Assembly: GCA_023250885.1 (NCBI GenBank)
Contig: JAHEZV010000006.1
Span: 1 to 34,232 of the forward strand
Length of the DNA: 34,232 nucleotides
Origin: Nitrososphaera sp.
Lineage (GTDB): Archaea; Thermoproteota; Nitrososphaeria; Nitrososphaerales; Nitrososphaeraceae
Reading direction: 5' to 3'
The translations under genes and the position numbers were made by a program. The notes below the pieces were generated by a model. That model had not been told where the DNA came from and made no database searches. It saw nothing but the letters and a program-made list of their open reading frames with translations. Below, piece by piece: positions 1 through 34,232 of the stretch. Numbering within the stretch: position 1 is the stretch's first letter; every line of letters starts with the position of its first letter.

Positions 1-619
1 ATTGCTCTCAACTGCTTTATCCAGTGTCAGATGTAAATGAAAATGTCAATTTTTCCTTATTCCAAGGGTGGAATTGTTGTAAAGCCTTTCCACAAGCCAG
101 TTCTTATTCTCGCACACACCTGGCCCGCCTTCATTTGAGACGCTAGCGAACCTCGACACAAGATAGATGATACATATTCACAGCAATGTCTCATCCATAA
201 TCATGCTGAGCATGCGACTTACGCTTCTGACGAATGAGCGTTCTTTCCCGTCTTTCGCGGTCAAGCGTTTGCAGCGAAGCAGCGCTTTCTCATTCGATCT
301 GCATACAGCGTCAATGTTCAGTTGCATTAGCTTATCAGCAAGGTTGCGCAAACTCAATCCCAATAAAGATCTTTAATAATAATTCCAGCATCCATTGCTC
401 AATGCTAGCGATAGCAATTACCAAAGCAGGCTTTTTCACCCCAGTAAAAATGCACAATCATTTTCAAATTAGCACGAGTACGTTCAAATTATGCAAAAAT
501 TCACGCTCAAAAAAGTGGCTATGCAAAATTGAGCACGGAGGTGCAGCCAAGATAGGGGTTAGATGAGCCCGAAATAAGCATAGAACAGCGGAACTCCATG
601 TTCCACTGGAAACGCGCGT
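1..619. other. AT-rich stretch with little coding
   Basis: Apart from the doubtful small frame at 178-351, nothing convincing is seen here. Towards the end there are A/T runs (T-runs on the minus strand near 505-516) that could end transcription of the oxidoreductase gene whose stop is at 620. A short direct repeat TTCAAATTA occurs at about 464 and 483. No tRNA, rRNA or IS ends were recognised. Confidence 0.4.
178..351 (-). CDS. possible small basic protein, unrecognised
   Basis: An open frame of 57 codons begins with TTG at 351 and ends with TGA. An AT-rich TATA-like box (minus strand, about 370-384) sits close to 25 nt before this TTG, the leaderless spacing seen for many genes in this window. 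The frame is also open back to a TTG at 363. The product is rich in Lys, Arg and Met, has two Cys, no signal peptide and no membrane segment, and matches no family I recognise. Overlapping frames on the plus strand are equally open, so coding is not proven. Confidence 0.28.
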   Translation of the reverse strand: MRNLADKLMQLNIDAVCRSNEKALLRCKRLTAKDGKERSFVRSVSRMLSMIMDETLL

Positions 620-1702
620 CTACTTTCTTGCCTGCTCCCGGAAATACGGGATGACCTTGTTGCCAAACTGCTCGATGCTTCTGAAGTAGCCCTCCCCCCA
701 GAACCGGATGATAAAATGATTGGTCCCGGCCTTGATAAAGCGCTCCAGCATCTGGATTGCGTCATCAGGCTTGCCGACCCCGATTGCTGTGCGGGCCACG
801 CTGTCAGGAATCTTCATGGCGGCCCGCTTCATCTGCTCCATCAGCTCCGGCTTGTTCATCGCGTACTCGGTGAAGTACCTGCGGAAGTCAAACTCCGAGT
901 CCTGCTCAATGTTGTGCACCTTGAGAAGCTCCGGCTTGAAGAGGCTGACCTTGACTGCGTTTTTCATCTTGTTCCACGCCTCCTCCCCGTCTTCAGTGAA
1001 ATACACGTCCACGTCGTTTGCAAACTGGAAGTTGGAAAGGTCCCTGCCCTTCTCCTTTGCGTGGCTCCTGATCACGTTTGCGTGGTGCTTGAAGAGCTCC
1101 GGCGTGTAGCCTATCGGGATCCAGCCGTCGCCGTATGTCGCGCAAAGTTCCAGCGTCTTTGGCGCGCCGGCCGCGATGTACACGGGCGGCCTTGGCTTCC
1201 TTACGCTCTTTGCCTGCAGGCAGGCGTTGATGAGCTTGTAGTATTCGCCGTTGTAGCTGACGCGATGATCAGGATCTGACTCGAACAGCCGCTCGATAAC
1301 TTCAAGCTGCTCCTTGAATTTTGCCACGGGCTTGCTGAACTCGATCCCAAAGTCGACCACGTTCTGCGCCTCGCCGGCGCCGATGCCAAGGACGCCGCGA
1401 CCGTGGGTTATCCTGTCAAGCGTGACTGCGGACAGCGCGATTGCAGACGGGTGCCTCCTGATTGCATCTGTCACGCACGTCCCGAGTTCAACGTTTTGGG
1501 TAATAGCGCCAAGAGCCGCGAGCATGAGCCACGCGTCGTTTACGATTGCATTCTTCCACTGTGGCACATTGGAATGGTCCATTGCCCATATCGAGTCGTA
1601 GCCCAGCCTGTCCGCCATCTGCGCGGCAGTCATGATCTGGTTTTCGTCAAGTCCAAGCCTGGCAACGTTGAGCCCCTGCGTAAAGCCAAATTTTACCTTC
1701 AA
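620..1702 (-). CDS. LLM-class flavin/F420-dependent oxidoreductase
   Basis: The 360-residue product has the luciferase-like TIM-barrel layout of F420-dependent methylene-tetrahydromethanopterin reductase (Mer) relatives: an N-terminal strand followed by AAQMADRLGYDSIWAMDH, the GIGAGE loop near residue 109 and PVYIAAGAPKTLEL near residue 175. Enzymes of this family move hydride between F420H2 (or FMNH2) and varied substrates, and the substrate cannot be read from sequence. The TTG start at 1702 is supported by a GGAGG Shine-Dalgarno 9 nt upstream, and no better in-frame start exists. Length fits the family (about 320-370). It could be Mer-like or an F420-dependent alcohol or glucose-6-phosphate dehydrogenase relative. 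Thaumarchaea make F420, which agrees with this call. Confidence 0.85.
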   Translation of the reverse strand: MKVKFGFTQGLNVARLGLDENQIMTAAQMADRLGYDSIWAMDHSNVPQWKNAIVNDAWLMLAALGAITQNVELGTCVTDAIRRHPSAIALSAVTLDRITHGRGVLGIGAGEAQNVVDFGIEFSKPVAKFKEQLEVIERLFESDPDHRVSYNGEYYKLINACLQAKSVRKPRPPVYIAAGAPKTLELCATYGDGWIPIGYTPELFKHHANVIRSHAKEKGRDLSNFQFANDVDVYFTEDGEEAWNKMKNAVKVSLFKPELLKVHNIEQDSEFDFRRYFTEYAMNKPELMEQMKRAAMKIPDSVARTAIGVGKPDDAIQMLERFIKAGTNHFIIRFWGEGYFRSIEQFGNKVIPYFREQARK

Positions 1703-1711
1703 ATCGCAAAT

Positions 1712-1716
1712 CCTCC
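1712..1716 (-). promoter_or_regulatory. Shine-Dalgarno GGAGG for the LLM oxidoreductase
   Basis: GGAGG on the minus strand lies 9 nt before the TTG at 1702 and decides that rare start codon. Most other genes here lack such a site and seem leaderless. Confidence 0.6.
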
Positions 1717-1832
1717 AACCAACGAGAGACAGCCATCAATACCCATTTGACACTACAATCAAAGTGAGGATGTATTTTAAGTCTTTGAATGCCGGAGCCA
1801 AATTTTTCAGCAGTATCGTGCCCCGGCTTGTC

Positions 1833-1845
1833 AATATAATATATT
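1833..1845 (+). promoter_or_regulatory. TATA box for the 1863 gene
   Basis: An AATATAATATATT box is centred about 25 nt before the in-frame TTG at 1863. This is the spacing expected of a leaderless archaeal transcript. Confidence 0.5.
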
Positions 1846-1862
1846 CAAACTGTCAACAGTGC

Positions 1863-2132
1863 TTGAATCACCATGTAAAATCGCTACCGCGCTATCCAAC
1901 CCCAGAAATGCTAGGCACCAAAGACGGCGTAGACGACCAGTTCATAGGGATTATAGACGACCTCGTGGTCATGGCAGAGAACGACTCTGAGCTGGCCGAA
2001 GGGCTGCGGTGGATCGACGCCCAGTCTCAGAAAAATGGTGTCACCTTTTACGAGATGGCCATGATAATCCTTAGAAAGCACATGGCCGAAAGAAGGGCCA
2101 AAGAGTGGCTGAAGAACAAGCTCAGCCAGTAG
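1863..2132 (+). CDS. small conserved-looking protein, function unknown
   Basis: This 89-residue product is acidic in its first half (DDQFIGIIDDLVVMAENDSE) and strongly basic and helical at its end (MIILRKHMAERRAKEWLKNK). It looks like an all-helical cytosolic protein, possibly a DNA- or partner-binding factor, but I cannot assign a family. The TTG at 1863 is chosen from TATA spacing; an ATG at 1908 would give 74 residues beginning MLGTKDG. It is convergent with the malic enzyme gene and the 3' ends overlap by 11 bp, which argues that both reading frames are real and tightly packed. Confidence 0.65.
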   Translation: MNHHVKSLPRYPTPEMLGTKDGVDDQFIGIIDDLVVMAENDSELAEGLRWIDAQSQKNGVTFYEMAMIILRKHMAERRAKEWLKNKLSQ

Positions 2133-3330
2133 CAGAGCGCACTGCCTTGTTAACCGCTTCCTGTATTCTCGGGTCTGTCAGATCAGGAACGATGTTGAAC
2201 GGGCTCAGCTTGTCCTTTGGTATGATGTCTGCCAGTGCATAAGCGACATTCACAAGCAGCTGCTGGCTTATCTTCCGTATCCTATTATCGAGGATCGCCC
2301 TCATCGTGAACGGGAATACCAGCGCGTTATTCGCCCTGTTCTCAAACTTGTAGCTGCCCGTCGCTATCACCCTTGCCCCGGCGTCAAACGCCTCCTTTGG
2401 GTGTATCTCCGGGTCCGGGTTTGTGAGCGGGAATATTATTGGATCCTTGTTCATGGACCTCACCATTTCGGCGGTCATGAGGTTCTTGACGCCGGAGACG
2501 CCGATAAAGACATCCTTGCGCCTTACGGCGTCTGCAAGGGTGGTTACGCCTTCCTTGGGGCTTGTTATCGAGGCGAGCTCGTACTTGTACCTGTTCATTG
2601 TCTCTGGCGCCCTTGCCTTAGAGATCACGCCTTGGGAATCGGTGACTACCATGTCGCGTATCCCTATCGAGCAAAGAATTTTCACGATGCCATAGCCGGC
2701 AGAGCCTGCGCCTGCCACCAGCACGCTCGCATCCTCCGGCTTTCTCTTTGTGAGCCGTAGCGCGTTGAGGAGCGCAGCAAGCGTGACAACGGCAGTGCCG
2801 TGTTGATCGTCGTGGAATACAGGAATATCCAGCTCCTCGGTGAGCCTGTCCACTATTTCGAGGACCTTCGGTGTCTCCATGTCCTCGATGTTGATGCCGC
2901 CAAACACCGGTGCAATGTTCTTGACAGTTTTTACTATTTCGTCGGCGTCTGTCGTCTGCAGGCATATCGGGAAAGCGTCGACGTTGCCAAACTGCTTGTA
3001 CAGCACGGCCTTGCCCTCCATCACCGGAAGGGCCGCCTCCGGCCCCAAGGATCCGAGGCCAAGCGTCCTTGTGCCGTCAGTCACGATGGCGACGTTGTTC
3101 CACTTGCTAGTGTATTCGTACGCCTTCTCCCTGTCGGCCGCTATCTCCAGGCAGACTTCGGCTACGCCGGGCGTGTAGGCTATGCTGATTTCTTGGGGAG
3201 ACCGTGCAGAGACCTTGCTCCGCACTTCTATCTTGCCGCGCAGGCGCTTGTGGAGCTCGAGGGCCTTCTGGCCAAGGGTGGCCTTTGGTTTGTGGCGCGA
3301 CTTCTTTCTCCTCTTCTGTAAACTTTCCAT
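2122..3330 (-). CDS. malic enzyme (NAD(P)-dependent malate dehydrogenase, decarboxylating)
   Basis: The 402-residue product converts malate to pyruvate and CO2 with reduction of NAD(P). It shows the short prokaryotic malic-enzyme pattern: the SIAYTPGVAEV segment with the catalytic Tyr, EGKAVLYKQFG with the catalytic Lys, metal-binding INIEDM and FHDDQHGTA, a Rossmann GAGSAGYG loop, and PLTNPDPEI near the C-terminus. The N-terminus is Lys/Arg-rich. Its TATA-like box (TTCTTAAATAGG, minus, about 3364-3375) overlaps the 3' end of the citrate synthase gene upstream, leaving only 38 bp between the two, so it may be made from its own promoter and by read-through. In an autotroph it could link C4 acids with the pyruvate used by PPDK. 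Confidence 0.93.
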   Translation of the reverse strand: MESLQKRRKKSRHKPKATLGQKALELHKRLRGKIEVRSKVSARSPQEISIAYTPGVAEVCLEIAADREKAYEYTSKWNNVAIVTDGTRTLGLGSLGPEAALPVMEGKAVLYKQFGNVDAFPICLQTTDADEIVKTVKNIAPVFGGINIEDMETPKVLEIVDRLTEELDIPVFHDDQHGTAVVTLAALLNALRLTKRKPEDASVLVAGAGSAGYGIVKILCSIGIRDMVVTDSQGVISKARAPETMNRYKYELASITSPKEGVTTLADAVRRKDVFIGVSGVKNLMTAEMVRSMNKDPIIFPLTNPDPEIHPKEAFDAGARVIATGSYKFENRANNALVFPFTMRAILDNRIRKISQQLLVNVAYALADIIPKDKLSPFNIVPDLTDPRIQEAVNKAVRSATG

Positions 3331-3368
3331 TTGTACCTGTTGCTCTCTGTCTGTTCGATGTAACCTAT

Positions 3369-4550
3369 TTAAGAAGTGTGCTGCTCCAGTCTGCTTGAAA
3401 GCGGCGTGTACTCGCAGCCCATTGGTCCGCAGTACTTGCCAACATAGACTGCCTTGGGTCGGTAGAGCGCCGGCTTGGGCGCGGCTTCGGCAAACTTTTC
3501 TTCAATGACGTGCGCTGACCAGCCCGCAATCCTTGAAATGGCAAATATCGGTGTGTTCATATCCATCCGTATGCCCATGCTGTAGTAGAGCGACGCGCTG
3601 TAGAGGTCGACGTTCGGATATATCACCTGCCTCTTGTGCTCCAGCATGTGCTTCTTGGTGGCGCGCTCGACCCGCTCGGTGATCTCGTACCACTTGTTGT
3701 TCTTTTCCCGGGAGATCCGCGCCGAAAGCCTAGCAAGAATGTCTGCGCGCGGGTCAGTCGTCCTATAGACAGCATGGCCCATCCCCATTATCCTGCCGCC
3801 CGACTGGAGCCGGTTTGCGACCCACTTGTCCACGTTGGCAGGATCGGCTATTTCAAGCAGCATCTTCATCACCTGGACGTTTGCGCCGCCGTGAAGCTCG
3901 CCAGAGAGAGCGCCGGCTGCGCCGCTGATGCAGGCGTACATGTGCGCCCTTGTTGAAGCGATCTCGCGCGCTGCAAAAGTTGAAGCGTTAAAGCTATGCT
4001 CTGCATGGAGAATAAGGCAGATATCCATCACCCTGGCCTCCTCGAGAGACGGCTCGACTCCCCTCAGCATGTAGAGAAAGTTGGCGGCGTGCGACCCTTC
4101 CTCGAGCGGATCGATTACGTGCTGCCCGTTTCTCAACCTGTTCCAGGCAGCCACAATCGCTGGTATCTTGGCTATTAGAGTGACCGCGCGCCTGACGTGG
4201 GCCTCTTTTGAACTATCTTCAATGTTGAGGTCATAGTCGGCCAGCTCCGAGAGGCATGACTGCACGACGTCCATCGGCTGGGCGCGCTTGGGACGGTTCT
4301 TCAGGCTCTTTATCAGGGGCTCTGGGATTCCGCGTGCCTCGGTGAGCCTGCGGCTGAAATCCTTGAGTTGGGTTGCTGTCGGCAGGTCGCCAAAAAGCAG
4401 GAGGGAAGCGGTTTCTTCAAAAGTTGAATGGTTGACTAGATCGAGAATGTCGTAGCCTCGATAGATGAGCTTGCCGTTCTCGCCGTCGATAGAGCATATC
4501 TTTGTGTCGGCAACCTCGATATTGCGAAGCCCGATGTTGCGTGCGTCCAT
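3369..4550 (-). CDS. gltA: citrate synthase
   Basis: The 393-residue product condenses oxaloacetate with acetyl-CoA. Seen motifs are the N-terminal DTKICSIDGENGKLIYRGYDI of the small prokaryotic type, HAEHSFNAST with an active-site His, MGMGHAVYRTTDPRA (the GHAVY oxaloacetate-binding His), and DLYSASLYYSMGI. Length is that of archaeal and Gram-positive type citrate or 2-methylcitrate synthases, and 2-methylcitrate activity cannot be excluded from sequence. A TATA-like box lies at about 4579-4590, giving a roughly 10-nt leader before the ATG at 4550. It is followed on the same strand by malic enzyme. Confidence 0.93.
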   Translation of the reverse strand: MDARNIGLRNIEVADTKICSIDGENGKLIYRGYDILDLVNHSTFEETASLLLFGDLPTATQLKDFSRRLTEARGIPEPLIKSLKNRPKRAQPMDVVQSCLSELADYDLNIEDSSKEAHVRRAVTLIAKIPAIVAAWNRLRNGQHVIDPLEEGSHAANFLYMLRGVEPSLEEARVMDICLILHAEHSFNASTFAAREIASTRAHMYACISGAAGALSGELHGGANVQVMKMLLEIADPANVDKWVANRLQSGGRIMGMGHAVYRTTDPRADILARLSARISREKNNKWYEITERVERATKKHMLEHKRQVIYPNVDLYSASLYYSMGIRMDMNTPIFAISRIAGWSAHVIEEKFAEAAPKPALYRPKAVYVGKYCGPMGCEYTPLSSRLEQHTS

Positions 4551-4697
4551 TTACTATAGAGATTATTGCCCTCGGTTTCTATATTAAAGTAATGTAGCAT
4601 ATTTGTTGAGCGTGGTGTAAGGATGCTTACTCCATAGCGAGACTCGAACACTTATTAAAAGACTTCTGGCTGCCTTGTACCGTTGAGGGGCAGGGTC

Positions 4698-5732
4698 ATG
4701 ACGTACCGGGACGCCGGGGTCAATGTGAGCAAGATACGAACGGTACAAAAGTCAATCGGCCAGATAATATCCGCGACCCACAGGATGATTGCTGCAGGCA
4801 AGGTGGTATCGGGCTTTGGTCACTACGCGGGCCTAATCAAGCTCGGCTCTGAGCTCCTCGCGCTCCATTCTGACGGCGTCGGCACAAAGGTGCTGGTTGC
4901 GCAGTTGATGAACAAGTTTGACACTGTCGGGGTTGACTGCGTTGCAATGAACGTCAACGACGTCATTTGCGTGGGCGCACAGCCTGTCGGCTTTATCGAT
5001 TACGTTGCTGTTAGGCAGCCAAACGAGTGGTTACTGCAGGAAATAGCAAAAGGCCTTGTAGAAGGCGCAAGGCAGTCGCAGATGGCAATCGTCGGCGGGG
5101 AGACGGCGGTGCTGCCGGACGTCATAGCAGGCGAAGAGAACGCGTTCGACCTTGCCGGGATGGTAATGGGAGTGGTAAATGGCAAGCCCATCCTTGGCGG
5201 CGCAGTCAAGCCCAGAGACGTTATCCTGGGGGTTGAAAGCAGCGGGCTCCACTCTAACGGCTACACGCTTGCGCGCAAAATTTTGTTGTCAAAGTATTCT
5301 GTCGACGACAACGCCGACCACCTCGTGCAGACGGTGGGCGAAGAGCTCTTGATCCCAACCAGAATTTACGTCAGGCCTGTTATGGAAATCTTGAAGAAAA
5401 AGATCAGGGTGCACGGCCTTGCTAACATTACCGGCGGCTCGTTCACAAAACTGCCGCGCCTTAACGCCAAGGTAAGGTACGACCTTGACGGCCTGCCTGC
5501 TCCTACTGGCATATTCAGGCAGATACAGGTTGACGGCGAGATCGACAGCAAGGAGATGTACCGCACGTTTAACATGGGCGTGGGCTTTTGCGTCATTGCC
5601 CCAAAGGCGAGCGCCGACGACATTGTCAGCATTTGTGGGAAATACAAGATGCGCTGCAAAGCTATTGGCATGATAGAGAAGGGCAGAGGCGAAGTTGCCG
5701 CCAGAATAGACGGCAAAAAGGAAGCGCTGTAA
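4698..5732 (+). CDS. purM: phosphoribosylformylglycinamidine cyclo-ligase (AIR synthetase)
   Basis: This enzyme closes the imidazole ring in purine synthesis (FGAM + ATP to AIR). The 344-residue product begins MTYRDAGVN, the usual PurM N-terminus, and shows HSDGVGTKVLVA, the MNVNDVICVGAQP ATP-binding stretch, VGGETAVLPD, GVESSGLHSNGYTLARKI and the ITGGSFTKLPR segment in family order. The ATG at 4698 has a GAGG-like element 9-13 nt before it. An in-frame TTG at 4683 is spaced about 27 nt from a TATA-like box (CTTATTAAAAG, 4651), so a 349-residue leaderless product is possible. No other pur gene is next to it. Confidence 0.94.
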   Translation: MTYRDAGVNVSKIRTVQKSIGQIISATHRMIAAGKVVSGFGHYAGLIKLGSELLALHSDGVGTKVLVAQLMNKFDTVGVDCVAMNVNDVICVGAQPVGFIDYVAVRQPNEWLLQEIAKGLVEGARQSQMAIVGGETAVLPDVIAGEENAFDLAGMVMGVVNGKPILGGAVKPRDVILGVESSGLHSNGYTLARKILLSKYSVDDNADHLVQTVGEELLIPTRIYVRPVMEILKKKIRVHGLANITGGSFTKLPRLNAKVRYDLDGLPAPTGIFRQIQVDGEIDSKEMYRTFNMGVGFCVIAPKASADDIVSICGKYKMRCKAIGMIEKGRGEVAARIDGKKEAL

Positions 5733-5770
5733 ACAAAAATTAATATGGGTTTTTTGGTAATTGTCCAGAA

Positions 5771-7345
5771 TTGCTTTCGGTGACTGACAACTACCAGCAG
5801 GCCTGCAGGTCCATTGCTGAGCAGATTGAGAGCAGGAACCTGCTGTCAGTCAGGCAGGCCCTCGAGGTTTCTAGGGAAGTGGCGTCGGCTTACCATCTTG
5901 ACACGATGCCCAAGAACGAGCACATCATGCAGTACCTGCATGATAACCGCTACCGCCGCCTGCTTATGGTCAAGCCGGCCAAAACTGCCTCCGGCGTCGC
6001 GGTGATTGCAGTCATGCCCAAGCCGTACGAATGCCCGCACGGCAGGTGCACCTACTGCCCCGGCGGCATCGAGTTTAACACGCCACTCAGTTACATCGGG
6101 ACAGAGCCGGCGACAAGGGCCGCGCAAAAGTTCAGCTACGACCCGTACCAGCAGGTGTGCGGCAGGATGGAACAGCTTCAGTCAAGAGGTCACGACACCG
6201 GCAAGACTGAAATCGTGATCGTTGGAGGCACTTTCCCGTTCATGCCGGCGGACTACCAGAGAGAGTTTGCAAAATCGTGCTATGACGCCCTCAATGGCAG
6301 GAAATCATCAGGCTTGCAGGAAGCGATAGCTGCCAATGAAACCGCGGGCAACAGGTGCGTCGGGTTCACAGTCGAGACCAAGCCGGACTATTGTAAAGAA
6401 CCGCACATTGATCTTATGCTCGAGCTTGGAGTAACAAGGGTAGAGATCGGCGTCCAGTCGCTCCGCAACAACGTCTACAAATTGGTGAACAGGGGCCATT
6501 CGCTTGACGACGTCATTGACGCGTTCAGGATTGCGCGGGACGCAGGATACAAGATAGTCGCACACATGATGCCCGGTCTGCCAGGGAGCTCGCCTGAAAA
6601 GGACATCGAGGATTTCAGGCGGCTGTTTAAAGACGACGCCTTCAAGCCTGACATGATAAAGATTTACCCGACGCTTGTGCTGGAACACACAGGCCTATTC
6701 AGGATGCACCAGAGCGGCAAGTATCACGCTTACTCTGATGATGATCTGGTCAACGTGATCGTTGAAGCAAAGAAAGCAGTGCCAGAGTGGGTGCGCATTA
6801 TGCGTGTACAGCGCGAAATAGAGTCAAATGACATTATTGCCGGGCCCAAGAGCGGCAACCTCCGGCAGATTGTACTGCAAAAGCTGAGGCAGCAGGGCCA
6901 CAGGTGCAGATGCATCAGGTGCAGGGAAACCGGCCTGCAGAAAAGGTATCCTGCCCAGGATGAAGTGACGCTAAGAAGAATGGATTATTCTGCTTCTGGA
7001 GGCCGCGAGATATTCCTGTCATACGAAAGCAGGGACGGCGACACGATACTTGGCTTTCTGCGGCTGCGCAAGGTATCAAGGCCGCACAGGAGCGAGCTTG
7101 ATGGCAGCGCTATAGTGCGCGAGCTACATGTCTACGGACAGGCAGTAAGCGTCGGCGGCAAAGGGATCGGTGGCAGCTACCAGCACAGGGGTTATGGTGC
7201 AAAATTGCTAAAGGAAGCCGAGCGCATTGCTGAAGACGAATTAGGAGTTGGCGAGGTTACAGTCATTAGCGCCGTCGGGACAAGACAGTACTACAAGAAG
7301 CTGGGCTACCGCCAGGACGGCCCGTACGTTTCAAAGGTGTTGTAA
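5771..7345 (+). CDS. elp3: Elp3 family tRNA U34 carboxymethyltransferase (radical SAM plus GNAT)
   Basis: The 524-residue protein modifies wobble uridine 34 of tRNA using acetyl-CoA and SAM radical chemistry. A radical-SAM cluster motif CPHGRCTYC (Cys88, 93, 96 from the first TTG) is followed by VIVGGTFPF, GFTVETKPDYC, VTRVEIGVQSL and HMMPGLPGSSPEKD. A Cys-rich linker RCRCIRCRE sits near residue 380, and the C-terminal acetyltransferase domain carries the QHRGYGAKLLKEAE CoA-binding signature. A TATA-like AATTAATATGGG (5738-5749) is about 26 nt before TTG 5771; a GTG at 5780 is the alternative start. The stop is immediately followed by the GTG of lysK, so the two tRNA-related genes form one operon. 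Confidence 0.95.
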   Translation: MLSVTDNYQQACRSIAEQIESRNLLSVRQALEVSREVASAYHLDTMPKNEHIMQYLHDNRYRRLLMVKPAKTASGVAVIAVMPKPYECPHGRCTYCPGGIEFNTPLSYIGTEPATRAAQKFSYDPYQQVCGRMEQLQSRGHDTGKTEIVIVGGTFPFMPADYQREFAKSCYDALNGRKSSGLQEAIAANETAGNRCVGFTVETKPDYCKEPHIDLMLELGVTRVEIGVQSLRNNVYKLVNRGHSLDDVIDAFRIARDAGYKIVAHMMPGLPGSSPEKDIEDFRRLFKDDAFKPDMIKIYPTLVLEHTGLFRMHQSGKYHAYSDDDLVNVIVEAKKAVPEWVRIMRVQREIESNDIIAGPKSGNLRQIVLQKLRQQGHRCRCIRCRETGLQKRYPAQDEVTLRRMDYSASGGREIFLSYESRDGDTILGFLRLRKVSRPHRSELDGSAIVRELHVYGQAVSVGGKGIGGSYQHRGYGAKLLKEAERIAEDELGVGEVTVISAVGTRQYYKKLGYRQDGPYVSKVL

Positions 7346-8956
7346 GTGGAAGAACAAATTGGCAAGGGCACGTGGATAGACAAGGTAGCAGACATTTTGA
7401 TAAAAAGGGAGAAAAAGCTGGGCCGCAGCCTGGACTTGATAAGGGTTGAGAGCGGGCTTGGCGCTTCTGGCATACCCCACATTGGCAGCATGGGCGATGC
7501 GGTGAGGGCCTATGGTATCGCGCTTGCCCTCCAGAACTTTGGTTTCAGGTCTGAACTTATTGCCTACTCGGACGACATGGACGGCCTGCGCAAGATCCCA
7601 CACGGCCTGCCTAGCTGGCTACAGGAGCATATTGCCCGGCCGGTGTCAAGCATCCCGGACCCGTTTGGCAGCTGCCATTCTTCCTACGGCGCGCACATGA
7701 GCAGCCTCCTTCTGGAGGGCCTTGACAAAGCAGGGATCAAGTATCGCTTCCAGAGCGGCAAGGAAGCGTACAAGCAGGGTATTCTAGCTGAGCAGATTGA
7801 CACTATATTAAAAAACAGCAGGAGGTTGGGGGAGAAAATAGCGGAGTTTGTGGGACAGGACAAGTACATCGAAGTGCTCCCTTATTTCCCGGTATGCCAC
7901 AACTGCGGCCGGTTATACACCGCGGTTGCGCAAAAGTATCTGCCCGACGAAAAAAAGGTTGCATACGTCTGCTCTGGCAGCAGGATAGGCAAGGCAGACG
8001 TCAAGGGCTGTGGCCACGAGGGCGAGGCCAACATCGCAAAGGGCGAAGGCAAGCTTGCGTGGAAGGTCGAGTTTGGCGCAAGGTGGAAGGCTTTTGATAT
8101 CCGCTTTGAGGCGTACGGCAAGGACATAATGGACTCGGTCAAGGTCAACGACTGGGTGGCTGACGAAATCTTGGGCTACTCCCATCCGCTGCACGTCAAG
8201 TATGAAATGTTCCTTGACAAGTCGGGCAAAAAGATAAGCAAGTCTGCCGGCAACGTGCTGACGCCCCAGATGTGGCTGCGCTACGGCACGCCTGAATCGA
8301 TATTGCTGTTGCTGTTCAAACGCATAACAGGCACGCGCCACGTCGGCCTGGACGACGTGCCGGCGCTAATGGACGAGTACGACTACTACGAAGATGTCTA
8401 CTTTGGCAAGATAAAACAGGACAACCCGGCGAAGCTGACCAAGACTAAAGGGATCTATGAATATATCAACGAGCTCGGCCCGCCCAAGCAGCTAGGCCCG
8501 CATGTGCTCTACCGCTTTATCGCTCAGCAAGCTTCGATATTCCCTCCCTACGGCGACCGTGATGAAAAGGTGTTCAACAGGCTAGTAAAGTACGGCATGG
8601 TCAAGGACAGGACCGACGGCATCATGCTCAAGATCAGGTTGGCGTCCAACTGGGCCGACGACAACAAGCAAGATGAAAAGTTTGAAGTGCAGCTGTCCAA
8701 TTCGCAGAGGAAGGCAGTGCAGGAATTGATCGAGGTTATCAGGCCGTTTGCAGGCATGCCCGACAGCGGAGACAATGCCAAGAACCTGCAGTCAAAGGTG
8801 TTCGATGTCGCAAAGAACAACGGCATGGAGCCAAAGGAGTTCTTTACCCTGCTCTATCGAATGTTCCTCAACGCCGAGAGGGGTCCGAGGATAGGCAACT
8901 ACTTTTTGGACCTTGGCATAGACAGGGCCGCCGGCGTGCTTCAGAGTTATTTGTAA
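7346..8956 (+). CDS. lysK: lysyl-tRNA synthetase, class I
   Basis: The 536-residue product charges tRNA-Lys. It is the class I form found in many archaea, not the class II LysS: it has HIGS at residues 45-48 and KISKSAG (the KMSKS loop) near residue 291. Zinc-binding CHNCGRLY occurs near residue 188, with further Cys downstream. Length fits the family. The GTG start follows the elp3 stop with no gap, indicating translational coupling. A second, class II LysRS elsewhere in the genome cannot be judged from here. Confidence 0.96.
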   Translation: MEEQIGKGTWIDKVADILIKREKKLGRSLDLIRVESGLGASGIPHIGSMGDAVRAYGIALALQNFGFRSELIAYSDDMDGLRKIPHGLPSWLQEHIARPVSSIPDPFGSCHSSYGAHMSSLLLEGLDKAGIKYRFQSGKEAYKQGILAEQIDTILKNSRRLGEKIAEFVGQDKYIEVLPYFPVCHNCGRLYTAVAQKYLPDEKKVAYVCSGSRIGKADVKGCGHEGEANIAKGEGKLAWKVEFGARWKAFDIRFEAYGKDIMDSVKVNDWVADEILGYSHPLHVKYEMFLDKSGKKISKSAGNVLTPQMWLRYGTPESILLLLFKRITGTRHVGLDDVPALMDEYDYYEDVYFGKIKQDNPAKLTKTKGIYEYINELGPPKQLGPHVLYRFIAQQASIFPPYGDRDEKVFNRLVKYGMVKDRTDGIMLKIRLASNWADDNKQDEKFEVQLSNSQRKAVQELIEVIRPFAGMPDSGDNAKNLQSKVFDVAKNNGMEPKEFFTLLYRMFLNAERGPRIGNYFLDLGIDRAAGVLQSYL

Positions 8957-8966
8957 GAGCAGTCCA

Positions 8967-8976
8967 CTTATATACC
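8967..8976 (+). promoter_or_regulatory. TATA box upstream of the 9033 gene
   Basis: CTTATATACC lies 10 bp past the lysK stop. A start point about 25 nt further would fall near 8996, just before the in-frame TTG at 9003. Confidence 0.45.
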
Positions 8977-9032
8977 AAATACGACCAACATCATATTACA
9001 CCTTGAACCGCAGGACCGTGGACAGGCCTCCC

Positions 9033-9416
9033 ATGATAACAGTGCAGGGTTCATGCCTTGATTTTGAAAAGGAAAGACCCAGGATAATGCAGTTCATTGG
9101 CACGCTTGAATTGGGCGCACACGAAAAGAGTAAGTGCGAATGCTCGTCAAGCGGCAAGGCTCTGGGCTGGGACTTTTTCCAGATCTACTTTGAACTGGGC
9201 TTTGTGGAAAAGCTGCTTGACGTGTACCCCGACATACAAAAGCAGGAAGGCAACGACGTTGAGCAGCGATTCGTCATTTGGCTCAACAAGCAGATGAAGA
9301 AGGCGGAGCTTGAATACTATTTGAAGCTGCGCGACGTTCCCCACGAGTCCGTGAAGGGCTTTCGCCTCAACCCCGATAACTATCGCGACGATAGCGAGCT
9401 TGAAAAGCTGCGCTAA
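9033..9416 (+). CDS. conserved-looking cytosolic protein, function unknown
   Basis: From the ATG at 9033 the product has 127 residues; in-frame GTG 9018 and TTG 9003 are alternatives, and the TTG fits leaderless spacing best. It is a soluble, charged, mainly helical protein with a CECSSSGK segment near residue 33 and aromatic-rich helices (WDFFQIYFELGFVEKLLDVY). There is no signal peptide or membrane segment. I do not recognise the family. It sits alone between lysK and the HAD gene with its own TATA box. Confidence 0.7.
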   Translation: MITVQGSCLDFEKERPRIMQFIGTLELGAHEKSKCECSSSGKALGWDFFQIYFELGFVEKLLDVYPDIQKQEGNDVEQRFVIWLNKQMKKAELEYYLKLRDVPHESVKGFRLNPDNYRDDSELEKLR

Positions 9417-9426
9417 AATTTATATC
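9416..9426 (+). promoter_or_regulatory. TATA box for the HAD-phosphatase gene
   Basis: AATTTATATCC overlaps the preceding stop codon and is centred 25 nt before the GTG at 9447, so this transcript is probably leaderless. Confidence 0.55.
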
Positions 9427-9446
9427 CATCACTTCTAGATAGAGGC

Positions 9447-10091
9447 GTGCAGGCGATAATATTCGACCTTGACGGCGTGCTGGTCAACTCCATGCCGACC
9501 CATTTTCACGCGTGGAAGGTGGCCTTTGCAAAAATAGCAGGGCTTGAAATCTCCGAGCGCGACGTCTACCTTCTTGAAGGGATGCGCGGAATGGAGCTTG
9601 TTGAAAAAATATTTGAGCAAAAGAAATTCCCTAATCATTCGCTTGCGCGCAGGGTGCGCGACGAAAAATCTAGGATATTCAAATCGATCAGGAGCTCGGA
9701 GCCTTTTGAAGGCGTTAGGGAAATGATCAGCGACATCAAGTGTGCCAAAGCGGTGGTGAGCGGCTCGACCAGAAATGACGTTGAAACCATACTTGAAGAA
9801 GCGTTTGGCAAGGACAGATTCAACATCATAATAACTGCAGATGACATTGAAAAGGGGAAGCCTGACCCGTATGCATTTCTGGAAGCGCTCAGGCGCATGA
9901 AGGTCAGCCCCAAAGACGCGGCGGTGGTTGAAAACGCGCCGCTGGGGGTCAGAGCGGCCGACAACGCAGGCATCGGATGCTACGTGGTGCTCAACAACAC
10001 GCCGCTCAGGAGATCAGACTTTGACGGCATTATATCTCAATACAAGATATTTGATAAGACAGGCTCGCTAAGGAAGGTGCTGTGCAAATGA
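9447..10091 (+). CDS. HAD-family phosphatase, beta-phosphoglucomutase-like
   Basis: The 214-residue product has the HAD fold with a helical cap. Motif I is FDLDGVLVNS (Asp7, Asp9), motif II is VVSGSTRND, motif III is the Lys of EKGKPDPYAF, and motif IV reads VVENAPLGVRAA. In most relatives motif IV is ED before the small-residue turn; here the second acidic residue is Asn, which may weaken Mg binding. Substrate is unknown; sugar phosphates or phosphoglycolate are common in this subfamily. The stop overlaps the start of the DHH gene as ATGA, suggesting coupled translation and a shared role. Confidence 0.88.
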   Translation: MQAIIFDLDGVLVNSMPTHFHAWKVAFAKIAGLEISERDVYLLEGMRGMELVEKIFEQKKFPNHSLARRVRDEKSRIFKSIRSSEPFEGVREMISDIKCAKAVVSGSTRNDVETILEEAFGKDRFNIIITADDIEKGKPDPYAFLEALRRMKVSPKDAAVVENAPLGVRAADNAGIGCYVVLNNTPLRRSDFDGIISQYKIFDKTGSLRKVLCK

Positions 10092-11044
10092 AGGTGATGA
10101 TATTCTCTCACGAGTCCGACCTGGACGGCCTATATTCTGCCGCAATTGGGCTCTTGCGCTACCCGCAGGCGATGACCATTTTCTTGGGCTATGGTGCAGA
10201 GAACTTCCAAAAGCTTGACAACTTTATCTATTCTGCAACCCATTATTCGCCTGAGCGGGGCTTGATAATCATTGCAGACCTCGGGCTCAATGATGATCTG
10301 ATTGAAACCTGCATGCAGATATTTTCGGACGCAGTACGGAACGGCTGGAAGATAATGTGGGTCGACCACCACCCTTGGTCGCAACGGGCGATAGACGCGG
10401 TCAAGCCGCTGGTGGAAATCGTGTTCGACGCTTCAGGCAACAAATGCGCGGCCGACCTGATGTACGAAACCCTGTTGCCTGGCAGCACGCTTGCGAGCAA
10501 GCTGGCAAACATGGCTCACACGATGGACTTTTTCACAAAGGACCAGTACTTGACGCCGATATCAGAGCTGATACGATACTACCAGACATTCCCCGACTTT
10601 TACGACAGGCTGTCAGAGCTTGCGAGGAAGTCCGCAAAAGGGATACTTTGGGACGTGGAAATGCAGAGCAACTATAACGACTATGTGCGCCTGCGCGATG
10701 AGGCCAGGGGTCAGGTCTTTGAGTCAATGCAGGTAAGGCCGGTCGGCAGATTCAAGATAGCGTACGTGCAGTCTTCTCCTTATCTGCAGAGCAGCCTCTT
10801 TTCCGAAGAGGTGTTCGCAAAGACATACGCCGACCTAGCCATGTTTTACAGCACAAAGGGCAAGGTGAGCATCAGGCGCAACACTGACGCAATTTCGTGC
10901 CGCGACGTTGCGGCAATCCTGCCCGAAGGGGGCGGCCACGCCTATGCAGCCGGTGCCACCTTCAAGAGCGACCCATCAGACACTTCCGCCGTTATTTCAG
11001 AGCTTGAAGCGGCGGTTGCCAAGGCTCTGGCTAGTCAACTTTAA
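10088..11044 (+). CDS. DHH-family phosphoesterase
   Basis: The 318-residue product carries an N-terminal SHESDLDGLYSA metal motif, an ADLGLND segment, the DHHPW signature near residue 98 and a C-terminal GGGHAYAAGA, the DHHA1-type substrate loop. This order fits manganese-dependent phosphoesterases such as oligoribonuclease (NrnA) or RecJ-like and cyclic-dinucleotide hydrolases. Which of these cannot be told from sequence. The ATG at 10088 overlaps the HAD stop by ATGA; a GTG at 10082 is possible. The HAD neighbour suggests nucleotide or phosphomonoester turnover, which is inference. Confidence 0.85.
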   Translation: MKVMIFSHESDLDGLYSAAIGLLRYPQAMTIFLGYGAENFQKLDNFIYSATHYSPERGLIIIADLGLNDDLIETCMQIFSDAVRNGWKIMWVDHHPWSQRAIDAVKPLVEIVFDASGNKCAADLMYETLLPGSTLASKLANMAHTMDFFTKDQYLTPISELIRYYQTFPDFYDRLSELARKSAKGILWDVEMQSNYNDYVRLRDEARGQVFESMQVRPVGRFKIAYVQSSPYLQSSLFSEEVFAKTYADLAMFYSTKGKVSIRRNTDAISCRDVAAILPEGGGHAYAAGATFKSDPSDTSAVISELEAAVAKALASQL

Positions 11045-11047
11045 AAG
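11039..11047 (+). promoter_or_regulatory. TATA box for the SDR gene
   Basis: CTTTAAAAG, lying over the DHH-gene stop codon, is centred 27 nt before the ATG at 11070. Confidence 0.5.
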
Positions 11048-11069
11048 AATACATGCCGAAATAAGGGGC

Positions 11070-11825
11070 ATGATAAAGGGCAAGGTCGCTATGGTCACAG
11101 GCGCGGGTGGCGGAGTAGGCATGACAATTTCAAAGAGGCTCGCTTTTGAAGGATGCAAGGTGGTGCTACTTGGCAGGGACAGGGCCAAGCTGCAAAAGGC
11201 TGCATCTGAAATTGGCGACAAAAAGAGCACAATGACGGTAATGACAGACATCACCAAGGAAGCAGAAATCCTTAGCGCAGTCGATCAGACTATCAGGTCG
11301 TTTGACAAGATAGATATTCTGGTAAACAACGCCGGAATCATAAACGATCCTGTGCCGTTCCACAAAATGACAGATGACCAGTGGGACGACCTTATAGGAA
11401 CCAACCTCCTCGGCACATTCCGGATGACAAAGGCCGTGATCCCGGTGATGATGAAAAACGGGGGCGGCAGCATCGTCAACATCTCGTCGGTGCTCGGCAT
11501 CAGGTCCATACCCAAAGTGCCGTTGTCAGTGTATGGCGTGACCAAGGCCGGCGTGATAATGTTCACAAAGAGCATTGCGGTGGAATACGGACAGTACAAG
11601 ATTCGCTGCAACTGCATCGCGCCCTCCACGATAAGGAGCTCGATTATCGAGCCCTACCTGCACGATGAAGAGGCGAAAAAGGTTCTCGAGTCGACTTTCC
11701 CGCTGCGCAAGGTTGGCGAACCTGAAGACATCGCCGGCGCGGTGGCATACCTCTGCTCAGACGACTCTAATTGGGTCACCGGCACGGTCATGATGGTGGA
11801 TGGAGGCATTTCTGCAAAACAATAG
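11070..11825 (+). CDS. short-chain dehydrogenase/reductase, FabG-like
   Basis: The 251-residue product is a classical SDR. It has the TGAGGGVG nucleotide loop (residues 10-17), NNAGI near residue 87, the catalytic Ser in NISSVLG, YGVTK with catalytic Tyr and Lys, and a C-terminal GTVMMVDGG. Such enzymes reduce 3-oxoacyl thioesters or oxidise alcohols with NAD(P). Archaea lack bacterial-type fatty acid synthesis as a main pathway, so the substrate is open. The ATG at 11070 fits its TATA box and family length; the frame continues 54 codons upstream inside the DHH gene without significance. Confidence 0.9.
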   Translation: MIKGKVAMVTGAGGGVGMTISKRLAFEGCKVVLLGRDRAKLQKAASEIGDKKSTMTVMTDITKEAEILSAVDQTIRSFDKIDILVNNAGIINDPVPFHKMTDDQWDDLIGTNLLGTFRMTKAVIPVMMKNGGGSIVNISSVLGIRSIPKVPLSVYGVTKAGVIMFTKSIAVEYGQYKIRCNCIAPSTIRSSIIEPYLHDEEAKKVLESTFPLRKVGEPEDIAGAVAYLCSDDSNWVTGTVMMVDGGISAKQ

Positions 11826-11866
11826 CCTAAAACTATTATGAGAATTGTTGTGCTATTGAGCGCCGG

Positions 11867-12301
11867 ATGAAGGACAGATCCAAGGAAAGTGTCGATGCTG
11901 CAAAACATGTGCGAGCGTACGATGCCGGGCGCATCAACCACGCAGTGGAAAAGGCAGTCAAGGACCAGGACCTTATCATCCCGCATGAGCACCTTACGGA
12001 GACCAACGAACTTTTGCACAAGCACAAGGTCGGCGGCATGACCTTTTACGACATCAAGGGAAGGGGCAGGGCAAAGAGAGAGCCAGTCTCAGTCGGGAGA
12101 GGTGTTATGCGGTACATACCAGAGTTTGGCTTTCGCACGAAAATTGAAGTGCTGGTGCCAGACGGAAAAGCCAAGGCCATAATTGACGACGTGCTCAAGG
12201 TGATGAGCACCGGCTCGGCGTCCGACGGCAAGATCTTTGTCTACGATGTCGCAGATGCGTACGACATTGGAAGCAAGGAAAAAGGCGATGTCGCCCTCTA
12301 A
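11867..12301 (+). CDS. P-II family signalling protein with N-terminal extension
   Basis: The 144-residue product ends in a P-II core (about residues 37-144): VGGMTFYDIKGRGR, TKIEVLVPDGK, GSASDGKIFVYDV and a C-terminal DIGSKEKGDVAL. P-II trimers sense ATP/ADP and 2-oxoglutarate and control nitrogen uptake and metabolism. About 35 extra residues precede the core. The ATG at 11867 is about 31 nt after a TATA-like box (11829-11842), so the extension is likely real. In the T-loop the position of canonical Gln39, which helps bind 2-oxoglutarate, is Ala, and the uridylylated Tyr51 position is not Tyr. No amtB is adjacent. Confidence 0.9.
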   Translation: MKDRSKESVDAAKHVRAYDAGRINHAVEKAVKDQDLIIPHEHLTETNELLHKHKVGGMTFYDIKGRGRAKREPVSVGRGVMRYIPEFGFRTKIEVLVPDGKAKAIIDDVLKVMSTGSASDGKIFVYDVADAYDIGSKEKGDVAL

Positions 12302-12308
12302 AAGAAAG

Positions 12309-12318
12309 AGTTATAATC
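12309..12318 (+). promoter_or_regulatory. TATA box for the small RHH-like gene
   Basis: AGTTATAATC is centred 27 nt before the ATG at 12341, immediately after the P-II stop. Confidence 0.5.
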
Positions 12319-12340
12319 TTGCAGGCGTCAGTATTTTGCC

Positions 12341-12463
12341 ATGAGCGAAAAGAGAACAATGCAGGTGTGTTTTACGCCCGAGCAGCTAAAGATGGTTGAA
12401 AAGTATGCAAAGAAAAAGGGCATGCTTAACGCAAGCCAAGCGATCGAGGAGCTAACAAGATAA
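12341..12463 (+). CDS. 40-residue ribbon-helix-helix-like protein
   Basis: The frame starts at ATG 12341 and ends with TAA at 12461-12463. After MSEKR comes TMQVCFTPEQL, which reads as the beta-strand of a CopG/Arc-type ribbon, then two helices (KMVEKYAKKKG and NASQAIEELTR) with the small residue turn between them. Such dimers bind DNA and would fit an autoregulator. It lies 39 bp after one P-II gene and 3 bp from the convergent end of the other, so control of P-II expression is a reasonable guess, not shown. Its own TATA box has leaderless spacing. Confidence 0.7.
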   Translation: MSEKRTMQVCFTPEQLKMVEKYAKKKGMLNASQAIEELTR

Positions 12464-12466
12464 TTT

Positions 12467-12811
12467 TTACAGCGCGCTTTCGCCGCGCTGCTTTGAACCA
12501 ATGTCGACAGCTTCGTCCACATCAGAAACGAATATCTTGCCTTCGCCAGCGAGCCCGGTGCTCGCGATCTGCAGGATCTTTTCGATCACCTTATCCATCA
12601 TAGAGTTCTTTGTAACGATCACTATTGTCGAGTTTACGTTAAACTCTGGCCTGTACGTCCCAGTGCCTCTTCCGGATTGAATCTCTTGTCGCGGTATCTG
12701 GCCGCGTCCTTTCGTGTCGTAATACGTAAAGCCCCCCAAGTCCAATTCTTTGAGCGCCGCAAAAGTTTTGTCTAGCCTTGCAGCAGGAACAACCGCTTCG
12801 ATTTTCTTCAT
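12467..12811 (-). CDS. P-II family nitrogen regulatory protein (GlnK-like)
   Basis: The 114-residue product has standard P-II length and start (MKKIEAVVPAARLDKTFAAL), LGGFTYYDTKGRGQ, GEGKIFVSDVDEAVDIGSK and ends RGESAL. Aligned with E. coli GlnB numbering, Gln39 is replaced by Ile and Tyr51 is absent, as in the neighbouring P-II copy. The TGKIGDG-type B-loop is kept in the form STGLAGEGK, so nucleotide binding is likely retained. It is convergent with the other P-II and the small RHH-like gene. A TATA-like element at about 12838-12851 on the minus strand precedes it. Confidence 0.93.
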   Translation of the reverse strand: MKKIEAVVPAARLDKTFAALKELDLGGFTYYDTKGRGQIPRQEIQSGRGTGTYRPEFNVNSTIVIVTKNSMMDKVIEKILQIASTGLAGEGKIFVSDVDEAVDIGSKQRGESAL

Positions 12812-12904
12812 AATGTAAACCCAGTCAGCTAGGTAGCGCTTTTATTAAAGCATTTTGCATCGTGCAAGATATACAGAATTCCACAAGTTATGATACAAAA
12901 TTTC

Positions 12905-12930
12905 TAACTAAACAAAAAGAAAATGGAAAA
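12905..12930 (-). terminator. T-tract terminator after the nirK pseudogene
   Basis: Read on the minus strand this stretch has several T-runs (TTTTC, TTTTTG, TTTAG) 20-45 bp after the pseudogene stop. That is typical of archaeal intrinsic termination. No hairpin is needed or seen. Confidence 0.35.
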
Positions 12931-12951
12931 GTCAGCTCATGTTGACTGTTC

Positions 12952-14223
12952 CTACCTTGTTGGAGAGTTAGCCGGTACTGTTTGTGGCAGTCTGTTGCTT
13001 GATGATGTTTCCTTTCCTGTATCGGTCTGGTTTCCCCTGTCTGTTGCGTTGGTGACAGTGTCTGTCATGTTGCCTGCGGGCCCTGTGTCGGTCGCGCTGG
13101 TTGCACTAGTTCCTGTCATCATGGACGGACCGGGGACCTCCTCACTTCCTTTTGGTGGCATCCATGTTCCTTCTGGATGATCATCTGCAGCAGTTTTGTC
13201 ATCTGCAGCTACTGCAAAAGCAGCGCCTTTGACGACATCGTTCATTGCATGATCGACGCCCATGGAGAGGCCTGCTTTGGGGAATGTCGATTCAATCGCC
13301 GAGCCGGATCCTGGCGGGATTGTCCACGTTTCGTCGTTCATGTCCTGCGTGTCGTATCTGTTCTCGATTGAGCCGTCATGCATATTCATCATGCGGCTGA
13401 TGAAATGGAACGCGACATAGTCGTTAGGATCTCGGTTGACGATGTACCATCTCGTCAGTTCCTAGGTTTGACTTTGAATACCTGAGCATCTGGATTCAGT
13501 GGTATCTTGGCAATCGTTCCTATACTTGGAACATACTTGTGAGCCATGCCGTTTGTCATTACCAAGTCTAGGTTGCCTGTGAGGAACTGGCCTACGTCAA
13601 ATGTGCCTGTGCCATTTGCTTTTGTAAAGACGCCATCGATGTTGTTGCCGTGGATCTCGCCAAATACTACATAGAACTCTTCAGCTGGTTTTTCGTTTGG
13701 CGGGGGTACAACTATGCCGCCATACATGCCGCTCGCAATGTGCTCCCATACGCCATTGAGGCGGTCTGCCGCGCAGTGGCAATAGAATATGCCTGCAAAT
13801 TGCGTTTACATGTGCATGTCACTTTTTCACGGCTCGACGGCAGAGCCGGTAGTGCTGGCCTTGGCACCGACAGCTGAATACGGCCCATAGCCTGCGTGTA
13901 AGTCAAGGCTGCGTATCACTTGTCCTTGGTTTATCAGGGTAAATTCAATCGTGTCTCCTTGGTCGACAGCTATGACCGGTCCTGGCGTTGTTCCGTTGAA
14001 GACCATCGCCTTGTATATTACGCCACCCGGGTGTAGCGCGTCGCCTGTAGCTACCTGAAAGTCCTTTTCATCTGCAATCAGGATGACCTTTTTCGTCGCG
14101 CCGGTGCGTTGCGCCTGTGCGTTGCGCCTGTGCGCCGAAGTTGACCCCGGTGAGGGGACCAAATATAACGAATCCAGTCAGCAAGACGCCTGCCGCAATT
14201 CCTGCTATAACGGGTTTGTTCAT
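12952..14223 (-). pseudogene. nirK: NirK-type copper nitrite reductase, disrupted
   Basis: Read with corrections, this encodes a signal or anchor segment (MNKPVIAGIAAGVLLTGF), a first cupredoxin domain (LDLHAGYG, then YCHCAADRLNGVWEHIASGM) and a second with NRDPNDYVAFHFISRM, followed by a Ser/Thr-rich tail. The Cys-His-Met of a type 1 site and the His of a type 2 site match NirK. At least four lesions are seen: a 13-bp tandem duplication (14104-14129) shifts the frame after the signal segment; TGA at 13827-13829 and TAA at 13806-13808 fall in frame; a net 1-nt loss or 2-nt gain near 13450 shifts it again. The expected type 1 His before LDLHA is Arg. The promoter still looks good. NirK is abundant in most ammonia-oxidising archaea; another copy may exist elsewhere. 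Confidence 0.85.
14104..14129. repeat. perfect 13-bp tandem duplication in the nirK pseudogene
   Basis: GTGCGTTGCGCCT occurs twice head to tail (14104-14116 and 14117-14129). Removing one copy puts the ATG at 14223 in frame with the downstream domain, giving ...GAQAQRTGATKKV. The duplication is therefore the cause of the first frameshift. Confidence 0.95.
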
Positions 14224-14240
14224 TGTTGGGCCTTGAACTG

Positions 14241-14256
14241 TCCATATATTAAAAAA
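14241..14256 (-). promoter_or_regulatory. TATA box of the nirK pseudogene
   Basis: TTTTTTAATATATGGA on the minus strand is centred 25 nt before the ATG at 14223, with further A/T runs upstream. It is one of the strongest promoters by eye in the window although the gene is broken. Confidence 0.6.
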
Positions 14257-14330
14257 TTTTTCATTTTGTTCGTAGTTTTTTGACTATAGTATAATATTTA
14301 CGGCGATTCTATAGTGTATTTACTGCATTA

Positions 14331-14340
14331 CAATATAAAG
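14331..14340 (+). promoter_or_regulatory. TATA box before the 25-codon leader ORF
   Basis: CAATATAAAG is centred about 23 nt before ATG 14357. The spacing places the transcript start at the leader ORF, not at the zinc-ribbon gene. Confidence 0.5.
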
Positions 14341-14356
14341 GTGTCCGAGCCCACAA

Positions 14357-14434
14357 ATGGCGCCGACATACGTTTTTGTACCTGTGCAGGCAAGTAATTT
14401 CGCTTGCACATTTTCGGCAAAAGGCAGGTCGTGA
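14357..14434 (+). CDS. possible 25-residue leader ORF
   Basis: ATG 14357 opens 25 codons (MAPTYVFVPVQASNF...) and ends in a TGA whose first bases overlap the GTG start of the zinc-ribbon gene as GTGA. With a TATA box at leaderless distance, ribosomes would begin here and could re-initiate on the downstream gene. The peptide has no family resemblance I know. An alternative is that a frameshift has split a longer N-terminus of the zinc-ribbon protein. Confidence 0.4.
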   Translation: MAPTYVFVPVQASNFACTFSAKGRS

Positions 14435-14826
14435 ATTGCGCGGTCTGTGGCAAGGAGCTTGGGCGCCATAAATACAAGCCGGGCGAAGAATGGGGAATTG
14501 AAGGCCTGCTCTGCGCCGACTGCCACATAGAGAAGACAAGGGAGTTCATGCTCAAGCAGGAAGAGGTGCCCGACATCTGCGCGATATGCGGCAAAGAAAT
14601 CGCTGGAGAAAGCCATAAGCCAAAGTGGCAGTGGGAGATGGAGCAAGGGAATCTGCTGTGCAAGTCATGCTTTGAGAAAAAAGAGACTGACTATAATAAA
14701 AAAACAAATTCTTGCGCCATCTGCAAAGGCAAGCTCGGGATGTTCTACTACCATCCCAAGCCGGCGTGGCACGTTGAGGGAAATCTCTGCAGGAAATGCT
14801 GGGATAGCAAGAACAGTGATGGGTGA
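14431..14826 (+). CDS. zinc-ribbon protein with three CxxC-CxxC modules
   Basis: From GTG 14431 the product has 131 residues and three similar modules, each about 40 residues: CAVCGKELG...CADCH, CAICGKEIAG...CKSCF and CAICKGKLG...CRKCW. Each pairs two CxxC knuckles and would hold one zinc, like LIM or treble-clef ribbons. A TTG at 14404 would add nine residues. It is soluble and lacks a signal peptide. Function is unknown; RNA, DNA or protein binding is likely for such repeats. Its stop is followed within 4 bp by the C2H2 gene, so the two are probably co-translated. Confidence 0.75.
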   Translation: MNCAVCGKELGRHKYKPGEEWGIEGLLCADCHIEKTREFMLKQEEVPDICAICGKEIAGESHKPKWQWEMEQGNLLCKSCFEKKETDYNKKTNSCAICKGKLGMFYYHPKPAWHVEGNLCRKCWDSKNSDG

Positions 14827-14827
14827 T
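14822..14827 (+). promoter_or_regulatory. Shine-Dalgarno GGTGAT for the C2H2 gene
   Basis: GGTGAT, the 3' part of GGAGGTGAT, lies 3 nt before ATG 14831 and overlaps the stop codon of the zinc-ribbon gene. It favours ATG 14831 over ATG 14819. Confidence 0.45.
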
Positions 14828-14830
14828 CGC

Positions 14831-15028
14831 ATGTTCAAGAAACATGAATGCGAGGCGTGTGGGAGCAAATTCCGCAAGGTTGAAGAATTGATGCAGCACC
14901 AGCAGGTGACGCATGAGCGGCGGCTCTACATGTGCAGCAAATGCAACATGGGCTTTGAAGGGATGGAGCAGATGCGCGACCACGCCAAGAAATTTCATTC
15001 GTACAACAGGATGAAAGAAAAGGTCTAG
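14831..15028 (+). CDS. two-finger C2H2 zinc protein
   Basis: The 65-residue product consists almost wholly of two fingers: CEACGSKF...H-x4-H and CSKCNMGF...H-x4-H, both with C-x2-C-x12-H-x4-H spacing. Short C2H2 proteins occur in archaea and may bind nucleic acid. An upstream ATG at 14819 would add four residues. It is paired with the multi-ribbon gene and convergent with rpoP, whose 3' end overlaps by 4 bp. Confidence 0.85.
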   Translation: MFKKHECEACGSKFRKVEELMQHQQVTHERRLYMCSKCNMGFEGMEQMRDHAKKFHSYNRMKEKV

Positions 15029-15192
15029 ATAGCTTTAAGCTGCTTTACTATTGGCGGCCTAGCTTTTCTGAATACCCTGAAACCGCAGATGCATTTTATC
15101 TCTGGCAATCTTGATAGTTCTTCGACTGTCACCGGCGTCCCACAGCGCATACACTCGTAGGTGACGTTTCCGCCCGCGTTTGAAGCTGCCAT
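15025..15192 (-). CDS. rpoP: DNA-directed RNA polymerase subunit P (Rpb12-like)
   Basis: The 55-residue product has the single zinc ribbon and basic tail of archaeal Rpb12: TYECMRCGTPVTVEE (Cys14, Cys17), EIKCICGFRVFRKARPP (Cys34, Cys36) and ending VKQLKAI. The second knuckle is C-x-C, where many archaeal homologues have C-x2-C. ATG 15192 is chosen because a TATA-like TTAAAA lies about 27 nt upstream; GTG 15216 would add eight residues. It follows ppdK on the same strand and its promoter overlaps the ppdK stop. Confidence 0.88.
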   Translation of the reverse strand: MAASNAGGNVTYECMRCGTPVTVEELSRLPEIKCICGFRVFRKARPPIVKQLKAI

Positions 15193-15216
15193 CCTGATTT
15201 CGGGCGCCCCGCCCAC

Positions 15217-15226
15217 ATTTTAAGCT
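15217..15226 (-). promoter_or_regulatory. TATA-like box for rpoP, over the ppdK stop
   Basis: AGCTTAAAAT on the minus strand contains the ppdK TAA and is centred about 27 nt before ATG 15192. This would let rpoP be expressed apart from ppdK. Confidence 0.4.
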
Positions 15227-17901
15227 ATAGTAGAATGCTGCTGGAGGTGCTTGTTCTGCTTGATGGCCGACTGCGCCGCCGCCAGAATGGCAATCGGTAT
15301 CCTGTGAGACGAGGCGCTGACGTAGTCGAGGCCCACGGTGCTGCAGAACTCTATTGAGCGAGGATCGCCGCCATGCTCGCCACAAATGCCGATCTCGATG
15401 TCCTTTTTCACTTTCCTTGCCATGTCAACTGCCATCTTCATCAGCCGGCCCACCCCCTTTATGTCAATACTCTGGAAGGGGTTCACGTTCACGATCCCCT
15501 TTTCGAGGTAGAAGGGCAGGAACTTGCCCTCAGCGTCCTCCCTGCTGAAGCTGAAGGTGGCCTGCGTCAGGTCGTTCGTGCCAAAGCTGATAAAGTCCAC
15601 CAGGTGCGCTATGTCGTCTGCCACGAGGCACGCGCGGACCACTTCGATCATGCTGCCAAACTTGATCTTTAGCTTTATCCTGTGCCGGTGCTCCACTTCC
15701 CGCTTGATCGATTCGAATATCTGCCGCACGGTTGCAAGTTCTTCCACCAGGCCCACCTGCGGCACCATTATCTGGGGCTCGACTGCCATGCCTTCTTTTG
15801 TCAGTTCGGCCGCCGCCTCACACACCGATCTTATCTGGGTCTCGTAGATTTCAGGGAACGAGATCCCCATCCTGACTCCCCTGTGCCCGAGCATCGGGTT
15901 TATCTCTGACAGCTCGTGCACGCGGTGGAATATCTTTTCCATGCGCGCGATCTCGGACGCCTTACCGCCGGCAGACTTGAGCTCGAATATCTTTTGCATC
16001 AGGTCTTCTTCGTTTGGCAGGAACTCGTGGAGCGGCGGGTCAAGCAGCCTTATCGTGACTGGCAGGCCCCGCATTTCCTTAAGGATTGACTTAAAGTCAG
16101 ACCTCTGGAGCGGCTCTAGCTCTTCAAGCGCTCTTCTCCGCTCGTCCTCGTTCTCCGCCATTATCATGTTGACAAACTGCATTATCCTGTCATGCTGGTT
16201 GAACATGCGTTCAGTCCTGCAAAGCCCGATCCCTTCCGCGCCGTACATGCGAGCAAGGATCGCGCTCTCTACAGTGTCGGCGTTTGCCCTTATCTTGATG
16301 CCCTTCATTTCAGAGGACCATTGCAGAAGCTCCTTGAACTCGGACGAAATTTCCGGCTCGACCGTCGGCACCTCGCCTGCATACACCCTGCCTGTCGAGC
16401 CATCTATCGTTATTTTCTGGCCCTCGCTTATCGCCTTTTTGCCGCCCACACTAAAGCTCCTGCCGTCGGCATCGATCTCTATCTGCGAGCACCCGACGAC
16501 GCAGGGTTTGCCCATTCCGCGGGCGACTACCGCCGCGTGTGAGGTCTTGCCGCCGCGGCTTGTCAGTATGCCCACGGACTGGAAGAATGCAGGGACATCG
16601 TCAGGCTTGGTGTCTTCCCTTACCAGGATTACCTTCTCGCCCTTTTTGCCAAGCGCCTCTGCCCGCGAAACGTCAAACACAACCGTCCCGCTGGCCGCGC
16701 CGGGCGACGCGCCGACGCCTGTCGCGATCGCATTTTGCTCTGCATGCGCATCTATCCTGCGGTACAGGATTTGCTCGAGGCCTTCAGGGTCGATGCGCTC
16801 AAGCGCTGCGGCCTTGCTGATGAGCCCCTCGTGGTAAAGGTCTATTGAAGTCTTGACAGCCGCGACCGCGTTCATCTTCGCCGCCCTTGTCTGCAGGATG
16901 TGGAGCCAGCTCTTTTCAACAGTGAATTCTACGTCCTGCGGCTCCTTGAAGTGGTTCTCCAGTTTTTCGCACACTTCAAGCAATTGCTGGTAGACGTCCG
17001 GCATTTCGCTGACAAGCGAGTCGATGTGGTTAGGGGTGGTCTTGCCCGACACGACGTCCTCGCCCTGTGCGTTAACAAGATAATCGCCGTACAGCCGCTT
17101 TTCGCCTGTGTCCGGGTCTCGGGTGAACACCACGCCGGTGCAGCTGTCGCTTCCCATGTTGCCAAAGACCATTGCGACTATTGTGACTGCGGTGCCGCCG
17201 GCCATGTCAGGGGTGATGTTGTACTGCTTGCGGTATTCCACCGCGCGCTTGCCGGTCCACGACCGGAACACCGCGTCGATCGCGAGCTCTAGTTGCTTGT
17301 ACTCGTCGGCAGGGAATTTCTTCCCAGCGTCTTCGCAGAGCGACTTGAACGACCCTGCCACGCCCTTGACCACCTTCTGGCTTGACAGGTCCTTGCCGGC
17401 AAGAATGTTTTCAAATTTCCGATCATCGATGCCCAGAACAATCTTGCCAAACATCTGGATGAACCGCCGGTACGCGTCCCACGCAAACCTTGGATTGTTT
17501 CTCTGCCTTGCAAGCCCTTCCACAGTTTCGTCGTTGAGGCCTAGGTTGAGGATCGTGTCCATCATGCCGGGCATCGACACGGGGGCGCCGGAGCGCACCG
17601 ACACAAGGAGCGGATTTTCAGGATCGCCGAATTTCTTGCCTGTCGCACTTTCGAGGTGTTTTATTGATCTCCGCACTTCGTCCATCAGGCCATCAGGCAG
17701 GCGTCTGCCAGCTTCGTAGAATTTTTCACAAATTTCAGTTGTTACTATAAAGCCGGGCGGGACCGGAAGGCCAAGCCTCGTCATTTCTGCAAGGCCGGCG
17801 CCCTTGCCCCCTAGCAGCATTTTGTTCCTGCCGTCTGCCTCGTCGAAAAAGTATATCGGCTTGATAGTGGCCGGGGTTCTGCCAAAACCTTCCTCGAACA
17901 T
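15220..17901 (-). CDS. ppdK: pyruvate, phosphate dikinase
   Basis: The 893-residue cytosolic enzyme converts pyruvate, ATP and phosphate to phosphoenolpyruvate, AMP and PPi, the entry to gluconeogenesis in thaumarchaea. The N-terminal ATP-grasp part shows GGKGAGLAEMTRLGLPVPPGF, VRSGAPVSMPGMMDTILN and TRDPDTGEKRLYGDYL. The phosphohistidine domain has GGKTSHAAVVARGMGKPCVVG, with His about 455. The PEP-binding barrel has GLCRTERMF, EINPMLGHRGVRMGI, SFGTNDLTQ and GICGEHGGDP. PPDK, not PEP synthase, is indicated by length and the GDPRSIEF ending. Its TATA box, GTTTTAAACC, recurs before fbp. Confidence 0.97.
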   Translation of the reverse strand: MFEEGFGRTPATIKPIYFFDEADGRNKMLLGGKGAGLAEMTRLGLPVPPGFIVTTEICEKFYEAGRRLPDGLMDEVRRSIKHLESATGKKFGDPENPLLVSVRSGAPVSMPGMMDTILNLGLNDETVEGLARQRNNPRFAWDAYRRFIQMFGKIVLGIDDRKFENILAGKDLSSQKVVKGVAGSFKSLCEDAGKKFPADEYKQLELAIDAVFRSWTGKRAVEYRKQYNITPDMAGGTAVTIVAMVFGNMGSDSCTGVVFTRDPDTGEKRLYGDYLVNAQGEDVVSGKTTPNHIDSLVSEMPDVYQQLLEVCEKLENHFKEPQDVEFTVEKSWLHILQTRAAKMNAVAAVKTSIDLYHEGLISKAAALERIDPEGLEQILYRRIDAHAEQNAIATGVGASPGAASGTVVFDVSRAEALGKKGEKVILVREDTKPDDVPAFFQSVGILTSRGGKTSHAAVVARGMGKPCVVGCSQIEIDADGRSFSVGGKKAISEGQKITIDGSTGRVYAGEVPTVEPEISSEFKELLQWSSEMKGIKIRANADTVESAILARMYGAEGIGLCRTERMFNQHDRIMQFVNMIMAENEDERRRALEELEPLQRSDFKSILKEMRGLPVTIRLLDPPLHEFLPNEEDLMQKIFELKSAGGKASEIARMEKIFHRVHELSEINPMLGHRGVRMGISFPEIYETQIRSVCEAAAELTKEGMAVEPQIMVPQVGLVEELATVRQIFESIKREVEHRHRIKLKIKFGSMIEVVRACLVADDIAHLVDFISFGTNDLTQATFSFSREDAEGKFLPFYLEKGIVNVNPFQSIDIKGVGRLMKMAVDMARKVKKDIEIGICGEHGGDPRSIEFCSTVGLDYVSASSHRIPIAILAAAQSAIKQNKHLQQHSTIA

Positions 17902-17928
17902 ATAGGATGATGATCAACCCCTTCGCTG

Positions 17929-17938
17929 GTTTAAAACG
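17929..17938 (-). promoter_or_regulatory. TATA box GTTTTAAACC of ppdK
   Basis: The element begins 28 nt upstream of the ppdK ATG. Exactly the same 10-mer stands before fbp (20989-20998). Confidence 0.5.
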
Positions 17939-18010
17939 TTGTGCACTTACCGATAATTTCAAATCTTTGCACTCGCTGTTACAGTGGGGCGGGATCGGCT
18001 GGCATCACAG

Positions 18011-18016
18011 GGTGAT
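18011..18016 (+). promoter_or_regulatory. Shine-Dalgarno GGTGAT for the TRIC gene
   Basis: GGTGAT ends 4 nt before TTG 18021. Measured from the GGAGG part of the consensus this is the usual 8-nt spacing, and it supports a start well inside the longer open frame that begins at 17907. Confidence 0.4.
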
Positions 18017-18020
18017 TGCT

Positions 18021-18650
18021 TTGTCTGACGTGCTGCCAGTTCCGCAGCTCATACAGGCTCTGGACCTGTTTGGCACTATGGCGTTTGCCGTGACTGGCGC
18101 GTTCAAGGCAGTAGAGCACAAGTCCGATATTGTAGGGGTGATAATACTCGCCACGATAACGGGCGTCGCCGGTGGTGTGTTCCGGGACATCGTCTTTGGC
18201 AGGATACCGCCACTTGCAATAGTCAACCCCCTTTACCTCATAATTACCGTGGCGACGGGCGTTGCGATATTTTTCCTCTACCGCGCGCTCAAAAAGCACT
18301 GGAACCTGTTCCTGAAATTTGACGCGATCGGCCTGGGCGTGTTCACGGTAATCGGCGCGACTTTTGCGTATGACCTGTTTGGGCCGAACTTTCTTGCGAT
18401 GGCGTTTGCTGGCCTTATCACTGCCATTGGAGGAGGCGTACTACGCGACGTGTTTGTTAACGAAGTCCCGATAGTGTTTGTCAAGGAACTGTATGCGTCG
18501 GCGAGCTTCATCGGAGTCGTGATATTTTTTGGGCTCTTGGCCGCCGGCGCGGACCTGAACATCGCGGCCATACCAAGCATCATTGCGGTTACCGCTCTCA
18601 GGCTGCATGCCATGAGGTACAACTGGAACCTGCCCTCCCCAAAGACCTGA
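18021..18650 (+). CDS. TRIC-family (UPF0126/YicG) cation channel
   Basis: The 209-residue membrane protein consists of two homologous three-helix halves plus a seventh helix. It has ALDLFGTMAFAVTGAFKA and GVAGGVFRDIVFGRIPP in the first half, then FDAIGLGVFTVIGA and IGGGVLRDVFVNEVP in the second. The paired GGG(V)xRD motifs are those of prokaryotic TRIC trimers, which conduct K+ or Na+. The longer frame from ATG 17907 would start 5 bp from ppdK and put the promoter inside that gene, so the TTG with a Shine-Dalgarno is preferred; GTG 18012 is also possible. Confidence 0.88.
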   Translation: MSDVLPVPQLIQALDLFGTMAFAVTGAFKAVEHKSDIVGVIILATITGVAGGVFRDIVFGRIPPLAIVNPLYLIITVATGVAIFFLYRALKKHWNLFLKFDAIGLGVFTVIGATFAYDLFGPNFLAMAFAGLITAIGGGVLRDVFVNEVPIVFVKELYASASFIGVVIFFGLLAAGADLNIAAIPSIIAVTALRLHAMRYNWNLPSPKT

Positions 18651-18664
18651 TCCATGGCGCTAAT

Positions 18665-18688
18665 CTTGGTACGAGTAGATTTACCAAG
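18665..18688. repeat. 7-bp inverted repeat after the TRIC gene
   Basis: CTTGGTA and TACCAAG are separated by 10 nt, starting 15 bp past the stop. It could be an RNA hairpin at the end of the channel mRNA or an operator in front of the receiver gene. No T-tract follows directly. Confidence 0.4.
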
Positions 18689-18799
18689 TCCGGCGAGGCT
18701 TCTATTCTTGGTGGAGCTTGTACGTCATGGTAATGGCAAGACGGTCAGGAGTTTACGAATTCTGACACTGCCGATGAGGCGAAACGAAAGCTTCAGCTG

Positions 18800-19159
18800 A
18801 TGACTGTTGACGACGAAAGCGACATTCTTTACGTACTAAAATCGGGCATTGAAAAAAATCTTGGTTACAGCGTCTGTACTTATTCAGAGCCATTACAAGC
18901 CCTCAAGCATTTCAAGGATAGCCCTGACGCGTACGATTTTGTCATATCAGATGTGCGGATGCCTGAAATGACCGGTTTTGAGTTTGTGCGGCACATCAAA
19001 GAGATCAGGCCGGATGTCAAGGTCGTGCTCATGACGGCGTTTGATATAAACCAGTCAGAATTTGGAAGGGTACTCCCTTCGACAAAAATGGACGGCTTTG
19101 TGACAAAACCTGCGACCCTGAAAGTCATGTCCGCCGCGATAGAAAAATACCTTTATTAA
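18800..19159 (+). CDS. stand-alone response-regulator receiver
   Basis: The 119-residue product is a CheY-like receiver with no output domain: acidic pair Asp4-Asp5, phosphoacceptor Asp51 in VISDVRMPEMTG, Thr79 in LMTAFD and Lys103 in VTKPA. The ATG at 18800 leaves only three residues before the acidic pair, shorter than usual. The frame remains open upstream with a plausible strand (KRKLQL) but no ATG, GTG or TTG before a TAA at 18731. Only CTG 18797 is available. No histidine kinase is adjacent. The stop abuts the stop of tpiA on the other strand. Confidence 0.88.
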   Translation: MTVDDESDILYVLKSGIEKNLGYSVCTYSEPLQALKHFKDSPDAYDFVISDVRMPEMTGFEFVRHIKEIRPDVKVVLMTAFDINQSEFGRVLPSTKMDGFVTKPATLKVMSAAIEKYLY

Positions 19160-19819
19160 TTATTTCATGCCGGCTGCGAGCTCGGCTATCTTGCCGGCCC
19201 ATGAATTGGCCTTGATTACGCCGCTTGCCACCAGTATGCCGTGGGAGCCCAGCTCCATCGCCTTGGCGACATCGTCTCTGCACGTGATGCCGGCGCCGCA
19301 GATTACCTTCGAGCGTGATCCTGCTGCTTCTATTGATTTTGTTATTATCGCCGGGTTTTCCTTTGACACCGCCCGACCTGTCCCGATAAGCTCCGGCGGC
19401 TCTATGGCGATGAAATCCGGCTTGAATACCGATACCTCCATGACCTCCCACGGCTCCCGCGCGCACACTATCGAGGTCATGCGCAGGCCGCGCAGGCGCT
19501 CCACTAGCCTGGCAATATGCTTCATTTCGATCCTGTGCTCGCTGTGGTTTATCAGCGAGCCAACAGCTCCGTACGACTTGGCGATCTCGGGTATGAGGAA
19601 ACCTGTGCTGGAGCCCACCTTTTCGTTGTCTACGTGCTGGCAGATGAGAGGCATCCTGACGCTCTTGGCAACCATTGCAAGGGCAGGCTGCGGGGGCGCA
19701 ACCACTATTTCGACTTTCAGTTTTTTTGCGACTGCCTGCGCGGCTATGGCTAGCTTGACAGCCCTTTCTCCGGAAATCTCTTCGTAATTCTTGAAGTTAA
19801 TGATTAGTGGCCACTTCAA
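19160..19819 (-). CDS. tpiA: triosephosphate isomerase
   Basis: The 219-residue product is the short archaeal tetrameric-type TIM. It begins MKWPLIINFKNY with the catalytic Lys10, has the catalytic His in GSLINHSEHR, the catalytic Glu in IAIEPPELIGTG and the phosphate-binding GAGITCRDDV and GILVASGVIKA loops. It interconverts DHAP and GAP. The TTG start overlaps the TGA of fbp as TTGA, so the two gluconeogenic genes are translationally coupled. Confidence 0.96.
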   Translation of the reverse strand: MKWPLIINFKNYEEISGERAVKLAIAAQAVAKKLKVEIVVAPPQPALAMVAKSVRMPLICQHVDNEKVGSSTGFLIPEIAKSYGAVGSLINHSEHRIEMKHIARLVERLRGLRMTSIVCAREPWEVMEVSVFKPDFIAIEPPELIGTGRAVSKENPAIITKSIEAAGSRSKVICGAGITCRDDVAKAMELGSHGILVASGVIKANSWAGKIAELAAGMK

Positions 19820-20964
19820 CGCTTGCTGCCAGCTTTGTTTCTTGTCGCCGCCGTCTTGCCGTGCATGATGTCTTCAAGGTTCTTGAACTTGCTCTCCAGC
19901 TTTGACATCCTTGCCTCGTAGCCCTTATTGTATTCCAGCTCATCAGGCGCAAGCGTGGCCGGGTGAATAAAGCCTTGGTTGCGCATTATCATCGCCCGCT
20001 CGGACGCCTGCATCCTCTGGAGGTCCCAGTCGGCGGTTCCAAAGCCGTCGTGCGGCCCCGTGAGCTTGCCGTTGTGCATGCTGAACAGCAGGCACGAGAC
20101 TATAGGGATAGAGTAGTTCAGGCTTGCAGCAGAGTTGAGCTTGACTGGCATGAGTGGCATGTGGTGGCTTCCTCTCGTGTTGCCGGCGACATAGTGGGGC
20201 TCGTTGAACGCGCTCCCTGCCTCCTCCGTGGCCGGAAAGTTCTTTTGCGTCCTGACGATTGCAATATGGTCGTCCTTGCCGACGTACGTGCCGGCGATGT
20301 TGTGCAACCTGTCAGTGGACGCCGACACTATGTGATCAGCGCCGTCAGAAGACGCTACAGAGTGGACGACAAACCGGCCGGGATACATCAGGGCCGCTTC
20401 AAGCTCGGCCTTGTCCTGCCACATTTTCAGCTCGGCCACTTTGCCAGTCATCACGTCCATTATCCTGAAAATGACGCCTTCCGCAAGGTGCTCGTTGATG
20501 AGGAGGCCGGTGTTGCTCCGTGCGTCGACGAACATGCGCCAGAGCGGGAAGTTGAACGCGCCCGGCTCTGTCTTGTCTGCGGCAAATATGCAAAACACTT
20601 CGCTTGGGCGCTCTTCCATTTCAATTTCGGCGACTCCAGGCCCCATGCCCTTGACGTTGCCGGAGAACGAGTCCTTCAGCAGGTCCTGGCCGGCGCCATA
20701 GAGTCCCTGTTCCTTTGCGGTCTTTGTTCCCTCGGTAAAGGCGTCCCACGCCAGCCTGTGGATCTTTTCGTCATCCACGCCGCGGGTGTGAGTCATTATG
20801 ATGTGTATGTCGTCGCCAGTATACCCAATGTAATAATCTATAAGCAGGCCCTTAGCATTTTTGCTAACATAATTTCTGACGGTTTCGAGGAGTTTTTCGC
20901 TTGGGCAGGTGTGGCCCCCGACTCCTCCAATGTCGGCCTTGATTGCACTAACTGTGATCCGCAT
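19816..20964 (-). CDS. fbp: fructose-1,6-bisphosphate aldolase/phosphatase (bifunctional)
   Basis: The 382-residue product is the archaeal class V FBPase now known to join DHAP and GAP and then dephosphorylate FBP. It begins MRITVSAIKADIGGVGGHT with Asp and His metal ligands, and shows YIGYTGDDIHIIMTH, DLLKDSFSGNVKGMGPG, FAADKTEPGAFNFPLW, HSVASSDGADHI and the FGTADWDLQRMQASE segment. Together with tpiA and the nearby ppdK it gives the one-way route to hexose phosphate. The Lys-rich C-terminal tail (about 20 residues) looks disordered. Confidence 0.97.
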   Translation of the reverse strand: MRITVSAIKADIGGVGGHTCPSEKLLETVRNYVSKNAKGLLIDYYIGYTGDDIHIIMTHTRGVDDEKIHRLAWDAFTEGTKTAKEQGLYGAGQDLLKDSFSGNVKGMGPGVAEIEMEERPSEVFCIFAADKTEPGAFNFPLWRMFVDARSNTGLLINEHLAEGVIFRIMDVMTGKVAELKMWQDKAELEAALMYPGRFVVHSVASSDGADHIVSASTDRLHNIAGTYVGKDDHIAIVRTQKNFPATEEAGSAFNEPHYVAGNTRGSHHMPLMPVKLNSAASLNYSIPIVSCLLFSMHNGKLTGPHDGFGTADWDLQRMQASERAMIMRNQGFIHPATLAPDELEYNKGYEARMSKLESKFKNLEDIMHGKTAATRNKAGSKR

Positions 20965-20988
20965 ACTGAGACAAACTCATGACCATCG

Positions 20989-20998
20989 GTTTAAAACT
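20989..20998 (-). promoter_or_regulatory. TATA box GTTTTAAACC of fbp-tpiA
   Basis: It begins 25 nt before the fbp ATG and is identical over 10 bp to the ppdK element. Confidence 0.5.
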
Positions 20999-21078
20999 TT
21001 TCCGATAACTTGTTAGCTAGAGCCGAAACGCGGATGTTGGGCTATTGAGGGTGCAGTTTGCGCCCAGATCTCGGGCGA

Positions 21079-21090
21079 AATACAAATAAA
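21079..21090 (+). promoter_or_regulatory. TATA-like box for aEF1A
   Basis: AATACAAATAAA is centred about 28 nt before ATG 21113, which supports that start over ATG 21095. Confidence 0.4.
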
Positions 21091-21112
21091 GCCCATGGAG
21101 TGTTCTTGCTGT

Positions 21113-22426
21113 ATGAGCGCTAGCAAAAAGCCACACATGAACCTGGTGGTTGTAGGTCACGTCGATAATGGTAAATCAACTACTGTAGGTCATATGCTCG
21201 TTGATCTGGGTGCCATTGACCAGAGAACAATAGATGCATATGCCAAGGAATCAGAAGCAACTGGCAAGGGCGATACATTCAAGTACGCTTGGGTGCTGGA
21301 CAGCATCAAGGACGAGCGCGATAGAGGTATTACCATCGATCTCGCTTTTCAAAAATTTGAGACGCCAAAGTATTTCTACACGCTGATCGACGCTCCGGGA
21401 CACAGGGACTTTATCAAGAACATGATCACCGGCGCGTCGGAGGCAGACGCTGCCATTCTGGTGATCTCTGTCAAGCCGGGTGAGGCAGAAGCATCAATAG
21501 AACTTGGAGGACAGGGAAGGGAGCACGCGTTCCTTGCAAGAACCCTTGGCGTCAACCAGCTCGTAGTTGCGCTGAACAAGATGGACGACGTTGAATACCA
21601 AGAAGGCCGCTTTAAGGAAGTCAAGGACAACGTTGAAAAAATGCTAAAGACGGTAGGCTACAACACTGCCAAGATCAGCTTCATTCCGATCTCTGGATGG
21701 AAGGGCGACAACCTGGTGAAAAAGTCAACGAACATGGCATGGTACAAGGGTATGACGCTTGCAGAGGCACTCGATACACTCGAACCGCCAGAGAAGCCAA
21801 TTGGCAAGCCACTTAGGATTCCAATACAGGACGTATATTCAATCACGGGCGTCGGAACCGTGCCGGTGGGCAGGATCGAGACGGGCAAGATGAAGGCAAA
21901 CGACAAGGTAGTTGTCATGCCTTCTGGCGCCGTCGGAGAAATCAAGACAATTGAAACCCACCACACCCAGATGGAATCTGCCGAAGCAGGCGACAACATT
22001 GGCTTTAACCTCAGGGGCGTAGACAGGAAGCAGATCAAGCGTGGTGATATGATTGGCCCGGCAGACAACCCGCCAACCGTTGCAAAGGAATTCGAAGCAC
22101 GCCTCATTGTCATTCACCACCCGACGGCAATCGCCCCTGGATACACGCCAGTATTGCACGCCCACACAGCACAGGTAGCGGCGACGATCTCGGCGTTCGT
22201 GTCCAAGATTGACTCGAGGACCGGCGCGACGACAGAGGAAAACCCGAAGTTCCTGAAAACAGGCGACGCGGCGATCGTCAAGATCAAGCCGGTAAGGCCC
22301 CTTCCGATCGAGACATTCAAGGACTTTCCAGAGATTGGAAGGTTTGCACTCCGCGACATGGGAACGACAATTGGCGCAGGCGTTGTACTGAGCATCACCG
22401 AAAAGTACGACCCCAGCAAGAAGTAA
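21113..22426 (+). CDS. tuf: translation elongation factor 1-alpha (aEF1A)
   Basis: The 437-residue GTPase brings aminoacyl-tRNA to the ribosome. It starts MSASKKPHMNLVVVGH and has G1 GHVDNGKST (residues 15-23), G2 DRGITIDLAF, G3 DAPGHRDF, G4 NKMD, then the two beta-barrel domains with TGVGTVPVGRIETG and GFNLRGVDRKQIKRGD. A further in-frame ATG at 21095 would add MECSCC, which is not family-like. Nine bases separate it from rpsJ, the usual archaeal pairing. Confidence 0.98.
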   Translation: MSASKKPHMNLVVVGHVDNGKSTTVGHMLVDLGAIDQRTIDAYAKESEATGKGDTFKYAWVLDSIKDERDRGITIDLAFQKFETPKYFYTLIDAPGHRDFIKNMITGASEADAAILVISVKPGEAEASIELGGQGREHAFLARTLGVNQLVVALNKMDDVEYQEGRFKEVKDNVEKMLKTVGYNTAKISFIPISGWKGDNLVKKSTNMAWYKGMTLAEALDTLEPPEKPIGKPLRIPIQDVYSITGVGTVPVGRIETGKMKANDKVVVMPSGAVGEIKTIETHHTQMESAEAGDNIGFNLRGVDRKQIKRGDMIGPADNPPTVAKEFEARLIVIHHPTAIAPGYTPVLHAHTAQVAATISAFVSKIDSRTGATTEENPKFLKTGDAAIVKIKPVRPLPIETFKDFPEIGRFALRDMGTTIGAGVVLSITEKYDPSKK

Positions 22427-22435
22427 GTGAAATAG

Positions 22436-22747
22436 ATGCCACAGGCAGCAAGAATAAAGCTCACAAGCACGAACCTTGCAACGCTGGAAGGCGTTTGCAC
22501 CGAAATAAAGGGTATGACTGAAAAGTCAGGAATAAAGCTCAAGGGACCCCACCCCCTGCCAACCAAAAAGCTGAAGGTGGTGACAAGAAAGTCGCCATGC
22601 GGGCAGGGAACCAACTCGTACGACAAATACGAGATGAGGATCCATCGGCGCGTTATAGACGTCGGAGCCGATGACAGGGCAATCCGGCAGCTGATGCGCC
22701 TCAAAATCCCGGACGACGTCTACATCGAAGTCTCTCTAACGCAATAA
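22436..22747 (+). CDS. rpsJ: 30S ribosomal protein uS10
   Basis: The 103-residue product has the archaeal uS10 sequence pattern: ARIKLTSTN, GIKLKGPHPLPTKKLKV, RKSPCGQGTNSYDKYEMRIHRR and the C-terminal VYIEVSL. It is co-oriented with aEF1A and probably co-transcribed. Its last 12 bp overlap the end of the convergent BtuF-like gene. Confidence 0.97.
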   Translation: MPQAARIKLTSTNLATLEGVCTEIKGMTEKSGIKLKGPHPLPTKKLKVVTRKSPCGQGTNSYDKYEMRIHRRVIDVGADDRAIRQLMRLKIPDDVYIEVSLTQ

Positions 22748-23650
22748 TTTCTTGTACGAACCTTTCGGAACCCTGATGTGCCCCGAGGCCTCGGGGTGCA
22801 GAATTTTTGCCAAAATCTCAATCCCCGCCACGGTCCGCGGCCCGGGCTTGCTGAAATACGCGTTTGCGTTGACGGCGTAGACGTCGTTGTTTTTGACTGC
22901 CCGGAGGGACTTCCACTTTTCGTTGCGCGCAAGGGCAGGCAGCTCTTTCAGTGTGCGCGAAATTTCAAAGCCGCATGGCAACAGCACAATGATGTCCGGG
23001 TCGAATTCCACTGCTTCGTCGATATCCATCCGGCGCGACGGCTCGCCGGCAGTGCTTAAGCCGTTTATGCCGCCGGCGTATTCGACCATCTGGGGCACCC
23101 AGTGACCCGCGGTGAACAGCGGGTCGAGCCACTCTATGCAAAGCACCCGCGGCCTGTTCTTTATTTTCATGTTCCGCACCGCGTCTATGCGCTTTTGCAG
23201 CGACGCGACAAGCTTTGCGCCTTCCCTGACTCTGCCCACCTTTTCGGCTATGTCCATTATGCTGACGAGTATGTCGTCAAGGTCATGTGGGTCGAGCACG
23301 AGAACGTCGGGCCGGCCCCCAAGGACGCTTACGGCCCTGTTGATCTCTTTTGTAAATGGCGAGCAGACTTCGCACAGCCCCTGCGCAACTATCAGGTCAG
23401 GGTTGGCTTTTTTCAGGACCTTGTCGTCGACGATGTAGATGTCGCTGCCTGAGCGCATCAGCGCGACTATCTTGCTGTCGATCTGCTGGCCTGTCATCCG
23501 GCTTGGATCAAAAGAGGGTCGTATTACGCGTGGCTTTTTCCTTGCCAGTGCAGGGAACTTGCATTCGTGCGTCACGCCCACTATCTCGCTGCCGGCGCCG
23601 AGCTGGTATAGCGTTTCGGTGGCGCTTGGAAGGAATGAGACGATGCGCAC
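22736..23650 (-). CDS. BtuF-like (cobalamin/siderophore-type) binding protein without signal peptide
   Basis: The 304-residue product has the two-lobe helical-backbone substrate-binding fold: RIVSFLPSATETLYQLGAGSEIVGVTHEC at the N-terminus, NPDLIVAQGLCEVC, LDPHDLDDIL, IEWLDPLFTAGHWVPQMVEYAGG and FDPDIIVLLPCGF. Relatives bind vitamin B12 or corrinoids for ABC import. The GTG start is fixed by a TATA box 26 nt upstream, and there is no secretion signal or lipobox, so it would be cytosolic. No permease or ATPase gene is adjacent. AOA make their own cobalamin, so a salvage or handling role is possible but unproven. Confidence 0.85.
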   Translation of the reverse strand: MRIVSFLPSATETLYQLGAGSEIVGVTHECKFPALARKKPRVIRPSFDPSRMTGQQIDSKIVALMRSGSDIYIVDDKVLKKANPDLIVAQGLCEVCSPFTKEINRAVSVLGGRPDVLVLDPHDLDDILVSIMDIAEKVGRVREGAKLVASLQKRIDAVRNMKIKNRPRVLCIEWLDPLFTAGHWVPQMVEYAGGINGLSTAGEPSRRMDIDEAVEFDPDIIVLLPCGFEISRTLKELPALARNEKWKSLRAVKNNDVYAVNANAYFSKPGPRTVAGIEILAKILHPEASGHIRVPKGSYKKLLR

Positions 23651-23670
23651 AGGAAGCTGTAAAAATCACA

Positions 23671-23681
23671 TTCTTAAAAAC
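23671..23681 (-). promoter_or_regulatory. TATA box for the BtuF-like gene
   Basis: GTTTTTAAGAA on the minus strand is centred 26 nt before GTG 23650, supporting a leaderless transcript and the absence of a longer N-terminus. Confidence 0.5.
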
Positions 23682-23842
23682 CTGTCTCACGCGACTCTTT
23701 ACACAATGAAGTTATGAAAACAGCAAATGACGATCGTTTTCAGTATCTGGGACATCATTTATCTTCATCAGAAGTCGGATTGGACATGTACGCTATATGC
23801 CGATCTTGATATTCCCATAACTAGGCATCAAAGAATCGTGGA

Positions 23843-23867
23843 GGGAAGGGAAGGGAAGGGAAGGGAA
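23843..23867 (+). repeat. (GGGAA)5 repeat, possible G-quadruplex
   Basis: Five perfect GGGAA units lie 8 bp past the stop codon of the FN3/NHL gene (which is on the minus strand). The plus strand has five G-triplets with 2-nt loops, a classic quadruplex pattern; the mRNA of the minus-strand gene would be C-rich here. No gene is found between 23651 and 23874 apart from promoter sequence. Confidence 0.85.
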
Positions 23868-23874
23868 GAAAAGG

Positions 23875-25674
23875 CTAGAGCCGGAACCCTAGCGACCTTC
23901 CTCTCAGGCGGGCGATAGATATGACTCCTAGCAGAGATGTTGCTAGAACAATTGCAGCGATCACGCCGAATTCTGGGACTACCATCGCGCCCTGGATTTC
24001 AACAGAGCTTGTGCCTGAAGGTACTGTGAATTTGATGGTTGTGTCTGATGCAGTCGTTCCCACAGTAGTGAACGGAATATTCTGACCTCCTGCCGTTATG
24101 GTGGAGATGCCATCTATCATGTTCTTTGGCAGCTTCAGCTGTATTTCTCCAGAACCACTTAGAGATACCATGACAGACTTTTTCGCGTTGATGGTGGCTG
24201 AGGTCACTTTAGCGGCTCCAGTTGCCACCACTGAATAGCTCTTGCCATCAAGGGTTGCCGCTGCTGTGCTTTGCTGAGTCGTAGGCGGAGTTGGTGTGCT
24301 TGGTGTAGAGGGTGTTGCTGAGATGAATTCGTCTTGTGCTATCTTTTTAATTCTCGGACCAAACGAAAATATATTGTTAGAACCATCGGCACCGACGGCT
24401 ACTGGACATAGACATTGAAACCCGGGGATAGAATTACTGTTAAAATATTGTTGGGTTGGTTCCCGGCATTCCTGACCATCAAAATATGCACAAGTCGGGC
24501 TTCCAAACGTGGATAGCAGGATGAAGTCAGAATTATACTTCGAGATTTTGAAGTTCTGAATTCCTCGCTCATTTTCTGTTACGTAAAGGTTGTCAGAACT
24601 GTCAAAAGTGATGGCATTCGTATATTCAGAACAATTCTGATCGGTACAATGACCTTCAAGCTTTGATACGAAGGTGCCGGAAGAATCAAACTTTTGAATT
24701 CGGTACGCAGTAAAATAGCCATCTTCTGACACGAAGATATTCCCAGAGGTGTCAATTGCGATAGCGCGCGGTTCTGTAAACTGACCGTCAGCTCTGCCAA
24801 GCGATCCAAACTTTGATACGAAGGTTCCGGAGGGGTCAAACTTTTGAATTCTGAAGTTGCCGCTGTCTACTACATAAAAGTTGCCAGATTTGTCAAATGC
24901 AATGTCACTTGGTCCCTTGAACTGGCCGTCGCCAGTGCCCAAGGATCCCATCGATTCCAGAAAGTCTAGGGACGAGTCATACTTTTGAATTCTGTTTAAG
25001 CCTTGGTCTACTACATAGATGTTATCAGAGCCGTCAATAGCCATGGCAACAGGGGTTACAAGTACATCAATGGCTGGCTTTTGAGAGTGAGCCTCCACTT
25101 GACTGATAAGTCCTCCAAAGGCTGAAACAAATACTCCATTAGTGTCAAACTTGCAAATAGCGCGACAAAAATTAGTCTGCAGTATGTCGATGTTGCCAGA
25201 TTTGTCAAATGCAATATCTGCTACTGAACTTTTAAAATACCCAATCCCCCATACCCCAAACATTGACTCAAACTTGATTATTGATGTAGGGTTTGATGCA
25301 GCGCCTGTTCCTTGAGCGTTAATCGCAGATATTCGATAGGAGTAACCAGTTAATGGTCTAATTGTCTTATCAATGTATGTCGTACTTGGAGAACCTGTGT
25401 CAGGTACTATAGGGCCGTACGATGACGATGTCGCATCAGAGTATGGATAATTTTGGCTGGCGCGCTCGATCTTGTAGCCGATAATTGGTCTGCCGCCGTC
25501 TGATGTTGGAGCTTTCCATTCTAGTTTAATCGATGTCTCATCCGCGGTTGCAGTCAGATCTGTCGGTGCTGCCGGTACTGTGGCTGATTGGGCCCAACTA
25601 CTAGGCACACCAACCAAACTGCCGAGCAACATGGCCGTCAATGCAAGTATTACTCCAATTTTGCATAGGGCCAT
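23875..25674 (-). CDS. secreted FN3 and NHL-propeller surface protein with PEFG C-terminus
   Basis: The 599-residue protein starts with a signal peptide (LALTAMLLGSLVGVPSSWAQ). Residues about 33-130 form a fibronectin type III domain (PAAPTDLTATA, LEWKAPTSDGG, YSYRISAINAQG). Residues about 145-455 hold NHL repeats of the form DGQFxxPxxIAxDxSGNxYVxDxxNxRIQKFD. Then come a Pro/Thr linker, a stalk domain (about 472-564) shared with the 26537 cupredoxin, PEFG at 567-570, one membrane helix and an Arg-rich end. PEFG tails are known in thaumarchaea as candidate archaeosortase signals. DNA repeats near 24660 and 24812 show recent internal duplication. A surface adhesin or sensor is likely; ligand unknown. 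Confidence 0.88.
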   Translation of the reverse strand: MALCKIGVILALTAMLLGSLVGVPSSWAQSATVPAAPTDLTATADETSIKLEWKAPTSDGGRPIIGYKIERASQNYPYSDATSSSYGPIVPDTGSPSTTYIDKTIRPLTGYSYRISAINAQGTGAASNPTSIIKFESMFGVWGIGYFKSSVADIAFDKSGNIDILQTNFCRAICKFDTNGVFVSAFGGLISQVEAHSQKPAIDVLVTPVAMAIDGSDNIYVVDQGLNRIQKYDSSLDFLESMGSLGTGDGQFKGPSDIAFDKSGNFYVVDSGNFRIQKFDPSGTFVSKFGSLGRADGQFTEPRAIAIDTSGNIFVSEDGYFTAYRIQKFDSSGTFVSKLEGHCTDQNCSEYTNAITFDSSDNLYVTENERGIQNFKISKYNSDFILLSTFGSPTCAYFDGQECREPTQQYFNSNSIPGFQCLCPVAVGADGSNNIFSFGPRIKKIAQDEFISATPSTPSTPTPPTTQQSTAAATLDGKSYSVVATGAAKVTSATINAKKSVMVSLSGSGEIQLKLPKNMIDGISTITAGGQNIPFTTVGTTASDTTIKFTVPSGTSSVEIQGAMVVPEFGVIAAIVLATSLLGVISIARLRGRSLGFRL

Positions 25675-25741
25675 TTTCTGGAAGATAGTTATCGAATTAT
25701 TTAAACATAAAAACCCAATATCGCTTTTTTTCTACTATACT

Positions 25742-25960
25742 TTATATGTTTGTGGCAGTAAAAGGAAAAGTCGACGAATTTTTACTGTCCAGCGTGGCAT
25801 GTTGGTTATGAATAAGCTTTGCAAGATTATCAAACCCTATGCCTGACAGAAGTGTCAAGGATTTCGAAATTTCCAAAACCGCATTAATGCGATGAATGCT
25901 AATATTTCCGGTATTTATCGCGGAAAAACCAACAACATATTCATAGTCTACCCTTAACAT
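25742..25960 (-). CDS. doubtful 72-residue ORF
   Basis: It opens with ATG 25960, and an AATATGTTAATC box lies about 30 nt upstream. The product (MLRVDYEYVVGFSAINTG...) has no signal peptide, membrane segment or family I know. The two palindromes of this region fall inside it, which speaks against coding. Confidence 0.22.
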   Translation of the reverse strand: MLRVDYEYVVGFSAINTGNISIHRINAVLEISKSLTLLSGIGFDNLAKLIHNQHATLDSKNSSTFPFTATNI

Positions 25961-26049
25961 CTACTCCCTATCATGACACAGATTAACATATTGACGATGA
26001 GGAGGAGCGAACGATGAATAGCTTTCTCTATTCCCTCTCGATACTTTCC

Positions 26050-26069
26050 GGGGCACCTCTGATTGCCCC
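26050..26069. other. GC hairpin in AT-rich DNA
   Basis: GGGGCA pairs with TGCCCC over an 8-nt loop and is followed by TTTAAC on the plus strand. It may be a terminator-like or small-RNA element; no neighbouring gene on either strand needs it. Confidence 0.35.
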
Positions 26070-26111
26070 TTTAACTTAAGGCTTGGGTCCAATTCCGGAA
26101 TATGCGATCAA

Positions 26112-26435
26112 TTACAGCTTTCCATGCATCCTTGCATTCTCTAGTCCCTTGAACAGACTGTCCATGTCTTTACACTTTAGTTCAATTTCAACACTCATGC
26201 ATCCAGTTCCCAAAAGTCCTCCATCAGCTCTACCTCCGGCTGAAACCCCATGCTCGAATCGATAGCGTACATTCTTCGTGTAAGTGTGACATAATTGAAT
26301 CCAATGACGGTATGCCAGCTTAAGATGATGAGCTACCGCATGCAGGCGCCAAGGCTCGAAAGGACCCGATAAGATGCTGGCGTTTCGATCCATCGTCCAT
26401 AATGTGCAGAGTATGATCAATTTTCTTGGTGTCAT
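26112..26435 (-). CDS. doubtful 107-residue ORF or gene remnant
   Basis: The frame opens at ATG 26435. Its second half (GVSAGGRADGGLLGTGCMSVEIELKCKD split by Gly-rich turns, ending FKGLENARMHGKL) looks more protein-like than its first half. No family is recognised and the TATA-like ATTCTATATGGG is too close (about 18 nt) for normal leaderless initiation. It may be a decayed gene. Confidence 0.28.
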   Translation of the reverse strand: MTPRKLIILCTLWTMDRNASILSGPFEPWRLHAVAHHLKLAYRHWIQLCHTYTKNVRYRFEHGVSAGGRADGGLLGTGCMSVEIELKCKDMDSLFKGLENARMHGKL

Positions 26436-26492
26436 ACTCTAGAGCCGCCCATATAGAATTGTTACATTAGATTCCTATTTAGCTGGTATTCT

Positions 26493-26512
26493 GCCAACCA
26501 AAACCATTTTAT
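26493..26512 (+). promoter_or_regulatory. promoter of cupredoxin 1, shared with cupredoxin 2
   Basis: GCCAACCAAAACCATTTTAT is nearly repeated before the second cupredoxin (27527-27545). In both cases the TTTTAT is about 26-28 nt before the start codon, giving leaderless transcripts from a duplicated promoter. Confidence 0.6.
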
Positions 26513-26536
26513 GGCTAAAAATATTGTCCGTAGCCA

Positions 26537-27373
26537 ATGGACTCTAAAATTGCAGTCGCTGTCGGGCTTGCAGCAGTCCTTGCTGCAGCGCTGATACCAA
26601 TATCGACACCCAAACCGGCCTTTGCAGCCACCGTAGCTGTAGACATAACAGTCGGTTCATCAAGCAAGACAACTGATGCCTTTTCCCCAAACCCAGTGAA
26701 TGTTAATGTTGGCGACACTGTGATATGGACCAACCAAGACATCCAGCCGCACACAGTCACGTCTGGAATAGGCTCGCCACCGGCAACGCCGGATGGCAAG
26801 TTTGACTCTTCGCCGAACTTCCAGCCATTACTTCAGCATGGAGATACATTCAGCCACACGTTCACCGAGGCAGGCGAGTATCCGTACTACTGTGGTCTGC
26901 ATACGAACATGGTAGGAACGGTAATAGTGGCAGCTGCAGGTGGCAATGGAGGCAATGGCGGAACTCCAAAAGAAACCAAGCTCACTGCAACACTAGATGG
27001 AAAGAGCTACGAAGTAACCAGCAAGTCAATGACCTCTATGGCAACAGAGGTTACAATCCAATCCGGCCAGTCAGTGACCCTCAAGTTCGACAAAGCTGGT
27101 GAAGTAGAACTTACTTTGCTGAAAACGATGATCGGTGGCATCAACGATGTCAGTGCAGGAGGAAAATCAATCGACTTTACGCAGACCAATAGCGCCGATT
27201 CGACCACAATCAAGTTCACCTTGCCAGAAGGCTCTACCACAGTCGTGATCAAGGGTGCAACAGTGGTTCCTGAATTCCCGGTCATTGCGGCAATACTGGC
27301 AGCGTCAATCGTAGGAATTATAGTCTACACCAGATTCGCAAGAAACGGAACAGCATTCATTGGAAGAGCGTAA
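26537..27373 (+). CDS. membrane-anchored cupredoxin (plastocyanin-like) with stalk domain
   Basis: The 278-residue protein has a signal peptide (to about residue 30), a blue-copper domain (about 33-132) with ligands His72, Cys119, His122 and Met125 (CGLHTNM), a Gly-rich hinge, a beta-rich stalk (about 149-243), PEFP (245-248), a membrane helix and a basic tail. It should carry electrons outside the cell membrane; ammonia-oxidising archaea use such copper proteins where bacteria use cytochromes. Its partner is unknown. The stalk resembles the C-terminus of the FN3/NHL protein (TLDGKSY..., then TIKFT.P.G...V..GA.VVPEF). Confidence 0.92.
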   Translation: MDSKIAVAVGLAAVLAAALIPISTPKPAFAATVAVDITVGSSSKTTDAFSPNPVNVNVGDTVIWTNQDIQPHTVTSGIGSPPATPDGKFDSSPNFQPLLQHGDTFSHTFTEAGEYPYYCGLHTNMVGTVIVAAAGGNGGNGGTPKETKLTATLDGKSYEVTSKSMTSMATEVTIQSGQSVTLKFDKAGEVELTLLKTMIGGINDVSAGGKSIDFTQTNSADSTTIKFTLPEGSTTVVIKGATVVPEFPVIAAILAASIVGIIVYTRFARNGTAFIGRA

Positions 27374-27526
27374 ACGCCTTCCTATCTTCTATATTTTTGG
27401 TTATCGGAATAGGGTATTATCCCGGTGGTTTTCACGGCAGGTCGTCTTCCTCACCCCATTTCGGCTTTTGCGTTGCCAACAAATACTCTCTAGAATTATT
27501 GTCAGATACTCCTCTAAGGTTTGACG

Positions 27527-27545
27527 GCCAACCAAATCATTTTAT
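27527..27545 (+). promoter_or_regulatory. promoter of cupredoxin 2
   Basis: GCCAACCAAATCATTTTAT, near-identical to the cupredoxin 1 promoter, is about 26 nt (TATA centre) before GTG 27569 and so also decides that start. Confidence 0.6.
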
Positions 27546-27568
27546 CCCTTGAAAGATTTTCTATCTTA

Positions 27569-28108
27569 GTGAATGTGAAAATTGCAGTCGCTATAGGGCT
27601 ACCAGCAGTGGTTGCTGCTACGCTATTACCAATATTGGCCTCCGTGCCAGCCTATGCAGCTAATGTCGCCGCAAACATAACAATCGGTGCACAAAGCAAG
27701 ACAACCGATGCCTATTCGCCAAACCCACTAAAGATCAACGTTGGCGACACTATAACATGGACAAACAAAGATTCAGCTCCACACACAGTCACATCGGGTT
27801 CCAGTGCAACGCCAGATGGCAAGTTTGACTCCTCTCCAGGCTTTAGACAGCTGCTGATTCCAGAGGGAACATTTAGCCACACATTTGAAGAAGCAGGCGA
27901 GTATCCGTACTACTGTGGTCTGCATGCGAACATGGTAGGAACGGTAATAGTGGCAGCTGGAGGCGACAATGGCGGAACTCCACAGGACACCAGTATCACT
28001 GCACTAATTTTCCCTATCATTGTCGCAATACTGGCAGCATCGATTGCAGCGATCATAGGCTACGCCAGATTCGCAAGAAAGAGAACAGGTTCCTCTGGAA
28101 CGCCTTAA
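27569..28108 (+). CDS. membrane-anchored cupredoxin, stalk-less paralogue
   Basis: The 179-residue protein matches cupredoxin 1 from its signal peptide (MNVKIAVAIGLPAVVAATLL) through the copper site (His72, Cys116, His119, Met122) and the Gly-rich hinge, then jumps directly to a membrane helix (IFPIIVAILAASIAAIIGYARFARK). The stalk of about 95 residues is missing and PEFP has become IFPI. GTG 27569 is chosen by promoter spacing and by alignment to MDSKIAVAVG of the paralogue; the frame is open to TTG/ATG 27521. Presumably it is an electron carrier held closer to the membrane. Confidence 0.92.
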   Translation: MNVKIAVAIGLPAVVAATLLPILASVPAYAANVAANITIGAQSKTTDAYSPNPLKINVGDTITWTNKDSAPHTVTSGSSATPDGKFDSSPGFRQLLIPEGTFSHTFEEAGEYPYYCGLHANMVGTVIVAAGGDNGGTPQDTSITALIFPIIVAILAASIAAIIGYARFARKRTGSSGTP

Positions 28109-28110
28109 AC

Positions 28111-28139
28111 TCCTTCATTTTCTCCTTTCTTGTTACTCC
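28111..28139 (+). terminator. pyrimidine-rich terminator after cupredoxin 2
   Basis: T/C-rich sequence with TTT and TTTT runs follows the stop directly, as is usual for archaeal factor-independent termination. Confidence 0.35.
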
Positions 28140-28211
28140 TTCGAATGTTATGTAAGGCCGCGCCATAGCAGTCAAGCGCACAGCTTTAATCATGCTAGTC
28201 AAAGGAACGAA

Positions 28212-28631
28212 ATGGGGCTGGCGTTTGTCGGCATCGGGATAGCAGTCGGCGTACGGATCACTTTTGCCCTGCTGCAGCAGTCAGGGATTCGACAGACCGA
28301 TGTGGACTACAGCGATGACAACAACTCTTGGCTGGACCCATTGTTTCTCAAGAACTTCCACGAGTGCCTCAGGACCGGCGCTCACTACAAGTCCAAGCTG
28401 GCAGTAGGAGAGGACTGGTTCTTTGATTCAAACGCAAAAGGAGGCATGCACCCTCACCAGTTTGAATGTAAGTTCGGCGAGGGAGTCGTCCCGACAGGCG
28501 TAAATGTACCGCGCAGCTTCGAATCGCCTGGCGTGTACTGCATCAAGCTGACCGTCACCGACGCAGCCGGAAAGCATGAAGACAGCGACATTTCGATTGA
28601 AGTGCTGCCCGCCGAGGGGCCTGGCCAGTGA
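28212..28631 (+). CDS. anchored PKD/Ig-like surface protein
   Basis: The 139-residue product has one N-terminal hydrophobic helix (MGLAFVGIGIAVGVRITFAL) with little charge before it and then an extracytoplasmic domain. The end (RSFESPGVYCIKLTVTDAAGKHEDSDISIEVL) is the last strands of a PKD-like beta sandwich. Three Cys (HECLRTG, FECKFG, VYCIKL) are present. Several His (MHPHQFE, NFHEC, AHYKS) could bind metal, a guess fitting the copper-rich setting. A TATA-like GCTTTAATC lies 25 nt upstream. It is followed by, and may be co-transcribed with, the next PEF protein. Confidence 0.75.
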   Translation: MGLAFVGIGIAVGVRITFALLQQSGIRQTDVDYSDDNNSWLDPLFLKNFHECLRTGAHYKSKLAVGEDWFFDSNAKGGMHPHQFECKFGEGVVPTGVNVPRSFESPGVYCIKLTVTDAAGKHEDSDISIEVLPAEGPGQ

Positions 28632-28654
28632 CAACTCATAGATTATTATCCGGC

Positions 28655-29155
28655 ATGCATATAGAAAGTCGTTTGCGCAAAGCCATTTTTGCTTTTGCAC
28701 TGCTGGCAAGCCTTCTGGCCTGCGCCCAAGTGGCGGCGCAGGAACAAATCACACTGCAAGCTGCAAGCGATCAGGGCACGTTCATGGTCGAAATAAAGTG
28801 GACGCAAGACGACATTGGCAGCGCGAACTCCTTTGACATACGCTTTATCGAGCCGGAGACCGGCGAGGAGATTGAAGACGTCACATATGACTTTTCAATC
28901 TACAAGGGCAGCGACCGCGAAATTCTGCGGCACGATCAGACTGCGACACAGCAGGAATTTACCTTTGATGAGCCGGGATCGTATGTGATAAGGATAGACG
29001 ACATCGAGGGTCTGGGCGAGAAGGTTTCGATACCAATACAGGTGACGCCGGAATTCCCGCTCGGGGCGGTTGCGACGGTTGCTGCGGCGCTTGGTGTCGC
29101 GGCGCTTATCGCAAGGCGCAATAGCAACAATTTATTTAGTCAGTCAACCAATTAA
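28655..29155 (+). CDS. small secreted PEF-tailed beta protein
   Basis: From ATG 28655 the product has 166 residues: a signal peptide ending near AQVAAQ, a single beta-sandwich domain (FMVEIKWTQDDIG, SFDIRFIEPETGEEI, YVIRIDDIEG), then TPEFPLGA, a membrane helix and an Arg-rich end. A GTG at 28628 overlapping the previous stop as GTGA is an alternative start that would couple translation. It is paralogous to the next gene. Substrate or partner unknown. Confidence 0.75.
   Translation: MHIESRLRKAIFAFALLASLLACAQVAAQEQITLQAASDQGTFMVEIKWTQDDIGSANSFDIRFIEPETGEEIEDVTYDFSIYKGSDREILRHDQTATQQEFTFDEPGSYVIRIDDIEGLGEKVSIPIQVTPEFPLGAVATVAAALGVAALIARRNSNNLFSQSTN
29128..29140 (+). promoter_or_regulatory. TATA box for the 29161 gene
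   Basis: CAATTTATTTAGT lies inside the 3' end of the preceding gene and is centred 27 nt before ATG 29161. Confidence 0.45.
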
Positions 29156-29160
29156 TTGGA

Positions 29161-29685
29161 ATGGCAAGCAGCATGTTCATTATTGCGCTGTTGCTGGCAG
29201 CTGCTTTTAGCGTTGCGACAGCTGCCCACGCCCAAGAAGGCGGAATGACAGCTCCTACAAGTAAAGGTACACTTGATATCCACATCGAGCCGACGTGGAG
29301 CAAGGACAGCGACAGAGACAAAGCCAAGGCCAGTTTCAATGTAAGCTTCCTCAACCCCGGCACAGAGACACTTCACCAGCACCAAGACTATGACTTTAAG
29401 ATATTGAAGGACGGGACCGAGGTATTCAGCGCGGCAAAGCAGACAGGGCAAGTGCTCATCCACAACGCAGAGGGCACGCTCACAGTACCATACACTTTCC
29501 AAGATAATGGCGACTATGCGATTCAAGTAAAACTTGCAGGTACGGGAATCAGCCCGACAATCCCGACCGACGAAGATGCTATATTCCAGATCAAGGTGAT
29601 ACCAGAATTTCCGGCTGGAGCTCTTGGCACAGTTGCCGCCCTGATGGCAACTACGATCGTGCTTGCACGCTACAAGCTCTTCTAA
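29161..29685 (+). CDS. small secreted PEF-tailed beta protein, paralogue
   Basis: The 174-residue product has a signal peptide ending AAHAQEGG, a beta-sandwich (LDIHIEPTWSKD, FNVSFLNPGTETLHQHQDYDF, GDYAIQVKLAGTG), then IPEFPAGALG, a membrane helix and RYKLF. The order of strands is that of the preceding gene. HQHQDYDF offers possible metal ligands. It ends in a 4-bp convergent overlap with the YtkA-like gene. Confidence 0.8.
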   Translation: MASSMFIIALLLAAAFSVATAAHAQEGGMTAPTSKGTLDIHIEPTWSKDSDRDKAKASFNVSFLNPGTETLHQHQDYDFKILKDGTEVFSAAKQTGQVLIHNAEGTLTVPYTFQDNGDYAIQVKLAGTGISPTIPTDEDAIFQIKVIPEFPAGALGTVAALMATTIVLARYKLF

Positions 29686-30350
29686 ACTTTTTCCTTGCGC
29701 GACAGCCCCGCGACCCCAATGGCAATGCCGGCCACCCCGACGCCTATCCCGATCATTCCAAACAGGTAGGCGCTGTCGACTGCCGTCCTGAGCTCTGCTG
29801 ACGATTCAGCAGCAGTCTTGGCCTCTTTGGCCGCAATGTTGGCCTCGTCCACTTGCGCGGTCAGGTCGGTTATCACGGTCTGGAGCTGTTTTATTGCCTC
29901 TTGCGAAACGCCATCTCCGGTAGTTCGCGGGAATTCAAGTATCTTTGTATCCTCTACATCTTCAACTTCGGCAGTGTCATCAAAAGCCTGTCCCCCGATC
30001 GTGCCCTTGAACACGACTGAAAGCTTGCCGGTCTGAGTTGGCAGTATGGTAGCGGCATAAACGCCTGGCTCTTCCTGCGGCTGGAAGTCAAGTGGTTTGG
30101 CAGTGGCGCCCTTCGTAAGGCTGATGTCAGCCTGGGCAAGCGCGTTTGTAATAGGCTTGCCGTCCGATATCTTTGTCACCTCCAGCGTGATGGTGTTGAG
30201 CTGGCCCACGAGCGGCGGTTCGTTTCCCCAGCCAACTTCAACCTGCAAGTCTCCGTGTTTCACCGGAGTATGCGCAAGCGCAGGAGCAAAATTGAAAGCG
30301 GCGAGCAAAACAAGGAAAGCAAGAGGGAGGAGAACGACTTTCTTCAACAA
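29682..30350 (-). CDS. secreted YtkA-like protein with coiled coil and C-terminal anchor
   Basis: From TTG 30350 the 222-residue product has a clear signal peptide (LKKVVLLPLAFLVLLAAF...ALA), HTPVKHGDLQVEVGWGNEPP and a YtkA-like beta domain to about residue 120. A heptad-like helix follows (QLQTVITDLTAQVDEANIAA) and ends in one membrane helix and SRKEKV. The start is set by a TATA box 25 nt upstream (30371-30380). ATG 30389 lies upstream of that box. The gene is divergent from the CopC-CopD fusion with a 101-bp promoter region between start codons, so joint control is likely. The mature N-terminus starts His-Thr-Pro, like CopC-type copper sites. Confidence 0.8.
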   Translation of the reverse strand: MLKKVVLLPLAFLVLLAAFNFAPALAHTPVKHGDLQVEVGWGNEPPLVGQLNTITLEVTKISDGKPITNALAQADISLTKGATAKPLDFQPQEEPGVYAATILPTQTGKLSVVFKGTIGGQAFDDTAEVEDVEDTKILEFPRTTGDGVSQEAIKQLQTVITDLTAQVDEANIAAKEAKTAAESSAELRTAVDSAYLFGMIGIGVGVAGIAIGVAGLSRKEKV

Positions 30351-30370
30351 ATATGAATTGTCTTTACAAT

Positions 30371-30380
30371 GTTTATAATC
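30371..30380 (-). promoter_or_regulatory. TATA box for the YtkA-like gene
   Basis: GATTATAAAC on the minus strand is centred 25 nt before TTG 30350 and implies that the ATG at 30389 is not in the mRNA. Confidence 0.5.
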
Positions 30381-30420
30381 TTTAGGCATAGTTCGGGCTT
30401 TGTACCACAAAACAAGCAAG

Positions 30421-30431
30421 AGTCAAATATG
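30421..30431 (+). promoter_or_regulatory. TATA box for the CopC-CopD fusion gene
   Basis: AGTCAAATATG is centred about 26 nt before ATG 30452. It lies about 50 bp from the divergent TATA box of the YtkA-like gene. Confidence 0.4.
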
Positions 30432-30451
30432 GTGCACGGCATATTTTACAC

Positions 30452-33373
30452 ATGCTGGGCAGACACTGGCTCTTCGGCCTGATCGCGGCGATCGCCTTCC
30501 TGACGCTTGCATCAGGATTTCAGCAGTCGTTTGCCCACCCTGTTACTATAGACTCTTCGCCGAAGGCGTTTGAGGGCGTGCGGTCGCCACCCAAGGAAGT
30601 CAACGCGTTCTTCAGCGAGCCGATAGAGCTCAGCTACAGCAAGATATCCGTGATAGGACCTGACGGCAGCAAGGTAGACAATAATGACCCTCATAACGTA
30701 GAGGGCGACACTGCTTCAATAGGCGTCACGCTAAAGCCAGATCTTCCTGACGGCGAATACACGGTATCAACGACTGTGCTTTCTGCCGTTGACGGGCACG
30801 TTATTTCTGGCACTTTTGTCTTTGGCATAGGCACAAAGCCGCAGCCGATTGGAACCGGCAATGAACAGCAGCAGGACATACTGTCTCCGGGCAATTCCGC
30901 GGCAAGGTTCCCCGGGATGGTTGGGCAGGTGATGGTTGTCGGCGCTGCATTTGGCACCCTCTGGTTGTGGAAGCCGCTCGCAAGGGTGCCATGGCTGTCA
31001 AGCGCAATATCTCAGACACGCGTCGCGATAGACAGGAGCATGATGCGCCTAATGATAATCGGCATAGCCCTCATTCTTGCATCCGGCGTAGCCATGATAG
31101 TTGTCCAAGCAATTTCAATTAACTCAGGGATACCGGAGGCAGTCGCGACAAAGTTTGGCAACGTTTGGGTCGCTAGGATGTTCCAGTCGTCCATCCTCAT
31201 GGGCATCGTCTTTGCAGTCTATCGCAAGGCTGCAAAGAACAACACCAGCCCCGGGAGGACGGAAATCTATGCTATATTGATCCTTGGGCTTGCGGTGCTT
31301 GTCACGTCGAGTCTGATAACCCACGCGGCCGCGACGAGCCAAACCACCCCAATAATGTTTGACTTTTTCCACAACGCCGCCGCTTCGATATGGATAGGCG
31401 GCCTGATATTGCTTGGCTTTGTAGCAGTTCCCAATATCCTTGCGATCGGCGACGAAAGGATCAAGGCTGTCGCGCTTTCGATCCTGATCCCCCGCTTCTC
31501 GACGGTGGTGGTTACGCTGCTTGGCATCGCGGTGATAACCGGGCCGGTCCTGCTGTTTGCACTTGAAAGCGACCTTTCGCTCACCCTGGCATCCATCTAC
31601 GGCAAGATACTGGCAGTCAAGCTCGGGCTTGCCGGCGTTATGGTTGGGATGGGCACGTACTCGCAGTTTGTAGTCCAGAAAAGGGCTGTGGCCGTGATGG
31701 TTGGCGGCGGGTCAGGCATGCAGGGCCCTAGCCTCAGGCACTACGGCAAGACTCTCAAGGCGGAGGCCGCTGTCGGGATTGCGCTTCTGCTGGCAGTATC
31801 CCTGATGGCTAATGGAGCGCTGCCATCAGGTCAATTCCCAACATACGCGCGCCAGCAGTCAGACGGCCAATCCGCCTTTGCAGAAGAGACCAAGACTGAT
31901 TTTGTTAGGACGCTGTACTCAGATCAGGGCAAGATTCAGCTTGTAATAGCCCCCTTTGCAGTCGGGCAGAACAACTTCAAGGTATCATTCCTTAACGAGG
32001 ACGGCAGCAAGGCCACAGGAATCGAGTCTACAACGATAAAGCTGACGCAGATCGACAGAGGCATCGGCCCAATAACGATTGAAACCAAAACGCAGTCAGA
32101 AAGCGTTTTTTCGGCAGACGCGGCGTTCAGCCTGCCGGGAACATGGCACTTCGAGATCGAGGGTCTGAGCACGCAGGGAAGCAACATGCTGGCAACCCTT
32201 GACGCGAACGTCAAGCCAAAGGTATCAAACCTCCAGTTCAAGGTTGACGGATACAAGACGCCGGCCAGCAGCCTGCCGCTCTATCCGGTCTTTGACGCTG
32301 CAAGACAGTCCATATGGGTGGGTGACTCGCTGCCAGGAAGCAGCAGGATATGGCAGCTGAACATTGCAACGGGCAACTACACCATGCACAAAATAAGCGA
32401 CGCGGCCCTGATAACGAATACGGTGCTTGCCCCCGACGGCAGTCTCTGGTACATCGACCCCATAGGCGGCGGGTCGAGCGGTGGATCAAACAAAGGCGCG
32501 CTTGGCATCTACAACCCCGAAGACAGCTCCAGCAGGCGTTTTGTGGTGCCGGAGGCCGGCATCCCCTCAGGTCTTGCAATGGACGGCAACGGCAACCTGT
32601 GGATGCCGATAGTCCAGGCCAACAAGGTGGCCAAGTTCGAGCCTGCGAGCGAAAAATTCTCGTTGTATGAAATACCGACGCCAGAGGCAGAGCCAGCCGG
32701 GATCGCTGCCGACAGCTCGGGGAACATCTGGTTTGCAGAGGCCGCCGGCAAGATCGCCAAGATTGACCCGGCCTCAGGCAAGATCACCGAGTACGCACCA
32801 AACGGCAAGCTCCAGACGCTTGACACCCCAGCTGCGGTTTTCCCCGACCCCAAGAGCTCTGACATCTACATTGCAGAGCACGAAGGCCACACGATATCGG
32901 TGTTCAATACGTTGCTTGGCTCTTTCCGCGAGTATCCTTCAGTCAATGAAGACGGTCTACCTTTTGGCATGGCGATGGACAGCTATGGCAACCTGTGGTT
33001 TGCAGAGCACACGATAGACAGGGTTGGTGTGTTGGACCCGAGGACGGGCGAAGGGTCGGAGGCCAAGATCCCGATCTCAGGATCCCAAATACAGTGGATA
33101 ACCGCGGATGACAAGGGCAAGATCTGGTTTGCGGCGCAGCGCGGGTCTGCAATTGGCAGCATCACGATAACTGCCAAGGCGTCAACCACCCCGGCTGATA
33201 GCGGCCAACAGGATCAGTCTGCAGTCAGCATCCCCCAGCTTCCATTCTCCTTCACAAATGCGGTAGGGCCGGCAATCGCAGCCGGGATTGTGATAAGCGC
33301 GCTTGCGTACAGCAAGAGTGCATTAGACCTCAAGCGCAACGTTCGGTCTGCGCTGCAGCTTGAAAGGCGCTAG
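30452..33373 (+). CDS. CopC-CopD fusion with C-terminal Vgb-like propeller
   Basis: The 973-residue protein has a signal peptide ending QQSFA and a CopC domain (about 29-132) with a mature N-terminal His (HPVTIDSSP) and DGHVISG, both usual Cu(II) ligands. A CopD membrane part (about 147-465) has several helices with MFQSS, TSSLITHAAATS and FFHNAAASIWIGG. A beta domain follows (about 480-595), then a propeller (about 600-905) with repeats such as GNLWFAEHTIDRVGVLDP, as in virginiamycin B lyase. One last helix and RR end it. CopC-CopD handles periplasmic copper and imports it; the propeller at the end is unusual. The copper-rich electron chain of ammonia oxidisers gives context. Enzymatic lyase activity is doubtful. 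Confidence 0.9.
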   Translation: MLGRHWLFGLIAAIAFLTLASGFQQSFAHPVTIDSSPKAFEGVRSPPKEVNAFFSEPIELSYSKISVIGPDGSKVDNNDPHNVEGDTASIGVTLKPDLPDGEYTVSTTVLSAVDGHVISGTFVFGIGTKPQPIGTGNEQQQDILSPGNSAARFPGMVGQVMVVGAAFGTLWLWKPLARVPWLSSAISQTRVAIDRSMMRLMIIGIALILASGVAMIVVQAISINSGIPEAVATKFGNVWVARMFQSSILMGIVFAVYRKAAKNNTSPGRTEIYAILILGLAVLVTSSLITHAAATSQTTPIMFDFFHNAAASIWIGGLILLGFVAVPNILAIGDERIKAVALSILIPRFSTVVVTLLGIAVITGPVLLFALESDLSLTLASIYGKILAVKLGLAGVMVGMGTYSQFVVQKRAVAVMVGGGSGMQGPSLRHYGKTLKAEAAVGIALLLAVSLMANGALPSGQFPTYARQQSDGQSAFAEETKTDFVRTLYSDQGKIQLVIAPFAVGQNNFKVSFLNEDGSKATGIESTTIKLTQIDRGIGPITIETKTQSESVFSADAAFSLPGTWHFEIEGLSTQGSNMLATLDANVKPKVSNLQFKVDGYKTPASSLPLYPVFDAARQSIWVGDSLPGSSRIWQLNIATGNYTMHKISDAALITNTVLAPDGSLWYIDPIGGGSSGGSNKGALGIYNPEDSSSRRFVVPEAGIPSGLAMDGNGNLWMPIVQANKVAKFEPASEKFSLYEIPTPEAEPAGIAADSSGNIWFAEAAGKIAKIDPASGKITEYAPNGKLQTLDTPAAVFPDPKSSDIYIAEHEGHTISVFNTLLGSFREYPSVNEDGLPFGMAMDSYGNLWFAEHTIDRVGVLDPRTGEGSEAKIPISGSQIQWITADDKGKIWFAAQRGSAIGSITITAKASTTPADSGQQDQSAVSIPQLPFSFTNAVGPAIAAGIVISALAYSKSALDLKRNVRSALQLERR

Positions 33374-33430
33374 TGTGTTCGACCGGTGTACCAGTTGGCT
33401 TATTAGTGATCTTCGACCATAAATAGAAGG

Positions 33431-33838
33431 ATGCAAAAGGGCAGTAGAGGCGAGCCTTTACAGGAATCTGTGAGCAAGCCTATACTGCTGGGACTAATCA
33501 CCGCGCTTGTCATTGGCGTCATTGCGCCGCTCATCATGCCCCACGTCACCCACCCGACTATGATTTACCACATTGTCCTGCATATTGCTAGCGTGACTAT
33601 CGCGGTTTTCCTCAGCATCGTGTCGTTTCTTGCATACAGGAGGAGCCCCGGTGCGAGGCTGCTGTTCACGACGCTTGGCTTTATGGCCCTGGCGACGGTA
33701 GAGTTCGTGTACCTGCTGGACGCCACCGCGATCTTAAGCGTGTTTAACTTTTCCACGCTCGGCATAGAGCTGCCCCATGTTATCCTGCTGGCGATGCTGG
33801 CCATGTTTGGCCTAGGAGTGCTGAAGGTGAACAAGTGA
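33431..33838 (+). CDS. four-helix membrane protein, unknown
   Basis: The 135-residue product has a short charged N-terminus and four hydrophobic segments (ILLGLITALVIGVIAPLIM, IVLHIASVTIAVFLSIVSFL, LLFTTLGFMALATVEFVYLL, HVILLAMLAMFGLGVL). Several His lie near the membrane faces (MPHVTHPTM, YHIVLHI, LPHVI), which may bind metal or haem. It ends in a TGATG overlap with the regulator gene, so the regulator and the membrane protein are likely one functional unit. Family not recognised. Confidence 0.78.
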   Translation: MQKGSRGEPLQESVSKPILLGLITALVIGVIAPLIMPHVTHPTMIYHIVLHIASVTIAVFLSIVSFLAYRRSPGARLLFTTLGFMALATVEFVYLLDATAILSVFNFSTLGIELPHVILLAMLAMFGLGVLKVNK

Positions 33839-34232
33839 TGGAGCAGGCAGTCGAAGCAGACACAAGGATGATGCTGCTCAGGCACATTGAAGAAAACCCG
33901 GGCATTCGCTACAGGGAACTGCAAAGGCTGACCAGCCTGGTCAACGGCGTCCTGACATATCACTTGGCTGCACTTGAAAAGACAGACGTGATCAAGGTGG
34001 ACAGGCAGTCAAGAATGACAAGGTACTATCCTGTCAGCGTTTCAGACAGCGAGGTCGCGATATTGAAGTTTGTCAGGCAGATCGTGCTTTTCATACTGGA
34101 TCATGGCCTGTGCACATTTAACGAAATAGTAGATGACACTAAAAAGGCTCCCTCGACAGTGTCGTCGCACCTCAAGCGGTTGAAGGAGTCTGGCATAGTC
34201 TCGATAAGATACGGAGAGTACCGGCTCTACAG
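33838..34232 (+). CDS. two-domain winged-helix transcription regulator, partial
   Basis: The first 131 codons are present and the window ends before a stop. The first winged helix (LLRHIEENPGIRYRELQRLT, then GVLTYHLAALEKTDVIKV) and the second (FNEIVDDTKKAPSTVSSHLK, then ESGIVSIRYGEYRLY) both have helix-turn-helix and wing in normal order. Such tandem ArsR/MarR-like regulators are frequent in archaea. The ATG overlaps the preceding TGA, so it is translated with the membrane protein. It may control that gene or the copper genes upstream; this is inference. Confidence 0.88.
   Translation, partial: MEQAVEADTRMMLLRHIEENPGIRYRELQRLTSLVNGVLTYHLAALEKTDVIKVDRQSRMTRYYPVSVSDSEVAILKFVRQIVLFILDHGLCTFNEIVDDTKKAPSTVSSHLKRLKESGIVSIRYGEYRLY

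Follow-up and report, generated by a model that had tools for sequence, protein, structure and literature searches.

The NirK of N. viennensis is expressed and has been shown to make NO (PMC6308003). In ammonia-oxidising archaea (AOA) nirK is treated as often multi-copy (PMC10579303), and two nirK genes are attributed to N. evergladensis (PMC4084955). Other AOA, including Nitrosocaldus and Cenarchaeum, have no nirK at all (PMC5817080). Here we describe a gene of the same family as the N. viennensis nirK which has become a pseudogene in a Nitrososphaera genome. Like the nirK-less AOA, this lineage has lost a nirK; unlike them, it has one dead copy out of two. It also differs from N. viennensis, where the functional NirK is encoded at another locus and the locus studied here (locus A) is without nirK. 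The closest counterpart is the locus A NirK of the relative G011, which shares with the pseudogene its gene order, its place in the tree as sister and a Thr/Asn-rich tail without a fused cupredoxin, but has an intact frame of 427 amino acids and all Cu ligands. We found no report of a nirK pseudogene in Nitrososphaera in the literature searched. The pseudogene is a fresh instance of an ordinary kind.

Results

The window, a stretch of 34,232 nucleotides from Nitrososphaera sp. (GCA_023250885.1, JAHEZV010000006.1), is contig C67 of a 1.49-Mb assembly with 100 contigs and 95% completeness. Archaeal AmoA is encoded on contig C71 of the same assembly and the organism is therefore a genuine ammonia oxidiser. 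Public relatives that share their nirK contigs with members of the genus were deposited under Nitrososphaera sp. or Nitrososphaeraceae. The relative G011, with which both loci discussed below are compared, is a single contig of 2,833,868 bp. Elsewhere in the window, a membrane protein of 973 amino acids (30452-33373) combines CopC, CopD and a virginiamycin B lyase-like propeller, and two plastocyanin-like genes lie close to it at 26537-28108. A response regulator gene (18800-19159) matches G011 (L042:14646-15000) in two pieces and in different frames, hinting that the G011 copy carries a frameshift.

There are two main nirK loci in the genus which can be told apart by gene order. The window carries locus A, with the order PII, nirK, Zn-ribbon and PPDK (Table 1). 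Locus B has MCO1 and a ZIP permease as neighbours and, further on, an EF1A-like gene. Both loci are occupied by nirK in G011, G013 and G008. In six relatives (G011, G004, G006, G002, G013 and G008) nirK-A is open as far as the contig reaches. In six others (G017, G012, G014, G015, G016 and G007) it is absent, with the PII and Zn-ribbon genes adjacent to each other, and all six retain another nirK. G017 has kept both the downstream flank of nirK-A and the Zn-ribbon promoter region, and the PPDK tree groups it with the nirK-A carriers with moderate support. Judging from these sequences, G017 looks like a second, independent loss of nirK-A, by deletion. For the other five genomes, the gene may have been lost or may never have been there.

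The locus A and locus B NirKs formed separate clades across several species, indicating that the duplication is old and that a long-standing paralog was lost. The first-pass annotation had proposed decay perhaps after duplication. The paralog setting and the stepwise decay bear this out, but a recent duplication as the origin of the pseudogene is rejected on the separation of the two clades. In G008, the locus A (L053) and locus B (L054) copies are mutual nearest relatives (100/100), suggesting that the two loci underwent gene conversion or that a separate duplication occurred in that genome.

The minus-strand gene had been described as a nirK homologue that retains its signal segment and the two cupredoxin domains as well as most Cu ligands, and this description holds over the full length. 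The read-through protein is up to 70% identical to the intact NirKs of relatives from end to end, and one fragment matches NirK with an E-value of 1.6e-149; with the gene order also conserved on either side, the match is far beyond chance. The coding signal is split over different frames, with the signal segment and both cupredoxin domains still recognisable. The TIGR02376 profile (NCBIfam) gave 97.8 bits for the pseudogene and 131-153 bits for intact AOA NirKs against a cut-off of 296.3; its cut-off was rejected as a test of function because the intact proteins also score below it.

Lesions were called from a DNA alignment with three intact orthologues (L042, L044 and L045), which revealed four frame-breaking indels of +13, −2, −1 and −1. 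The 13-bp duplication frameshift and a 1-nt frameshift near 13450, both noted in the annotation, were thereby located. Tandem Repeats Finder also reported the former (14094-14134, period 13); this duplication is of the slippage type and lengthened an imperfect repeat that was already older. The 2-nt deletion and the upstream 1-nt deletion were additional to the earlier list, and they correct the view that the gene has two in-frame stops 21 bp apart. The TGA and TAA are read only between these two deletions and arise from the frame shift caused by the former; they are not true nonsense codons. In the frame of the orthologues this stretch reads EKVTCTCK where G011 has ESVTWTWK, and the sole stop in the ancestral frame is the terminal TAG. 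Because the indels add up to +9, the first and last parts of the pseudogene are in one frame.

Table 1. Positions of the features described in the text (window coordinates unless an L handle is given).
Feature	Position	Strand	Details
nirK pseudogene (locus A paralog)	12952..14223	-	ATG 14221-14223, terminal TAG 12952-12954; gene order and read-through match to intact NirK of relatives
13-bp tandem duplication, +1 frameshift	14108..14133	-	Units 14121-14133 and 14108-14120; alignment with L042, L044, L045
2-nt deletion	between 13831/13830	-	Alignment with intact orthologues
1-nt deletion	between 13805/13804	-	Alignment with intact orthologues
1-nt deletion	between 13462/13461	-	Alignment with intact orthologues
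TGA (13827-13829) and TAA (13806-13808)	13806..13829	-	Stops only in displaced frame
Type 1 Cu ligand His to Arg	13911..13913	-	H100R in G011 numbering, N. viennensis His101
PII-family gene, locus A flank	12467..12811	-	87% identical to PII gene beside intact nirK-A of G011
Zn-ribbon-like protein gene, locus A flank	14404..14826	+	84% identity to the gene at this place in G011
PPDK (pyruvate phosphate dikinase, named from sequence), locus A anchor	15220..17901	-	90% identical in G011, same place, whole length intact
NirK-plastocyanin fusions, Pfam-confirmed	L044:6107-7765, L045:8549-10240, L046:439-2007		
NirK-plastocyanin fusions, motif only	L053, L075, L077, L085, L086, L088		L053 cut by contig end

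Six of the seven Cu ligands are retained. The ligand positions were taken from PMC6308003, where the labels type 1 and type 2 seem to be interchanged in the text; the seven N. viennensis positions align exactly with L056 of G015. The type 2 set is complete (H105, H146 and H322 in G011 numbering). In the type 1 set the Cys, the second His and the Met are present and the first His is Arg, in agreement with the substitution reported earlier. At 101 invariant positions defined from 18 intact NirKs, 12 residues are changed in the pseudogene, including His100 (G011 numbering), Trp133 and Tyr145, compared with 0-8 in each intact NirK tested alike.

The NirK tree places the pseudogene with the locus A copy of G011 as its sister (support 90/91); the pseudogene's branch measures 0.50 versus 0.15. 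Counted at codons that do not differ among the other three sequences, this branch carries 24.5 nonsynonymous to 30.5 synonymous changes, against 5 to 29 for the sister (Fisher P 0.005). Pairwise dN/dS between the two is still about 0.15; the gene was therefore functional through most of its history and its decay is a recent part of it. Synonymous sites are near saturation. The adjoining genes align with those of relatives over their full length and are free of frameshifts, which speaks against a poor assembly. The gene thus combines frame-destroying lesions with a loss of constraint, seen as replacement excess, lost invariant residues and a long branch, and we take it to be a pseudogene. From its sequence we conclude that the product can no longer be a working nitrite reductase.

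In several locus A NirKs a long linker rich in Thr, Asn and Gly fuses the enzyme to a plastocyanin-type domain (PF00127) at the C-terminus, which may be a tethered electron donor. The linker is present and the domain absent in both the G011 locus A NirK and the pseudogene of the window. A remnant of a fused cupredoxin 3' of the pseudogene was considered and rejected, as no more than about 140 bp separate it from the PII gene, which is also the spacing in G011.

The assembly was examined for another nirK and the 5' end of the locus B gene was found on contig C52. This contig is collinear with locus B of G011 over 8.4 kb at 81% identity; it covers the genes upstream and stops 46 nt inside nirK. 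The 15 nirK-B codons that it holds are all identical to those of G011. Nothing of nirK-B beyond codon 15 was found in the assembly, nor any contig that overlaps the end of C52 and continues the gene. On the far side of the gap the locus resumes on contig C41, at a tRNA and a glycerol-1-phosphate dehydrogenase gene. The EF1A-like GTPase gene and its neighbour, which stand beside nirK-B in G011 (L043:11811-13335), were not found in the genome of the window and are either in the gap between C52 and C41 or lost. The multicopper oxidase of C52 (L001) was rejected as a NirK replacement, being a two-domain MCO beside the ZIP permease that is syntenic with G011 L043:5045-6064.

Of 11 contigs in the genus, four have an end no more than 85 nt from this conserved nirK start (0.15 expected; the cut-off of 85 nt was chosen after seeing the data). 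They are C52 of the genome under study (G000), at its start, and C79, C19 and C143 of G003, G005 and G007, respectively. The nirK leader and start are near-identical across species and metagenome assemblies therefore fork there. We read the absent remainder of nirK-B, of which only 15 codons are seen, as an assembly gap.

Discussion

It is very probable that the nirK paralog at locus A is a true pseudogene here, a dispensable copy which decayed stepwise while nirK-B persisted. We propose that, of the two old nirK loci in the genus, locus A lost its selective value in this lineage, most likely due to redundancy with nirK-B. The slippage duplication and the three small deletions would then have accumulated, along with many replacements, one of them at a type 1 Cu ligand. 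NirK would presumably be supplied by nirK-B beside MCO1 and ZIP, if that gene is complete and active.

An alternative is that NirK function is wholly lost, with nirK-B also broken, an insertion at codon 15 being one possible cause of the contig end, and NO made without NirK. The stop of C52 inside nirK-B and the absence of further nirK sequence from the assembly agree with this, and so does the missing EF1A-like gene and its neighbour, as the locus may be rearranged. We nevertheless consider it unlikely. The clustering of contig ends at the same start and the near-identity of the leader are what an assembly fork would predict. Conservation is complete both upstream of nirK-B and in its first 15 codons. 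Elsewhere, AOA wholly lacking nirK are known chiefly among the Nitrosocaldales, along with a sponge symbiont (PMC5817080). The annotation had held that loss of the gene bears on how NO is made, and this is not supported: a second nirK starts at the edge of C52 and the relatives without nirK-A keep another copy.

The remaining explanations concern the gene itself. Errors of assembly or sequencing in a nirK-A that is intact in the organism are conceivable in so fragmented an assembly. Such errors would have to produce four different indels, one of them 13 bp, leave the neighbours untouched and confine the replacement excess at invariant sites to one gene, and base errors have no preference for conserved codons; we regard this as highly improbable. 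Less probable still is a functional gene that is split, recoded or frameshifted and made in pieces or by programmed frameshifts. The retention of the start region, the promoter region and six Cu ligands, along with the pairwise dN/dS, would fit such a gene, but that ratio is an average which takes in a long period of function. Moreover, three internal frame changes and the missing residues H100, W133 and Y145 are in keeping with decay, and in the closest intact orthologues the gene is one uninterrupted frame. We therefore favor the decay of a redundant paralog.

The genome is not without a further nirK, since the 5' end of another copy is present on C52, and an apparently NirK-less Nitrososphaera was probably a false lead. 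Because contigs tend to end at the conserved nirK start, absence of nirK from metagenome-assembled genomes of this genus can be an artefact and the gene may be under-counted. Were nirK-B broken too, a Nitrososphaera-type AOA would oxidise ammonia without a working NirK, and the NO source of AOA, an open question, would become testable in this lineage. As it stands, one locus presents a series of intact, decaying and deleted nirK genes through which the role of a second NirK can be explored.
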